Source: Herminiimonas contaminans (GTDB lineage: Bacteria; Pseudomonadota; Gammaproteobacteria; Burkholderiales; Burkholderiaceae_D). Taken from it: a DNA stretch of 64,000 bases. A program made the position numbers and the translations under genes. Below the pieces are notes generated by a model. It made no database searches. It had not been told where the DNA came from and worked only from the letters and a program-made list of their open reading frames with translations. Positions 1 to 64,000 of the stretch are shown one piece after another (within the stretch, counting starts at the first letter, position 1; each line of letters opens with the position of its first letter). Location: positions 62,001 to 126,000 of the forward strand of contig NZ_JADOEL010000008.1 in NCBI RefSeq assembly GCF_015645465.1, in the 5' to 3' direction.

Positions 1-1
1 C

Positions 2-325
2 ATCCAAAGCAAATCCGGTAAAGACCCGCTGGAAGTGTTTGCTGCTGCAATCGCAAACTGCAAACCATTGGTTGAAGTGAAATCCCGTCGCGTTGGTGGT
101 GCAAACTACCAGGTGCCGGTTGAAGTGCGTCCAGTCCGTCGTATGGCTTTGTCCATGCGTTGGTTGCGTGAAGCTGCAAACAAGCGCAGCGAAAAATCGA
201 TGCCACAACGTCTGGCTGGCGAATTGCTCGAAGCGGCTGAAAGCCGTGGCGGTGCAATGAAAAAGCGCGACGAAGTTCACCGTATGGCAGAAGCGAACAA
301 AGCGTTCTCGCACTTCCGCTTCTAA
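2..325 (+). CDS. rpsG: 30S ribosomal protein S7, 3' part
   Basis: The window opens inside this gene. 107 codons are readable, ending in TAA; a complete S7 has about 156 residues, so roughly the first third is missing. The visible part contains the conserved stretch [13 protein letters not shown] and the C-terminal SHFRF-like end typical of S7. S7 nucleates assembly of the 30S head by binding 16S rRNA. It sits directly before fusA, as in the classical str operon (rpsL-rpsG-fusA-tuf). A GTG at 35 is only an internal codon, not the start. Confidence 0.97.
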
Positions 326-334
326 TAAAAGTAG

Positions 335-420
335 CGCCAATGCATTTGTATTGGCGTTTGTCTGCTTATATAAATTGTTCGAAGCCGGGCACCTCATTTA
401 AAAAAATGATGCTCGGTTTT
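335..420 (+). terminator. Two hairpins between rpsG and fusA
   Basis: The first is CGCCAAT (335-341) pairing with ATTGGCG (350-356), followed by TTTG. The second runs from 385 to 416 with an imperfect outer stem (CCGGGCA/TGCTCGG) and an inner TCATTT/AAATGA, followed by TTTT. Both look like weak intrinsic terminators or attenuators between rpsG and fusA. Whether they stop transcription or only reduce it cannot be told from sequence. Confidence 0.5.
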
Positions 421-447
421 GTTCGTTAAAGAGATATTGGATTAATC

Positions 448-2556
448 ATGGCTCGCAAGACCCCCATTGAGCGTTACCGCAATATCGGTATTTCGGCTCA
501 CATTGACGCTGGTAAAACCACCACGACCGAGCGCGTCCTGTTCTACACCGGCGTAAACCACAAGCTGGGTGAAGTGCATGATGGTGCTGCTACCACCGAC
601 TGGATGGAACAGGAACAAGAGCGCGGCATCACGATTACATCGGCTGCTGTTACTTGCTTCTGGAAGGGCATGGCGAACAATTTCCCAGCGCATCACATCA
701 ACATCATTGATACCCCGGGCCACGTTGACTTCACTATTGAAGTTGAACGCTCGATGCGCGTACTCGATGGCGCCTGCATGGTTTACTGTGCAGTGGGTGG
801 TGTGCAGCCGCAATCTGAAACAGTTTGGCGTCAAGCTAACAAGTACAAAGTCCCACGTTTGGCATTCGTCAACAAGATGGACCGTACCGGCGCGAACTTC
901 TTCAAAGTCTACGATCAAATGCGCGCGCGTTTGAAAGCTAACCCTGTGCCTATGCAAGTGCCTATCGGCGCGGAAGATTCGTTCGCAGGTGTGGTCGATC
1001 TGGTCAAGATGAAAGCAATCATCTGGGACGACGCTTCGCAAGGTATGAAGTTTGAATACGGCGATATCCCAGCTGCGCAATTGGCTGACGCACAAAAATG
1101 GCGTGAAAACATGGTTGAGTCCGCTGCTGAAGCATCGGAAGAACTGATGAACAAATATCTGGAAGAGGGCGATCTGTCCGAAGCCGATATCAAGGCCGCT
1201 ATTCGTCAACGCACCATCGCTGGTGAAATCGTTCCTATGCTGTGCGGTACTGCGTTTAAAAACAAGGGCGTACAAGCTATGTTGGACGCTGTTATCGAAT
1301 ACCTGCCATCGCCAGTGGATATTCCACCAGTGCCAGGCCTGGATGAAGATGATGAGCCTACCGTACGTAAATCGGAAGACACCGAGAAGTTCTCGGCGTT
1401 GGCATTCAAAATTGCTACCGATCCGTTCGTTGGTCAACTGTGCTTTATCCGTTGCTACTCGGGTACCCTGAATTCGGGCGACACGGTTTACAACTCGGTA
1501 AAAGAGAAAAAAGAGCGTATCGGTCGTATCGTTCAGATGCAAGCGAACCAACGTGAAGAAATCAAGGAAATGATGGCTGGCGATATCGCTGCTGTTGTTG
1601 GCTTGAAAGACACCACCACAGGCGATACCTTGTGCGACGACAAAGCTATTGTTGTCCTCGAGCGCATGGTCTTCCCTGAGCCAGTTATTTCGCAAGCTGT
1701 TGAGCCAAAAACCAAAGGCGATCAAGAGAAAATGGGCCTGGCGTTGAACCGTCTGGCGGCTGAAGATCCATCGTTCCGCGTGCGTACCGATGAAGAATCA
1801 GGTCAAACCATTATCGCTGGTATGGGTGAGTTGCATCTGGACATTATCGTCGATCGTATGAAGCGTGAATTCAACGTGGAAGCGACTGTTGGTAAGCCAC
1901 AAGTTGCGTACCGCGAAACAATTCGCAAAACATGCGAAGAGATCGAAGGTAAATTCGTTAAGCAATCCGGTGGTCGTGGTCAGTACGGTCACGTGGTTCT
2001 GAAAATTGAACCGCAAGAACCAGGTACTGGTTTCGAATTCGTCGATGCGATCAAGGGCGGTACCGTTCCACGCGAATACATCCCTGCAGTTGAAAAAGGT
2101 GTGCGCGAAACATTGACCTCGGGTGTCCTCGCAGGTTACCCAGTGGTTGACGTTAAAGTCACTCTGTTCTTCGGTTCGTACCATGACGTCGATTCGAACG
2201 AAAACGCGTTCCGTATGGCTGCATCGATGGCGTTCAAGGACGGCTGCCGTAAAGCAAGCCCGGTCATCCTCGAGCCTATGATGGCTGTGGAAGTTGAAAC
2301 ACCTGAAGACTACGCTGGTACCGTGATGGGCGATCTGTCCTCACGTCGCGGCATGGTTCAAGGTATGGATGAAATCGCGGGCGGCGGCGGCAAGATCATT
2401 AAAGCCGAAGTGCCTTTGTCCGAAATGTTTGGTTATGCGACATCGTTGCGTTCGGCAACACAAGGTCGTGCAACCTACTCGATGGAATTCAAGCACTACT
2501 CTGAAGCACCTAAGAACGTGATCGACGCAATCGTCACATCGAAGGCGCCTAAGTAA
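448..2556 (+). CDS. fusA: Elongation factor G
   Basis: A 702-residue translational GTPase that drives ribosomal translocation and, with RRF, ribosome recycling. GTPase motifs are clear: AHIDAGKT (17-24), DTPGH (88-92) and NKMD (142-145). The later domains are intact and the length matches bacterial EF-G (about 700). ATG at 448 is the natural start, with a modest purine-rich site (AAAGAGAT) upstream. It lies between rpsG and tuf as in the str operon. Long open frames on the opposite strand here are codon-bias shadows. Confidence 0.99.
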
Positions 2557-2570
2557 TAGCAAGCGTTAAA

Positions 2571-2647
2571 GACCCGGGAGTCGGGCGTTGTGCACAGCTC
2601 CCGGGTCGGTAGTAAATCAATTTAAACGATGTCCGATGACGGGCATC
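2571..2647 (+). promoter_or_regulatory. Hairpins in the fusA-tuf gap
   Basis: A perfect 10-bp stem, GACCCGGGAG (2571-2580) with CTCCCGGGTC (2598-2607), has a 17-nt loop and no T-run after it. A second stem, GATGTCC (2628-2634) with GGGCATC (2641-2647), has one G-U pair. They could be a processing site, a Rho-dependent attenuator or a transcript stabiliser for tuf. I infer no specific mechanism. Confidence 0.45.
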
Positions 2648-2686
2648 CTAATGTAAATAAATCGTTCTTTTTGAAGGAAGAATAAA

Positions 2687-3877
2687 ATGGCAAAAGGTAA
2701 ATTCGAACGGACTAAGCCGCACGTGAATGTGGGCACAATTGGTCACGTCGATCATGGTAAAACCACGTTGACAGCTGCGATCGCGACTGTATTGTCGAAA
2801 AAATTCGGTGGCGAAGCAAAAGGCTACGATCAAATCGATAACGCGCCAGAAGAAAAAGCACGCGGTATCACGATCAACACCTCGCACGTTGAATACGAAA
2901 CCGAAGCCCGCCACTACGCACACGTAGACTGCCCAGGCCACGCCGACTATGTTAAAAACATGATCACCGGCGCAGCACAAATGGACGGCGCGATCCTGGT
3001 TTGCTCCGCAGCAGACGGCCCAATGCCACAAACTCGCGAACACATCCTGTTGTCGCGTCAAGTTGGTGTTCCATACATCATCGTGTTCCTGAACAAGGCA
3101 GACATGGTTGATGATGCAGAACTGCTGGAACTGGTTGAAATGGAAGTGCGTGAGCTCCTCTCCAAATACGAATTCCCAGGCGACGACTTGCCTATCGTTA
3201 AAGGTTCGGCAAAACTGGCGCTGGAAGGCGACACCGGTCCATTGGGCGAACAAGCGATCCTGGCACTGGCCAACGCACTCGACACCTACATCCCAACACC
3301 AGAACGCGCAGTTGACGGCGCATTCCTGTTGCCAGTAGAAGACGTATTCTCGATCTCGGGTCGCGGTACAGTCGTTACCGGTCGTGTAGAACGCGGCATC
3401 ATCAAAGTCGGCGAAGAGATCGAAATCGTTGGTATCCGTGATACCCAAAAAACCACCTGTACCGGTGTTGAAATGTTCCGCAAATTGCTGGATCAAGGTC
3501 AAGCTGGTGACAACGTTGGTGTATTGCTGCGCGGTACCAAGCGTGAAGACGTGGAACGTGGTCAAGTTCTGGCAAAACCAGGTTCGATCAAACCGCACAA
3601 ACATTTCACAGGCGAAATCTACGTTCTGTCGAAAGATGAAGGCGGCCGTCACACCCCATTCTTCAACAACTATCGTCCACAGTTCTACTTCCGTACAACT
3701 GACGTAACTGGTTCGATCGAGTTGCCGAAAGACAAAGAAATGGTTATGCCAGGCGATAACGTGTCGATCACAGTGATGTTGATCAACCCAATCGCGATGG
3801 AAGAAGGTCTGCGTTTCGCGATCCGCGAAGGTGGTCGTACCGTTGGCGCAGGTGTTGTAGCCAAAATTATTGAGTAA
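2687..3877 (+). CDS. tuf: Elongation factor Tu
   Basis: A 396-residue GTPase that delivers aminoacyl-tRNA to the ribosomal A site. GTP-binding motifs are GHVDHGKT (19-26), DCPGH (81-85) and NKAD (136-139), followed by complete domains 2 and 3. The ribosome-binding site GAAGGAAG precedes ATG 2687. It is the last gene of the str group here. Many betaproteobacteria carry a second tuf copy near the rpoBC cluster; that lies outside this window and cannot be checked. Confidence 0.99.
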
Positions 3878-3886
3878 TAAACCCGA

Positions 3887-3954
3887 TTAAATGACAGGTA
3901 GCCCTGTCATTTAAATATCGCCGCGAGTGCTAACCCGCTCGCGGCTCGCTCTTT
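3887..3954 (+). terminator. Tandem hairpins after tuf
   Basis: A perfect 12-bp stem, TTAAATGACAGG (3887-3898) with CCTGTCATTTAA (3903-3914), has a 4-nt loop. It is followed by an 8-bp GC-rich stem, GCCGCGAG (3920-3927) with CTCGCGGC (3938-3945), and then TCGCTCTTTT. Together they look like the end of the str transcript or an attenuator before rpsJ. Confidence 0.6.
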
Positions 3955-3966
3955 TAAGGAATCAAA

Positions 3967-4299
3967 ATGTCAACAGCACCGAAATCAGCTCCAAACCAAA
4001 AGATCCGTATTCGTCTGAAAGCATTCGACTACCGTCTGATCGATCAATCGGCACTCGAAATCGTTGATACAGCAAAACGTACCGGCGCAGTTGTTAAGGG
4101 TCCAGTACCACTGCCAACACGCATCCAGCGTTTTGACGTTCTGCGTTCGCCGCACGTCAACAAGACTTCGCGCGACCAATTCGAAATCCGTACTCACGTT
4201 CGTTTGATGGACATCGTTGATCCAACTGACAAAACAGTTGACGCATTGATGAAACTGGATTTGCCAGCTGGTGTTGATGTAGAAATCAAGTTGCAATAA
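3967..4299 (+). CDS. rpsJ: 30S ribosomal protein S10
   Basis: A 110-residue S10, component of the 30S head and, as NusE, partner of NusB in transcription antitermination. The core [15 protein letters not shown] is unmistakable. The N-terminus is about seven residues longer than in E. coli; no other in-frame ATG exists and AAGGA sits just upstream, so the extension looks real. Unlike in E. coli, rpsJ is separated from rplC by 221 bases containing a hairpin and a promoter. Confidence 0.98.
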
Positions 4300-4310
4300 T
4301 TGTGCATATG

Positions 4311-4350
4311 ACAGGGGTGGCTCGGATAATTGAGCCAAATCCCCTGTTTA
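4311..4350 (+). terminator. Hairpin after rpsJ
   Basis: Stem ACAGGGG (4311-4317) with CCCCTGT (4341-4347), plus an inner GGCTC/GAGCC pair, then TTATG. Likely a terminator or attenuator for rpsJ transcripts. It lies just upstream of a separate promoter for rplC. Confidence 0.6.
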
Positions 4351-4385
4351 TGCGGGCTGGGAACAACAATCCGCACATTTATGTG

Positions 4386-4414
4386 TTGTGGAAGCCTTGT
4401 TTACCGGTTACAAT
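4386..4414 (+). promoter_or_regulatory. Sigma-70 promoter of the rplC cluster
   Basis: TTGTGG (4386-4391), exactly 17 bp, then TACAAT (4409-4414). This predicts a start near 4421 and a leader of about 100 nt before rplC. It follows the rpsJ hairpin, so the S10 cluster from rplC onward can be transcribed on its own. Confidence 0.7.
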
Positions 4415-4429
4415 CTCGGGCTTCGCTAT

Positions 4430-4448
4430 GGATTCCTCTTTGGAGTCC
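4430..4448 (+). promoter_or_regulatory. Hairpin in the rplC leader
   Basis: GGATTCC (4430-4436) pairs with GGAGTCC (4442-4448) with one G-U pair and a 5-nt loop. It sits about ten bases into the predicted leader. In E. coli the S10 operon leader is the site of L4 autoregulation; an equivalent role here is only a guess. Confidence 0.35.
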
Positions 4449-4520
4449 TTGTCGTATTCGTAGTTTTTGTAGTTTTAAATACATCAGCCCCGCCCAATCG
4501 TAGGTGGGAATGGAGAAAAA

Positions 4521-5195
4521 ATGAACCAAAACCAAGATAAAGGCCAAGGCCTGCTTGGTCGCAAGGTTGGTATGATGCGCATCTTCACAGATGACGGGGA
4601 TTCGATTCCTGTCACTGTGCTGGACGTGTCGAACAATCGTGTGACACAAATCAAAACGTCTGAAGTCGATGGTTATTCGGCTGTTCAGGTCGCCTTCGGC
4701 AGCCGTCGTGCTTCCCGCGTCAACAAAGCAGCAGCAGGTCACTATGCTAAAGCTGGTGTTGAAGCAGGCACAGTGCTCAAAGAATTCCGCGTTGCCGCTA
4801 CTGCTGCTTCCGAACTGAAAGTTGGCGATGTTATCGCTGCCAGCCTGTTCGAAGTTGGTCAAAAAGTAGACGTGCAAGGTGTCACTATCGGTAAGGGTTA
4901 CGCTGGTACCATCAAGCGTTACAACTTCAGCTCCGGTCGTGCAACCCACGGTAACTCCCGTTCGCATAATGTTCCAGGCTCCATCGGTATGGCGCAAGAT
5001 CCAGGTCGCGTTTTCCCTGGTAAGCGCATGACCGGTCACCTGGGTGACGTTACTCGCACCACACAAAACCTCGAGATCGCTCGTATCGACGCTGATCGCC
5101 AACTGTTGTTGGTTAAAGGTGCTGTTCCTGGTGCAAAAAACGGTCAGGTGATTGTATCGCCGGCTGTTAAAGTCAAAGCAAAGAAGGGGGCTTAA
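4521..5195 (+). CDS. rplC: 50S ribosomal protein L3
   Basis: A 224-residue L3, an early-assembling 23S rRNA binder that reaches toward the peptidyl transferase centre. The N-terminal [12 protein letters not shown] and the SHNVPGSIG loop are diagnostic. TGGAGAA precedes ATG 4521. It is first in a tight cluster: rplD begins three bases after its stop codon. Confidence 0.98.
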
Positions 5196-5198
5196 TCC

Positions 5199-5819
5199 AT
5201 GGAACTCAAGCTCCTGAATGACCAAGGTCAAGCTGCTTCGAACGTTGCTGCGCCAGATACTATTTTCGGCCGTGACTACAACGAAGCGCTGATTCACCAA
5301 GTCGTCGTTGCTTATCAAGCAAACGCGCGCAGCGGTAATCGCAAGCAAAAAGATCGTGAAGAAGTGCATCACACGACCAAAAAGCCATGGCGTCAAAAAG
5401 GTACGGGCCGTGCTCGTGCTGGTATGTCGTCTTCGCCTTTGTGGCGCGGCGGTGGTCGTATTTTCCCGAACTCGCCTGACGAAAACTTCTCGCACAAAGT
5501 TAACAAAAAGATGTATCGCGCAGGTGTTTGCTCGATCCTCTCCCAGTTGGCTCGCGAAGGTCGTCTCTCCGTAATCGAAAACCTGTCGGTTGATGCGCCT
5601 AAGACCAAGCTCTTGTCGCAAAAATTGAAAGGTATGGGTCTGGATTCCGTGCTCGTCATCACTGATAGCCTGGATGAAAACCTGTTGTTGGCATCGCGCA
5701 ATCTGCCTAACGTGCTGATTTGCGAGCCACGTCATGCTGATCCAGTTTCGCTGGTCTTCTACAAGAAGATCCTGATCACGAAGCCGGCATTGGCCAAGAT
5801 TGAGGAGATGCTGGCATGA
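5199..5819 (+). CDS. rplD: 50S ribosomal protein L4
   Basis: A 206-residue L4. It contributes to the exit tunnel and in E. coli represses the S10 operon. The extended-loop sequence [12 protein letters not shown] is present. Its stop overlaps the start of rplW by four bases, indicating translational coupling. Confidence 0.98.
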
Positions 5820-6133
5820 GCGCGGTTCAGAAATATAGCGAAGAACGCCTGATGAAGGTGTTGTTGGCACCAGTCATTTCCGAGAAAGCTACTTTCGTTG
5901 CTGAAAAGAACGAACAAGTTGTTTTCCTCGTTATGCCAGATGCTACCAAGCCAGAAATCAAGGCTGCGGTTGAGCTGCTGTTCAAGGTTCAAGTTGAATC
6001 TGTTCAGGTGGCTAACCGTGAAGGTAAACAAAAACGTTCGGGCCGCTTCAATGGTCGCCGCAATCACACACGTCGTGCGTTTGTGTGCCTGAAGCCAGGT
6101 CAAGAAATCAACTTCACCGAGGAGGCTAAATAA
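5816..6133 (+). CDS. rplW: 50S ribosomal protein L23
   Basis: A 105-residue L23, located at the exit-tunnel rim where trigger factor and SRP dock. The pattern [15 protein letters not shown] and the C-terminal [12 protein letters not shown] region fit the family. ATG 5816 lies in ATGA overlapping the rplD stop; the stop overlaps the rplB ATG by one base. Confidence 0.98.
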
Positions 6134-6960
6134 TGGCACTCGTTAAAGTCAAGCCGACCTCGCCTGGTCGCCGTGGCATGGTCAAGGTCGTTAATACCGA
6201 CCTGTACAAAGGCCGTCCATTCGCAGGCCTGCTCGAAAAGAAATCAAAGACTGCTGGCCGTAACAACAACGGTCACATCACTACTCGCCACATCGGCGGT
6301 GGTCATAAGCAGCACTATCGCGTTATCGACTTCAAACGCACTAAAGATGGTATCCCTGCGAAAGTGGAACGTATCGAATACGATCCTAACCGCACGGCTC
6401 ACATCGCTTTGGTGTTGTATGCAGATGGCGAACGTCAATACATCATCGCAACCAAAGGTATGGCTGTTGGCGATCAATTGATGAACGGTTCGGAAGCGCC
6501 GATCAAATCGGGTAACTGCCTCCCTATCCGCAACATCCCGGTCGGTACCGTTATGCACTGCGTAGAAATGTTGCCAGGCAAGGGCGCGCAAATGGCGCGT
6601 ACAGCTGGCGCTGGCGTAGTGTTGATGGCACGTGAAGGTACATACGCTCAAGTTCGTTTGCGTTCCGGTGAAGTTCGCCGTGTGCATATCGAATGCCGTG
6701 CAACCGTTGGTGAAGTTGGCAATGCTGAGCATAGCCTGCGCAAAATCGGTAAAGCAGGTGCGATGCGCTGGCGTGGTGTTCGTCCTACCGTTCGCGGTGT
6801 GGTCATGAACCCGGTTGATCACCCACACGGTGGTGGTGAAGGTAAAACGGCTGCAGGTCGTCACCCAGTATCGCCATGGGGCCAGCAGACAAAAGGCAAG
6901 AAGACACGCAGCAACAAGCGTACTACTTCTATGATCGTCTCGCGTCGCGGCAAGAAATAA
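6133..6960 (+). CDS. rplB: 50S ribosomal protein L2
   Basis: A 275-residue L2, needed for subunit joining and peptidyl transferase activity. [18 protein letters not shown] in the N-terminal part and the conserved histidine-containing [14 protein letters not shown] segment are intact. Length matches E. coli (273). An AAGG-type site lies within the end of rplW. Confidence 0.99.
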
Positions 6961-6969
6961 GGATAAGAC

Positions 6970-7245
6970 ATGACACGTTCATTAAAAAAAGGGCCGTTCT
7001 GTGACGCCCACTTGGTGAAAAAAGTTGAAGCCGCGCAAGCGAACAAAGACAAAAAGCCAATTAAAACCTGGTCGCGCCGTTCGACCATCATGCCTGACTT
7101 CATCGGCTTGACGATCGCGGTGCATAACGGTAAGCAACACGTACCGGTTTACGTATCCGAGAACATGGTTGGTCACAAGCTCGGCGAATTCGCGCTGACC
7201 CGCACGTTCAAAGGTCATGCTGCTGACAAGAAGGCTAAGAAATAA
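6970..7245 (+). CDS. rpsS: 30S ribosomal protein S19
   Basis: A 91-residue S19 of the 30S head, partner of S13. TRSLKKGPF at the start and [13 protein letters not shown] are signature sequences. ATAAGGAT precedes the ATG. It is collinear with rplB and rplV. Confidence 0.98.
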
Positions 7246-7251
7246 GGTCCG

Positions 7252-7584
7252 ATGATGGAAACTAAAGCTACCCTCCGTGGTGTGCGCCTGTCGGCTCAAA
7301 AGGGCCGCCTTGTGGCAGACCAGATCCGCGGCAAAAAAGTGGATCAAGCGCTCAATATCTTGCAATTCAGCCCTAAAAAAGGTGCTGCGATCATCAAACG
7401 TGTACTGGAGTCCGCAATTGCGAACGCTGAGCACAACGATGGTGCTGATATCGACGAATTGAAAGTTACAACAATTTATGTTGAAAAAGGTTCGGTCTTG
7501 AAGCGCTTCACAGCGCGTGCAAAAGGCCGTGGTGATCGTATCTCTAAACAATCCTGTCACATTTACGTGACTGTCGGTAATTAA
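7252..7584 (+). CDS. rplV: 50S ribosomal protein L22
   Basis: A 110-residue L22 that lines the exit tunnel. [13 protein letters not shown] and the C-terminal [13 protein letters not shown] are conserved. Two ATGs are adjacent (7252 and 7255); the family usually begins MET or MEV, so 7255 (109 residues) is equally likely. AAGG lies within reach of both. Confidence 0.97.
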
Positions 7585-7593
7585 GGAGTCACG

Positions 7594-8439
7594 ATGGGAC
7601 AGAAGATACATCCAACCGGTTTCCGCCTTGCGGTTTCGCGTAACTGGGCATCGCGTTGGTATGCTGGCAATAGCAATTTCGCCACCATGCTCAACGAAGA
7701 TCTCAAAGTTCGCGCATACCTGAAAACCAAACTGAAAAATGCTTCAGTTGGTCGCGTCGTTATTGAGCGCCCAGCTAAAAATGCTCGCATCACAATTTAC
7801 AGCTCGCGTCCAGGTGTCGTGATCGGTAAAAAAGGTGAGGACATTGAAGTATTGAAATCCGCACTGACCAAAATGATGGGCGTGCCGGTTCATGTCAATA
7901 TCGAAGAAATTCGTAAGCCAGAAACCGACGCACAACTGATCGCTGATTCGATTGCTCAGCAATTGGAAAAACGCATCATGTTCCGTCGTGCGATGAAGCG
8001 TGCAATGCAAAATGCAATGCGCCTCGGTGCACAAGGTATCAAGATCATGTCGTCCGGTCGTTTGAACGGTATCGAGATCGCACGTAAAGAATGGTATCGC
8101 GAAGGTCGCGTGCCACTCCACACACTGCGCGCAGATATCGACTACGGTTTCGGCGAAGCTGAAACAACCTACGGCATCATCGGTATCAAAGTCTGGGTCT
8201 ACAAAGGTGACCGCCTTGCCAATGGCGAAGCGCCGGTAATCGATGTGGCATCCGATGATGACAAAAAACGTCGTGGCCCACGCCGTGACGATGGTAAACC
8301 AAGCGGTCGTCCACGTGCTCCGCGTCCAGAAGGTCAACCAGGTGCAGCTGCACCAGGTGGCGCACCGGCCGCTAAGCGTGTTCGCGCTAAGAAGCCGGAT
8401 GGCGACGCTGCTGTGTCGGCTGAGAAAGCAGGAGAATAA
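7594..8439 (+). CDS. rpsC: 30S ribosomal protein S3
   Basis: A 281-residue S3 that forms part of the mRNA entry site with S4 and S5. The start [12 protein letters not shown] and the KH-domain GKKGEDI loop are clear. It is about 48 residues longer than E. coli S3; the extra part is a low-complexity basic tail ([20 protein letters not shown] onward) rich in R, K, P and A, probably disordered. AAGGAG precedes ATG 7594. Confidence 0.98.
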
Positions 8440-8441
8440 TC

Positions 8442-8861
8442 ATGCTGCAACCAGCACGCAGAAAGTATCGTAAAGAGCAAAAAGGCCGTAATACCGGTAT
8501 TTCGCATTCGCGCGGCACAGCCGTATCGTTTGGCGAATTCGGTCTGAAGGCAGTTGGTCGTGGTCGTATTACTGCTCGCCAAATTGAAGCGGCTCGTCGT
8601 GCAATGACGCGTCACATCAAACGTGGTGGCCGTATCTGGATTCGTATTTTCCCAGACAAGCCGATTTCGAACAAACCTGCTGAAGTCCGTATGGGTAACG
8701 GTAAAGGTAATCCGGAATACTACGTGGCTGAAATTCAGCCTGGCAAAATGTTGTACGAGATGGACGGTGTGGACGAGGCACTGGCACGCGAAGCGTTCCG
8801 GTTGGCTGCAGCTAAGCTGCCGCTGGCAACCACGTTCGTCGTTCGTCAAGTCGGACAATAA
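8442..8861 (+). CDS. rplP: 50S ribosomal protein L16
   Basis: A 139-residue L16 that helps position A-site t[19 protein letters not shown] and the WIRIFPDKP region are typical. AGGAGAATAATC lies directly before ATG 8442, overlapping the end of rpsC by spacing of two bases. Confidence 0.98.
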
Positions 8862-8872
8862 TAGGGGCGATC

Positions 8873-9064
8873 ATGAAAGCATCTGAACTCCAAGGCAAAG
8901 ACCAAGCGGCTTTGACCAAAGAACTGAACGATCTGCTGAAAGCGCAGTTCGGTCTGCGTATGCAGATTGCAACACAACAGTTGAACAATACATCGCAACT
9001 GAAAAAAGTACGTCGCGATATAGCACGTGTAAAAACGGTCTTGAATCAGAAGGACGCGAAATAA
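8873..9064 (+). CDS. rpmC: 50S ribosomal protein L29
   Basis: A 63-residue L29 at the exit-tunnel rim. [10 protein letters not shown] and the helical [10 protein letters not shown] core fit. Its stop overlaps the rpsQ ATG by one base. Confidence 0.97.
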
Positions 9065-9336
9065 TGAACGATCAAGTAAAACAAGCGCTCAAGCGTACGT
9101 TGATTGGCAAAGTCGTGTCTGACAAGATGGACAAGACCGTTACCGTGCTGATCGAGCGTCACGTCAAGCACCCGCTGTACGGCAAAATCATCATGCGTTC
9201 GAGCAAGTATCATGCGCATAATGAAGGTAACCAGGCAAAAGCTGGTGATACGGTCGAAATTCAAGAAGGTCGTCCTATCTCCAAAACTAAAGCTTGGACC
9301 GTGACACGCGTTGTACAAGCAGCACAAATAGTTTAA
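9064..9336 (+). CDS. rpsQ: 30S ribosomal protein S17
   Basis: A 90-residue S17, an OB-fold primary binder of the 16S 5' domain. [18 protein letters not shown] is the family signature. It is the last gene of the S10 cluster; a strong terminator follows within 15 bases. Confidence 0.98.
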
Positions 9337-9349
9337 TTAGTTGTTGCGG

Positions 9350-9388
9350 GCCCGCCATTTAGGTGTAATAATGGCGGGCTTCGTTATT
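9350..9388 (+). terminator. Terminator of the S10 cluster
   Basis: A perfect 10-bp stem, GCCCGCCATT (9350-9359) with AATGGCGGGC (9370-9379), then TTCGTTATT. It separates the rplC-rpsQ group from rplN. Confidence 0.85.
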
Positions 9389-9474
9389 GCAATGTGATAG
9401 TTGCAAAGCAGTAAAAAGCTTTAGTACCAAGAAGTTGTTGTGCTAATCGAAGTTTTGGAAATCGTCCACCTCAT

Positions 9475-9510
9475 CAGTCTGCTTTCGGCGGGCTGCCGGG
9501 ACCAAGACTG
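9475..9510 (+). promoter_or_regulatory. Structured leader upstream of rplN
   Basis: CAGTCT (9475-9480) pairs with AGACTG (9505-9510) around an inner CGGC/GCCG hairpin (9486-9498). It lies in the 226-base gap between the S10 terminator and rplN, 52 bases before the start codon. No convincing promoter was found in the gap. It may be an r-protein-binding regulatory element; that is inference. Confidence 0.4.
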
Positions 9511-9562
9511 ACCGCGAATGTGCATTGTGTGCAGAGCGGGTTAAGTTGGGAAAGAAAATACT

Positions 9563-9931
9563 ATGATTCAAACTGAAAGCCGGCTCGAAGTAGCCGACAA
9601 CACTGGTGCCCGCGAAGTAATGTGCATCAAGGTGCTGGGCGGTTCAAAACGCCGTTACGCTAGCATTGGCGATGTGATTAAAGTCACCGTTAAGGTCGCA
9701 GCACCACGTGGTCGTGTGAAAAAAGGCGAAATTTATAACGCAGTTGTTGTGCGTACTGCCAAAGGCGTTCGTCGTCAAGACGGTTCCCTGGTCAAGTTCG
9801 ACGGCAATGCAGCAGTTTTGCTGAACGCAAAACTGGAGCCAATTGGCACGCGTATTTTTGGACCGGTTACACGTGAATTGCGCACTGAGCGCTTCATGAA
9901 AATCGTTTCTCTTGCGCCTGAAGTTCTGTAA
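9563..9931 (+). CDS. rplN: 50S ribosomal protein L14
   Basis: A 122-residue L14, which contacts 16S rRNA across the subunit interface. [19 protein letters not shown] is diagnostic and the length is standard. It opens the spc-type cluster after a terminator and a structured spacer. Confidence 0.98.
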
Positions 9932-9940
9932 GGAGTCGTG

Positions 9941-10255
9941 ATGGATAAGATTCGTAAAAGCGACGAAGTCATTGTGCTGACCGGCAAAGACAAAGGCAAA
10001 CGTGGCGTTGTGCAACGCCGTGTTGATGCTAACTATGTGGTTGTCGAGGGTGTCAACGTTGCTAAAAAAGCGACCAAGCCTAACCCAATGACAGGCGCAA
10101 CTGGTGGCATCGTCGATAAGTTGATGCCAATTCATGTGTCGAATGTTGCATTGTTCAATGCTGCAACCGGCAAGGCAGATCGTGCTGGCTTTAAAGATGT
10201 GGACGGTAAAAAAGTCCGCGTTTACAAGTCTAGCGGCGAAGCAGTGAAGGTTTAA
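9941..10255 (+). CDS. rplX: 50S ribosomal protein L24
   Basis: A 104-residue L24, an assembly initiator with a KOW motif ([13 protein letters not shown]). I chose ATG 9941, five bases after GGAG; the in-frame GTG at 9938 would lie too close to that site. Six bases separate it from rplE. Confidence 0.97.
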
Positions 10256-10261
10256 GAAATC

Positions 10262-10801
10262 ATGGCCCGTCTCCAAGAATTCTATAAAGAAAAAGTCGTT
10301 GCCGACCTGACCGCAAAATTTGCGTACAAGTCGTCGATGGAAGTTCCGCGCATCCTGAAGATCACCCTGAACATGGGTTTGTCGGAAGCGGTTGCGGACA
10401 AGAAAATCATCGAACACGCAGTTGGCGATTTGACCAAGATTGCTGGCCAAAAGCCGGTAGTTACCAAAGCGCGTAAAGCGATTGCGGGTTTCAAAATTCG
10501 CGAAGGTTATCCAATTGGTTGTATGGTGACTTTGCGTGGTGCTCAGATGTATGAGTTCCTTGATCGTTTCATCACAGTTGCGTTGCCACGTGTGCGCGAT
10601 TTCCGTGGTGTGTCCGGCAAGGCGTTCGATGGGCGCGGCAACTACAATATCGGTGTGAAAGAGCAGATCATTTTCCCCGAAATTGAGTACGACAAGATTG
10701 ATGCATTGCGTGGTATGAATATCAGTATCACGACAACTGCAAAGACCGACGATGAAGCAAAAGCGCTTCTCGCCGCATTTAAATTTCCGTTCAGAAACTG
10801 A
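10262..10801 (+). CDS. rplE: 50S ribosomal protein L5
   Basis: A 179-residue L5 that binds 5S rRNA in the central protuberance. [12 protein letters not shown] and the [17 protein letters not shown] segment are family hallmarks. The gene ends seven bases before rpsN. Confidence 0.98.
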
Positions 10802-10808
10802 GGTTGCC

Positions 10809-11114
10809 ATGGCAAAACTGGCACTGATTAACCGTGAACAAAAGCGTGCAGACCTGGTAAAGAAATATGCCGGCAAACGCGCTGAGTTGAAGGCGATCAT
10901 TGATGACCAATCGAAGTCGGAAGAAGAGCGCTACGAAGCGCGCCTGAAATTGCAGGCGTTGCCACGTAACTCGGCTCCTACTCGTCAACGTAATCGTTGC
11001 ACTTTGACTGGTCGCCCCCGTGGCACTTTCCGTAAGTTCGGTTTGGGCCGTATTAAGCTCCGTGAAATCGCCATGCGTGGTGAAATTCCGGGTATGACTA
11101 AAGCCAGCTGGTAA
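10809..11114 (+). CDS. rpsN: 30S ribosomal protein S14
   Basis: A 101-residue S14 of the long, zinc-independent type: no CxxC pairs, a single Cys, and the end [11 protein letters not shown]. The frame is open further upstream, inside rplE, but ATG 10809 just after GAGGTT gives the standard [13 protein letters not shown] start. Confidence 0.97.
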
Positions 11115-11128
11115 TAGGAGAATAAGCA

Positions 11129-11524
11129 ATGAGTATGAGCGATCCTATCGCCGATATGCTGACCCGTATCCGCAATGCGCAAGTAGTGCAAAAGACTTCG
11201 GTAGCAATGCCGTCGTCCAAAGTCAAAATCGCAATTGCAAACGTCCTCAAGGACGAGGGTTACATTGAAGACTTCGCCGTAACAGAAGCTGCTGGTAAGG
11301 CAGAGCTGAAAATCGGTTTGAAATATTATGCAGGTCGTCCAGTCATCGAGCGCTTGGAGCGCGTATCCCGTCCAGGATTGCGCATTTACAAGGGCAAGGA
11401 CGATATTCCAAACGTCATGAACGGTTTGGGTGTGGCAATTGTGTCGACACCAAAAGGCGTTATGACTGACCGCAAAGCGCGCGCAACCGGTGTCGGTGGC
11501 GAAGTGATTTGCTACGTCGCCTAA
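11129..11524 (+). CDS. rpsH: 30S ribosomal protein S8
   Basis: A 131-residue S8, central-domain 16S binder and, in E. coli, repressor of the spc operon. [17 protein letters not shown] and the C-terminal GGEVICYVA are conserved. TAGGAGAATAAG precedes the ATG. Confidence 0.98.
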
Positions 11525-11534
11525 GGAGTGCAAG

Positions 11535-12068
11535 ATGTCTCGTGTAGGTAAAATGCCGATTGCACTGCCTAGTGGCGCGGAAGCGACTATCACTGCAGCT
11601 GCAATCACAGTTAAAGGCCCGTTGGGTAGCCTGTCCCAGTCCTTGAATGGCCTGGTGAACATTGAAAACAACAACGGTACGCTGAATTTTAAAGCCGCTA
11701 ACGACAGCCGCGAAGCAAATGCGATGTCGGGTACCTTGCGCGCATTGGTCAATAACATGGTCACTGGCGTAACTAAAGGCTTTGAAAAGAAATTGACGCT
11801 TATTGGCGTTGGTTACCGTGCGGCTGCGCAAGGTGACAAGCTGAATCTTTCGTTGGGTTTCTCGCATCCAGTCGTGCACCAGATGCCGCAAGGCGTCAAA
11901 GTCGAAACGCCGACCCAAACTGAGATCCTGATTAAAGGGATTGATCGACAAAAAGTTGGTCAGGTGGCTGCTGAAGTTCGTGCGTACCGCGAACCTGAAC
12001 CTTATAAAGGTAAGGGCGTTCGTTATTCGGACGAAGTGGTTGTGATTAAAGAAACCAAGAAGAAGTAA
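11535..12068 (+). CDS. rplF: 50S ribosomal protein L6
   Basis: A 177-residue L6 near the sarcin-ricin loop. [16 protein letters not shown] at the start and [10 protein letters not shown] near the end are diagnostic. TAAGGAGTG precedes ATG 11535. Confidence 0.98.
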
Positions 12069-12077
12069 GGGTTGACG

Positions 12078-12440
12078 ATGGATAAGAAACAATCACGTCT
12101 GCGCCGCGGACGCCAAACTCGAGCCAAGATTGCCGAGTTAAAGGTGAATCGCCTGGCAGTGCATCGCACCAACTTGCACATCTACGCCAGCATCATCGGT
12201 CCGGACGCCACAGTATTGGCATCCGCCTCGACACTCGAAGCTGAAGTTCGCCAAGAGTTGGCTGGTCAGTCCGGCAAAGGCGGTAACGTTGCCGCTGCTG
12301 CACTGGTAGGCAAGCGCGTTGCAGAAAAAGCACTGAAAGCAGGAATCGCCGAAGTTGCGTTCGATCGCTCCGGTTTCCGTTATCACGGCCGCGTCAAAGC
12401 AGTTGCTGAAGCTGCGCGTGAAGCTGGTCTGAAGTTCTAA
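12078..12440 (+). CDS. rplR: 50S ribosomal protein L18
   Basis: A 120-residue L18 that binds 5S rRNA with L5. I chose ATG 12078 ([15 protein letters not shown]) over the in-frame TTG at 12072, which overlaps the ribosome-binding site (TAAGGG). The [14 protein letters not shown] motif near the C-terminus is conserved. Confidence 0.97.
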
Positions 12441-12452
12441 GGAAGAATCGTC

Positions 12453-12971
12453 ATGGCAAAAATGCAATCCAAAATGCAAAGCGATAAGCCGGATGATGGC
12501 ATGCGCGAAAAAATGATCGCGGTCAACCGTGTGACCAAAGTGGTCAAGGGTGGTCGTATCATGGGTTTCGCAGCATTGGCTGTAGTCGGTGATGGCGATG
12601 GCCGCATCGGCATGGGCAAAGGCAAATCGAAAGAAGTGCCGGTCGCAGTGCAAAAAGCAATGGAAGAAGCGCGCCGCAAAATGATCAAAGTAACGTTGAA
12701 GAACGGTACTTTGCAACACACAGTTACCGGTAAGCACGGTGCGTCGTCAGTTTTGATGCTGCCAGCTAAAGACGGTACTGGTGTGATCGCTGGTGGTCCT
12801 ATGCGCGCAATTTTTGAAGTAATGGGTGTAACGAACGTTGTGGCGAAATCCACTGGTTCGACCAACCCTTACAACATGGTTCGTGCAACTCTGGACGGCC
12901 TGGCAAAGATGAACACTGCTTCGGAAATTGCTGCTAAGCGCGGTAAATCTGTTGAAGAAATCCTGGGCTAA
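12453..12971 (+). CDS. rpsE: 30S ribosomal protein S5
   Basis: A 172-residue S5 important for decoding accuracy. [17 protein letters not shown] and the [13 protein letters not shown] loop are conserved. AAGGAAGAA precedes ATG 12453; rpmD starts ten bases after its stop. Confidence 0.98.
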
Positions 12972-12981
12972 GGTGAGCGCA

Positions 12982-13161
12982 ATGGCAAACACAGTTAAAG
13001 TTAAATTGGTCAAAGGTTTGATCGGTACCCGCGAAACACATCGCGCTACCGTTCGCGGCCTGGGCTTGCGCGGTATCAACTCGGTATCCGAGTTGGAAGA
13101 CACACCGGCAGTTCGCGGCATGATTAACAAAGTATCGTATCTCGTGAAAGTAGTGTCGTAA
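12982..13161 (+). CDS. rpmD: 50S ribosomal protein L30
   Basis: A 59-residue L30. The frame extends back into rpsE, but ATG 12982 ([15 protein letters not shown]) after AAGGTGAG is the true start and gives the normal length. Confidence 0.97.
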
Positions 13162-13187
13162 GCCTCGGCTTGCACACGGAGAAAATC

Positions 13188-13619
13188 ATGGAATTGAATA
13201 GCATTCAACCAGCTGACGGCGCTAAGCACTACAAACGCCGCGTCGGCCGTGGCATCGGTTCCGGTCTGGGTAAGACATCGGGCCGTGGTCACAAAGGTCA
13301 AAAATCCCGTTCAGGCGGTTTCCATAAAGTCGGTTTCGAAGGCGGTCAAATGCCTTTGCAACGTCGTTTGCCTAAGCGTGGTTTCAAATCGCTGGCAACA
13401 CCATACAAAGCAGAAGTTCGCTTGTCCGACCTGGAAGCATTGCCAGTAACGGAAATCGATATCCTGGCATTGAAACAAGCTGGTGTAATCGGTGAGCTGG
13501 CACGTGTAGTTCGCGTTATCCTGTCCGGTTCGATCACTAAAAAAGTGACCGTCAAAGGCTTGATCGCAACTAAAGGTGCAAAAGCAGCTATCGAAGCAGC
13601 TGGCGGTTCGGTTGCGTAA
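13188..13619 (+). CDS. rplO: 50S ribosomal protein L15
   Basis: A 143-residue L15. [23 protein letters not shown] is reduced here to its recognisable Gly/Arg-rich N-terminal loop (about residues 17-40). ATG 13188 follows ACGGAG; the in-frame TTG at 13170 has no such site. secY begins 27 bases downstream. Confidence 0.97.
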
Positions 13620-13646
13620 GTTTGTAGTCTGATAACGGAGTAAACA

Positions 13647-14978
13647 TTGGCGACTACTCCTCAGCTTGCTAAGGGTGCGACAAGTGGATTTCCATGGGGG
13701 CGCCTCTGGTTCTTGCTCGGTGCATTGGTAGTATTTCGTATTGGTGCACACATTCCTGTACCAGGAATTGATCCGGAACAGTTAGCGCAGTTGTTTAAGC
13801 AAAATCAAGGCGGCATTCTGGGCATGTTCAACATGTTCTCCGGTGGCGCGTTGTCCCGCTTTACGATTTTCGCTCTCGGTATCATGCCGTACATCTCTGC
13901 ATCGATCATCATGCAGTTAATGTCGGTAGTGTCTCCGCAGTTGGAAGCATTGAAGAAAGAAGGCGAATCAGGCCGTCGTAAGATCACTCAATACACGCGC
14001 TACGGCACGTTGTTGTTGGCGACCTTCCAGGGCTTGGGTATCGCAGTGGCGCTGGAATCGCAGATTGGCCTGGTTATTGATCCAGGTATGGCGTTCCGCC
14101 TCACAACAGTGATTACGCTGGTAACCGGCACCATGTTTTTGATGTGGTTGGGCGAACAGATTACCGAACGCGGTTTGGGTAACGGTATCTCGATCATCAT
14201 CTTTGCAGGTATCGCAGCAGGTTTGCCAAGTGCAGTTGCAGGTTTGTTTGAGCTGGTTCGCACTGGTTCGATGAATGCACTGTCGGCAATTCTGATCTGT
14301 GTAGTAGTTGCTGCAGTAACGTATCTGGTTGTGTTCATTGAGCGCGGCCAACGCAAGATCTTGGTGAACTATGCCAAGCGTCAAGTGGGTAACAAGATTT
14401 ACGGTGGTCAAAGCAGTCATTTGCCGCTGAAGCTGAACATGGCTGGTGTGATTCCTCCAATTTTCGCCTCGTCGATCATTTTGTTCCCGGCGACGATTAC
14501 GAGCTGGTTCACATCGGGGGAAACGACAAGCAAGTTCGTCGGCTTCCTGAAAGATCTGGCCGCCTCGATGGCACCAGGCGAACCGATTCATGCTTTGCTG
14601 TATGCTGCTGCGATTGTTTTCTTCTGCTTCTTCTATACCGCTTTGGTATTTAACAGCAAAGAGACAGCCGATAATTTGAAGAAGAGTGGCGCGTTCGTTC
14701 CAGGCATACGTCCTGGTGACCAAACCGCTCGGTATATTGATAAGATTCTGACTCGGTTGACATTAGCTGGCGCGGTCTACATTACGCTGGTGTGTTTGCT
14801 GCCTGAGTTCTTGATCGCACGCTGGAAGGTGCCGTTCTATTTCGGTGGAACATCACTTCTGATTATTGTGGTGGTAACGATGGACTTCATGGCACAGGTG
14901 CAAAACTACGTGATGTCGCAGCAATATGAATCGTTGCTCCGCAAAGCGAATTTCAAGGGCGGGATTCCAACGCGCTAA
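13647..14978 (+). CDS. secY: Preprotein translocase subunit SecY
   Basis: A 443-residue inner-membrane protein, the channel of the SecYEG translocon. About ten hydrophobic helices are visible. The first helix ([22 protein letters not shown]) and the cytoplasmic loop [12 protein letters not shown] match the family. The start is TTG 13647, six bases after ACGGAG; no suitable ATG is nearby. Its position between rplO and infA is normal for the spc cluster. Confidence 0.98.
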
Positions 14979-15002
14979 GCGCGACGGAAAACGGGCGAAC
15001 GA

Positions 15003-15221
15003 ATGGCAAAAGACGACGTAATCCAAATGCAGGGGGAGATTCTAGAAAATCTCCCGAACGCAACATTTCGAGTTAAGTTGGAAAATGGGCACGTAGTGCT
15101 TGGTCATATTTCAGGAAAAATGCGTATGAACTATATACGCATTCTCCCTGGCGACAAGGTGACGGTAGAGTTGACACCTTATGATTTAAGTAGGGCACGT
15201 ATTGTGTTCCGTACTAAGTAA
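15003..15221 (+). CDS. infA: Translation initiation factor IF-1
   Basis: A 72-residue single OB-fold factor that occupies the A site during initiation. [20 protein letters not shown] and [21 protein letters not shown] are diagnostic. It sits between secY and rpmJ, an order common outside the enterobacteria. Confidence 0.98.
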
Positions 15222-15261
15222 CTTTAAAAACGAATCAAGAACTGTAAGAAAGAGGGCAAAA

Positions 15262-15375
15262 ATGAAAGTGCTCGCATCAGTTAAGCGGATCTGCCGCAAC
15301 TGTAAGATCATCAAGCGCAAGGGCGTCGTTCGAGTAATTTGCATCGAACCGCGTCATAAGCAGCGCCAAGGTTAA
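15262..15375 (+). CDS. rpmJ: 50S ribosomal protein L36
   Basis: A 37-residue L36 translated directly from the sequence: [19 protein letters not shown] followed by [18 protein letters not shown]. The zinc-ribbon ligands Cys11, Cys14, Cys27 and His32 are all present, so this is the zinc-binding type. AGAGGG lies eight bases before ATG 15262. Confidence 0.96.
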
Positions 15376-15403
15376 TTTAACGTTATTGATTGAGGAATAA
15401 CGA

Positions 15404-15769
15404 ATGGCACGTATCGCAGGGGTAAACGTACCCAACCACCAACATACCGTAATCGGCTTGACAGCGATTTATGGTATTGGCCGCCCACGTTCGCAAAAAA
15501 TTTGCGAAACCGCTGGTGTTCCGACCACTAAAAAGGTCAAAGATCTGGACGACAACGAGCTCGAGAAGCTGCGCGATGAGATTGCAAAATTCATCGTTGA
15601 AGGCGATCTGCGCCGTGAACTCTCGATGAACATCAAGCGCCTGATGGACTTGGGTTGCTATCGTGGTATGCGTCATCGCAAAGGTCTGCCTTGCCGTGGT
15701 CAACGTACCCGTACGAATGCACGTACTCGCAAGGGTCCGCGTAAAGCAGCACAATCGCTGAAGAAATAA
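15404..15769 (+). CDS. rpsM: 30S ribosomal protein S13
   Basis: A 121-residue S13 of the 30S head, contacting P-site tRNA and the subunit bridge. [19 protein letters not shown] and the basic [16 protein letters not shown] tail are typical. TGAGGAATAACG precedes the ATG. It begins the alpha-type cluster with no terminator between it and rpmJ. Confidence 0.98.
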
Positions 15770-15814
15770 TTCAAGTAAGCAGTTCGATTAGACGTCGGAT
15801 TCAAGGAAAGAATA

Positions 15815-16219
15815 ATGGCAAAAGCACCTAATAACGCCGCAGCAGCACGTGTGCGTAAGAAAGTTAAAAAGAACGTTGCTGAAGGCATCGCGCACGTACA
15901 CGCGTCTTTCAACAACACCATCATCACGATCACCGATCGTCAAGGCAATGCGCTGTCATGGGCAACGTCTGGCGGTGCTGGCTTCAAGGGTTCGCGTAAA
16001 TCGACTCCGTTTGCAGCGCAGGTTGCAGCTGAAGCAGCAGGTAAAGTCGCGATCGAATGCGGCATCAAGAATCTGGAAGTTCGCATCAAGGGCCCAGGCC
16101 CAGGCCGTGAATCGGCTGTGCGTGCGTTGAACAATCTCGGTATCAAAATTACCCAGATTCAAGACGTTACACCAGTGCCACATAACGGTTGCCGCCCACC
16201 TAAGCGTCGTCGTATCTAA
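15815..16219 (+). CDS. rpsK: 30S ribosomal protein S11
   Basis: A 134-residue S11 on the platform near the E site. [17 protein letters not shown] and the C-terminal [12 protein letters not shown] are diagnostic. An intrinsic terminator lies 41 bases after its stop, inside what is a continuous operon in E. coli. Confidence 0.98.
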
Positions 16220-16260
16220 GCATTTGTTGTATCAACGGTAGTTTGTAGTACCGTAATTCG

Positions 16261-16288
16261 CCCGCCAAAGACCTTGGCGGGTTTTGTT
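16261..16288 (+). terminator. Terminator between rpsK and rpsD
   Basis: CCCGCCAA (16261-16268) pairs with TTGGCGGG (16274-16281) around a 5-nt loop, followed by TTTTGTTCT. This is a strong intrinsic terminator in the middle of the alpha cluster. Confidence 0.85.
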
Positions 16289-16342
16289 CTTAAGCCCACC
16301 GTCTGTTGCAAGCCGCACAGACTAGCGCTCAATGAATTTGTG

Positions 16343-16369
16343 ATGAATTTTAATAAACAAAAAATTCAT
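16343..16369 (+). promoter_or_regulatory. AT-rich hairpin upstream of rpsD
   Basis: ATGAATTTT (16343-16351) pairs with AAAATTCAT (16361-16369), loop 9 nt. A near-repeat, AATGAATTTG, lies just before it at 16331. The hairpin is 31 bases before the rpsD start and could be a leader element; function unknown. Confidence 0.35.
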
Positions 16370-16400
16370 TCGGAGCGTCATATATTTAAAGGAAACTCTC

Positions 16401-17024
16401 GTGGCACGTTATATTGGACCTAAAGCTAAGCTCTCCCGTCGTGAAGGTACCGACCTTTTCCTGAAAAGCGCACGTCGTTCGCTGGACTCGAAATGCAAAC
16501 TTGATTCGAAACCTGGTCAACATGGTCGCACTTCCGGTGCTCGTACCTCTGACTACGGCAATCAATTGCGTGAGAAGCAAAAAGTTAAACGCATGTACGG
16601 CATCCTGGAACGTCAATTCCGCCGCTACTTTGCAGAAGCAGACCGTCGTAAAGGCAACACCGGTGAAACACTGTTGAAGTTGCTGGAAGCGCGTCTGGAC
16701 AACGTTACCTACCGTATGGGTTTCGGTTCGACCCGTGCTGAAGCGCGTCAACTGGTTTCGCACAAAGCGTTCACCGTCAACGGTATCGTTGTCAATATCG
16801 CTTCGTACCAAGTTAAACCAGGCGACGTAATCGCTGTTCGTGAAAAATCGAAAAAGCAAGCGCGTATCGTTGAAGCCCTGTCGCTGGCTGAGCAAACCGG
16901 TATGCCTTCGTGGGTTTCGGTTGATGCGAAGAAAATGGAAGGCACCTACAAGGCAGCTCCAGATCGCAGCGAAATCGCTAACGACGTCAACGAATCGCTG
17001 ATCGTCGAATTGTATTCCCGTTAA
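16401..17024 (+). CDS. rpsD: 30S ribosomal protein S4
   Basis: A 207-residue S4, primary 16S binder; in E. coli it represses the alpha operon. [20 protein letters not shown] and the S4 RNA-binding segment are clear. The start codon is GTG 16401, eleven bases after AAGGAAA. The gene is flanked by intrinsic terminators on both sides, so its expression is probably set separately from rpsM-rpsK and from rpoA. Confidence 0.98.
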
Positions 17025-17036
17025 TAAAGAATCCCG

Positions 17037-17060
17037 GCCCACCTTCTGGTGGGCTTTTCT
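17037..17060 (+). terminator. Terminator between rpsD and rpoA
   Basis: GCCCACC (17037-17043), loop TTCT, GGTGGGC (17048-17054), then TTTTCT. A compact, textbook intrinsic terminator. Confidence 0.9.
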
Positions 17061-17117
17061 CGTAATGCCATCAGCCTTATCGGTGTAATGAGCCGAGGGT
17101 ATTGAAAAGGACATTTC

Positions 17118-18095
17118 ATGCAAAACAGTTTGTTGAAGCCACGTATTATTGAAGTTGAAGTGCTCGGTGCTGGTCACGCTAAAGTCGTGATGGAACCGTT
17201 TGAACGCGGCTACGGCCACACACTGGGTAACGCGCTGCGTCGCGTCCTGTTGTCCTCGATGGTTGGCTACGCGCCGACAGAAGTGACAATCGCTGGTGTT
17301 GTGCACGAATATTCTTCACTCGACGGCGTGCAGGAAGACGTTGTTGATCTGTTGTTGAACCTGAAGGGCGTTGTGTTCAAGTTGCACAACCGTGACGACG
17401 TCACCCTGACCCTGAAGAAAGACGGCGAAGGCGCAGTGTTGGCATCCGATATCGAATTGCCACACGACGTAGAACTGGTTAATCCGGATCACGTGATCGC
17501 TCACCTGACCGCTGGCGGCAAACTCGACATGCAAATCAAAGTCGAAAAAGGCCGTGGTTATGTACCAGGTAACGTACGTCGCCTGTCCGAAGATACCAAC
17601 AAGACCATTGGTCGTATCATCCTGGACGCTTCGTTCTCGCCTGTACGTCGTGTTTCCTACGCTGTTGAATCGGCTCGCGTTGAACAACGTACCGATCTGG
17701 ACAAACTGGTTATCAACATCGAAACCAACGGTGTGATCTCGCCAGAAGAAGCGATCCGTCAATCGGCACGCGTTCTGGTTGATCAACTGAATGTATTCGC
17801 TGCTCTGGAAGGTACAGAAGCACCGGCAGATGCTCCATCGCGCGCACCTGCAGTTGATCCTATCCTGTTGCGCCCAGTTGATGATCTGGAACTGACAGTA
17901 CGTTCGGCTAACTGCCTCAAAGCAGAAAACATTTACTACATTGGTGATCTGATCCAACGTAGCGAAAATGAACTGTTGAAAACGCCTAACCTCGGCCGTA
18001 AGTCCCTGAACGAAATCAAGGAAGTACTGGCATCCCGTGGTTTGACTTTGGGCATGAAACTCGAAAACTGGCCACCAGCTGGTTTGGAGAAGTAA
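17118..18095 (+). CDS. rpoA: RNA polymerase alpha subunit
   Basis: A 325-residue alpha subunit. The N-terminal assembly domain includes [17 protein letters not shown] (about 34-50). A flexible linker rich in A and P (about residues 233-248) leads to the C-terminal domain, where [12 protein letters not shown] carries the residues that contact UP elements and activators. GAAAAGGAC precedes ATG 17118. It lies between two terminators. Confidence 0.98.
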
Positions 18096-18104
18096 TTAGT
18101 AACG

Positions 18105-18131
18105 GGGATAGGGGCAACCCTATCCCTTTTG
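18105..18131 (+). terminator. Terminator between rpoA and rplQ
   Basis: GGGATAGGG (18105-18113), loop GCAA, CCCTATCCC (18118-18126), then TTTTG. A 9-bp perfect stem with a stable tetraloop. Confidence 0.9.
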
Positions 18132-18235
18132 TAGTAAAATCCACCGTCGTAAAAATATAGATACCGGTCCGCGTCCCTGCTTCAGGTAGTGGCGATAGAA
18201 GAACTGGATTTAAACTCAACTAGAAAGGTATTACC

Positions 18236-18631
18236 ATGCGTCACCGTCACGGCCTCCGTAAATTAAATCGTACCTCTTCGCACCGTCTCGCGATGTTGCG
18301 CAACATGACTGTTTCCCTGCTGCGTCACGAAGCAATCAAAACCACGTTGCCAAAAGCAAAAGAACTGCGTCGCGTTATTGAACCGATCCTGACCTTGGGC
18401 AAAACTGACAGCCTGGCAAACAAACGCCTCGCATTCAACCGTCTGCGCGATCGTGAAATGGTTGTCAAACTGTTCGCTGAATTGGGCCCACGTTACGCTA
18501 ACCGCAACGGCGGCTACCTGCGTATCCTGAAAATGGGTTTCCGCGTTGGCGACAATGCACCTATGGCTTTCGTTGAACTGGTTGATCGTCCAGACACCAC
18601 CGAAGCAGTAGAAGACAACAGCGGCGAATAA
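18236..18631 (+). CDS. rplQ: 50S ribosomal protein L17
   Basis: A 131-residue L17 near the tunnel exit. [20 protein letters not shown] is diagnostic. AGAAAGGTATTACC precedes the ATG. The usual last gene of the alpha cluster; a terminator follows. Confidence 0.98.
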
Positions 18632-18666
18632 GCCAGCCATCGCATAGCGATAGCAAATATAAAAAT

Positions 18667-18688
18667 GCCAGGCCTAGCCTGGCTTTTT
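18667..18688 (+). terminator. Terminator after rplQ
   Basis: GCCAGGC (18667-18673), loop CTA, GCCTGGC (18677-18683), then TTTTT. Ends the ribosomal block. Confidence 0.9.
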
Positions 18689-18760
18689 GCTTTTCTGCGC
18701 TGTCATCTGGCAGGCCAGCTTGTGGCAAGATGGGCATAATTAATCAAGAGCCATGTGCCT

Positions 18761-19693
18761 ATGACTGATACCGCCATACTTGCTGTCACCGACCTGCATA
18801 AGTCCTTTGGTCGCAACGGCAGCGGTAGTAAAGTAATCGACGGCCTTTCTTTCTCCCTGCGTCGTGGCGAGTGTTACGGTTTGCTGGGACCGAATGGTGC
18901 GGGCAAGACGACCACGCTACGCTTGTGCCTGGGCCTGACTGCGCCAGATAGCGGCAGCATTACCCTGGTCGGACATGCGATTCCGGATCATGCGCGCGAG
19001 GCACGCACCCGTGTCGGCGTCGTGCCGCAGGGAGATAATCTTGATCCTGACTTTACGGTAGAAGAAAACCTGCTGGTGTTCGGCCGCTATTTTGGCTTGC
19101 CGGACAAAACCATTCTTGCGCGCATCCCATCCTTGTTGGAGTTTGCCAATCTCACCAATAAAAAGGATGCACAAATAGGCGAGTTATCCGGCGGTATGCG
19201 GCGACGCCTGACACTGGCACGTGCCTTGGTGAACGATCCCGATCTGATCTTCATGGATGAGCCAACTACCGGGCTGGATCCGCAAGCGCGCCACATGATC
19301 TGGGAACGTCTCAAAACCTTGCTGGCGCGTGGCAAAACCATATTCCTCACCACCCACTTCATGGATGAAGCAGAGCGCTTGTGCGACCGCCTGGCCGTGA
19401 TGGATTACGGTCAGCTGATCGCCGAAGGCTCGCCACGCGAACTGATCGCGCAGCATATAGAAAGCCAGGTGCTGGAAGTGTATGGCGATGGCGCGGCTGC
19501 ATGGGGCGCGCAGCAAGGGCGGGCGCAGGCAGCGCGCTACGAAGTCAGTGGCGAAACCATCTTCTGCTACACGGATGACGCGCAGCCTTTGCTGCATGGC
19601 CTTGCACACACTGCTAACGTTCGTTACGTACACCGGCCAGCGAATCTGGAAGATGTGTTCCTCAAGCTAACCGGTCGGGAGATGCGAGATTGA
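18761..19693 (+). CDS. ABC-2 exporter ATPase (NodI-like)
   Basis: A 310-residue ATP-binding subunit of an ABC-2 type exporter. Walker A GPNGAGKT (about 43-50), signature LSGGMRRR, Walker [14 protein letters not shown] and a switch histidine ([11 protein letters not shown]) are intact. The C-terminal extension after about residue 230 resembles the NodI/DRA family. I chose ATG 18761; GTG 18755 is a possible alternative. The next gene overlaps its stop and encodes the membrane partner. In rhizobia NodIJ exports Nod factors, but homologues are common in non-nodulating betaproteobacteria, so the substrate is unknown. Confidence 0.88.
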
Positions 19694-20475
19694 AATCGAC
19701 CAACTACACATTCCCGGCATTCTCCACGCGCGCGTTCCCGATCTGGCAGCGCAACTTCCTGGTATGGAAAAAACTGGCTGGCGCCAGCGTGCTGGGTAAT
19801 ATTGCCGATCCCTTGATTACCTTGCTCGCTTTCGGTTATGGTTTGGGCAGTCTGCTGACCCACGTCGATGGCATTCCGTACATCCAGTACCTCGCTTCCG
19901 GCTCTATCTGCATGTCCATCATGATGGCGGTTTCGTTTGAAGCGCTGTACTCGGCATTCTCGCGCATGCATGTGCAAAAGACTTGGGAAGCGCTGCTGAA
20001 TGCGCCACTGGCATTGGATGATGTGGTGCTGGCTGAGATGCTGTGGGCGGCGACCAAAGCGCTGATTTCCGGCCTGGCGATTTTGCTGGTGATCTTCGCC
20101 CTAGGTATAGGTCTGCACCCGCATACATTGCTGGTGTTGCCCTTGCTGTTCCTGATCGGGATGATGTATGCTTCACTGGGGCTGATCGTGAACGCGTTGG
20201 CTAAAGGTTACGATTTTTTCACCTACTATTTCACGCTGGTACTGACGCCTATGGTTTTCTTGTCAGGCGTGTACTATCCGGTAGCGCAGTTACCCGGATG
20301 GTTGCAAGGCATAGCCAGCGTCTTGCCGCTGGGAGCGGCGGTGAACCTGGTGCGACCGTTGCTGCTTGGTCATTGGCCATCTGCACCTTTGTTGGATATC
20401 GGTATATTGCTGGCTTACTGCATTGTTGCCTTTTATGCAGCGATCGTGTTGACGCGTAAGCGTTTGTTGAATTGA
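19690..20475 (+). CDS. ABC-2 exporter permease (NodJ-like)
   Basis: A 261-residue integral membrane protein with about six hydrophobic segments and the ABC-2 motif region [18 protein letters not shown] near residues 188-205, followed by [12 protein letters not shown]. It starts with TTG 19690 in a TTGA overlap with the ATPase stop; there is no early ATG. Together with the upstream ATPase it forms an exporter of the polysaccharide/lipo-oligosaccharide type; the substrate is not evident. Confidence 0.85.
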
Positions 20476-20486
20476 ACGAAGGACGG

Positions 20487-20834
20487 ATGGCGATGTCGAT
20501 ACCAGCGCAAGTATTGCTTGTGTGTAGCAATGTGCCAGATCTGGAGTGTGCGAAAAAACTGTCGCGGCATTTGCTCGAACAGCAACTGGTTGCCTGCGTC
20601 AATATTCTGCCCGCCGTACACTCGATGTATCGCTGGCAAGGTGTGCTGGAGGAGGCAAGTGAAGTGATGTTGCAGATCAAAACAACGCAAGCACGTTATG
20701 CCGAGGTAGAAGCTGCGATCAAGGCTTTGCATCCATATGAAGTGCCTGAAATTATTGCCTTTCCTGTCACTGAAGGTGCGTCAGCTTATTTGGACTGGGT
20801 ACGACAGGAAACCAACAAGGATAGAAATGTTTAA
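20487..20834 (+). CDS. cutA: Divalent-cation tolerance protein CutA
   Basis: A 115-residue CutA1 family protein, a small trimer of the ferredoxin-like fold linked to copper tolerance in E. coli. QQLVACVNILPAVHSMYRWQG and the PYEVPEIIAFPV segment are diagnostic. ATG 20487 follows AAGGA by four bases; 20493 is possible and a TTG at 20472 would overlap the permease stop. Its 3' end overlaps dsbD by eight bases, so the two are probably co-translated. The cutA-dsbD pairing is also found in E. coli. Confidence 0.92.
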   Translation: MAMSIPAQVLLVCSNVPDLECAKKLSRHLLEQQLVACVNILPAVHSMYRWQGVLEEASEVMLQIKTTQARYAEVEAAIKALHPYEVPEIIAFPVTEGASAYLDWVRQETNKDRNV

Positions 20835-22638
20835 GATTCAGATGCCAGTTCCGCTGGACATACAGCGTATGATGACATCATTGCTGCATAAATTCATGCT
20901 GGCCTTGAGTTGCATGCTCATGCTTGCGCTGCTGACGCCGCTGGCACATGCAGATGAAGAGTTCCTCGCGCCGGAAGTGGCGTTTAAATTCTCGGCGCGC
21001 ATGGACGATGCGCAAACCATAGCCGTCACCTACGCCATCGCAGATGGCTATTACATGTACCGCGAGCGCTTTGCATTCAGGGCCAACGGTGCAACGCTAG
21101 GCGAGCCGCAGATCCCTGACGGCAAAATCAAATTCGATGAAACCTTCCAGAAAGACGTAGAGACCTTCCGCAACAGCGTAACGGTACGGATACCAGTAGA
21201 GGCTAGTGCGCCATTCACGCTGATCTCGACCAGCCAGGGTTGTTCCGATAAGGGCTTGTGCTATTCGCCTATAGATACCGAGGCGCGTTTCTCGGTGAGT
21301 GATGGCAAGGTCGCCTTGCTCACATCGTCCGCAGCTGGATCAGGCGAGCAAGCTGGCGGCGCTCTGCCTGAAACCGAAATGGGGCAGATCGAAAGCTCGC
21401 TGAAAAGCGGCAAGCTGCTGACCATATTGCCGCTGTTCTTCCTGCTCGGATTGGGTCTCGCGTTTACGCCTTGTGTGCTGCCTATGGTGCCTATTCTTTC
21501 CAGCATTATTGTCGGTGAAGGCACGCAGGTAAAACGCAGCCGCGGTTTCATACTGGCGCTGGTGTATTCGCTGGGTATGGCGATTGTTTATACGCTGCTC
21601 GGTACCGCTGCCGGTCTGGTAGGCGAAGGACTGGCCGCAGCCTTGCAGAATCCGTGGGTGCTCGGCACTTTTGCGGTGTTAATGGCGGTGCTGGCGCTGG
21701 CGATGTTCGGCGTTTATCAATTGCAGATGCCGGCCGCGATACAAACGCGCCTGACGCAAGCATCAGAGAAGCAATCTGCAGGCAAGCTGATAGGTGTATT
21801 TGTGATGGGCGCCATATCGGCGCTGATCGTTGGTCCATGTGTCGCCGCACCGCTGGCTGGTGCTTTGGTGTACATCAGCCAGACGCGTGATGTGATGATA
21901 GGTGGCAGCGCGCTGTTTGCAATGGCGATAGGCATGAGTGTGCCTTTGCTGCTGGTCGGCTTGTCGGCAGGTGCATTGTTGCCACGTGCTGGTATGTGGA
22001 TGGATGCAGTCAAGCGCTTTTTTGGCGTGCTGATGCTGGCGGTGGCTTTGTGGATGGTATCGCCGGTGATTCCTGCGGTCGCACAAATGCTGGGCTGGAC
22101 GGCACTGTTCGTAGGCTACGGCGCTTATTTGTTGTGGGGCGCAAAAGGCGGCTGGTTCTCCAAGGCAGTTGGCCTGGTGTGCGTGGTACTCGGTATGTTG
22201 CAACTGGTAGGTGTAGCGACTGGTGGCCGTGATGCGCTGGCGCCACTCGAACACTTGCAAGGCGAGCGGCAGGAGAAGGTCACGTTTAAACGGGTGAAAA
22301 CAGTAGCAGATCTGGATGCTGCTTTGGCACAGTCCAAGGGCAAGCATGTGATGCTGGATTTCTACGCGGATTGGTGTGTCTCCTGTATCGAGATGGAGAA
22401 GCTGACTTTCACCGATAAACGTGTGCGTAATCACTTCTCTGAAATGGTCTTGCTGCAGGTGGATGTCACGGCGAATGATGCCGAGGATAAAGCCATGTTG
22501 CGACGCTTCAATTTATTCGGGCCGCCTGGCATTATTTTCTTTGATAAAGCCGGACAGGAAATCCAGGGTGGTCGTGTGATCGGATTTCAGAATGCCGATA
22601 AATTCACGCAATCACTGGAGCTGATCAAGCAATTTTAA
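20827..22638 (+). CDS. dsbD: Thiol:disulfide interchange protein DsbD
   Basis: A 603-residue inner-membrane reductant carrier that moves electrons from cytoplasmic thioredoxin to the periplasm. After a signal segment ending AHADEE comes the alpha domain with its redox pair in GCSDKGLC, then about eight membrane helices bearing TPCVLPM and GPCVAAP, and a thioredoxin-like gamma domain with CVSC at about 517-520. The frame is open further upstream inside cutA, but ATG 20827 follows AAGGAT by five bases. In bacteria with System II cytochrome maturation, DsbD-type proteins supply reductant for heme attachment, which fits resB-ccsA 4 kb downstream. Confidence 0.96.
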   Translation: MFKIQMPVPLDIQRMMTSLLHKFMLALSCMLMLALLTPLAHADEEFLAPEVAFKFSARMDDAQTIAVTYAIADGYYMYRERFAFRANGATLGEPQIPDGKIKFDETFQKDVETFRNSVTVRIPVEASAPFTLISTSQGCSDKGLCYSPIDTEARFSVSDGKVALLTSSAAGSGEQAGGALPETEMGQIESSLKSGKLLTILPLFFLLGLGLAFTPCVLPMVPILSSIIVGEGTQVKRSRGFILALVYSLGMAIVYTLLGTAAGLVGEGLAAALQNPWVLGTFAVLMAVLALAMFGVYQLQMPAAIQTRLTQASEKQSAGKLIGVFVMGAISALIVGPCVAAPLAGALVYISQTRDVMIGGSALFAMAIGMSVPLLLVGLSAGALLPRAGMWMDAVKRFFGVLMLAVALWMVSPVIPAVAQMLGWTALFVGYGAYLLWGAKGGWFSKAVGLVCVVLGMLQLVGVATGGRDALAPLEHLQGERQEKVTFKRVKTVADLDAALAQSKGKHVMLDFYADWCVSCIEMEKLTFTDKRVRNHFSEMVLLQVDVTANDAEDKAMLRRFNLFGPPGIIFFDKAGQEIQGGRVIGFQNADKFTQSLELIKQF

Positions 22639-22654
22639 GCGCGGCCCGGCTTGC

Positions 22655-22668
22655 GCTATGATCATAGC
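22655..22668. promoter_or_regulatory. 14-bp perfect palindrome upstream of the peroxiredoxin
   Basis: GCTATGATCATAGC is a perfect palindrome centred about 73 bases before the predicted transcription start of the peroxiredoxin gene. The ATAG/CTAT halves recall LysR-type (for example OxyR) sites, but the full four-element OxyR pattern was not found. Confidence 0.4.
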
Positions 22669-22699
22669 TTCCCGTTATTTGTATAGTTGTTATTTGTCG

Positions 22700-22733
22700 T
22701 TGGGAAAGCAGTCTGACCAGGCTATAGTCAGAC
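22700..22733 (+). promoter_or_regulatory. Peroxiredoxin promoter with overlapping inverted repeat
   Basis: TTGGGA (22700-22705), 17 bp, TATAGT (22723-22728) makes a good sigma-70 promoter. The inverted repeat GTCTGAC (22711-22717) / GTCAGAC (22727-22733) covers the spacer and the end of the -10 box, where a repressor could block polymerase. The same bases could form a hairpin in the DNA but lie mostly before the RNA start. Confidence 0.6.
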
Positions 22734-22763
22734 ATTGATGATTACGAAGCGAAGGAGAAAGCA

Positions 22764-23402
22764 ATGACTTTACGTTTAGGCGATACTGCCCCCGATTTCG
22801 AACAAGATTCGTCGATCGGCAAAATTAAATTCCACGAATGGGCAGGCGATTCCTGGGTTGTTTTATTTTCGCATCCGGCTGACTTTACGCCGGTCTGCAC
22901 CACCGAGCTGGGCCTGACTGCCAAGCTGAAACCAGAATTCGACAAGCGCAATGTGAAAGCGATTGCCCTGTCCGTTGATCCGGCTGACAAACACGTTGAG
23001 TGGATCAAGGATATCGAAGCGACACAAAAAACCGTCGTCGGTTTCCCTATCGTTGCAGATGCCGACAAATCGGTTTCTACTTTGTACGACATGATCCATC
23101 CAAATCAATCGGCGACTGCTACCGTGCGTTCGCTGTTTGTGATCGATCCGCAAAAGAAAATCCGCCTCACCATTACTTACCCTATGAGCACCGGCCGCAA
23201 CTTCGATGAAGTCTTGCGCGTGATCGATGCACTGCAACTGACCGATGGTTATACCGTTGCGACACCAGGCAACTGGCGTGATGGTGACGATGTCATCATT
23301 CCGCTGACCGTGCAGGATGAAGCCGTCATCAAGCAAAAGTATCCTAAGGGCTTCAAAGCTGAGCGTCCTTATCTGCGCCTGACACCACAGCCGAATAAGT
23401 AA
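22764..23402 (+). CDS. 1-Cys peroxiredoxin (Prx6/LsfA type)
   Basis: A 212-residue thiol peroxidase. The active-site motif is P38-x3-T42-x2-C45 (HPADFTPVCTTELG), and Cys45 is the only cysteine in the protein, so there is no resolving Cys. Length and the C-terminal extension (from about residue 165) match the Prx6 group rather than AhpC. AAGGAG lies six bases before ATG 22764. It has its own promoter and a terminator. Likely role: reduction of H2O2 and organic peroxides in the cytoplasm. Confidence 0.93.
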   Translation: MTLRLGDTAPDFEQDSSIGKIKFHEWAGDSWVVLFSHPADFTPVCTTELGLTAKLKPEFDKRNVKAIALSVDPADKHVEWIKDIEATQKTVVGFPIVADADKSVSTLYDMIHPNQSATATVRSLFVIDPQKKIRLTITYPMSTGRNFDEVLRVIDALQLTDGYTVATPGNWRDGDDVIIPLTVQDEAVIKQKYPKGFKAERPYLRLTPQPNK

Positions 23403-23416
23403 TCTGAACGCAGTAA

Positions 23417-23448
23417 ATAAAAAAAGCATCCATTTGGATGCTTTTTTT
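23417..23448. terminator. Bidirectional terminator, peroxiredoxin / hemB side
   Basis: GCATCC (23426-23431), loop ATTT, GGATGC (23436-23441), with an A-run before and a T-run (23442-23448) after, so it works on both strands. It ends the peroxiredoxin gene and the convergent hemB-membrane protein pair. Confidence 0.9.
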
Positions 23449-23746
23449 AATGGGGTGTATGGTTGCTCGCTAAATGTTTGGTGATGACGGCACCAACAAT
23501 CCCGGTAGCAAGTGCGATGATGATCACATAAGCTGCAGGATTGCGTAGCCCAACAAAGTCAGCGATCAAAACTAATACTGCTGCAATGATAAGCTCGGAG
23601 ACAAGCGTAAACAGAAGTGTTCTCTTACTCTGTGCAGGCAGCGTACCTCGTCTATGCAGAACCCACACGCTGGGCACCCACAATATTGCTAAGACGACCG
23701 TTATTCCTATTAATGGAAATAAAAATAGGAATAAGGAGTCGCTCAT
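23447..23746 (-). CDS. Small membrane protein of unknown function
   Basis: 99 residues with three clear hydrophobic helices: about 4-29, 42-63 and 70-90, joined by short polar loops (HRRGTLPAQSKR is positive and probably cytoplasmic). I do not recognise a family. It begins 20 bases after the hemB stop on the same strand, so the two are probably one transcript. An AAGG sits nine bases before its ATG. No cysteine, histidine cluster or nuclease-like motif suggests a function. Confidence 0.6.
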   Translation of the reverse strand: MSDSLFLFLFPLIGITVVLAILWVPSVWVLHRRGTLPAQSKRTLLFTLVSELIIAAVLVLIADFVGLRNPAAYVIIIALATGIVGAVITKHLASNHTPH

Positions 23747-23766
23747 CTGATTTTGCCTTGCGGGTT

Positions 23767-24814
<1,048 letters not shown>

Positions 24815-24820
24815 ACTTAA

Positions 24821-24983
24821 AAACGAAACGGAAAAAATAAATGAAACTTTTTTGCCGCATGCTCATCCTAGTAGCAGATGCTTTGCATCTCCCGCTTCTC
24901 CTCCCTGAGCGGGGCCAAGTCGCACAAGCGCGATATGGCGTTATTGCCCTGGAGATACTCCCCTTTCTCCAGGGCTTTTTTTT
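24821..24983 (+). ncRNA. Candidate small regulatory RNA with anti-Shine-Dalgarno loop
   Basis: The hemB-engB gap has no gene on the plus strand, yet ends in a textbook plus-strand terminator: GCCCTGGAG (24946-24954), CTCCAGGGC (24967-24975), then eight T. On the minus strand the hairpin has no T-run, so it does not serve engB. Before it lie hairpin 1, AGATGC-TTT-GCATCT (24876-24890), and hairpin 2, CCCGCT (24891-24896) / AGCGGG (24908-24913), whose 11-nt loop TCTCCTCCCTG can pair with AGGAGG ribosome-binding sites. The terminator loop (ACTCCCC) is C-rich too. The 5' end is uncertain: near 24821 from the putative promoter, possibly later. Spot 42 and ErsA also lie next to engB homologues in gammaproteobacteria; homology is not shown. 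The short open frames across it look non-coding. Confidence 0.7.
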
Positions 24984-25000
24984 GTCTACAGCTGTTATCG

Positions 25001-25708
25001 TCAGACATCGCCTTCGGCCGAGCCGTTCGATTCTTCCTCTGCTTCCTCATTCAATCCCAGCAAGTCTATGATCTTGTCAGTGGCTTCGTCGAGGCCGCTG
25101 CGTTTGAGCGACGAGAACAATTGCGCCGTGAATGGAAACGGTTGTCCATTTTCATCGACATAGCTACTCAATATGGTACGTGCGGTGCGCAAGGCATTGG
25201 CGGAATCGTTGCGATTGAGTTTGTCTGATTTTGTTAACAGGCAGTGGATGGGCTTGCCGGTAGGAGCAAACCATTCCAGCATCTGGATATCGAGCTCAGT
25301 GAACGGGCGGCGCGAATCGACGATCAGGATCAGCGCGGCCAGCTGTTCGCGGCGCTGGACGTAGTCGCCCAGCAGTTCTTGCCAGTGCAATTTGGCCGAG
25401 CCGGATACTTCGGCGTAGCCATAGCCTGGCAAGTCGACCAGCAGGGCGCGGATCTCATCGACCCGGGTTTCATCCTTGCGGTGCTGTCCGACGTGGGCGC
25501 CGCCGATGGAAAAATAATTGATATGCTGTGTGCGGCCCGGAGTTTTGGACGCAAATGCCAGTTTTTTCTGGTTGCACAGTATATTGATCGCGGTTGATTT
25601 ACCGGCGTTGGAGCGGCCGGCAAATGCAATCTCGGGAACTTGCGTTTTTGGCAAGTCACGGAGATGATTGACCGTGGTGAAGAAGCGGGCTTGCCAAAGT
25701 AGGGACAT
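25001..25708 (-). CDS. engB: Ribosome biogenesis GTPase EngB (YsxC/YihA)
   Basis: A 235-residue GTPase required for 50S assembly. G1 GRSNAGKS (about 31-38), G3 [11 protein letters not shown] and G4 TKSD are intact. The C-terminus ends in an acidic tail ([16 protein letters not shown]). It is transcribed toward hemB; the candidate small RNA lies between and runs in the opposite direction. A cytochrome c4 gene is divergent 161 bases away. Confidence 0.96.
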
Positions 25709-25869
25709 AGGATGGGAGAAAATGCTTAATGGGTGGCAAAAATGCCGGAAAGCTATTGTACAATGAGTGGTTGCGCATTGTTGCGCCGCAGAAGCGAACT
25801 AGCATCTTAAGTGGCAGTATAAAGTCGCCAATCGGGCAGAATTTATTAATAAGTCTCCAGGGTGTTTGA

Positions 25870-26529
25870 ATGAATCGTATTTGTATACCAATCGTAAAAT
25901 CCTTGTTCGTTGCGTTATTGGCAATTGCCGCTACCGCGAATGCTTCTGAAGATAAGAAAGTTGCCAAAGCCGATCCAGCTAAAGGAGAAGCCCTCTACAA
26001 CACTGGCGACGCAACCCGTAATGTCACCGCTTGTATCGCCTGCCATGGCGCTGCCGGCAATTCCAGCATCGCCGAGAACCCGAAACTGACGGGGCAGCAC
26101 GGTGCCTATATCCATAAACAGTTAGTCGATTTCAAAGGCACGGCGCGTAATAACGCGATCATGGCCCCTATCGCCAAAGGCATGACGGAAGAAGATATCC
26201 AGAATGTCATCGCCTACCTGGCTAAGCAAAAGCCAACTCCGGGCGCAGCAAAAAACAAAGATACGGTTGAACTGGGCAAGAAAATCTATCGCGGCGGCAT
26301 CGCCGAGAAGAATGTTCCTGCCTGTGCCGCCTGCCATAGCGCTAACGGTGCCGGTTTGCCAGCACAGTATCCACGCCTGGCTGGTCAGCATCAGACTTAT
26401 ACCCAGGCGCAACTGGTCGCCTTCCGCCAAGGCACACGTAAAAATAGCGAGTTGATGACCACCGTTGCCAAACGGATGTCAGATGAAGAAATTCAGGCAG
26501 TATCGGATTATGTGGCTGGCCTGAAATAA
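25870..26529 (+). CDS. Diheme cytochrome c4
   Basis: A 219-residue periplasmic cytochrome with a signal peptide (hydrophobic residues 8-23, cleavage after ANA). Two heme sites, CIACH (55-59) and CAACH (152-156), lie in two similar halves, each followed by a Met-containing helix region (MAPIAKGM, MTTVAKRM) that would give the distal ligand. This is the c4 arrangement: an electron shuttle to terminal oxidases. The upstream gap contains TATAAA at 25818 but no good -35 box. Confidence 0.93.
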   Translation: MNRICIPIVKSLFVALLAIAATANASEDKKVAKADPAKGEALYNTGDATRNVTACIACHGAAGNSSIAENPKLTGQHGAYIHKQLVDFKGTARNNAIMAPIAKGMTEEDIQNVIAYLAKQKPTPGAAKNKDTVELGKKIYRGGIAEKNVPACAACHSANGAGLPAQYPRLAGQHQTYTQAQLVAFRQGTRKNSELMTTVAKRMSDEEIQAVSDYVAGLK

Positions 26530-26553
26530 TAAATACCTACCAAGAAAAATAAT

Positions 26554-26587
26554 AAAAAGGGGTGGCTCAGGCTACCCCTTTTTGTTT
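26554..26587 (+). terminator. Terminator after the cytochrome c4 gene
   Basis: AAAAAGGGGT (26554-26563) pairs with ACCCCTTTTT (26574-26583) around an inner GC/GC pair, ending in TTTTTG. Strong intrinsic terminator. Confidence 0.85.
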
Positions 26588-26674
26588 TATACGGAGACGT
26601 CGTGCCAAACAGCCAATACTTACGGCTGTGCATGTGGCCGACTGCAGTCCTGGTAGCAGATTGAGGAAGATGGA

Positions 26675-28798
26675 ATGACGAGCGAAACAGAAACAAGTAC
26701 GGGTGGCTGGGAGTTGCAGACCAGCCGCCGTTGGTTGGCAGATGGTGTAGAACTGTTGTCCTCGATGCGTTTTGCAATTAGTTTGCTGACCCTGATTTCG
26801 ATTGCGTCGATTATCGGTACCGTCCTCAAACAAAACGAACCGATGACTAACTATGTCAATCAGTTTGGTCCTTTCTGGTTTGAAGTTTTCAGCAAGCTGA
26901 ACCTGTACGCCGTGTATTCCACCTGGTGGTTCCTGGTGATCATGGGCTTCCTCGTTGTATCCACTTCTTTGTGCCTGCTGCGTAATGCGCCCAAGATGCT
27001 GAAGGATATGCGCAGCTGGCGTGAAAACGTGCGCGAACAATCGTTGCGCAATTTCCATCACAAAGCTGAATGGCGTGTCGATATTTCACGCGCGGCCCTG
27101 ACCGCGCAAACGCTGGCGCGGGTCACGGCGAATGGCTATAAAACCAAAATCGTGGAAAAAGAAAATGCTACGTTGATTGCGGCCAAGCAGGGTGCAGGCA
27201 ATAAATGGGGCTATATCTTTGCGCATGCGTCCATCGTGATTATTTGTCTCGGTGGCTTGCTCGATTCCGACTTGCCGATACGCATACAAAAGCTGTTGTT
27301 CGATAAAACACCATTTATCGGCAACGGTATCATTGCGCAAATTCCCGAGCAACACCGTTTGGGTTTGGGTAATCCGACTTTCCGCGGCAATACCTTGATC
27401 CCGGAAGGAAGTAGCAGCAGCACCGCGATTATTTCGCAGCAGGACGGTGTGCTGATTCAGGATCTGCCATTCACCATCCAGCTCAAGCGCTTCATCATCG
27501 ATTACTACTCGACCGGCATGCCTAAATTGTTTGCCAGTGAAGTGGTGGTGACCGATCATGAAAACGGCAAAGTCTTTCCTGCCACGATCAAGGTGAATGA
27601 GCCTTTGATTTATCGCGGCGTGGCGGTGTATCAGTCTTCGTTTGAAGATGGCGGCAGTAAATTGAAAGTGGTCGGCTATCCGATGCAGGGCGTCGTGCAT
27701 AATTCGTTCTCGTTGCAGGGCGAGGTAGGTGGCAGTACGCCGCTGGCGGCTTCCGGCAAGAACGCAGATTACACAGTCGAGTGGTCCGGTTTCCGCGCTT
27801 TCAACGTCGAGAATATGGCGAAGAATGGTCAGGATGTGCGCGCCGTGAATCCGAACCAGGGTTTGTCGTCCAGCTTTGACAAGCATCTCGGCTCCGCGGC
27901 CAAGACCGCCAACAATAAAGACCTGAAAAACGTCGGTCCGAGTGTGCAGTACAAATTGCGCGACCGTAATGGCCAGGCGCGTGAATATCACAACTATATG
28001 CAGCCGGTGCTGGTGGACGGTGCTTATGTCTTCCTGGCAGGCATGCGGGAATCGCCGGCCGATCAATTCCGTTTCCTGCGCATACCGGCCGACGAAAACG
28101 ATACTGTAGATGAGTGGATGCGCTTGCGTGGCGCTATCCTGAATCCGCAACTGCGCGAACTGGCGGCACAGCGCTATGCGCAACGCGCATTGCCGGAAGC
28201 ACGTGATGGCGTCAGCGCCTTGCGTGCGCAATTGCAGGCTTCTGCGCTGAAGGGTTTGACTATTTTTGCCGGTGACGGACAGGATGCGGGTTATATTGCC
28301 GTGTCGAAATTCCTGGAGCGTATTCCGGCGCAGGATCAGGAAAAGGCGGCCGATATTTTCATGAAAATCATGAATGGCAGCATGTGGGATTTGTGGCAGA
28401 TCGCGCGCGAGAAAGAGGGCTTGAAACCGGTAGAGCTGGATGAAAAGCATGGCCGCTTCCTGCAACTGGCGACGAATGCGATTTCCGATTCTTTCTTCTA
28501 CGGCGCACCGGTTTATCTGCAACTGCAAGGCTTTGACGAGGTCAAGGCATCAGTGCTGCAAGTGACGCGCTCGCCAGGCAAAAACATAGTCTACTTCGGT
28601 TGTTTGTTGCTGGTGCTGGGCGTGTTCTCGATGTTTTATATACGTGAACGCCGCGTCTGGGTCTGGATCAAATCGGAAGAGGGGGGCGGTGCACATGCCA
28701 TCATGGCGATGAGTTCGCAGCGCAAGACTCTGGATTTCGAAAAAGAATTCGAAGTATTTAAACAGCAACTGTTGCAAGCTGGGCCCGCACAGAAATAA
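26675..28798 (+). CDS. resB: Cytochrome c biogenesis protein ResB (Ccs1)
   Basis: A 707-residue membrane protein of the System II heme-handling complex. Helices lie near residues 30-52, 85-107 and 185-203, then a large periplasmic domain and a last helix near 645-665 (NIVYFGCLLLVLGVFSMFYI). The motif STWWFLVIMGFLVVSTSLCLLRN is typical. With CcsA it carries heme across the membrane and attaches it to CXXCH apocytochromes such as the one just upstream. ATG 26675 follows GAGGAAG. Confidence 0.95.
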   Translation: MTSETETSTGGWELQTSRRWLADGVELLSSMRFAISLLTLISIASIIGTVLKQNEPMTNYVNQFGPFWFEVFSKLNLYAVYSTWWFLVIMGFLVVSTSLCLLRNAPKMLKDMRSWRENVREQSLRNFHHKAEWRVDISRAALTAQTLARVTANGYKTKIVEKENATLIAAKQGAGNKWGYIFAHASIVIICLGGLLDSDLPIRIQKLLFDKTPFIGNGIIAQIPEQHRLGLGNPTFRGNTLIPEGSSSSTAIISQQDGVLIQDLPFTIQLKRFIIDYYSTGMPKLFASEVVVTDHENGKVFPATIKVNEPLIYRGVAVYQSSFEDGGSKLKVVGYPMQGVVHNSFSLQGEVGGSTPLAASGKNADYTVEWSGFRAFNVENMAKNGQDVRAVNPNQGLSSSFDKHLGSAAKTANNKDLKNVGPSVQYKLRDRNGQAREYHNYMQPVLVDGAYVFLAGMRESPADQFRFLRIPADENDTVDEWMRLRGAILNPQLRELAAQRYAQRALPEARDGVSALRAQLQASALKGLTIFAGDGQDAGYIAVSKFLERIPAQDQEKAADIFMKIMNGSMWDLWQIAREKEGLKPVELDEKHGRFLQLATNAISDSFFYGAPVYLQLQGFDEVKASVLQVTRSPGKNIVYFGCLLLVLGVFSMFYIRERRVWVWIKSEEGGGAHAIMAMSSQRKTLDFEKEFEVFKQQLLQAGPAQK

Positions 28799-28933
28799 GC
28801 CGGTCAACTATACTTAGTTACATGAGGCGTTCCGCTTTTATAAAAGATGCATATAAAGAATTTACACCGCGCTGATCCGATGCACTCCTGACGGAGCATC
28901 GGATGGTTGGTAGTAATCATTACGGAGATAGCA

Positions 28934-30085
28934 ATGGATGCAGTACAAGAACAGATTTATACGCAGCCTCCCGGTTTTTTTAAACGGCTGACAGTGCTGG
29001 ACTGGGTGTACGGCGCGCTTTTGCTGGCGGGATCTTTGTTTGCGCTGAATCGTTTCGGCCATCACATGGATGTGTACGAAGAAGTCATCCTCGTATTGGC
29101 CGCGCCGACCTTTGCCTGGCTGGGTTGGTACTGGAAATCGGTGCGCTGGCTGATGGCTGTGCTGGCGGTTTTATCCCTGTCTGCAATTTCGATGTACGGC
29201 GGCACGCTGGCTGCCGCTGACCAACGATTTTTCCTCAAGTATTTATTGTCCAGCCAGTCCGCGATCCTGTGGATGAGCACGCTGTTCCTCTTGTCCACCG
29301 TGTTTTACTGGGGGGGGCTGATTACGCGCTCGGCGACCGGAGCTTCGCTCGGTAGCAAGTTGTGCTGGGCCGCAGTGGTGATGGGTTTTACCGGCATGCT
29401 GGTGCGCTGGTACGAGTCTTACCTGATAGGGGCAGATGTCGGCCATATCCCGGTCTCGAATCTGTATGAAGTATTCATCCTGTTTTGCATGATCACTGCT
29501 TTGTTTTATTTGTACTACGAGCAAGTCTATGCAACGCGCCAACTGGGTCCGTTTGTGTTGTTGGTGATTTCCGCTGCAGTCGGCTTCCTGCTTTGGTACA
29601 CCGTGTCACGCGACGCGGCAGAAATCCAGCCGCTGGTGCCTGCCCTGCAAAGCTGGTGGATGAAGATACACGTGCCAGCCAATTTCATCGGTTACGGTAC
29701 TTTTGCGCTGGCTGCGATGGTGGCGATTGCCTATTTGTTGAAATCGCATGGCATGCTGGTCGATCGCCTGCCTGCGCTGGAAGTGCTGGATGATGTGATG
29801 TACAAGGCGATCGCGGTCGGTTTCGCCTTCTTCACGATTGCGACCATCCTCGGCGCCTTGTGGGCAGCAGAAGCGTGGGGCGGCTACTGGTCCTGGGATC
29901 CGAAAGAGACCTGGGCGCTGATCGTCTGGCTTAACTATGCTTCGTGGTTGCACATGCGCTTGATGAAGGGTTTGCGCGGCAAGGTGGCGGCATGGTGGGC
30001 GGTTATCGGTTTGCTGGTCACGACCTTCGCATTCCTGGGGGTGAATATGTTCCTGTCCGGTTTGCATTCATACGGAGAACTGTAA
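28934..30085 (+). CDS. ccsA: Cytochrome c biogenesis protein CcsA (ResC)
   Basis: A 383-residue polytopic protein, partner of ResB. The tryptophan-rich heme-binding WWD signature WGGYWSWDPKETWALIVW lies near residues 315-332, with histidine candidates in IHVPANFIGYG and in the last loop (SGLHSYGEL). I chose ATG 28934 after CGGAGAT; the frame is open back to a TTG at 28907. Located 135 bases after resB, ending before a strong terminator. Confidence 0.95.
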   Translation: MDAVQEQIYTQPPGFFKRLTVLDWVYGALLLAGSLFALNRFGHHMDVYEEVILVLAAPTFAWLGWYWKSVRWLMAVLAVLSLSAISMYGGTLAAADQRFFLKYLLSSQSAILWMSTLFLLSTVFYWGGLITRSATGASLGSKLCWAAVVMGFTGMLVRWYESYLIGADVGHIPVSNLYEVFILFCMITALFYLYYEQVYATRQLGPFVLLVISAAVGFLLWYTVSRDAAEIQPLVPALQSWWMKIHVPANFIGYGTFALAAMVAIAYLLKSHGMLVDRLPALEVLDDVMYKAIAVGFAFFTIATILGALWAAEAWGGYWSWDPKETWALIVWLNYASWLHMRLMKGLRGKVAAWWAVIGLLVTTFAFLGVNMFLSGLHSYGEL

Positions 30086-30127
30086 GATTTTTTCATAAGC
30101 AAAATACACACTTTTGCAGTCGAATAA

Positions 30128-30162
30128 AAAGGGGAAGCTGAATTTGCAGTTTCCCCTTTCTG
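30128..30162 (+). terminator. Terminator after ccsA
   Basis: A continuous 13-bp stem with one G-U pair: AAAGGGGAAGCTG (30128-30140) with CAGTTTCCCCTTT (30147-30159), loop AATTTG. Confidence 0.85.
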
Positions 30163-30230
30163 TTTTGAAACTCCTTGCAGGCTGGCGAGTCTGAATAAGT
30201 TCAGGAGTCTTATCCTTATGTGGAGTCGCC

Positions 30231-31211
30231 ATGTTAATCAAACGCAATTCGAATGGAATCGATCTTCCATTTGCATCAGAAATTACGCCGCGCCATGTTT
30301 TTGAGTCGCGGCGTGACTTTATCCGCAAGCTGGCGGTGGGCTCCATTGCCGGTGGCGCATTGCTGGAGATGGCCTCGCGCGAAGCGTTCGCTGCGTCGTC
30401 CACTGCACAAAAACTGGTAGCACAGCCGAATCCGGCCTACGTGGTACTCGATAAGCAAACCTCTTATAAAGACGCCACGACCTACAATAATTTCTACGAA
30501 TTCGGCACCGATAAAGAGAGTCCGGCGCGCTATGCGTCCGCTATGAAGGCGCGCCCCTGGACGGTTTCGATAGAGGGAGAAATCAAGAAGCCGATGACGC
30601 TGGATATCGACAGCCTGTTGAAGCTGGCACCGCTGGAAGAGCGTGTTTATCGCTTGCGCTGCGTAGAAGGCTGGTCGATGGTGATTCCGTGGATAGGCTA
30701 TTCCCTGTCTGAATTGATTAAGAAGGTAGAGCCTAATTCCAATGCCAAGTACGTCGAATTCGTGACCCTCGCCGATAAGGAAGCAATGCATGGTTTGAAT
30801 CGTGCGGTGCTGGACTGGCCGTATGTAGAAGGCTTGCGCATAGACGAGGCGAATCATCCGCTGGCGCTGTTGACGTTGGGTATGTATGGCGAAGTACTGC
30901 CGAATCAGAATGGTGCGCCGGTACGCATAGTGACGCCCTGGAAGTATGGCTTTAAGTCGGCCAAGTCCATCGTCAAGATCCGCTTCGTCAAAGACCAGCC
31001 ACGCACTGCATGGAATCTGGCCGCACCACGGGAATACGGCTTTTATTCAAACGTAAATCCGCAGGTGGATCATCCGCGCTGGTCGCAAGCCAGTGAGCGT
31101 CGGATAGGTGAGGATGGCTTGTTCACGAAGAAACGTCCGACCCTGATGTTCAATGGTTATAGCCAGGTTGCTTCCTTGTACACCGGCATGGATTTGAAGA
31201 AATTTTTCTGA
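30231..31211 (+). CDS. msrP: Periplasmic methionine sulfoxide reductase, molybdopterin subunit MsrP
   Basis: A 326-residue molybdoenzyme of the YedY/MsrP type that repairs oxidised methionines in periplasmic proteins. A twin-arginine signal, [10 protein letters not shown] (26-35), shows Tat export. The molybdenum-ligating cysteine is C144 in [10 protein letters not shown]. Length and the C-terminal [11 protein letters not shown] fit. GGAG lies upstream of ATG 30231. msrQ follows, giving the standard two-gene system. Confidence 0.96.
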
Positions 31212-31254
31212 GTTACTTGTGTAACCTTTGGGCGCGGCTGACGAATTAAGCATC

Positions 31255-31896
31255 ATGAATATAAATCCTTCTCCGCGCCAACTCACGCTAGTGAAATGCG
31301 TGCTGTTCCTGCTGGCTTTGCTGCCTTTCGCCCGGCTTGCCGTGTTCACGGTAACGGATCAGCTGGGTGCCAATCCTATTGAGTTCATCACGCGCAATAC
31401 CGGTGATTGGACCTTGTACTTCCTGTGCATGACGCTGGCGATTACGCCGCTACGTCGCTTCAGCAAATGGAACTGGTTGCTCAAGCTGCGCCGCATGCTG
31501 GGTTTGTTTGCCTTCTTCTACGCCAGCCTGCATTTCATGACCTTCTTCTGGTTCGATCATTTCTTTGATGTCAGCGAGATGTGGGCAGACGTACTCAAGC
31601 GCCCGTTCATTACCGTGGGCTTCACGGCGTTTGTATTGCTGATTCCGCTTGCAGTGACGAGTACCAATGGCATGGTCAAACGACTGGGTGGCAAACGCTG
31701 GCAATGGCTGCATCGCCTGATCTACGCGATCGCATTGCTGGGGATATTGCATTACTGGTGGATGAAGGCGGGCAAACACGATTTTGAGCAACCTATTATC
31801 TTCGGTTCTATCGTGGGTGTGTTGCTGTTGCTGCGGGTCGTCTGGTGGTGGCAAAAACGTGTCCGGACACCGGTAGTGGTGGGGCGCGCAACATAA
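31255..31896 (+). CDS. msrQ: Heme b membrane subunit MsrQ
   Basis: A 213-residue ferric-reductase-like membrane protein that passes quinol electrons to MsrP. Six hydrophobic segments; conserved histidines in FFYASLHFMTFF, LHRLIYAIALLGILHYWW. ATG 31255 is preferred over TTG 31228; the ribosome-binding site is weak, suggesting coupling to msrP 43 bases upstream. Confidence 0.94.
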   Translation: MNINPSPRQLTLVKCVLFLLALLPFARLAVFTVTDQLGANPIEFITRNTGDWTLYFLCMTLAITPLRRFSKWNWLLKLRRMLGLFAFFYASLHFMTFFWFDHFFDVSEMWADVLKRPFITVGFTAFVLLIPLAVTSTNGMVKRLGGKRWQWLHRLIYAIALLGILHYWWMKAGKHDFEQPIIFGSIVGVLLLLRVVWWWQKRVRTPVVVGRAT

Positions 31897-31926
31897 AAAA
31901 ACGGGATGCTTTGCATCCCGTTTTTG
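31895..31926. terminator. Bidirectional terminator between msrQ and lysA
   Basis: CGGGATGC (31902-31909), loop TTT, GCATCCCG (31913-31920), with A-run before and T-run after. It serves both converging genes. Its core GATGCTTTGCATC is identical to hairpin 1 of the candidate small RNA at 24877. Confidence 0.9.
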
Positions 31927-31935
31927 TTTATACCT

Positions 31936-33219
31936 TTAAGGCAGAAGTGATTCCAGTGCAAACAAATCACTGGCAGCTTCGCGCTTACGTATCAGGTGTA
32001 CCTTGTCACCTTCCACCATGACTTCTGCTGCCCTGCCACGTGTGTTGTAGTTGGATGACATGGTCATGCCATACGCGCCCGCCGACATGATGGCGAGCAA
32101 ATCCCCTTCTTCTATCGCCAGTTCACGCGAGCGTGCCAGCCAGTCGCCGGACTCGCAGACCGGGCCAACCACATCGTAGGTCGCTGCAGCAGCAGTGCTT
32201 TGCTTTACCGGCAGGACACCGTGCCACGCTTCATACATGGCCGGACGCATCAGGTCATTCATCGCCGCATCGACGATGGCGAAGTTTTTGGTTTCGCCGT
32301 GCTTGATGTATTGGACTTCGGTCAGCAGGATGCCGGCATTACCGACGATGGAGCGACCTGGTTCAAACAAAACCTTGATCGGTGCGCCGCCGTGTTTTTG
32401 TTTGCGCCATGCGTCTATCTTGGCAAACAGACGCGCCAGGTAATCGCCCACTGCGACTGGTTGATCATTGTCGTAGTTGATGCCGATGCCGCCACCGATA
32501 TCCAGGTGATGCAAATGGATGCCTTCAGCATCCAGCGTGTCTATCAGTTCGATCAGTTTGTCGACGGCTTCCAGCAGCGGAGCGTCGTCCAGCAATTGCG
32601 AACCGATATGGCAGTCGATGCCGACGACATCGATGTTAGGCAAGGCTGCAGCGACACGATAAGTCGTCAGCGTGTCTTCATAGGCGATGCCGAACTTGTT
32701 ATCTTTCAGGCCGGTCGAGATGTAAGGATGGGTCTTAGCATCGACGTTCGGATTGACGCGCAGTGAGACCGCAGCTTTTTTGCCCATTTCTGCGGCAACC
32801 GCATTCAATCTGTGCAATTCAGGGATCGATTCAACGTTGAAGCACAGGATGTCGTGCGACAGCGCGAGTTGCATTTCTTCGCGCGATTTGCCGACGCCGG
32901 AAAAAATAACTTTGCGCGGTGAGCCACCGGCTGCCAATACGCGTAATAATTCGCCACCGGAAACGATATCGAAACCAGAACCCAGTTTGCCGAGCAGGTT
33001 TAGTACCGCCAGGTTGGAGTTTGATTTGACGGAATAGCAAACCAGTGAGGTTTCGTCATTGCGGCCATGCTGTTTGCAGGCGTCAGCGTACGCGGAGAAG
33101 TTTTCAACCAGCGCTGCTTTGGAGTAAACGTAAGTCGGCGAGCCGAATTGTTGGGCGATTTGCGCCAGCGGTGTATTCTCCGCGCAGAGTACACCGTCTT
33201 GGTAAGAAAAATGCGACAT
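31936..33219 (-). CDS. lysA: Diaminopimelate decarboxylase
   Basis: A 427-residue PLP enzyme that makes lysine from meso-diaminopimelate. The PLP lysine is in YSVKSNSN (K65); HIGSQ, GGGIGI and CESGDWLA motifs are intact. The frame stays open upstream into lptM, but ATG 33219 (MSHFSYQDGVLC) is the family start. It begins eight bases after the lptM stop, so they form one operon; there is no room for a lysine riboswitch. Confidence 0.97.
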   Translation of the reverse strand: MSHFSYQDGVLCAENTPLAQIAQQFGSPTYVYSKAALVENFSAYADACKQHGRNDETSLVCYSVKSNSNLAVLNLLGKLGSGFDIVSGGELLRVLAAGGSPRKVIFSGVGKSREEMQLALSHDILCFNVESIPELHRLNAVAAEMGKKAAVSLRVNPNVDAKTHPYISTGLKDNKFGIAYEDTLTTYRVAAALPNIDVVGIDCHIGSQLLDDAPLLEAVDKLIELIDTLDAEGIHLHHLDIGGGIGINYDNDQPVAVGDYLARLFAKIDAWRKQKHGGAPIKVLFEPGRSIVGNAGILLTEVQYIKHGETKNFAIVDAAMNDLMRPAMYEAWHGVLPVKQSTAAAATYDVVGPVCESGDWLARSRELAIEEGDLLAIMSAGAYGMTMSSNYNTRGRAAEVMVEGDKVHLIRKREAASDLFALESLLP

Positions 33220-33227
33220 GATGGGTT

Positions 33228-33449
33228 TTACTTGGTCTCGGATGACGGAGCTACAGGAGCAGGAGTTTGTGTCGGTATGGTCGGCACGGCTTTCTTGTTC
33301 TGCCCGGATGGCGGCTTGGTGCCCGGCATGTAGAGCGGGCCTTTTTGGCCGCAACCGGCGAGCAGGCTGATGCAGGCGATGCCGGCAAGAGTAGGAAGCA
33401 ACGCGACGAAGCGCGATAAACCAGATTGGGACTTCACGATTAGAATCAC
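33228..33449 (-). CDS. lptM: LPS-assembly lipoprotein LptM (YifL family)
   Basis: A 73-residue lipoprotein. A hydrophobic signal ends in the lipobox LLAGC, and the mature start CGQKGPLYMPG is the family signature; the rest is a proline-rich tail. LptM assists disulfide formation in the LptDE translocon. The start is uncertain: GTG 33449 gives 73 residues, GTG 33437 (69 residues) gives a more usual signal peptide; neither has a clear ribosome-binding site. lptM-lysA is a common pair. Confidence 0.88.
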   Translation of the reverse strand: MILIVKSQSGLSRFVALLPTLAGIACISLLAGCGQKGPLYMPGTKPPSGQNKKAVPTIPTQTPAPVAPSSETK

Positions 33450-33477
33450 TGTTTAACGAAACGTGTTGGAGTGTAGC

Positions 33478-33816
33478 ATGACCGAATCAGAATTCCTGAA
33501 GCAAGCAGAAGCAACTTTGGACCAAATTGAAGCCAGCCTGGAAGATTTGGCTGATACCAGCGAGCTGGACGTGGAATGCACGCGTAGCGGCAATGTGCTG
33601 GAGATCGAATTTATCGATAACGGCACAAAAATCATCGTTAACAGCCAGGCGCCTATGCAGGAGCTCTGGGTAGCGGCCAAATCCGGCGGCTTTCATTTCA
33701 AGGCTGCAGGCACACAATGGGTGAATACGCGTGACGGCGCCGAGTTATTTGCTGCTTTGTCGGAAATGGTCAGCCAGCAGGGTGGCGTGGACGTGGTGTT
33801 GCAAGACGCACATTGA
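33478..33816 (+). CDS. cyaY: Frataxin-like iron-sulfur protein CyaY
   Basis: A 112-residue frataxin homologue that modulates iron-sulfur cluster assembly on IscS. The acidic first helix (SEFLKQAEATLDQIEASLEDL) and the sheet motif IVNSQAPMQELWVAAKSGGFHF are diagnostic. ATG 33478 follows TTGGAG. Divergent from lptM with only about 30-40 bases between start codons, an arrangement common in proteobacteria. Confidence 0.96.
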   Translation: MTESEFLKQAEATLDQIEASLEDLADTSELDVECTRSGNVLEIEFIDNGTKIIVNSQAPMQELWVAAKSGGFHFKAAGTQWVNTRDGAELFAALSEMVSQQGGVDVVLQDAH

Positions 33817-33827
33817 TTACAGATGTA

Positions 33828-33866
33828 AAAAAGCGGGATGCCTGATGAGGGCATCCCGCTTTTTTA
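33828..33866. terminator. Bidirectional terminator between cyaY and mrcA
   Basis: AGCGGGATGCC (33832-33842) pairs with GGCATCCCGCT (33850-33860), with A-run before and T-run after. It ends both convergent genes. Confidence 0.9.
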
Positions 33867-33875
33867 TTGTCAAAA

Positions 33876-36230
33876 TTAGAACAGTTCGTTCTTCACTTCA
33901 TCTTTGGTCGGTGCGTTGGACGGGCTGCTTGCCTCGCCCGCATCCAGGTTACGTACCCCTAATCCCGGTGGGCTTTCCGCGTAATAGTATTCGCCATTGA
34001 CCGTTACTATGCCTTCCGGCACGGTGCGCTCAACCATAGGCACATCCTTGAGCGCCTTCTGCATGTAGTTGATCCAGATCGGTAACGCGAGGCCGCCACC
34101 GGTTTCGCGATTACCCAGGTTTTTCGGCTGGTCAAAACCTATCCAAGCCACGCCGACGATATTCGGCTGATAGCCCGCGAACCAGGCATCAAAGGAGTCA
34201 TTGGTGGTACCGGTTTTGCCTGCCAGGTCGGTGCGCTTGAGTGCCATCGCCTTGACTGCGGTGCCGGAGGTGACGACGCCCTTGAGCATGCTGTCCATCA
34301 GGAAAGCATTGCGTGGATCGATGACGCGATTGTTTTCGTCGCCAGCGCGCTCGGGTTTGACTTCAGACAATGTCTTGCCATTGGCGTCGGAGATCTTGGA
34401 GATCATGTACGGGCTGACCTTGTAGCCACCATTGGCGAACACAGCATAGGCTGCTGCCATTTGCAGTGGCGTGACATTGCCAGCGCCCAGCGCCAGTGTC
34501 AGATACGGCGGGTTCTTGTCGGCATCAAAGCCGAAACGCGTGATGTATTCCTGGCCGTATTTCGCGCCGATTTTGTGCAGGATACGGATCGAAATCATAT
34601 TTTTCGACTTGGCCAGACCTTTGCGCATGGTCATAGGGCCATCGTATTTGCCATCGTAGTTCTTCGGTTCCCATGGCTGTCCGCCAGTCTGGCCGGCATC
34701 GAAGCTGATAGGCGCATCATTGATGATGGTCGCAGGCGACAAGCCTTTTTCCAGCGAGGCGGAATAGATAAAGGGCTTGAACGAAGAGCCAGGTTGACGC
34801 CAGGCTTGCGTGACGTGGTTGAATTTGTTGCGGTTAAAGTCGAAACCGCCGACCAGTGCGCGGATCGCGCCGTCATCGGTATTGGCGGCAACGAAAGCTG
34901 ACTGTACTTCTGGCATCTGGATGATGCTCCAGGTCTTGCCTTCCTGCATGACGCGGATCACTGCGCCGCGTTTGACGCGTTTGTTCGGCGCAGCTTTTTC
35001 GCTCAGCAGGTTGGCGGCAAAGGTCAGGCCTGCACCTTCAATCTGGATCTCTTCGCCGGATACCAGTACTGCACGTACCAGTTTCGGTGTGGCTTCCAGC
35101 ACGACTGCAGCGACCAGATCGTCACTATCAGGATGGTTGGCCAGTTCGACTTCGATGGCGGCTTCTGCTTCTTCTTTATTGTTCGGGATTTCGATAAAGC
35201 TTTCCGGGCCGCGATAGCCATGGCGCTTTTCATAATCCATGACGCCACGACGGACCGCAAGGTAAGCAGCGTCCTGGTCAGCCTTGGTGATGGTGGTGAA
35301 GACATTCAGGCCGCGGGTATAGGTTTCTTCCTTGAATTGTTCGTACACCAGTTGGCGCGTCATCTCCGCTACGTATTCAGCATGTACGCCGAACTCGCTG
35401 CTATTTGTCTTGATCTTGAGCTCTTCATCCTTGGCCTGCATGTATTCCGGTTCGCTGATATAGCCCAGCTGGTACATGCGCTGCAAAATGTATTGCTGAC
35501 GCGCCTTGGCACGTTTCGGATTGACGACCGGATTGTAGGCGGAAGGTGCTTTGGGCAGACCGGCCAGCATCGCCGCTTCAGCGATAGTGATCTGCTGCAA
35601 TTTCTTGCCGTAATAAATCTGGGCGGCGGACGAGAAGCCGTAGGCGCGCTGACCCAGATAGATTTGATTCATATAGACCTCGAGGATCTGATCCTTGGTC
35701 AGGTTTTTCTCGATTTTCCATGCCAGCAATACTTCGTAAATCTTGCGTTTCAGCGTTTGTTCGCTGGACAGGAAGAAGTTGCGGGCTACCTGCTGCGTAA
35801 TGGTGGACGCGCCCTGACGTGCACCGCCACTCAGGTTGTGCACGGCTGCGCGCACGATGCCGACATAGTCCACACCACCGTGTTCAAAGAAACGGTCATC
35901 TTCGATCGCCAGCACGGCTTTCTTCATGATGTCCGGAATTTCCCGGATGTGGACCAAGTTCCGTCTTTCTTCGCCAAATTCGCCAATTAAGACGTTATCT
36001 GCAGAGAAAATGCGTAGCGGTATCTTGGGGCGATAGTCGGTCAGTGAATCCAGCGCTGGCAGGTTCGGATAGGCCATGGCCAAGGCGAATACCAATATCA
36101 ATGCGCCTATCACACCCAGGCCGGTAATCAGGCCGATGACTCCGAGAGTGAGTCGGAGTGCCAGATTCGGTGCGCGTTTTTTAGGTGATTTTGATTCGGA
36201 GCTATCGGACGATGATTGTTTGGAAGCCAT
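33876..36230 (-). CDS. mrcA: Penicillin-binding protein 1A
   Basis: A 784-residue bifunctional peptidoglycan synthase anchored by one N-terminal helix (about 27-52). The glycosyltransferase domain has AIEDDRFFEHGG with catalytic Glu110. The transpeptidase domain has the SxxK serine in GSSFKPF, the KSKN box, and KTGTTND near 672. A 1A-type insertion between the two domains is present (about 300-400). It is divergent from pilM, the usual order in beta- and gammaproteobacteria. Confidence 0.96.
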   Translation of the reverse strand: MASKQSSSDSSESKSPKKRAPNLALRLTLGVIGLITGLGVIGALILVFALAMAYPNLPALDSLTDYRPKIPLRIFSADNVLIGEFGEERRNLVHIREIPDIMKKAVLAIEDDRFFEHGGVDYVGIVRAAVHNLSGGARQGASTITQQVARNFFLSSEQTLKRKIYEVLLAWKIEKNLTKDQILEVYMNQIYLGQRAYGFSSAAQIYYGKKLQQITIAEAAMLAGLPKAPSAYNPVVNPKRAKARQQYILQRMYQLGYISEPEYMQAKDEELKIKTNSSEFGVHAEYVAEMTRQLVYEQFKEETYTRGLNVFTTITKADQDAAYLAVRRGVMDYEKRHGYRGPESFIEIPNNKEEAEAAIEVELANHPDSDDLVAAVVLEATPKLVRAVLVSGEEIQIEGAGLTFAANLLSEKAAPNKRVKRGAVIRVMQEGKTWSIIQMPEVQSAFVAANTDDGAIRALVGGFDFNRNKFNHVTQAWRQPGSSFKPFIYSASLEKGLSPATIINDAPISFDAGQTGGQPWEPKNYDGKYDGPMTMRKGLAKSKNMISIRILHKIGAKYGQEYITRFGFDADKNPPYLTLALGAGNVTPLQMAAAYAVFANGGYKVSPYMISKISDANGKTLSEVKPERAGDENNRVIDPRNAFLMDSMLKGVVTSGTAVKAMALKRTDLAGKTGTTNDSFDAWFAGYQPNIVGVAWIGFDQPKNLGNRETGGGLALPIWINYMQKALKDVPMVERTVPEGIVTVNGEYYYAESPPGLGVRNLDAGEASSPSNAPTKDEVKNELF

Positions 36231-36564
36231 GCAGGGAGGAAAAGTGAGGGGTCGATATTCGAGCCATTATAGCTGGCTGCCGCCTGGGGGCGTGATTGTT
36301 ACTAATAAATCCAGCTAATTGCAACATCGGTTTTTCCGCGTGGATTTTTGGCAACGGATTTGCAAATTACTTTGTGGAAAGTGCTTTACACTTTTCAAGG
36401 CTTGTTGCTACGATTTAATGTAACGTTTTACCAATGTGCTCTAAATATAAGTTTTTAAACGATTTTTATCGAAAAATCATTACTTTTTCATTCCGGTCGA
36501 GTTTTTGACAAGCTAAACGGCATGGCGTTCATATACTAAACAACGTTTCTGGGGAGAACTGCCC
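36231..36564. other. Intergenic region between mrcA and pilM (334 bases)
   Basis: AT-rich spacer with control signals for both genes. For mrcA a perfect TATAAT on the minus strand lies at 36266-36271, with no good -35 box at the usual distance. For pilM see the TTGACA/TATACT pair at 36505-36537. A perfect 7-bp hairpin GATTTTT-ATCG-AAAAATC lies at 36461-36478. No coding potential or RNA gene is evident. Confidence 0.6.
36505..36537 (+). promoter_or_regulatory. Probable pilM promoter with long spacer
   Basis: Perfect TTGACA (36505-36510) and TATACT (36532-36537) are 21 bp apart, four longer than optimal. The predicted start near 36544 leaves a short leader with GGGGAG at 36551 before TTG 36565. 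Long spacers often need an activator that twists the DNA (MerR type). Confidence 0.5.
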
Positions 36565-37647
36565 TTGGCTTTAGATTTAGGCTCATTATTCGGCAAGAAA
36601 AATCCGCCATTGATAGGTTTGGATATTAGTAGTTCCGGGGTGAAACTCGTTGAATTGTCTGAGGTTGGGAAAAACGAGCTGCGTTTGGAGTGTTTCGCCT
36701 CAGAACCATTACCGCGAGGTGCGGTGGTGGACGGTAATATCGAAAATATCGATCAGGTATCGGATGCCGTGCTGCGCGTGTGGAAAAAGAGTGGCACCCG
36801 CGCCAAGGTAGCTGCCATGGGCATGCCGCCCGCTTCAGTTATTACCAAAAAGATCATACTTCCTAGCAATTTATCGGAAGAAGGCCTGGAATTGCAGGTT
36901 GAAACCGAAGCCAGCCAGTACATTCCGTTTGCGCTGGATGAAGTGCGTCTGGACTTTGATGTGATCGGTCTGGTTGAGAATTCGCCGGATGACGTCGAAG
37001 TCATGCTTGCTGCGACCCGCAAGGAAAAAGTCGAAGACAGGGTGGCCGTGGCCGAGGCCGCGGGTCTCAAGCCGACCATCATGGATATCGAATCTTATGC
37101 GGCGCGCGCCGCAATCTCCCGCCTGACCGAGCAGATGCCGAATCGCGCCAAGGGGCAGATCCTGGCTTTGTTCCAGATTGGTTCACAAGTCATGCATGTC
37201 TCCATGCTGCTGGATGACCAATTGATCTACGAACGTGAGCAACCGTTTGGCGGCCATCAATTGACGCAAGAGATAGTGCGTACCTACGGCTTGTCGTACG
37301 AAGAGGCCGAGGTTAAAAAGCGCAACAATGATTTGCCGGATGGATATCAGACTGAAATCCTCGAGCCTTTCCTTGAAACTGCAGCGCAGGAAGTAACGCG
37401 CGCGATTCAATTCTTCTTTACCTCCACCCCTTATACCCGTGTCGACCAGTTATTCCTGGCCGGTGGCTGCGCCATTATCCCGGGCATGGTGGAAACCGTT
37501 GCGAATCGCACCAAGTTATCGGCGTCTGTGGTCAGCCCATTCAAAGGCATGCAACTGAGTCCGAACGTGCGCGAGAAACAATTGCGTATCGAAGCGCCCG
37601 CGTATCTGGTGGCCTGTGGTCTGGCGATGCGGAGGTTTGACCGATGA
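36565..37647 (+). CDS. pilM: Type IV pilus assembly ATPase-like protein PilM
   Basis: A 360-residue FtsA/actin-fold cytoplasmic protein that binds the N-terminus of PilN and links the motor to the inner-membrane alignment complex. LIGLDISSSGVKLVELSE (nucleotide-binding start) and LFLAGGCAIIPGM near the C-terminus are typical. The start is TTG 36565, six bases after GGGGAGAA. It overlaps pilN by ATGA, heading the pilMNOPQ operon. Confidence 0.96.
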   Translation: MALDLGSLFGKKNPPLIGLDISSSGVKLVELSEVGKNELRLECFASEPLPRGAVVDGNIENIDQVSDAVLRVWKKSGTRAKVAAMGMPPASVITKKIILPSNLSEEGLELQVETEASQYIPFALDEVRLDFDVIGLVENSPDDVEVMLAATRKEKVEDRVAVAEAAGLKPTIMDIESYAARAAISRLTEQMPNRAKGQILALFQIGSQVMHVSMLLDDQLIYEREQPFGGHQLTQEIVRTYGLSYEEAEVKKRNNDLPDGYQTEILEPFLETAAQEVTRAIQFFFTSTPYTRVDQLFLAGGCAIIPGMVETVANRTKLSASVVSPFKGMQLSPNVREKQLRIEAPAYLVACGLAMRRFDR

Positions 37648-38255
37648 TCCGCATTAATTTATTGCCGCATCGTGAAGAGCGGCGCAAACAGAAGCAAAAA
37701 GATTTCGTTGCGTTGATGTTGTTGAGCGGGATTTTTGGTGCCCTGATCGTGATCGCGGTCGGCGCTTATTTTTCTTCGCAACTGTCGGAACAGCAAGCCC
37801 GCAATTCTTTCATCAAGGCAGAGAATACAAGACTAGATGGCGAGATCAAGGAAGTGGCCAATCTGAAGCAGGAAATCGAAGCACTGAAGGCGCGTCAGCA
37901 GGCGGTAGAAGATTTGCAAAGTGATCGCAACCAACCGGTTTACCTGATGGATGAGTTGGCGCAACAAGTGCCGGAAGGTGTCTACCTGAAGTCCTTTAAA
38001 CAGGATGGCCAGCGTGTACTCCTGAATGGTTATGCACAATCGAACGAGCGGGTGTCGGAGTTGTTGCGCAACCTGGGTAACAACTCGCCGTGGCTGGAGC
38101 GTCCGGACTTGATAGAAATCCGCTCCACCGGCATAGGCTCGGGCAAGGATGCGAAGAAAGTATTTGAATTCACCATCAATGCCGGTATCAAGCGTCCACG
38201 TGACCAGGATCCCGCCGCTGTGGCCGCGCCAGTCGCTGCTGCACGGAAACCTTGA
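37644..38255 (+). CDS. pilN: Type IV pilus inner-membrane protein PilN
   Basis: 203 residues. The cytoplasmic N-terminal motif IRINLLPHREERR, which docks in PilM, is followed by one helix (about 25-47), a coiled coil and a periplasmic ferredoxin-like domain. It overlaps pilM by four bases. The tail is Ala/Pro-rich. Confidence 0.95.
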   Translation: MIRINLLPHREERRKQKQKDFVALMLLSGIFGALIVIAVGAYFSSQLSEQQARNSFIKAENTRLDGEIKEVANLKQEIEALKARQQAVEDLQSDRNQPVYLMDELAQQVPEGVYLKSFKQDGQRVLLNGYAQSNERVSELLRNLGNNSPWLERPDLIEIRSTGIGSGKDAKKVFEFTINAGIKRPRDQDPAAVAAPVAAARKP

Positions 38256-38270
38256 TATGAGACAGGCACC

Positions 38271-38930
38271 ATGGCAGATCTGAAAAATATTGGGGAATCG
38301 ATCAGTGCACAGTTCCGTGACCTGAATGGCTTGCATCCTGGCCAGTGGCCGGTTGTGCCGCGCATGTTGTGCGCAGCTGGCGTGATGGTGGCGGTGCTCG
38401 GAGTGGGCTGGTATCTGTACTGGAGTGATCAGCTTGATGAGCTGGATCGCGCAGTGGCCGAAGAGGTGACGCTGAAGGATGCGTACAAGTCCAAGGTGCA
38501 GCAAGCTATCAATCTGGTCGGTTTGCGCAAGCAAAAAGAACAGGTAAACGAATACGTCTCTACGCTGGAAAAACAATTGCCGAGCAAGGCCGAGATGGAT
38601 GCTTTGTTATCGGACATTAACCAGGCGGGTTTGGGACGCGGCCTCGCTTTCGAATTATTCAAGCCTGGACAAGTCGTGGTGCGTGATTACTACGCCGAGT
38701 TGCCGATTGTGATCAAGGTAACGGGCAGCTATCACGACGTCGGAGCCTTCTCCAGTGATATCGCGAATCTGCCGCGGATTGTGACGCTGAATAATATGAA
38801 TCTGGTGGTAGCCAAGGGAAATACCCTGACCCTGGATGCGGTGGCCAAAACTTTCCGCTATCTGGATGATGAAGAAGTCGCGGCACAACGCAAAGCGGCG
38901 GCGGGCAATAAAAAAGGTGGCAAAAAATGA
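38271..38930 (+). CDS. pilO: Type IV pilus inner-membrane protein PilO
   Basis: 219 residues: one N-terminal helix (about 30-50), coiled coil (LRKQKEQVNEYVSTLEKQLP region) and a periplasmic domain that pairs with PilN and binds PilP. Its stop overlaps the pilP ATG. Confidence 0.95.
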   Translation: MADLKNIGESISAQFRDLNGLHPGQWPVVPRMLCAAGVMVAVLGVGWYLYWSDQLDELDRAVAEEVTLKDAYKSKVQQAINLVGLRKQKEQVNEYVSTLEKQLPSKAEMDALLSDINQAGLGRGLAFELFKPGQVVVRDYYAELPIVIKVTGSYHDVGAFSSDIANLPRIVTLNNMNLVVAKGNTLTLDAVAKTFRYLDDEEVAAQRKAAAGNKKGGKK

Positions 38931-39481
38931 TGATGCGCATCTCCGCCCGTATTCCCCGTATTAAAACTGCAGCGCTGGTTCTGCTGGCAGCAAGCTTGTC
39001 TGGCTGCGGCGATAGCGGCACCGCAGATGTCAGCCAGTGGATGAAGGAAGTGCGTCAACAGACGCGCGTATCCATCAAACCTTTATCCGAACCGAAAAAA
39101 TTTACTCCGTTCAGCTACGACGCGAAGAATCGCGAAGACCCCTACAGCCCGAACAAATTAGCGATGGCCTTGGCCAAGGCACGCAAGGATGGCGGCACCA
39201 TACGCCCGGATTTGGATAGGCGCCGTGAAGCACTGGAGAGTTTTCCGCTGGACACCGTAGTCATGGTCGGCACACTGACCAAGCCCGGTTTGACGTATGC
39301 CTTGCTGCAAGTCGACAAGTCGATTTACCAGGTTAAGGTGGGGAATTATGTCGGGCAAAACCTCGGCATGGTGACCAAAATTACTGAAAGCGATGTGTCG
39401 TTGAAGGAAGTAGTTCAGGATGCGGCCGGTGACTGGGTCGAGCGTGAGGCCAAGCTGGAGTTGCAGGAGTCGCAAAAATGA
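38927..39481 (+). CDS. pilP: Type IV pilus pilotin-like lipoprotein PilP
   Basis: 184 residues with a lipoprotein signal ending LSGC (lipidated Cys27), a disordered linker and a C-terminal beta domain (DTVVMVGTLTKPG onward) that contacts the secretin N-domains. It overlaps pilO and pilQ by ATGA, indicating tight coupling. Confidence 0.95.
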   Translation: MMMRISARIPRIKTAALVLLAASLSGCGDSGTADVSQWMKEVRQQTRVSIKPLSEPKKFTPFSYDAKNREDPYSPNKLAMALAKARKDGGTIRPDLDRRREALESFPLDTVVMVGTLTKPGLTYALLQVDKSIYQVKVGNYVGQNLGMVTKITESDVSLKEVVQDAAGDWVEREAKLELQESQK

Positions 39482-41577
39482 TCACGCTACAAAAACAATT
39501 CAAAAGTTCTCAAGGGATGGTGCAAAAAATGTGGCGACTTTCTGCGTTTGTCGGTCTCTTATTCATCGGTGGTGTAGCCATCGCACAGGAAAACGCGATT
39601 CAATCCGTCACGGCGAATCAGCAGGGTTCCAATATCGTCGTGAAAGTGGCATTGACGAATCCACCGGCCAAGCCGCCGGTTGGCTTCACGATTAACAGTC
39701 CGGCACGCATTGCACTGGATTTCGCGAATACCGCGAATGCAACCGGCAAGGGTTTGCAGGACATCGGACTGGGTGATGTGCGCAACGCCAACATCGTGCA
39801 GGTCGGTGATCGCTCTCGTCTGGTTTTTAACCTGACACGCCCGCTGAACTACGCGACGACGATAGATGCGAATACCGTCATCGTGACGATAGATGGTACG
39901 GGCGCTATTCCTACGCCGCTGAATGCAGTTGGTTTGCCGGTTCCTGTACCGCAGGCAAATGCAGGGCGACAAGCTTTGCGCGATATCGATTTCCGTCGTG
40001 GTAACAATGGCGAAGGCCGTATCGTCGTCGACTTGCCTAACAACCAAGTTGCAGTAGACGTGCGTCAACAAGGTAAAAAGATCGAAGTCGATTTTATGAA
40101 AGCGACCTTGCCGGAAGTGTTGCGTCGCCGTCTGGATGTGGCTGACTTTGGCACGCCGGTGAATATCGTCACGACCACGCAGCAGGGCGATAATGTGCAC
40201 ATGACCATCGAGCCTAAGGGTTCATGGGAGCACAGCGCTTACCAAAGCGATACGCAGCTGGTGATCGAAGTGAAACCGCTGAAGGAAGAGCCGAACAAGC
40301 TGGGCCAGGGCGTACGTGATTATCGTGGCGATAAACTGTCGTTGAATTTCCAGAACGTCGAAGTGCGTGCGGTACTGCAAGTCATTGCTGACTTTACCGG
40401 TCTGAACATCATTACTAGTGACACAGTGAGTGGCAACTTGACCTTGCGTCTGAAGGATGTGCCATGGGATCAAGCACTCGACATCGTGATGCAGGCCAAA
40501 GGTCTGGATATGCGCAAGAACGGTTCCGTGTTGTGGATAGCGCCGCGCGATGAACTGTTGACCAAAGAAAAACTGGAGCTGGAGCAGCGTGCGCAAATAG
40601 CCGAACTGGAACCGATCAAGACAGAAACATTCCAGCTCAATTATCAAAAAGCGGAATCGTTCAAACAAATTTTCGGCATTGATGGTGGTAGCCGCAGCAT
40701 TTTGACCAAACGCGGTAGTGCAGTGGTCGATCCGCGGACCAATCAATTGTTCATTACTGATATCGCATCCAAGCTCGAAGAAATTCGTGCACTGGTGTTG
40801 AAGACGGACATTGCGACGCGCCAGGTCATGATCGAAGCGCGCATCGTGGAAGCGGATGATAAGTTCAGCAGCAGCCTGGGTGCCAAGTTGTCTTTTGGTA
40901 TAAGCAACCAAGGCAATTATCAACTTGGTGGTCGTCAGACCAGTACAACCGCGGCTGTGGGACCTCCGACCTTGGGTGGCAGCGCGGTTAATTTGCCTGC
41001 TGGAAATATCAACGGTAATACTCCAGGTTCAGTAGCGCTAACCCTGTTTAATGCTGCGGCGACGCGATTTATCGGGCTGGAGCTATCGGCACTTGAAGCC
41101 GATGGCAAAGGCAAAATTATTTCAAGTCCGCGTGTGATTACCGCCGATCAATTGAAAGCGCTGATCGAACAAGGTACGGAGTTGCCGTACCAGCAAGCTA
41201 CCAGTAGCGGCGCGACCAGTGTGTCCTTCCGTAAAGCCAACCTGAAACTGGAAGTCACGCCACAGATCACGCCTGATGGCAATGTGATTCTGGATGTGGA
41301 CGTCAACAAAGATACGGTCGGTGTCGAAACCCGTTCCGGCTTTGCGATTGATACTAAACACGTGAAAACACAGGTGCTGATCGATAACGGCGGTACCGTG
41401 GTGATCGGTGGTATTTTCCAGCAAACCGAGCGTGATTCAGTGTCAAAAGTGCCATTCTTCGGTGATATCCCGGTCTTTGGCAATTTGTTCAAAACCACGG
41501 GGCGTACCAATGACAAGACCGAATTGCTGATCTTCCTGACACCTAAAATTCTGACTGACAAGGTCTCAATCAGGTAG
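39478..41577 (+). CDS. pilQ: Type IV pilus secretin PilQ
   Basis: A 699-residue outer-membrane secretin through which the pilus passes. Signal peptide to about residue 38 (VAIAQE), AMIN-type peptidoglycan-binding domains (about 40-290), an STN/N0 region ([19 protein letters not shown]), an N1 domain ([12 protein letters not shown]) and the secretin core ending in [28 protein letters not shown] and LLIFLTPKI. Length is typical. The first two ATGs (39478 and 39517) could both serve. Confidence 0.96.
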
Positions 41578-41578
41578 G

Positions 41579-43309
41579 ATGCCGCTTATAGGCGGCGCCA
41601 TGTCGGCTGCTGCACCTGGTAAAGAGAGCTTTTGTAACGTGGGTGGAAATATTTTTCTGGTCGGTCTGATGGGTGCCGGCAAAACGACAGTCGGTCGTGC
41701 GCTGGCAAAAAGGCTGAACAAACGATTCATCGATTCCGACCACGAAATCGAAGAGCGCACGGGCGCGACTATCCCGCTGATTTTTGAAATTGAAGGTGAA
41801 GCGGCCTTCCGGCAGCGTGAAGCGGAAGTCATACGCGACCTGACTGCGCAGCAAGATATTGTTTTGGCAACAGGTGGTGGCGCTGTGCTGAATGCAGAGA
41901 GCCGCGCCTATCTGAAGTCCCGCGGTACCGTGATTTACCTGCGTGCCAACGTCAACAGCATCGTCCAGCGTACCAGCCATGACAAAAATCGCCCGCTATT
42001 GCAAACCGGCGATCCGCGCAAAACCATAGAGGAATTATCGCGCATACGCGAGCCGCTCTATAATGAGGTTGCGCACATCGTCATCGACACCGGGCGTCCT
42101 AACGTACAATTCCTGATGCAGTCCATTTTGTCGCAGCTGGGCCCTGAGCATACTCAGACCCAGGCGGCGTCAGCGACAGCACAGGATCATCATTCTTTAC
42201 CGAAACATTCCATGACGTCTTCTTCTACTTCCGATACCTTGCACGTTGATCTTGGCGCGCGCAGCTACCCGATTACGATAGGGCAAAGCCTGTTTGGCGA
42301 TTCCGCCTTGCTGGCGGCACATGTCGCAGGATCGCGGGTGGCTATCGTGACCAACACAGTGGTGGCGCCTTTGTATCTGGAGCAGGTCAGCAAGTCCTTG
42401 CGGATTGCTGGCAAGAAGGTAACGGAGATCGTGTTGCCGGACGGCGAAGAAGAAAAGAGCTGGGAAAACCTGATGAAGATTTTCGACGTCTTGCTCGCAG
42501 AAAAATGCGATCGCAAGACGACACTGATTGCATTGGGTGGTGGCGTAATCGGCGACATGACCGGTTTCGCCGCTGCAGCTTATATGCGCGGCGTACCTTT
42601 CATCCAGGTGCCAACCACCTTGTTATCGCAAGTCGACTCTTCAGTCGGCGGCAAGACCGGTATCAATCATCCGCTCGGCAAGAACATGATAGGCGCGTTC
42701 TACCAGCCGCAAGCCGTGATCGCCGACACGACCAGCCTGAATACACTGCCTGCACGTGAGCTGTCAGCCGGTTTGTCAGAAGTCATCAAGCATGGCGCGA
42801 TCATCGATGCGCCGTTCTTCGACTGGATAGAGGCGAATATCGCCAAGCTGGTAGCAAAAGATCCGGCAGCACTGGCCTATGCCATCAAGCGTTCGTGTGA
42901 AATCAAGGCTGACGTCGTGCGTCAGGATGAGCGCGAAGGCGGCTTGCGCGCCATCCTCAATTTCGGTCATACCTTCGGCCACGCAATAGAAGCGGGCATG
43001 GGATATGGCGTCTGGTTGCACGGCGAAGCGGTCGGCTGTGGCATGGTGATGGCGGCGGACTTGTCGCATCGCCTTGGCTACATTGACGCGTCATCCAAAG
43101 ACAGGATAGTGGCAGTAGTCAAAGCTGCTGGCTTGCCAACGACAGCACCGGATCTGGGAACGGATCGCTGGCTGGAGTTGATGGAGGTCGATAAGAAGAA
43201 TGAGGGCGGACAAATCAAATTCATCCTGCTCAAGCCTCTCGGTACTTCGGTCATCACGACGGTGCCGCAAGAAGTGCTCTTGCAAACACTCAAAGCATGC
43301 GTCGCCTGA
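41579..43309 (+). CDS. aroKB: Shikimate kinase / 3-dehydroquinate synthase in one frame
   Basis: A single 576-codon frame holds two enzymes of the shikimate pathway. Residues 25-190 are shikimate kinase: Walker A GLMGAGKT (29-36), DSDHEIE and GGGAVL. Residues about 212-576 are 3-dehydroquinate synthase: [25 protein letters not shown] and the zinc-site [11 protein letters not shown]. The linker (190-212) is Gln/Ala/Ser/His-rich. No stop separates them. AroB could also start at ATG 42212, but no ribosome-binding site precedes it. The kinase start is uncertain: ATG 41579, ATG 41600 or GTG 41639. Usual Burkholderiales genomes have two adjacent genes, so this is either a real fusion or loss of the kinase stop. 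Confidence 0.9.
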
Positions 43310-43348
43310 TCGCTGTTCAGATGACGATGTGTCTGGCACAGGCCTGAC

Positions 43349-44497
43349 ATGAATATCGAGGCTCATCTCGCGCCTTACGCGGCCCGTTCCGATACGTCGA
43401 CGGGTCGCCGCTACTCCGAACCAGCTACTTCCTCCCGTACCGAATTCCAGCGCGACCGCGACCGCATCATACACTCGGCCGCTTTTCGCCGACTGGAATA
43501 TAAAACCCAGGTATTCGTTAATCACGAAGGTGATTTATTCCGTACGCGTTTGACGCACAGCATAGAAGTGGCGCAGATCGCCCGTTCGATTGCGCGCAAT
43601 TTGCAGTTGAATGAAGACCTCGTAGAAGCTATCTCGCTGGCACATGATCTGGGACATACGCCTTTCGGCCATGCCGGACAGGATGCCTTGAATGCCTGTA
43701 TGAATGCATACGGTGGTTTTGAGCACAATCTGCAAAGCTTGCGTGTGGTGGATGCGCTGGAACAGCGCTACGGTGCATTCGATGGCTTGAACCTGATGTT
43801 TGAAACGCGCGAAGGCATACTGAAACATTGCTCGCTGACGAATGCAAAAAAACTGGATGAAATTGGTCGCCGCTTCATAGAAAAAAAGCAGCCTACGCTG
43901 GAAGCGCAACTGGCGAATCTCGCTGATGAAATCGCCTACAACAATCACGATATAGACGACGGCTTGCGCTCGGGTTTGCTGACGACGACGCAGCTCGATG
44001 AAATCGATTTTTATGCCCGCCATCGACAACAGGTTGAAATTGCATATCCTGGTATCACGGGGCGACGCGCAATCAATGAAACGATACGCAGGATGATCAA
44101 TGCATTGATCGTGGATGTGATCGAAACATCACAGCAACGCATACAGGCGGCAGGATTAACATCTGTAGACGATGTACGGAATGCACCGGCATTGATTGCC
44201 TTCTCCGATGAGATGCGCGCCGAAGCAGCCTTGCTCAAACGCTTCTTGCGGGAAAACCTGTACCAACATTATCAGGTCAATCGCATGACCAGCAAGGCAC
44301 GTCGCATCGTGGCTGAGTTGTTCGAGACCTTTATGCGTGAGCCGAATCTATTACCGCCGGATTATCAGCAGCCACGCAGTGATTCACCGCAAGCGGTGAC
44401 TGCCCAGGCACGTAAAGTGTCGGATTACATCGCAGGTATGACGGATCGCTACGCGATACGCGAGCATAAACGCCTGTTCATGATCGATGAAATGTAA
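43349..44497 (+). CDS. dgt: dGTPase-like HD-domain triphosphohydrolase
   Basis: A 382-residue metal-dependent HD protein that hydrolyses dGTP or other dNTPs to nucleoside and triphosphate. [16 protein letters not shown] and [17 protein letters not shown] carry the HD ligands; [15 protein letters not shown] follows. The length fits the type-2 (shorter) dGTPase-like group. It lies 39 bases after aroB, its common neighbour in betaproteobacteria. Confidence 0.93.
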
Positions 44498-44509
44498 GTC
44501 GACGAGTGC

Positions 44510-45604
44510 TTAGCTGAGTTCTCGCAGCGGGTGTGCGTAGGCTGGCCAAGCCGATGTAAAAAATGGCTTAATCATTTCAGGCGTTACTTCTTCCAGCGTT
44601 GCTGGTCGCCATTGCGGCGCAAGGTCTTTATCGATGACCAACGCACGTATGCCTTCGACGGTTTCTCCGTGTTCAAAGCAACGACGCACCATGGTGCGTT
44701 CCAGGCGCAGGCAATCTGCCAATTCCAGTTTTGCCGAGCGACGTATCTGTTCGAGTGAGACATGGATCATCAGCGGTGAACGCTTGCGCATAATCTCTAG
44801 TGTCTTTTGCGCGAACGGATCGCTATCTGCTGCCAATGAGGTAATGATGGCGGCAACATCGTCGTGCGCGAAATGACGGTCTATCAATGCGCGTTGTTTG
44901 GCTAGCAGGCTATTCGCCGGATCGATCTGCGACTTGAACGGCGCAGCGAAATCTTCTATCGCCTGGCGATATTGATTTCCCTTTACCGAGTTCAGCATAG
45001 CCAACAAAGCTGGTAGTTCTGTGCGTGGCACGAACACATCTGCCAGGTCGGCGTACAGGGCGTCCGCTGCACCGACAATTTCCCCGGTCAGGCCGAGATA
45101 GGTACCCAGCTCACCAGCCAGGCGCGACAGGAAATAGCCTCCACCCACATCCGGAAACAATCCGATATTTACTTCGGGCATGGCCATCCGCGTACGTTCC
45201 GTGACGATACGTATGCTGGCCGATGCGCTGCTTTGCGCTATGCCCATGCCGCCACCCATCACTATGCCGTCCAGTACCGAGATATACGGCTTTGGGTAGT
45301 GGTGGATCAAATGATTCAGCGCGTATTCCTCCGTGAAGAAATCCTCCAGCAAGGCGCTGCCGCCGGTCAGTCCGCCCAGCGCCACTTCATGGAAGAAACG
45401 AATGTCACCACCTGCGCAAAATGCCTTCGGCAGGCTGCTGTCGATCACTACGGCCTGCACCGCGGCATCGTTTTGCCAGGCCGCCAGGTACTCTGCCAGC
45501 GTACGGACCATGGGTAAGGACAGGGAGTTCATGGCGTCTGGCCGGTCCAGGGTCAGGCGGGCAAGGCCGTTTTCTATGGTAGAGCGTATGTGTTGTTCAG
45601 ACAT
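44510..45604 (-). CDS. 3-hydroxyisobutyryl-CoA hydrolase-like crotonase
   Basis: A 364-residue crotonase-fold protein. FCAGGDIRFFHE and GIVMGGGMGIAQ form the oxyanion hole; MPEVNIGLFPDVGGGYFLSRL and the EEYALNHLIHHYPKPYI region match the HIBYL-CoA hydrolase group rather than simple enoyl-CoA hydratases (about 260 residues). Likely role: a thioesterase step of valine breakdown. It is alone on the minus strand, converging on dgt. Confidence 0.88.
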   Translation of the reverse strand: MSEQHIRSTIENGLARLTLDRPDAMNSLSLPMVRTLAEYLAAWQNDAAVQAVVIDSSLPKAFCAGGDIRFFHEVALGGLTGGSALLEDFFTEEYALNHLIHHYPKPYISVLDGIVMGGGMGIAQSSASASIRIVTERTRMAMPEVNIGLFPDVGGGYFLSRLAGELGTYLGLTGEIVGAADALYADLADVFVPRTELPALLAMLNSVKGNQYRQAIEDFAAPFKSQIDPANSLLAKQRALIDRHFAHDDVAAIITSLAADSDPFAQKTLEIMRKRSPLMIHVSLEQIRRSAKLELADCLRLERTMVRRCFEHGETVEGIRALVIDKDLAPQWRPATLEEVTPEMIKPFFTSAWPAYAHPLRELS

Positions 45605-45768
45605 GATGCGAGATCGAGTAAGTAAAGTTCGCTCATTTTATCGGCTTATGTTGTTGCAGGGAGCGCAATTAGTTCAACCACTAAGGCGCCGGATCACACC
45701 GTTTGTCGGATGGTTCTGGTGCTGGAAAAGAGTTGGTTTAAATTAATGTTAACTACAAGAAAGTTCCT

Positions 45769-46233
45769 ATGAAACATATATTCCGACCTAAATTTGCTGC
45801 CAACCGAGGTTTTACCCTGATAGAACTCATGGTGACAGTGGCGATCATCGGCATCCTGGCTTCGTTCGCTATACCGGCTTATACCGATTATGTAACGCGG
45901 GGGAAAATCCCGGATGCGACTTCCGCACTGGCAGCAAAACGGGTGCAAATGGAGCAGTTCTTCCAAGATAACCATACCTATGTAAATGCTCCGGCCTGTA
46001 ACTCTGATAGTGGTACCAGCAAATATTTCACCTTCGATTGCAGCGGCACCTACGGTGTAGCCGGGACTGCGACGGTCTATACGATAGAAGCGGTCGGTAC
46101 TGGGTCTATGCGCGGTTTTGTCTACACAATAGACCAGAACAATACCAAGGCGACCACCATGACTTCCGGTGCGCCTTCAGGCTGGACCGGCAGCACGAGC
46201 TGCTGGGTGACGAAAAAAGGTGGAGTGTGTTGA
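45769..46233 (+). CDS. pilE: Type IV pilin-like protein (PilE type)
   Basis: A 154-residue prepilin. The leader MKHIFRPKFAANRG is 14 residues, followed by FTLIELMVTVAIIGILASFAIPAY with Glu5 of the mature protein. A C-terminal disulfide (CW...GGVC) closes the D-region. It could be a minor pilin, as it heads the fimT-pilX-pilY1 cluster, or a major subunit. The upstream 164 bases showed no clear sigma-54 (GG-N10-GC) site. AAGAAAG precedes ATG 45769. Confidence 0.9.
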   Translation: MKHIFRPKFAANRGFTLIELMVTVAIIGILASFAIPAYTDYVTRGKIPDATSALAAKRVQMEQFFQDNHTYVNAPACNSDSGTSKYFTFDCSGTYGVAGTATVYTIEAVGTGSMRGFVYTIDQNNTKATTMTSGAPSGWTGSTSCWVTKKGGVC

Positions 46234-46817
46234 AACAGCGTCATCAGCAGCGTGGTGTGAGCCTGATCGAGTTAATGGTCGGGCTGGCAGTCTTTGCCAT
46301 TCTGTTGGGTATCGCAATACCTAATTTCAGCACCTTCATGCAGAACAGCAAAATCCGTACTTCGGCCGAGGCTATCCAGAACGGCCTCAGCCTGGCGCGG
46401 GTGGAAGCAGTGCGTCGTAATACCAATGTGCAATTTGCTCTGGGTAGCGGCACGTCCTGGGTCGTCGGTTGCCAGACTGCGACCGCTGATTGCCCGGCGA
46501 ATATTCAAACCAGGGCGGGCACAAACGGGTCGTCCAATATCCGCGTCGTCACTTCTGAAGTCGTCGCCACTACCGGTTTGGCAGCGGGTACACCAGTTTT
46601 TGATACCACCCTGATTTTTAACAGCGTGGGGCGAGTTACTACTGCTACTTTGCCAGCCGGGCATAACGCGGCTTTCGATGTTACCAATCCGGATGGCGGG
46701 ACTTGTGCTGCCGTCAGCGGTTCCATGCGTTGTTTACGTGTAGTGGTTACACCGGGCGGACAGGTGCGTATGTGTGACCCGGCCCTTACTCAAGCGGGGG
46801 ATGCGCAAGCATGTTAA
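46230..46817 (+). CDS. fimT: Minor pilin FimT/FimU (GspH domain)
   Basis: A 195-residue pseudopilin. Leader MKQRHQQRG then VSLIELMVGLAVFAILLGIAIP with Glu5, followed by a GspH-like beta domain and two cysteine pairs. The start is TTG 46230 (GGAG four bases away), in a TTGA overlap with the pilin stop. The frame is open back to 46038 but that part overlaps the pilin gene. Confidence 0.9.
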   Translation: MKQRHQQRGVSLIELMVGLAVFAILLGIAIPNFSTFMQNSKIRTSAEAIQNGLSLARVEAVRRNTNVQFALGSGTSWVVGCQTATADCPANIQTRAGTNGSSNIRVVTSEVVATTGLAAGTPVFDTTLIFNSVGRVTTATLPAGHNAAFDVTNPDGGTCAAVSGSMRCLRVVVTPGGQVRMCDPALTQAGDAQAC

Positions 46818-47278
46818 GACAACACTCCATACGACCACCTGCTTTGGATAAGCAGGCCGGCATTATGTTGCTGGAGGGCTTGATCGCCATCCTGGTTTTC
46901 TCGCTGGGCATATTGGCACTGGTAGGCATGCAAGGTGTGGCGGTCAAACAAGTGACGGATGCCAAGTATCGTTCTGATGCCAGCATGCTCGCGAGTCAGT
47001 TGATAGGAACGATGTGGGTCAGCAACCGGACTCCGGCTGCATTAAAGGCCAACTTCGATACAGCTACGGGAGCGTCGACAGAATTGACTAACTGGAAAGC
47101 AACTGTTGCAGCGACTTTGCCGGGAATTACTGATGATGTAAACCAGCCGATGGTGAATGTGAGTTCATTGGGCGATGCGAACGATGGTGTCGTTACGATG
47201 ACCATATCCTGGCGCGCTCCGGGGGACGACGCATCATCCCCTGTACATAAATATGTCACCGTCGCGCAGATAAGGTGA
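46811..47278 (+). CDS. pilV: Minor pilin PilV
   Basis: A 155-residue prepilin with a 17-residue leader ending KQAG and mature start IMLLEGLIAILVFSLGILAL (Glu5). The gene overlaps fimT by seven bases. PilV belongs to the PilVWX-PilY1 priming complex at the pilus tip. Confidence 0.92.
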   Translation: MLRQHSIRPPALDKQAGIMLLEGLIAILVFSLGILALVGMQGVAVKQVTDAKYRSDASMLASQLIGTMWVSNRTPAALKANFDTATGASTELTNWKATVAATLPGITDDVNQPMVNVSSLGDANDGVVTMTISWRAPGDDASSPVHKYVTVAQIR

Positions 47279-47288
47279 GGAGCGTAAA

Positions 47289-48401
47289 TTGTCTAGTAAG
47301 TTGAAATCTTCTCCGCGCGCTTCTGGTTTCAGTCTGGTCGAGATCATGGTGGGCCTTGCCATCGGTATGCTGGCTGTCATTGTTATTTTGCAGGTGTTTG
47401 CCTTATCCGAAGGACGCAAGCGTACGACCACCACAGGTGGTGATGCGCAGAGCAACGGTGCGCTCATGATGTATCAGATGCAGCATGAGATAGGTCAGGC
47501 TGGCTATGGTGTGGCAGCTGTTAACTTAATGAATTGCAGTTTGCGTTGGCCTATCGCTTCTGGTGCGAATATCGCTACTGCAGTGCCGCTTGCCCCTGTG
47601 ACGATTAATCCTGCTGCGACAATTATCCCGGTCGGAGATTTGAATACTGATCGCTTGCTGGTTGTCTATGGCAATCCGAACGGGCAGCCACAGGGCAACA
47701 TCATTACTGCCCAGGCTTCCCCGGTATATACAGTGCAAATGCCGAGCTCGTTCACGCCAGGTGCCAATGGCGTTGGTGACAAAGTAATTGCTTCGCCTGC
47801 CGTGTGTGGCTCGCTGATCATAGATCGTGTGACTGCTGTATCGACGACCACTGTAACCGTGGCGACCGGTTCTGCAGGTGCTGCTTTATATAACCTGGGA
47901 CCGAATCCCACGATACTGGCGTACGCAATACGTGGTGGCAACCTGACGGTGTGTGACTACATGCTGAACGATTGCGGGCTGGACGCCAATAAGGGCAATG
48001 CATCGATCTGGGTGCCGATCGCAAGCAACATCGTCAGCATGAAGGCGCAGTATGCTCGTGATACGAGTGGCACCATGGACGCCATTCCTGATGTATTTGA
48101 TCAGACCCAGCCCAGTACCGGATGTGGCTGGGCGCGGATTTCTGCGATCCGGCTCGCCATCGTAGCGCGCAGCAGTCAGTATGAAAAAGAGTTGGTAACT
48201 ACCACCACCGTCAATACAGGTAGTCCGGTGAATGCGCCTAGCTGGGCAGGTAACGACACCGATCCTATCGTCGCTAATGCCGGCTATCTGGGTCCTGATG
48301 CGGTAGCGGATGAGCCCTGGAAGCATTACCGATACAAGGTGTTCCAGACGATAGTGCCAATACGCAATGTGGCGTGGATGGGAGTGCCGATAGGATGCTA
48401 A
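47289..48401 (+). CDS. pilW: Minor pilin PilW
   Basis: A 370-residue large minor pilin. Leader MSSKLKSSPRASG, then FSLVEIMVGLAIGMLAVIVIL (Glu5). The rest is a large beta-rich domain with several cysteines. Start TTG 47289, six bases after GAGGAG. It overlaps pilX by seven bases. Confidence 0.92.
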   Translation: MSSKLKSSPRASGFSLVEIMVGLAIGMLAVIVILQVFALSEGRKRTTTTGGDAQSNGALMMYQMQHEIGQAGYGVAAVNLMNCSLRWPIASGANIATAVPLAPVTINPAATIIPVGDLNTDRLLVVYGNPNGQPQGNIITAQASPVYTVQMPSSFTPGANGVGDKVIASPAVCGSLIIDRVTAVSTTTVTVATGSAGAALYNLGPNPTILAYAIRGGNLTVCDYMLNDCGLDANKGNASIWVPIASNIVSMKAQYARDTSGTMDAIPDVFDQTQPSTGCGWARISAIRLAIVARSSQYEKELVTTTTVNTGSPVNAPSWAGNDTDPIVANAGYLGPDAVADEPWKHYRYKVFQTIVPIRNVAWMGVPIGC

Positions 48402-49006
48402 GTCTATCTACATTCCATCTCGTACGGCATACCAGACAACGTGGTGTGGTGTTGATCATCGCGCTGATTGTATTGGTTGCGATGACTCTCGCGGGCCTCG
48501 CGTTGATGCGCTCAGTTGATACCACCAATCTTATCGCCGGCAATCTGGCATTCCAACAGGCGGCAACCCGTTCCGCAGATGCCGGGGTCGAAGCCGGGAT
48601 TAACTTCCTGCAGACTGCCTCCAGCGTGACGCTGGAAACGGATAGCGCTGGTAATGGTTATGCGGCGAACGGCAGTTCCTCTGGATTGAATCCGGCTGCG
48701 GGTCAGTCCTGGGATGCATATTGGATGGCCAATCTCGAGAACCGCAAAATGACCTTAAACGAAGGTAAGCCGGACGAGGCTGCCAACGTTGTTTCGTATG
48801 TGATTGATCGCATGTGCAATAACGCGGGTGGCAAAACCACAGGGGCATCCTGTTCTGCGTCCCCCATCGTCACTACCGCAACCGGGAATAACGAGAGTGT
48901 GGAAGTTCAGTTGAATGCGCCATCGGTAGTGTACTACCGCATCACTGTGCGTGTAACAGGGCCCAAAAATACGGTCAGTTATGTGCAGGCCATGGTTTCC
49001 ATGTAA
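48395..49006 (+). CDS. pilX: Minor pilin PilX
   Basis: A 203-residue pilin-like protein. After MLSLSTFHLVRHTRQRG the mature start is VVLIIALIVLVAMTLAGLALM; position 5 is Ile rather than Glu, as in other PilX/GspK tip proteins. ATG 48395 follows TAGG. pilY1 lies 76 bases downstream. Confidence 0.92.
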   Translation: MLSLSTFHLVRHTRQRGVVLIIALIVLVAMTLAGLALMRSVDTTNLIAGNLAFQQAATRSADAGVEAGINFLQTASSVTLETDSAGNGYAANGSSSGLNPAAGQSWDAYWMANLENRKMTLNEGKPDEAANVVSYVIDRMCNNAGGKTTGASCSASPIVTTATGNNESVEVQLNAPSVVYYRITVRVTGPKNTVSYVQAMVSM

Positions 49007-49082
49007 GTGCCTGGTCGCGAACAGTTAAACCAAATCATTCTTCTTGCAGACGCAAGACGTGTTGCAAATTCAGGGGACTTCC

Positions 49083-52000
49083 ATGAAAACTCATACAGTG
49101 TCCAAAGATATCGGCGTCGCGCTGATTGCTCTGGCTCTTTTCGTTCCCGCGCATGCGGCAGTAACGGATATTTCGACGACCCCGTTGAACACATATTCGG
49201 CTCCCACATCTACAGACGTAAAGCCGAATGTCTTCTTCATCCTGGATGATTCAGGAAGTATGGATTGGGATTTCATGCCTGATTGGGCATGTTCGTCTGT
49301 CTACTCAACGACTACCAGTTCATGTAGTAGCGCAGGGCAAGATCCTTCTTCCGCACGCATGGAGTATTGGTTCAAGAATGCCGCCTATAACGGTATGTAT
49401 TACAACCCGGCGGTGCGTTACGTGCCGCCGATTGCAGTCGGGACCTCTGGTGCAATTAATACTACGACCTACTTGAGTCAAACCGGTGTGTCTGCAGCCA
49501 CGGGAGGGAATGGTAGTGCTTCTGCCGCATCGCCAAATTGGGCTGCTGTTAAAAACGATGCTTTTGGTGTGCAAAGTACCGGTACTACAGACCTGCAGGG
49601 TAATACCACTACACCGCCCTATTTTTATACGATGGTAGCCGCAGAATATTGCACCTCGCCGAATTTGAGAACTTGTACTACTGCCAGTGCGCCAAGCACT
49701 ACTTATCCGTTTCCTGCAACGGTGCGTTGGTGTACTGATAGTGGACTCGGGACCTGCCGGGCGACATTCGGCAATAACAACGCATGGGTCAGGGCGCCAT
49801 CACCACCAAGTGCCACGATTACGGTTTCCGGTTCGTCGAATACCATCGTAAGCAGCATTATGGTCGGTACCGTGGAAATACTTTCCACTCCGACTGGGAG
49901 TTCAAATAACGCGAATACTGTTGCACAAGCGATAGTTAATAACATTAATCTGTGTACGCTCACCCGACCTACAGGCAGTAACTGCTCAGGGGTTGGTTAT
50001 ACCGCTACGCGATCCGGCGCGGTTGTGACGATACTTGCTCCATCCGCCACTACATCTACTCCTGTGGTTGCGCGAACTGGCATGACGATCAGTACTACTG
50101 CTTTCGCGGTTCCCAACACGAATATCCTGGGCGAAAACCGCCGTATCACTTTGACGCCCGGTATAAACAGTTATCCCTATCCTGGCAGCACCAGCAAAGC
50201 GACGGCACGTATTGATTGTGCAGGTACTACCTGTACTTACAACGAAGAAATGACAAATTACGCTAACTGGTGGACTTACTACCGGACGCGGATGCAGATG
50301 ATGAAGACCGCTGCAAGTAATGCATTTTCTACGATAGATGCGGCGACCGATATTGCAAATAATGTGTCCCGTTTTCGATTGGGGTACATGAGCATCAATA
50401 ACAATACCAACAGCGATTATCTGAACCTGGGTGAGTTTGCAGGTACGCAGAAATATAACTGGTATAACAAATTGATCAGCGCAAATCCAAACAGTGGTAC
50501 TGCCTTGCGTTCGACGCTGGCGACTGCCGGTCGCTTGTACGCGGGTAAGTTAAACGACACTAGTTATCGTGGAAGCACGGTAACGGATCCGATGCAATAT
50601 TCCTGTCAGCAAAACTATACGATCTTATCGACGGATGGTTTCTGGAACGGAGGAGCTGGATATAAACTGGATGGCTCTACGGCAGTGGGGAATCAGGACG
50701 TAGGATTGGGTGCGCCATATAGTGATGGCGGTACACCGCAGCTCCAGGCACAAACCAGTACCTTGCAACAACGCACAGGCGCTTTGCAACTCAAGTCGGG
50801 CAAAGGAAATTGGACCAATGCCACCACATGTCAAGCCAATAGTAATACACAATGTCGTTACAACTGGTCTGCCTGGACCAATGCATCAAGCTGTACTGTT
50901 AGTTACAGTACTGGGAGTGGAAGTTGGAGCATCAGTAACGGAACTGATTGTCAGTATGTAGATGGTTCATGGGCAACCGCGACCACGTGTACTCCGATTA
51001 CCAAGTCAGTTGCGCCTACATATACGGTGGGGACGGCAAGAGCCTGCCGCACGGTATCCAGTAGTGGGGGAACGTCGGATACCCTGGCCGACGTCGCCGC
51101 GTATTACTACAACACGGATTTGCGTAACTCCGATGCTACCGGTGCCGACGCAACGGGCACTTGCACCGGCCCGATCATTGCTCCAAGTACCACGGCAAAC
51201 AATCTGTGTGATAACAATGTCCCTGCGAATGGTCGGGATGTTGCGACCGCGCAGCACATGACTACTTTCACACTGGGCCTGGGTGCACAAGGACAGATGG
51301 TGTACGCGCCGAATGATGGCAAGGATTACTGGAACGATACCAGTGGCGATTTCTACGACGTTAAAAACGGTACCACTGCGAATCCTACTAACGGCGTCTG
51401 TTCATGGCAAAGCAGCGGTGCATGTACCTGGCCTATCCCGGCATCGAATTCGAACGCGAATATTGATGATTTGTGGCATGCAGCGATTAACGGGCATGGT
51501 GCATACTTCAGTGCTTCCGACCCGGCTTCCTTGTCGAGTAGCCTGATCAGTGCGCTGACTACGATCGTCAACACGCCTCGCCCTGGTACCGCGGCAGCTG
51601 CCGCGAGCAGTAACCCTAACGTCAGTGCTGCTGACAACTATGTTTTCAGTTCTTCATACAAATCAGTGGAGTGGTACGGCGAACTGATACGTCAGCAAAT
51701 TACGCCTGAAGGTTCGTTGACGGCGCAGAACTGGTCGGCCATGCGCTTGCTCGACTGTGCGACCACTGTGTGGACAGCATCTACCAGCTATGTATTGGGT
51801 AGTGCTTTCCGCCAGGGCAATCGATGCTATACGGTGAATACTGCCTATGTCTCAGGCGCTACCTTCAATGCGTCGGGAATAGACGATGCCCATACCTCAG
51901 TCGTCAATGCTGATGAAACTGCTGCAACGAGACAACCAGTAGTTCCTTTGACCAGCAGAACCATCTACACCAAAGGTTCCAGCGGGTTGATTTCATTTGA

Positions 52001-53768
52001 ATGGGCTAATTTGTCCAACGCGCAGAAAGCATTTTTTACCGCACCAGCGATCACCTATTCATCCGCGACTTCCGGCTTGTCGCAATTCTGTTCGCCAGCC
52101 GGTGGTGCTTGCTTAAGCACTACATTGCAAACGAATAATACGATAGCGACCGGTGGTGCGGCAGGTGAAGCATTGGTTAATTTCTTGCGTGGCGACCGAA
52201 GCTATGAAGGCAGTTATTTCCGTCAACGTACGCACATACTGGGCGATATCGTCTCTTCCGAGGCGCGCTATGTGCAAACACCTTTGTATAACTATCTGGA
52301 TGCGAACTACACTGCGTTTAAAACAGATAAATCCACCCGCGCCGGTGCGGTTTACGTAGGTGCCAATGACGGTATGTTGCATGCGTTTGATGCGACGACA
52401 GGTCAGGAACTGTGGTCATATATCCCGAGCATGGTATTGCCGAACCTGTACAAACTGGCCGATAAGAATTATCCGACGGATTCGACTAAGCACCAGTTCT
52501 ATGTCGATAACTCACCAGAAACGGGCGACATCTGCCCGACTGCTCCTACCACTGCATGTACGTCGGGGCAGTGGAAGACGATACTGGTAGGGGGCTTGAA
52601 TCGTGGTGGCAAAGGGTACTTCGCACTCGATATCACCAATCCTAGTTCTCCATCATTGTTGTGGGAATTTACAGATCAAAACCTGGGTTACACCTATGGC
52701 AATCCAAGCATAGCCAAATTGAAGGATGGTACCTGGGTTGTTTTGCTCCCTTCCGGCTATAACAATACCGACGGAACTGTCAGTGCGGATGTCGGCAAAG
52801 GTCGTTTGTATGTATTGAATGCAGGTACGGGTGAGCTCATCAGAAGTATTGCGACGAGTGCTGGTAGTGCAACGACACCGAGTGGATTGTCACGTGTTAC
52901 CGCGCATGTACTGCAATCATCAACCGACAGTACTGCTATCGCCGCATACGGTGGTGATGTGTTGGGTAATGTGTGGCGCTTCGATATAAATAATGACATC
53001 GGTGCGGTGGGGTATGACGCGCAGTTATTGGTCAGCCTGACAGATTCGACTGGTAGGGCGCAACCGCTGACGGCGAAGCCAGCAATAGCGACCTTGAGTG
53101 GTAAGCCAGTAGTCTATGTTGGTACGGGACGTTATTTGGGTACCACTGATGTCACTGATAGCAGCACACAATCTTTTTACGCAATCAAAGATAATCTTGA
53201 TACGGTGACGCTCGGCAATCCTCGCACAGGCAGCAGCAATTTTGTGGCACAGACATTGACTAGTGGCGTTTGTCCTGAGGGTACGTCGTCCACGGTTTGT
53301 ATTGCCCAGCAGGAGGTGCGTACCAGCACCAATAACGCGGTCGACTGGACGACTAAAAACGGCTGGTACCTGGACTTCCTGAGTGGCGGCGAGCGCTCAA
53401 GTACTGATCCTTCGCTGGCTTTGGGTACGCTATTGTTCACGACGATTACACCTCAAGCCTCGACGGTCAGTGCTTGCGGACCTACTACCGGTACTGCGGC
53501 CAGCTTTGTTTATGCGTTGAGTTATCTGACAGGTGGCCCTATTAGCACTGCAAATGGTGTGAGCGGGATCAGTCTGGGGTCCGGCCTGGTGACGCGTCCG
53601 GTCATGATCATGCAGGCAGATGGTACGGTCCGCGCCTTAATACGGACGTCGAGTGGTGCTTCGAGCGGTACTGATCTTGGGGGAACCAAAGTTACGGCGC
53701 CACCGATAGATCCATCCCCGACAAGCGGTACGCGTCGTGTTTCCTGGCGTGTCCTGAACGCACAGTGA
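49083..53768 (+). CDS. pilY1: Type IV pilus tip-associated adhesin PilY1
   Basis: A 1561-residue secreted protein. Signal peptide to about residue 25 (PAHAAV). A von Willebrand A-like start has the MIDAS motif DDSGS (55-59). The C-terminal third is the conserved PilY1 beta-propeller (GAVYVGANDGMLHAFDATTG; HQFYVDNSPETGDI; VLVGGLNRGGKGYFALDIT). PilY1 caps the pilus, primes assembly with PilV/W/X and can act as adhesin or surface sensor. Unusual parts are Trp/Cys repeats (about 574-660) and a carbohydrate-binding-like segment near 897. The canonical calcium loop DxDxDxxxD was not found. ATG 49083 is chosen; TTG 49044 is possible. Confidence 0.93.
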   Translation: MKTHTVSKDIGVALIALALFVPAHAAVTDISTTPLNTYSAPTSTDVKPNVFFILDDSGSMDWDFMPDWACSSVYSTTTSSCSSAGQDPSSARMEYWFKNAAYNGMYYNPAVRYVPPIAVGTSGAINTTTYLSQTGVSAATGGNGSASAASPNWAAVKNDAFGVQSTGTTDLQGNTTTPPYFYTMVAAEYCTSPNLRTCTTASAPSTTYPFPATVRWCTDSGLGTCRATFGNNNAWVRAPSPPSATITVSGSSNTIVSSIMVGTVEILSTPTGSSNNANTVAQAIVNNINLCTLTRPTGSNCSGVGYTATRSGAVVTILAPSATTSTPVVARTGMTISTTAFAVPNTNILGENRRITLTPGINSYPYPGSTSKATARIDCAGTTCTYNEEMTNYANWWTYYRTRMQMMKTAASNAFSTIDAATDIANNVSRFRLGYMSINNNTNSDYLNLGEFAGTQKYNWYNKLISANPNSGTALRSTLATAGRLYAGKLNDTSYRGSTVTDPMQYSCQQNYTILSTDGFWNGGAGYKLDGSTAVGNQDVGLGAPYSDGGTPQLQAQTSTLQQRTGALQLKSGKGNWTNATTCQANSNTQCRYNWSAWTNASSCTVSYSTGSGSWSISNGTDCQYVDGSWATATTCTPITKSVAPTYTVGTARACRTVSSSGGTSDTLADVAAYYYNTDLRNSDATGADATGTCTGPIIAPSTTANNLCDNNVPANGRDVATAQHMTTFTLGLGAQGQMVYAPNDGKDYWNDTSGDFYDVKNGTTANPTNGVCSWQSSGACTWPIPASNSNANIDDLWHAAINGHGAYFSASDPASLSSSLISALTTIVNTPRPGTAAAAASSNPNVSAADNYVFSSSYKSVEWYGELIRQQITPEGSLTAQNWSAMRLLDCATTVWTASTSYVLGSAFRQGNRCYTVNTAYVSGATFNASGIDDAHTSVVNADETAATRQPVVPLTSRTIYTKGSSGLISFEWANLSNAQKAFFTAPAITYSSATSGLSQFCSPAGGACLSTTLQTNNTIATGGAAGEALVNFLRGDRSYEGSYFRQRTHILGDIVSSEARYVQTPLYNYLDANYTAFKTDKSTRAGAVYVGANDGMLHAFDATTGQELWSYIPSMVLPNLYKLADKNYPTDSTKHQFYVDNSPETGDICPTAPTTACTSGQWKTILVGGLNRGGKGYFALDITNPSSPSLLWEFTDQNLGYTYGNPSIAKLKDGTWVVLLPSGYNNTDGTVSADVGKGRLYVLNAGTGELIRSIATSAGSATTPSGLSRVTAHVLQSSTDSTAIAAYGGDVLGNVWRFDINNDIGAVGYDAQLLVSLTDSTGRAQPLTAKPAIATLSGKPVVYVGTGRYLGTTDVTDSSTQSFYAIKDNLDTVTLGNPRTGSSNFVAQTLTSGVCPEGTSSTVCIAQQEVRTSTNNAVDWTTKNGWYLDFLSGGERSSTDPSLALGTLLFTTITPQASTVSACGPTTGTAASFVYALSYLTGGPISTANGVSGISLGSGLVTRPVMIMQADGTVRALIRTSSGASSGTDLGGTKVTAPPIDPSPTSGTRRVSWRVLNAQ

Positions 53769-53815
53769 GATGTGCGGGATGATGGCACTAACCATCATCC
53801 CGTCAAGATTCTTGT

Positions 53816-54520
53816 ATGAAAATGCCCGTCTTTATCCGACAAAAAACCGCTACCGAGCGATTAGCGATGTTGTTGTCGCTCTTCGTCCATGGTGGTCTGG
53901 CAGTGGGTTTCGTTTACGCAGTACATGGTAGTGTAGGCGGAGCGACCTATGCGTCAGAATCGTCAGCGATGATAGTAGACTTGCTTAGCGTACAGAAGGA
54001 AACAAGGTCAGCAGGCAAATCCATGCAGACAGATGTCAATGTCGATAAAACTGACATTGCTAACCATCGTATTAGCACAGCCGATGTCGTGGAGAAATCC
54101 GTGGCCTCAAAGGATCAGGCCGATCTTTTGCCGCAAGCACGCGGGTCAGCGGATGCGGCTGCTTCCTCTCTTTTTAATCTCATCGCATTACCCAAGCCAT
54201 ATTATTTTCAGCCCACTGAGCTGACTGAGCAGCCTGCAGTGGTGGTCGATATCTCTCCCGACTTGGACGCACTCTTTGCAAGTGGATTGGCGCAGATGGC
54301 AGTGTTGGATTTGTTTATCAATGAGATTGGTGATATTGACGATGTGCTCATCGAAAACTCTTCTTTGTCCGAGTCTGCGCAGCAACTGATCAAAGACGCT
54401 TTCTCTAAAACCAAATTCAATCCCGGCAAAGTGGCGGGGATGCCGGTGAAAAGCCAACTCAAAATTGAAGTCGTGCTGGAAGGTCGCTCAGTCGAAAACA
54501 TTGCGAAGAAAGCTGAATAA
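53816..54520 (+). CDS. TonB-like periplasmic protein
   Basis: 234 residues with one N-terminal helix (about 17-37, LAMLLSLFVHGGLAVGFVYAV), a polar middle, and a C-terminal part (about 160-225) with the beta-alpha-beta pattern of TonB C-terminal domains (VLDLFINEIGDIDDVLI ... FNPGKVAGMPVKSQLKIEVVL). No proline-rich spacer and no ExbBD genes nearby. It follows pilY1 by 47 bases, possibly co-transcribed. Function unknown; a structural link to the outer membrane is conceivable. Confidence 0.65.
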   Translation: MKMPVFIRQKTATERLAMLLSLFVHGGLAVGFVYAVHGSVGGATYASESSAMIVDLLSVQKETRSAGKSMQTDVNVDKTDIANHRISTADVVEKSVASKDQADLLPQARGSADAAASSLFNLIALPKPYYFQPTELTEQPAVVVDISPDLDALFASGLAQMAVLDLFINEIGDIDDVLIENSSLSESAQQLIKDAFSKTKFNPGKVAGMPVKSQLKIEVVLEGRSVENIAKKAE

Positions 54521-54540
54521 GTGAGGGGCCGTGAATATTA

Positions 54541-54598
54541 CAAAACAAAAAAGGGCGCAATCTGCGCCCTTCATTTCATCCGGCCGATTTGTTCGGCC
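54541..54598 (-). terminator. Terminator shared by hpf and the TonB-like gene
   Basis: Hairpin AAGGGCGCA (54551-54559) / TGCGCCCTT (54563-54571), loop ATC. On the minus strand it is followed by a T-rich run (complement of 54541-54552), giving a strong terminator for hpf; on the plus strand the tail TCATTTC is weaker. A second stem GGCCGA/TCGGCC (54582-54598) lies between it and hpf. Confidence 0.8.
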
Positions 54599-54608
54599 TG
54601 CCTTTAGC

Positions 54609-54962
54609 TTAAGGCGTTACAGCATCTGACGCATCCGGCAATCGTTTGATCGCATCGTGTTGATGGTCTTGCTGTTTGGTTTTGTATTTGATCACTTGTC
54701 GATCGAGCTTGTCGATCAGTGTATCAATGGCAGCGTATAAATTATCTGCAATGCTTTCTGCATGCAGGTCCTTGCCTCTCACACGCAAGTTAATTTCTGC
54801 CCTTTGGCGTTTTTCCTTCTCGGGGAGATTGTCTACAGTCAGGATGACTGCAATATCGATAACGTGATCAAAATGTCGTTTGATGCGCTCCAATTTACCT
54901 TGTACATATTCGCGGATGGCGGGGGTCAATTCGAGGTGATGTCCACTGATTGTGAGATTCAT
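54609..54962 (-). CDS. hpf: Ribosome hibernation promoting factor
   Basis: A 117-residue HPF/RaiA-family protein. [27 protein letters not shown] and [26 protein letters not shown] are diagnostic. It binds the decoding centre and promotes 100S dimers in stationary phase. Located directly downstream of rpoN, as in many proteobacteria. Confidence 0.95.
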
Positions 54963-55066
54963 ACAGTGCTCCTATGAAGGTCACTGGAGGTTATGCGCGG
55001 TCTTGTGAAGTGACTACGCCGAACACAGCAACGTATAACTACAACAAAAACTACAAAGGACGATAT

Positions 55067-56536
55067 CTACAACGACTTGCGCAGATTGACCGGTGGGATT
55101 TTCAGGGCTTCGCGATATTTTGCTACGGTCCGTCTCGCTACCACCATGCCTTGTTCTGCCAGCATGTCGGCAATCTTGCTATCAGAGAATGGAATTTTCG
55201 GGTCTTCAGCTCCTATCAATTGTTTGATCAGTGCCCGTATCGCTGTCGATGATGCTTCACCACCGGCTTCTGTTGCGACATGGCTGCCGAAAAAGTATTT
55301 CAATTCGAACATCCCGTGGGGAGTCAGCATGTACTTCTGGGTGGTTACACGTGAAATAGTGCTCTCGTGTAGTCCCAGTGTATCAGCTATTTCACGTAAA
55401 ACAAGCGGTCTCATTGCGACTGCGCCGTGCGAAAAGAAGTTCCTCTGACGTTCGACAATTGCCTCGGCGACACGCAGTATGGTGTCAAAGCGTTGGCGCA
55501 TATTTTTGATCAGCCATTTCGCTTCTTGCAACTGGGAACCAAGCGATGCCTCGCCCTTGCTTTGCTTCAAGATGTTGGCATACATGCTATTAACGCGCAG
55601 CCGTGGCATCACGTCGTGGTTCAGCATGACTTGCCAGCCGCTGCGGGTACGCTTGACGATGACGTCAGGTACTACATAGTCGGAAGCATCAGTTGCAAAA
55701 ATGGAACCAGGATGTGGATTGCATTGCTTGATGATGGCTTGTGCTTCGCGCAAGTCTTCGTCGTCGCAATCCAGTGCCTTGCGTAATTTATTGAAATCGC
55801 GCTGCGCAAACAGCGGCAGATGGTTTTCCACGATGGCCAGTGCCATGCGGCGGGTCACCATTGCGACCTTGGGCATACGCCTGATTTGCAGTGCCAGGCA
55901 CTCGGCAGCGTCACGCGCACCTACACCCGGTGGATCGAAGCTCTGCAGCATCTTGAGAGAGATCTGCAACTCTTCCAGTTCGATTTCCAGTTCTTCCGGC
56001 AAGCGTGCATGGATTTCTTCCAGCTCTTCTTCCAGATAGCCGTTGTCATTCAGTGCATCGATGATGAGTTCGAGCAGGGCGCGGTCGCGGTGTTCGCGTA
56101 CGGTGACGCGCATTTGTTCCAGCAGATGTTCGCGTAGCGTGGTTTCATGCGCTTCCAGTTGCGGTCGGCCATCATCGTCTTCCGGCGCCTTGGAGGTGCG
56201 TGCGACGTCGTCGAAACTCCAATCGCTGTCGCCACTCGAGGCTTCCGGTAAATCGGGGCCTTCTGAGCCGCCTTCACTATCCGGCGTCTGGGCATTCGCT
56301 TCGACGCTGGCGCCCTCCGGTGCAGTACCGCTGGCACCCATCGCACCATCTGCCAGCAGGCGTACCGCGTGATCCAGCGGATCATCGGTACGTTCCAGCA
56401 TCGGATTGTCGGCGAGTATTTGTTCCAGTTCCTGGTGCAATTCAAGAGTCGATAACTGCAGCAAACGGATGGACTGCTGCAGTTGTGGCGTAAGCGCCAG
56501 ATGTTGGGAGACTCGTAGTTGCAGGGATTGCTTCAT
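55067..56536 (-). CDS. rpoN: RNA polymerase sigma-54 factor
   Basis: A 489-residue sigma factor. Region I is the Gln/Leu-rich [20 protein letters not shown]; region II is acidic (about 60-130); the core-binding domain follows; the RpoN box [10 protein letters not shown] lies 21 residues from the C-terminus and recognises the -24 element. Complete and standard in length. It lies between lptB and hpf, the conserved order. Confidence 0.97.
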
Positions 56537-56554
56537 AGATGTTTTTTCTTCCGC

Positions 56555-57295
56555 TTACATGCGGAAGTGTTCACCTAAGTAGACGCGGCGTACCGATTCG
56601 TTGGCGATGATGTCATCCGGTCGTCCGCTGGCCAGGACCGCACCCTGGTTGATGATGTAAGCGCGATCACAGATGCCGAGTGTTTCGCGCACATTGTGAT
56701 CGGTGATCAGGACGCCGATGCCGCGCTCTTTCAGGAAGCGCACAATGCGCTGGATTTCAATCACCGCGATAGGATCGACACCTGCAAATGGTTCGTCCAG
56801 CAGCACGAAGCGCGGATTGGTGGCCAGTGCACGGGCGATTTCCACACGGCGGCGTTCGCCACCGGACAAGGACATGGCTTGGTTCTCGCGCAGTTTTTCG
56901 ATTTGCAGGTCGGCCAGCAGCGTATCCAGGCGCTGTTCGAGTAGCGCACCATTGAGTGGCTTGCCATCGACGCGCTGCAGTTCAAGGACGGCGCGGATAT
57001 TGTCTTCTACACTCAGTTTGCGGAAGACCGATGCTTCCTGCGGCAGGTAAGACAAGCCCAGTTGTGCCCGCTTGTGGATAGGCTGGCGTGAGATGTCGAC
57101 GCCATCCAGTTCGATGCGTCCGGCGTCGGACGGTACCAGACCCACGATCATGTAGAAGGAGGTCGTTTTGCCCGCGCCGTTAGGGCCGAGCAAACCGATG
57201 ACTTCGCCGCTTTCGACTTGCAGCGCAACATCGCGTACTACCTGGCGCGCGCCGTAGCTTTTTTGTAATCCGTTGACGATCAACTTGCTGGACAT
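56555..57295 (-). CDS. lptB: LPS export ABC transporter ATPase LptB
   Basis: A 246-residue ATPase that powers LPS extraction by LptFG. Walker A GPNGAGKT, signature LSGGERRR, Walker [14 protein letters not shown] and the H-loop [10 protein letters not shown] are intact. ATG 57295 ([15 protein letters not shown]) overlaps no codon of lptA but starts one base after its stop; the longer frame to 57322 lies inside lptA. Confidence 0.96.
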
Positions 57296-57296
57296 C

Positions 57297-57851
57297 TTAT
57301 TTTGCCTTTGTATCTGCGGCACGCGGTTGGATCACGGCCTTGATGCGGCCGCCGCCTTGTTTGCTGTCGCCGCTTGAGGTGTTGTGTACGGTAAAGAATT
57401 CAGCGCGTGTATCGTAGGAGATGAATTCACCTTCAACTTCATCGGTAGGCTTGCCGTTTTCCAGGCGACGCATGCGTGCCTTGGTGTACAACTTCATGAT
57501 TTCAGCCTTGTCATCGTATTCAATGCGTTCGGCCTGACCTTCTATCCATTGGTCGGGGCCGCCATCACGTTTTTGCTTGAAGTTCGCCAGTGCATCGGAC
57601 GAGCCGTACAGAGTGATGAACTGATAGCCTGCAGGATCCTGCTTGACCACCATTTTGTTGGCTTTCATCAGGATGGTGCCACGTGTTAACACGACATTGC
57701 CGGTGAAGGTGTTGATCTGCTTGAGGTCGTCGTATTCCATTTTATTGGCTTCGACATTGGTGGGCTTGGTCGCGTCCGCTTTTTCGGCGTAGGAGACCAA
57801 GGCAGTGCCCAGGCCGCAGAGAACCAGAAGTACGGAGAAGAAACGTTTCAT
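57297..57851 (-). CDS. lptA: LPS transport periplasmic protein LptA
   Basis: A 184-residue periplasmic bridge protein. Signal peptide to about residue 22 (VSYAEK), then the OstA-like beta-jellyroll with [21 protein letters not shown]. It links LptC to LptD. Encoded between lptC and lptB. Confidence 0.95.
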
Positions 57852-57896
57852 GAAAGTTCTCTAAATGATTGCGTCAGATAAAAATCGTCTATGCGC

Positions 57897-58493
57897 TTAG
57901 CGCGGATGTGCTGCCTGGTACACCGCATGGACGTTGCTGGATAAATTGAATTCGCCGGTTGCATTGTTGGCGAACATACCGCTGCCGTTCAGTGTCGACA
58001 GGCCTACCTTGATGTCGACGTGTTTCGGCGTTTTCATGATCTCATCATCCGGCAATATCAGCAGGTATGAAGTCTTGAGTTGGAAGTGCTGTGAGCCCGC
58101 TGCAGGTGGTCGGTCTATCACGACGTTGTCATACATATGCACTTCGGTATTGTTGTTTTCAACCAGTGCGCGTTCGGAGCGACTCACCATAGGTTCACGG
58201 CCCTTGCTGAAGCTGTACATCACCGGCTTCTGGATTTGATAGGAATTATCCAGCGGGTAGTGCTTCATCTCGGTACCGGTCAGGTTGTAGCGTGGAACGC
58301 CATCCTTGCCCATGCGTACGAAATTGAATTTTTCTGCATAGAAGTCCGGATCGCTGCGCTGCTTGGTCGGCAAGGTTTCATCGGTCTGGCGGCGCATGAC
58401 TTCGACCAGCCAGAAGCTGCCCAGTGCCAGCGCTGCGCTGAAGGCGATCAGCAAAACGATGCGGATCGTATTGGCAGGGCGCAGGGCTTTCAT
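57897..58493 (-). CDS. lptC: LPS transport inner-membrane protein LptC
   Basis: A 198-residue bitopic protein: one N-terminal helix (about 11-31) and a periplasmic jellyroll (SDPDFYAEKFNFVRMGKDGVPRY onward). ATG 58493 overlaps the kdsC stop by ATGA. Confidence 0.93.
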   Translation of the reverse strand: MKALRPANTIRIVLLIAFSAALALGSFWLVEVMRRQTDETLPTKQRSDPDFYAEKFNFVRMGKDGVPRYNLTGTEMKHYPLDNSYQIQKPVMYSFSKGREPMVSRSERALVENNNTEVHMYDNVVIDRPPAAGSQHFQLKTSYLLILPDDEIMKTPKHVDIKVGLSTLNGSGMFANNATGEFNLSSNVHAVYQAAHPR

Positions 58494-59029
58494 GCGAGAT
58501 ACGGCGCGAGCGCCGCCTCATAGTTGCCTTGCGCGCGCAAGATGAAATCACATAACTCACGCGCCGCACCACGGCCGCCGCTGGCTTGGGTGACGTAGTG
58601 CACACGCGTACGTACTTCCGGGTGGGCATTCGGTACGCTGGCGGCGAAGCCGACGCGCAATAAAATTGGTAAATCGATGACGTCATCGCCGACAAAGCCA
58701 CAGGTATCGGCGGTGGTATTGGTTTGTGCCAGCAGTTGTTCAAACGCGCTGCGCTTGTCATGTATGCCCTGGAATACATGGTGTATGCCGAGGTCGGTGG
58801 CGCGACGTAATACGATAGGTGACTGACGCGCGCTGATGATGGCCGTCGAGACGCCGGATTGCTGCAATAACTTGATGCCGTGGCCGTCGAGTACATTGAA
58901 GGTTTTGCTGACTTCGCCTTCCGGGCCGAAGTGCAGGCTGCCGTCGGTCAGCACGCCGTCGACGTCAAAAATCATCAGTCGCACACGGGATGCGCGCTCG
59001 ATGGCGACGGTATCGTTGGCTGCGCTCAT
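58490..59029 (-). CDS. kdsC: Kdo-8-phosphate phosphatase
   Basis: A 179-residue HAD phosphatase that dephosphorylates Kdo-8-P. DVDGVLTDG carries the nucleophile; GDDVIDLPIL is the metal-binding motif; AHPEVR and ASGGRGAARE are typical. It overlaps lptC by four bases and kdsD by one. Confidence 0.96.
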   Translation of the reverse strand: MSAANDTVAIERASRVRLMIFDVDGVLTDGSLHFGPEGEVSKTFNVLDGHGIKLLQQSGVSTAIISARQSPIVLRRATDLGIHHVFQGIHDKRSAFEQLLAQTNTTADTCGFVGDDVIDLPILLRVGFAASVPNAHPEVRTRVHYVTQASGGRGAARELCDFILRAQGNYEAALAPYLA

Positions 59030-60057
59030 CAGATTACTTTCGCGCGGGTCAGGTCGTGGATGTGCAATGCGCCGACCAGCTTGCCGTTGCTATCAGTAAC
59101 CAGCAATTGGTTGATGCGGAAGGTTTCCATCATGTCGACCGCATCGACTGCCAGTTGATCCGGGTGCACGCTGCGTGGATGCGCATGCATGACTTCGGCG
59201 ATCGACAATTTGGAGAAATCCTGTTGGGTTTCGATCAGGCGACGCAAGTCGCCATCGGTAAAGACGCCGATGGCATGACCGTTGGCATCGACCACAGCTG
59301 TCATGGCCATGCCTTTTTTGCTGCTTTCCAGTAGTGCCGCATATAGTGTTGCGTCTTTCGCTACAGTCGGTATCGCATCGCCGGTACGCATGACGTCGCG
59401 TACATGTGTCAACAAGCGACGACCCAAGGCGCCGCCCGGATGCGAGCGTGCAAAATCTTCTTCACCAAAGCCACGTGCGTCCAGCAGCGCGACCGCAAGC
59501 GCATCGCCGAGGGCGAGGGTAGCGGTGGTGCTGGCGGTCGGGGCCAGGTTAAGCGGACAGGCCTCCTTGTCGATATGGACGTTCAGATGAACGTCAGCCT
59601 GTACCGCCAGGTTGGACGCATCGTTGCCGGTGATGGTGATCAGGCGTGCGCCCATGCGCTTGATGGTGGGGATGATGCCCAGCAACTCGCCGGCTTCACC
59701 CGAATACGAAATGGCGATCAGGACATCGTCAGCCGTGATCATGCCGAGGTCGCCATGCGAGGCTTCGGCCGCGTGCACGAAAAAGGCGGGTGTGCCGGTC
59801 GAGGCCAGCGTCGACGCGATCTTGCGTGCGATATGGCCGGATTTGCCGATGCCGGAAACCACTACCCGGCCTTTGCAGTTCAGCAGTAGTGTGACTGCCT
59901 GGATGAACTGTCCGCTGGTCTCGTGGGTGATGCGTTCTTTCAGTGCGAGGATGGCGTCGGCTTCGATTTGCAGGGTGTCGCAAGCAAATTGCAAGGCGCG
60001 CGCAGTGCTTTGGGCATCAAAAGTTGCCGGTGGGTTGGGGGCATGGGATACACTCAT
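59029..60057 (-). CDS. kdsD: Arabinose-5-phosphate isomerase
   Basis: A 342-residue enzyme converting ribulose-5-P to arabinose-5-P for Kdo synthesis. An N-terminal SIS domain (VVVSGIGKSGHIARKIASTLASTGTP and SYSGEAGELL) is followed by two CBS domains (about 210-340). The reading frame extends to 60147, but ATG 60057 (MSVSHAPNPPATF) is the sensible start. First gene of the kdsD-kdsC-lptC-lptA-lptB-rpoN-hpf run. Confidence 0.95.
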   Translation of the reverse strand: MSVSHAPNPPATFDAQSTARALQFACDTLQIEADAILALKERITHETSGQFIQAVTLLLNCKGRVVVSGIGKSGHIARKIASTLASTGTPAFFVHAAEASHGDLGMITADDVLIAISYSGEAGELLGIIPTIKRMGARLITITGNDASNLAVQADVHLNVHIDKEACPLNLAPTASTTATLALGDALAVALLDARGFGEEDFARSHPGGALGRRLLTHVRDVMRTGDAIPTVAKDATLYAALLESSKKGMAMTAVVDANGHAIGVFTDGDLRRLIETQQDFSKLSIAEVMHAHPRSVHPDQLAVDAVDMMETFRINQLLVTDSNGKLVGALHIHDLTRAKVI

Positions 60058-60178
60058 GCTCGAAAGTATAAACGAATTCCTAAAGCAAAAAACCTGCCAG
60101 ACGTAACAAAAATGTGGTTTGATAGTTCTGTTCCTATCAGTTACCAAACCAGCACCTTACTTCAGTCGCGGCCCCACT

Positions 60179-62167
60179 ATGCTTTCCCCATTAGAACTCA
60201 CGCTCCTCCTGCTAGCGGCTGCGGTATTGGGCGTGGTCGCCTTCCGCATGATGCATTTGCCGCCTATGCTGGGTTACCTGGTGGTTGGCATATTAATAGG
60301 GCCGCATACCCTGGGTTGGGCTGAGGACAACGCCACCACGCATGCGCTGGGCGAGTTTGGCGTGGTCTTCCTGATGTTTTCGATAGGGCTGGAGTTTTCC
60401 CTTTCCAGATTGCTTGCCATGCGGCGTACCGTATTCGGCCTCGGTATGGCGCAGGTGATGCTGACCATGGGCGCGACCATGGTGTTTGGCTGGCTGGTCG
60501 CACACCTGTCAACACGGCTGAGTGCGATCAGCTGGCAGGCAGCGCTGGCGATAGGTGGCGCGCTGGCGATGTCGTCTACCGCGATAGTTTCCAAGCTGTT
60601 GACAGAGCGGGTCGAGCTGGAAAGCCAGCATGGACGCCGCATTATCGGCATTTTGCTGTTCCAGGATCTGGCGGTCGTGCCTTTGCTGATCCTGATCCCG
60701 GCACTGGCTAATCCACGCGGCGACCTCGGCACTACGCTGTTGTGGGCGATGCTGAAAGCGGTCATCGTCCTGTTCCTCTTGTTGTTTATTGGCCATAAGC
60801 TCATCCGTAGCTGGTTCCGCATCGTCGTCAAACGGCGTTCGCAGGAATTGTTCATGCTGAATCTCTTGCTGATTACGCTGGGTGCGGCCTGGATTACCGA
60901 AATGGCGGGTTTGTCGCTGGCTTTGGGCGCCTTTGTCGCCGGTATGCTGATTTCCGAGACTGAATACAAGCATCAGGTGGAAGAAGACATTAAATCCTTC
61001 CGTGATGTGCTGCTGGGCTTGTTCTTTATCACCATAGGCATGTTGCTGAATGTGCGCCTGGTGATTGAGCACTGGTGGCTGGTCTTGCTGCTGCTAAGCG
61101 GCGTGGTGTTGCTGAAGTTTGGTTTGATTGCGCTTCTGGCAAGATTTTTCGGTGCGCCGGTAGGCGTGGCCTTGCGTACCGGTCTGGCGCTGGCGCAGGC
61201 CGGCGAGTTTGGTTTTGTCTTGCTGAATCAGGTCGGTGGCCTGAACCTGGTGGAGCCCCTGATCCTGCAACTGATACTGGCGTCCATGGTGCTGTCCATG
61301 CTGGCCGCGCCGCTCATCATCGCGAATGCCGATGCCATCGTGCTGAAATTGTCCGCCAATGAATGGATGGTGCAATCGCTGGCCTTGACGCAAATCGCTA
61401 CGCGTACGATGGCGACTCAGCAACACGTGATTATCGCGGGCTTCGGGCGCAGCGGCCAAAGCCTGGCCAAGTTGCTGGAAGCCGAAGGCATTACTTATCA
61501 GGCGCTGGATCTGGATCCGGATCGGGTGAACGAGGCGCAGGCGGCGGGGGCGTTGGTGTCCTACGGTGATGCCGGGCGACGCGAAAGTCTGGTCGCGGTC
61601 GGTATCAATCGGGCGGCGGCGCTGGTGATTACGTATGCGAGTACGCCATCGGCTTTGAAGGTTTTGCATCATATGCATGATCTGGCGCCGAATTTGCCGG
61701 TCATTGTGCGCAGCCATGACGATAGCGACCTCGATAAATTACGCGCGGCCGGGGCGACGGAAGTGGTGCCGGAAGCGATGGAGGGCAGCCTGATGCTGGC
61801 TTCGCATGCGATGCTGACGCTGGGCGTGCCTTTGCGCCGCGTTGTGCATAGGGTGCAGGCAGCGCGCAGCGAGCGCTATGCGACCTTGCGTGGCTTCTTC
61901 CATGGCAGCAGCGACGTATCGGATGCTTCTGATAGTGTGCAGGTGCGTTTGCATTCGGTGCCCTTGGGTGAAAGCTGCAAAGCTGTGGGCAAAACGCTGG
62001 CGGAGGCAGGGCTTGAGGAGCTGGGCGTGGAAGTCACAGTAGTGAGGCGTGGCAAGGAGCGCCTGACGGTAACGCCAGAGATGACGCTGATGGCGGGCGA
62101 TACTATCGTCTTGCGCGGTGGCCCTGAGGAACTTGCACGTGCCGAAACCCGTCTTCTGAAATCCTGA
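60179..62167 (+). CDS. Kef-type monovalent cation:proton antiporter (CPA2)
   Basis: A 662-residue membrane protein. About twelve helices (1-385) form a CPA2 exchanger with the FSIGLEFSLSRL motif; then an RCK/TrkA-N NAD-binding domain (VIIAGFGRSGQSLAKLL, about 415-431) and a TrkA-C domain at the end (VTVVRRGKERLTV). Closest to KefB/KefC/YbaL. ATG 60179 is preferred; the frame is open to 60119. Divergent from kdsD, a conserved arrangement in proteobacteria. Confidence 0.9.
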   Translation: MLSPLELTLLLLAAAVLGVVAFRMMHLPPMLGYLVVGILIGPHTLGWAEDNATTHALGEFGVVFLMFSIGLEFSLSRLLAMRRTVFGLGMAQVMLTMGATMVFGWLVAHLSTRLSAISWQAALAIGGALAMSSTAIVSKLLTERVELESQHGRRIIGILLFQDLAVVPLLILIPALANPRGDLGTTLLWAMLKAVIVLFLLLFIGHKLIRSWFRIVVKRRSQELFMLNLLLITLGAAWITEMAGLSLALGAFVAGMLISETEYKHQVEEDIKSFRDVLLGLFFITIGMLLNVRLVIEHWWLVLLLLSGVVLLKFGLIALLARFFGAPVGVALRTGLALAQAGEFGFVLLNQVGGLNLVEPLILQLILASMVLSMLAAPLIIANADAIVLKLSANEWMVQSLALTQIATRTMATQQHVIIAGFGRSGQSLAKLLEAEGITYQALDLDPDRVNEAQAAGALVSYGDAGRRESLVAVGINRAAALVITYASTPSALKVLHHMHDLAPNLPVIVRSHDDSDLDKLRAAGATEVVPEAMEGSLMLASHAMLTLGVPLRRVVHRVQAARSERYATLRGFFHGSSDVSDASDSVQVRLHSVPLGESCKAVGKTLAEAGLEELGVEVTVVRRGKERLTVTPEMTLMAGDTIVLRGGPEELARAETRLLKS

Positions 62168-62220
62168 TGCATGGCGTTTGTGGTTGACGGTATCCATACG
62201 AAGACGGAAAATTGCCAACC

Positions 62221-62273
62221 CGCAAGGAGTAAAGCCTGTAAGGCTGCTGCGGGCAGGTCTGTAGCCTCTTGCG
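62221..62273 (+). other. Nested inverted repeats upstream of the HAD-UbiA gene
   Basis: CGCAAG (62221-62226) pairs with CTTGCG (62268-62273), enclosing a perfect hairpin AGCCT-GTA-AGGCT (62233-62245). It lies after the antiporter gene and before the HAD-UbiA gene, with no T-run. It could be an untranslated-region structure; no function is assigned. Confidence 0.35.
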
Positions 62274-62321
62274 ACCGGTTTCCCTCAAAATTAAGTACTT
62301 TTCTTGTCTCCAGGTGGTGAT

Positions 62322-63833
62322 TTGAGCATTTCCCCCGGCAGTTACACTGATGCGTCCCATGAATTGCCCGCGAGCGCGGGCGGTTCTGCCGCTGTTGCTT
62401 CTGCCACGTTATCGCCTTTGTATGTCGACCTCGACGGGACGCTGACTTATACCGATCTCTTGTTTGAGTCGGTCCTGCTGTTGATCAAGCGTAATCCTTT
62501 ATATCTCTTCCTGTGTGTGCTGTGGCTGATGCAGGGGCGTGGCTACCTGAAAGCACAAATCGCCCGACGCATACGGCTGGATGTCGCACTGCTGCCGTAC
62601 AACGAGGAACTCCTGGCTTATCTGCGCCAGCAGCATGTGGCTGGCCGTCGCCTGATTCTGGCGAGTGCATCCGATCGTCATCTGGTGCAGATGGTCGCCG
62701 ATCACCTGGGTATCTTTTCTGCCGTCATGGGCAGCGATGTCGCCACCAATCTGAAGTCGGCAGCGAAACTGGCAGCGATAGAAAATGACGCCGGTGCTGC
62801 TGGCTTTGCTTATGCCGGTAACAGTTCGGCCGATATTGCCGTGTGGTCGCGTGCCGCTGAAGTGATCGTCGTCAATGCGGCACCTTCCATCGTGAAGCAA
62901 GCGCAACAGCTGAAAACGCCGACGCTCATCATTCCGCCGCGCCCGTTCAGGTTGCGTCTGGTGCTCAAGGCCTTGCGCCTGCACCAGTGGGCCAAGAACG
63001 CTTTGTTGTTTGTCCCTTTGCTGGCGGCGCATGAGTTGACCGCAGCACCCTGGTTGTCGACCTTGCTGGCTTTTGTTGCCTTCGGCATGTGTGCTTCAGC
63101 TACGTATGTCGTGAACGATCTGTTTGACCTCGCGTCGGATCGGGCGCATCCGCGCAAGCGGGCGCGTCCTTTTGCTGCGGCGACATTGACCATCCCGTTT
63201 GGGATTGCACTGATAGCGGTATTGCTACCGCTATCGCTGTGGCTGGCTGCAGTGATTTCACCGGTCTACCTCGGCCTGATGCTGTTGTATATCGTGGTGA
63301 CCTTGCTGTATTCGGCGCGTCTGAAACAAGTTGCGATCGTCGATGTGCTGGTATTGGCTTCTTTATATACACACCGGATTCTGGCGGGCGGCGTGGTTAG
63401 CGACGTATTGATTTCCAACTGGTTGCTGGCGGTATCGCTTTTCATGTTCCTGAGTCTGGCGCTGGTCAAACGCTGCGCCGAACTCGAATTCATGAGTGGT
63501 GACGGTAACGTCGCATTGGCCGGGCGCGGTTATCGCACCAGCGATTTGTCGTATTTGATTTCGATGGGCATTGCCAGTGGTTTTGTCGCGGTGATGTTGC
63601 TGGCGCTGTATATAGACAGCCAGGTGGGCGGCGAGATGTATCCGCATGCAGAGTGGCTGTGGTTGATACTGCCGGTTGTACTATTCTGGATCATGCGTTT
63701 GTGGCTGAAGATTTCTCGCATGGAAATTCATGACGACCCACTCCTGTTTGCGATCACGGATCGCACCAGCTGGGTGGTGGCGATAGTAATTGGTGGCATT
63801 GCGGTAGCCGCTTCCTGGCCGGGGGCAGCATGA
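62322..63833 (+). CDS. HAD phosphatase-UbiA prenyltransferase fusion
   Basis: A 503-residue two-domain protein. The N-terminal 200 residues are HAD-like: the nucleophile motif YVDLDGTLT (about 34-42), LASASD and a late GNSSADIAVW. The C-terminal 300 residues are a UbiA-type prenyltransferase with about eight helices and the first Asp-rich motif NDLFDLASDRAHPRKRARP. The best-known relatives of this membrane part are decaprenyl-phosphate phosphoribosyltransferase (DPPR synthase)-like enzymes, which would fit the fused phosphatase (next step: removal of the 5-phosphate). TTG 62322 follows AGGTGG; TTG 62304 has no such site. An EamA/SMR-like gene overlaps its stop. Confidence 0.8.
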   Translation: MSISPGSYTDASHELPASAGGSAAVASATLSPLYVDLDGTLTYTDLLFESVLLLIKRNPLYLFLCVLWLMQGRGYLKAQIARRIRLDVALLPYNEELLAYLRQQHVAGRRLILASASDRHLVQMVADHLGIFSAVMGSDVATNLKSAAKLAAIENDAGAAGFAYAGNSSADIAVWSRAAEVIVVNAAPSIVKQAQQLKTPTLIIPPRPFRLRLVLKALRLHQWAKNALLFVPLLAAHELTAAPWLSTLLAFVAFGMCASATYVVNDLFDLASDRAHPRKRARPFAAATLTIPFGIALIAVLLPLSLWLAAVISPVYLGLMLLYIVVTLLYSARLKQVAIVDVLVLASLYTHRILAGGVVSDVLISNWLLAVSLFMFLSLALVKRCAELEFMSGDGNVALAGRGYRTSDLSYLISMGIASGFVAVMLLALYIDSQVGGEMYPHAEWLWLILPVVLFWIMRLWLKISRMEIHDDPLLFAITDRTSWVVAIVIGGIAVAASWPGAA

Positions 63834-64000
63834 GTCAGGTAGCGGCTTTGGGCCTGGCTTTTTTTTGTGTCTGCCTGACGGCGCTGGCGCAGGTTTTGTT
63901 GAAGATGGGCATGTCTGCTCCTGCGATCCAGCAAGCGATGGCTGCCGATATGCGTTCCGTCTTTTGGCTGGCATTGAGCAGCCCCCTGATCTGGGGCGGC
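63830..64000 (+). CDS. EamA/SMR-like small transporter, 5' part
   Basis: 57 codons before the window ends. The start MSQVAALGLAFFCVCLTALAQVLLKMGM has the first-helix pattern of EamA/SMR family proteins (including ArnE/ArnF-type flippase subunits), with the GxxxxxxAQxxLKxG signature. It overlaps the previous stop by ATGA, so they are translationally coupled. It may flip the polyprenyl-linked product of the UbiA-like enzyme; this is inference. Confidence 0.7.
   Translation, partial: MSQVAALGLAFFCVCLTALAQVLLKMGMSAPAIQQAMAADMRSVFWLALSSPLIWGG

Follow-up and report, generated by a model that had tools for sequence, protein, structure and literature searches.

The gap between hemB and engB of Herminiimonas contaminans encodes a predicted trans-acting small RNA, which is an ordinary member of the catalogued Rfam family RF02837 (anti-hemB) and hence not new; what is likely new is the sigma-E-type box upstream of it, the occurrence of its homologues outside the order, and a link of the family to ErsA of Pseudomonas and sX13 of Xanthomonas. 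We consider it fairly probable that anti-hemB is an RNA of about 108 nt with its own ECF/sigma-E-type promoter, likely served by RpoE, that it masks ribosome-binding sites with the aid of Hfq, and that it belongs to an engB/polA-linked lineage together with ErsA and, probably, sX13. The structure, the conservation, the upstream box, the synteny and the model links were observed in this work, and the literature on homologues covers transcription and Hfq binding for ncS04 of Burkholderia cenocepacia, sigma-22 control for ErsA, and repression through C-rich loops for sX13.

Identity and parts of the RNA

The window, by which we mean the whole analysed stretch of 64 kb, has RF02837 as its sole Rfam match at curated cut-offs, at 24888-24983 of the plus strand (60.3 bits against a cut-off of 49.5, model positions 1-81 of 81). 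The initial annotation had called this RNA unannotated, which is thereby corrected; its prediction of a trans-acting kind of small RNA gains from the family, for which transcription of the Burkholderia cenocepacia member, ncS04, is published together with a report of Hfq binding. This transcript measures 105 nt, with its 3' end determined by RACE and dRNA-seq; it carries the label anti-hemB and has the gene orientation <- -> <-, and anti-hemB stands among the known RNAs listed in a 2012 paper. The RNA described here shares with ncS04 and Burkholderia RNA 7 (RF02837) the full-length match over the cut-off, the gene orientation and a similar length. It lies in the engB-hemB gap, on the strand opposite to both genes, and is divergent from hemB (23767-24780, minus strand; PF00490, NF006762), from whose start its own start is separated by about 96 nt, with transcription directed away from hemB. 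The convergent neighbour engB (yihA/ysxC; 25001-25708, minus strand; TIGR03598) ends 17 nt past the RNA, which on its other side has hemB and not polA as a neighbour.

It was first proposed that the RNA occupies 24821-24983. It does lie there, but the first part of this interval is upstream sequence with a promoter-like box (24843-24870), and the RNA probably begins at about 24876. The predicted transcript (24876-24983, plus strand) opens with hairpin 1 (24876-24890, AGATGC-TTT-GCATCT), followed by hairpin 2 (24891-24913, CCCGCT-TCTCCTCCCTG-AGCGGG, with the loop TCTCCTCCCTG at 24897-24907). Both are the perfect hairpins that had been pointed out upstream of the terminator. Hairpin 3 (24914-24939), which was absent from that earlier list, is variable in length and sequence; it is given by the minimum-free-energy fold, and the RF02837 consensus has a hairpin at this place. 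The Rho-independent terminator (24946-24983) was correctly recognised as well; it has a perfectly paired stem of 10 bp, a C-rich loop of 10 nt (24946-24975) and then eight T (24976-24983) on the plus strand. It is missing from a generic terminator scan, whose upper limit of 8 nt for the loop is the probable reason. Folding of the predicted 108-nt RNA yields -51 kcal/mol, where shuffled sequences average -29.4 (z -6.7) and 0 of 200 shuffles do as well.

The RF02837 model begins after hairpin 1, and neither hairpin 1 nor the promoter-like box is found in the model or in the parts of the literature available to us. Over the 53 sequences of the covariation alignment (taken from 73 prepared references, among which L065 was not included) all six pairs of hairpin 1 change on both sides. 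Its covariation score is 0.314 against 0.161 for shuffled alignments, of which 0 of 500 scored as high, and structures slid along the alignment reached at most 0.108; paired cells make up 97.0% under this structure and 88.1% after shuffling. Since hairpin 1 covaries in this way, the RNA probably runs over 24876-24983, beyond the part matched by Rfam. The upstream box ends about 5 nt 5' of hairpin 1, a distance that also suggests a start at about 24876 and a length of some 108 nt, similar to that of ncS04.

The stem of hairpin 2 hardly varies over the same 53 sequences, and covariation cannot test it. Its loop was proposed to expose an anti-Shine-Dalgarno sequence, and this proposal has held up: 67 of 73 loci have the loop core CCTCCCTGAGCGGG unchanged, a count somewhat favoured by the selection of these loci with the same seed, in which two mismatches were allowed. 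The sequence of hairpin 2, and not its fold alone, thus seems to be under constraint, as would be expected of a loop that pairs. Of the 73 loci, 69 have a terminator with a perfect stem, and its loop contains CCC in 60; this loop count replaces an earlier one of 63 of 73, which could include stem bases.

Conservation across the order

The initial annotation had looked to a covariance search for conservation of the RNA in relatives, and such a search bears it out. RF02837 is found over the cut-off in 70 of 100 genomes of the order, which we take to be Burkholderiales, the own one included, among them 13 of 13 of the own genus, and in 0 of 14 unrelated control genomes. At E<=0.001 the count in the order rises to 83 of 100, and 3 of the 14 controls match too, none over the cut-off; because of these weak control matches, and because some weak matches are RF02278 RNAs, our counts rest on the 70 genomes over the cut-off. 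The own genome has one RF02837 copy over the cut-off, and its second, weaker match (26.7 bits) is such an RF02278 RNA. This group of double-hairpin or toxic sRNAs (RF02278; ncS27; S17-like) resembles anti-hemB in its CU-rich anti-Shine-Dalgarno segments and in weak cross-matches to RF02837, but its model gives 15.1 bits in the window, below the cut-off of 50, and the two kinds occupy separate loci within the same genome. At the RF02278 locus of the own genome (L002, contig C7) there is a tandem pair, at 1280-1342 and 1497-1561, about 150 nt apart, and a Guanidine-II riboswitch match is located nearby on the other strand (889-935).

The 70 loci over the cut-off were fetched with at most 1.5 kb on either side; engB was present in 66, hemB in 62 and both in 60. 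Four loci are without engB, one of them (L037) near a contig end and one (L067) starting at a contig end, and the other two (L010 and L045) being copies elsewhere. These two copies, away from hemB and engB, keep the upstream box, and their neighbours, named by eye, are GroEL-like and Lon-like ORFs.

Nineteen genomes of the family that have no match over the cut-off were checked. In two of them HemB gave no match, in two others HemB is divergent and has no engB adjoining it, and four (L077, L080, L082, L091) keep a weaker copy of the RNA. The other 11 (L078, L079, L081, L083-L090) keep engB adjoining hemB; the estimated gaps range from an overlap up to 136 nt and do not exceed 74 nt in nine of these genomes. 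These short gaps between retained neighbours suggest that the RNA was lost in some genomes where the engB-hemB neighbourhood stayed.

A few loci stand outside particular tables: L066, where the seed was not found, and L081, L083 and L085-L087, whose seeds were chance ones with three mismatches and which were left out of the upstream tables. None of 117 stretches from a pattern-biased search entered any count.

The upstream promoter-like box

Of 74 homologous loci within the order (own locus included), 62 have, just upstream of hairpin 1, [G/A]AACT followed by TCNNA, where AACT was fixed by the search pattern used for this count; the spacing is 16 in 50 of these loci, 17 in 11 and 15 in one. 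In H. contaminans a -35-like element GAAACTT (24843-24849, plus strand) and a -10-like element TCCTA (24866-24870, plus strand; 16 nt 3' of AAACTT) may thus form an ECF/sigma-E-type promoter. In the genus the box takes the form GAAACTT-N16-TC(C/T)(T/C)A and tends to exceed its spacer in conservation, with one member shifted by a base. The pattern [GA]AACTT?-N15-18-TCNNA occurs in 61 of 71 upstream regions against about 1.5 expected from order-1 Markov shuffles, a comparison that is partly circular, as this looser pattern was read off the same loci. The own locus was left out of the 71 regions, and loci with N or with a short upstream part were left out both here and in the matrix test described below.

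The comparison with rpoE itself starts from an outside set. RpoE (TIGR02939, E<=1e-30) was found in 55 of 60 genomes, of which 30 loci were fetched and all but L097 used; in the 300 nt upstream of rpoE the form GAAC-N17/18-GTC occurs in 26 of 29 genomes against 0.63 expected. This same strict form is present in 10 of the 71 sRNA upstream regions against 0.61 expected, in every case within -63 to -54. It is likely, from this resemblance to the box upstream of rpoE, that the box of anti-hemB is of the ECF/sigma-E type.

Homologues outside the order and a possible relation to ErsA and sX13

In a class-wide draw of 140 genomes, 30 have an RF02837 match at E<=1e-7 and eight of these are over the cut-off; two of the 30 are from the own order. 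For the class-level set, 20 genomes were taken from the other 29, with 19 loci outside the order and one (L251) inside. Here engB was found in 13 loci, polA in 11, both in 8 and at least one of them in 16; all of these 16 are among the 19 outside-order loci, L251 having neither, and none of the 20 has hemB within reach. The strict rpoE-derived box is present in 13 of the 20 against 0.09 expected, the looser box also in 13 against 0.12 expected, and either form in 17. A model built from own-order sequences alone (R1) detects all 19 outside-order loci (E 1.1e-15 to 1.5e-4), which is a confirmation and not a discovery, as these loci had been chosen by RF02837. At L253 and L260 anti-hemB-like RNAs outside the order stand as tandem pairs. 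A further anti-hemB-like RNA was seen in the polA-engB gap of G253 (L284; 39.8 bits with the model R2 described below), and the ECF-box pattern was not found upstream of it on the strand of the RNA.

The published data on the RNAs that occupy the same neighbourhood in other bacteria are relevant here. ErsA is reported from the polA-engB gap of P. aeruginosa, with three stem-loops and a U-rich linker, under the control of AlgU/sigma-22, and its reported targets of repression are oprD and, with Hfq taking part, algC. The sX13 RNA of Xanthomonas is described as always downstream of polA, with three C-rich loops and with Hfq dispensable. Among the literature matches listed, mainly from non-subscription papers, there is none that links anti-hemB to sigma-E, ErsA or sX13.

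The initial annotation had compared the RNA to ErsA by its position only, and this comparison proved to be stronger than was then thought: the engB-adjacent locus and the likely type of promoter are in accord, as is a model match that is weak but significant. The ErsA promoter was seen in one genome, G230, the one genome in 370 with an RsmY match, which we took as a pseudomonad; the 3' flank of its polA has an RF01719 (ErsA) match of 121.3 bits preceded by GAACTT-N15-GTCATA, and its engB is located on another contig. The model R2, trained on nine own-order and 19 outside sequences from which ErsA, sX13 and the bridging loci had been excluded, detects ErsA at 22.9 bits (E 5.8e-4) and sX13 at 28.9 and 26.3 bits; its structure is poor (12 pairs) and its E-values are rough, and the best scores at noise level were 8.5 bits in control loci and 10.8 for a chance match in the 64-kb window. 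ErsA differs from anti-hemB in having three stem-loops and a U-rich linker, and RF01719 has no match up to E 10 in the stretch of the window (cut-off 50). For sX13 the likeness consists of the polA locus, the C-rich loops and the R2 matches; RF02232 gives 22.1 bits in the window (E 0.16) against a cut-off of 50, the TCNNA/GTC part of the box is absent from the two sX13 loci examined, and the dispensability of Hfq is a further difference. A locus of G237 may bridge the families. Its polA-engB gap (L273, 1501-2237, minus strand) has four sRNA copies in tandem, spaced 203-216 nt from start to start and each preceded by a GGAAC...GGTCTGA string; they score 35.9-41.8 bits with RF02837, and one copy gives also 48.3 bits with RF02232 (and 38.0 with ar14) and another 37.1 with RF01719, all below the curated cut-offs. 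ErsA would therefore be linked to anti-hemB by place, promoter and a weak but significant model match, and sX13, probably, by place and model, not by promoter.

Spot 42 had been named as another comparison. The part that stands is the shared locus: the order and orientation polA-sRNA-engB (yihA) around spf are the same as in several class-level loci. The model R2 finds no similarity in 40 kb of E. coli around spf, and Spot 42 is rejected as a homologue; a GAAC-N17-GTC string at spf was rejected as its promoter, as it ends 2 nt before the spf start, which is too close.

From these data it would be tempting to suggest that anti-hemB, ErsA and sX13 descend from one ancient RpoE-driven envelope-stress sRNA that stood beside engB/polA before the separation of beta- and gammaproteobacteria, with Spot 42 as a later or much-altered occupant of the place, and we hold this suggestion tentatively, at a little short of an even chance. 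MicA and RybB would be the enteric counterparts of such an RNA. The resemblance could instead be convergent, with unrelated sRNAs having in common a preferred locus, a terminator and loops rich in C. Several points speak for this: R1 does not find ErsA and gives sX13 only 13.6 and 12.1 bits, like a chance match of 13.5; R2 has a modest score for ErsA and rough E-values; other C-rich families score weakly too (ar14 and LhrC in the window, ar14 and Atu_C7 in related loci); and Spot 42 occupies the same locus with no model match. Against it, the locus, the promoter box (for ErsA) and the order of the elements agree, and the G237 gap has its four tandem copies with matches to RF02837, RF02232 or RF01719, although all below cut-offs. 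We find convergence rather unlikely on this balance. Because the bridging matches are below the cut-offs and the ErsA promoter comes from one genome, we have slightly lowered our confidence both in the common descent of the three RNAs and in the overall explanation given at the beginning, and slightly raised it in convergence and in the use of the box by another sigma factor.

Probable control and mode of action

In H. contaminans itself, RpoE control, the use of Hfq and the targets are predicted from the relations described above. Envelope stress would free RpoE, which would transcribe the anti-hemB RNA from its own ECF/sigma-E-type promoter; Hfq would bind the RNA; the C-rich loops of hairpin 2 and of the terminator would pair with G-rich ribosome-binding sites, and the messages masked in this way would be translated less. 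Anti-hemB would be the betaproteobacterial member of the engB/polA-linked lineage to which ErsA and, probably, sX13 belong.

It may be objected that the box is used by another sigma factor, either another ECF factor or sigma-70 with an activator, and that the RNA is constitutive or metabolic and does not answer to envelope stress. Such an objection finds support in the B. cenocepacia qPCR table, where ncS04 is unchanged in all seven conditions (PMC5688073); the same source describes a 20-min stress series, SDS included, as mostly without induction, and the promoter sequences of this species as largely uncharacterised. It is supported also by the weak fit of a weight matrix derived from the rpoE boxes, which at p<=0.05 recognises 10 of 72 sRNA loci against 6 of 146 coding controls, and which has its best match at the expected place in 36 of 72 loci against 22 by chance. 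The box of the own locus fails this matrix (p 0.535), though the box is conserved across loci, and we rejected the matrix as proof of RpoE control. On the other side, a sigma-70 scan found no site, which is a weak argument as 0.6 would be expected by chance; the box is retained over the order and also outside it, as suits a near-universal sigma factor, and RpoE, present in 55 of 60 genomes, is such a factor; and ErsA, with a similar box, is dependent on sigma-22 in print. Another sigma factor is in our judgement unlikely. The co-occurrence of RpoE with RF02837 was put aside as evidence, as too few genomes (5 of 60) are without RpoE: of the five without a TIGR02939 match, G025, G067 and G077 are also without RF02837 and G004 and G022 carry it, and other genomes without RF02837 do carry RpoE.

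A scan of the own genome with GAACTT-N15/16-GTCNNA gave four sites against 31 in a reversed control. Two of them (L247 and L249), of the form GAACTT-N16-GTCNNA, are located 42 and 85 nt upstream of ORFs with SIMPL and DsbC_N domains, the second falling within the preceding ORF; that these ORFs are candidate RpoE targets is suggestive only.

As to the predicted action of anti-hemB in trans, the step of masking is drawn by analogy from two sources. For repression by sX13, the C-rich motifs of the RNA and the G-rich ones of its targets were both reported as necessary, and the captured partners of two C/T-rich Bordetella sRNAs share a Shine-Dalgarno-like motif (PMC12235514). The complementarity of the loop of anti-hemB to ribosome-binding sites is seen directly, and a role in trans-acting masking is predicted from it. 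No exact target of any length came out of the search of the genome; the pattern GGGAGGAG-N3-13-ATG has six sites, against four in the reversed control, one of the six being the antisense of the sRNA itself, and of the other five GGGAGGAG sites one precedes a 346-aa ORF and one a 107-aa ORF. A role chiefly in cis on hemB, either as antisense RNA or as a divergent-promoter element, which would suit the Rfam name and the location of the RNA opposite to engB and hemB, where a long engB-hemB transcript would presumably overlap it, is highly improbable, as transcription starts about 96 nt from the hemB start and runs away from it, none of the 20 class-level loci (19 of them outside the order) has hemB in reach, and the L010 and L045 copies are located elsewhere.

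Meaning for the anti-hemB family

The literature found, as far as its available parts go, gives no regulator and no tested function for anti-hemB. The ECF-type box and the link to ErsA would provide this orphan family with a testable trigger, envelope stress, and with a testable mode of action.
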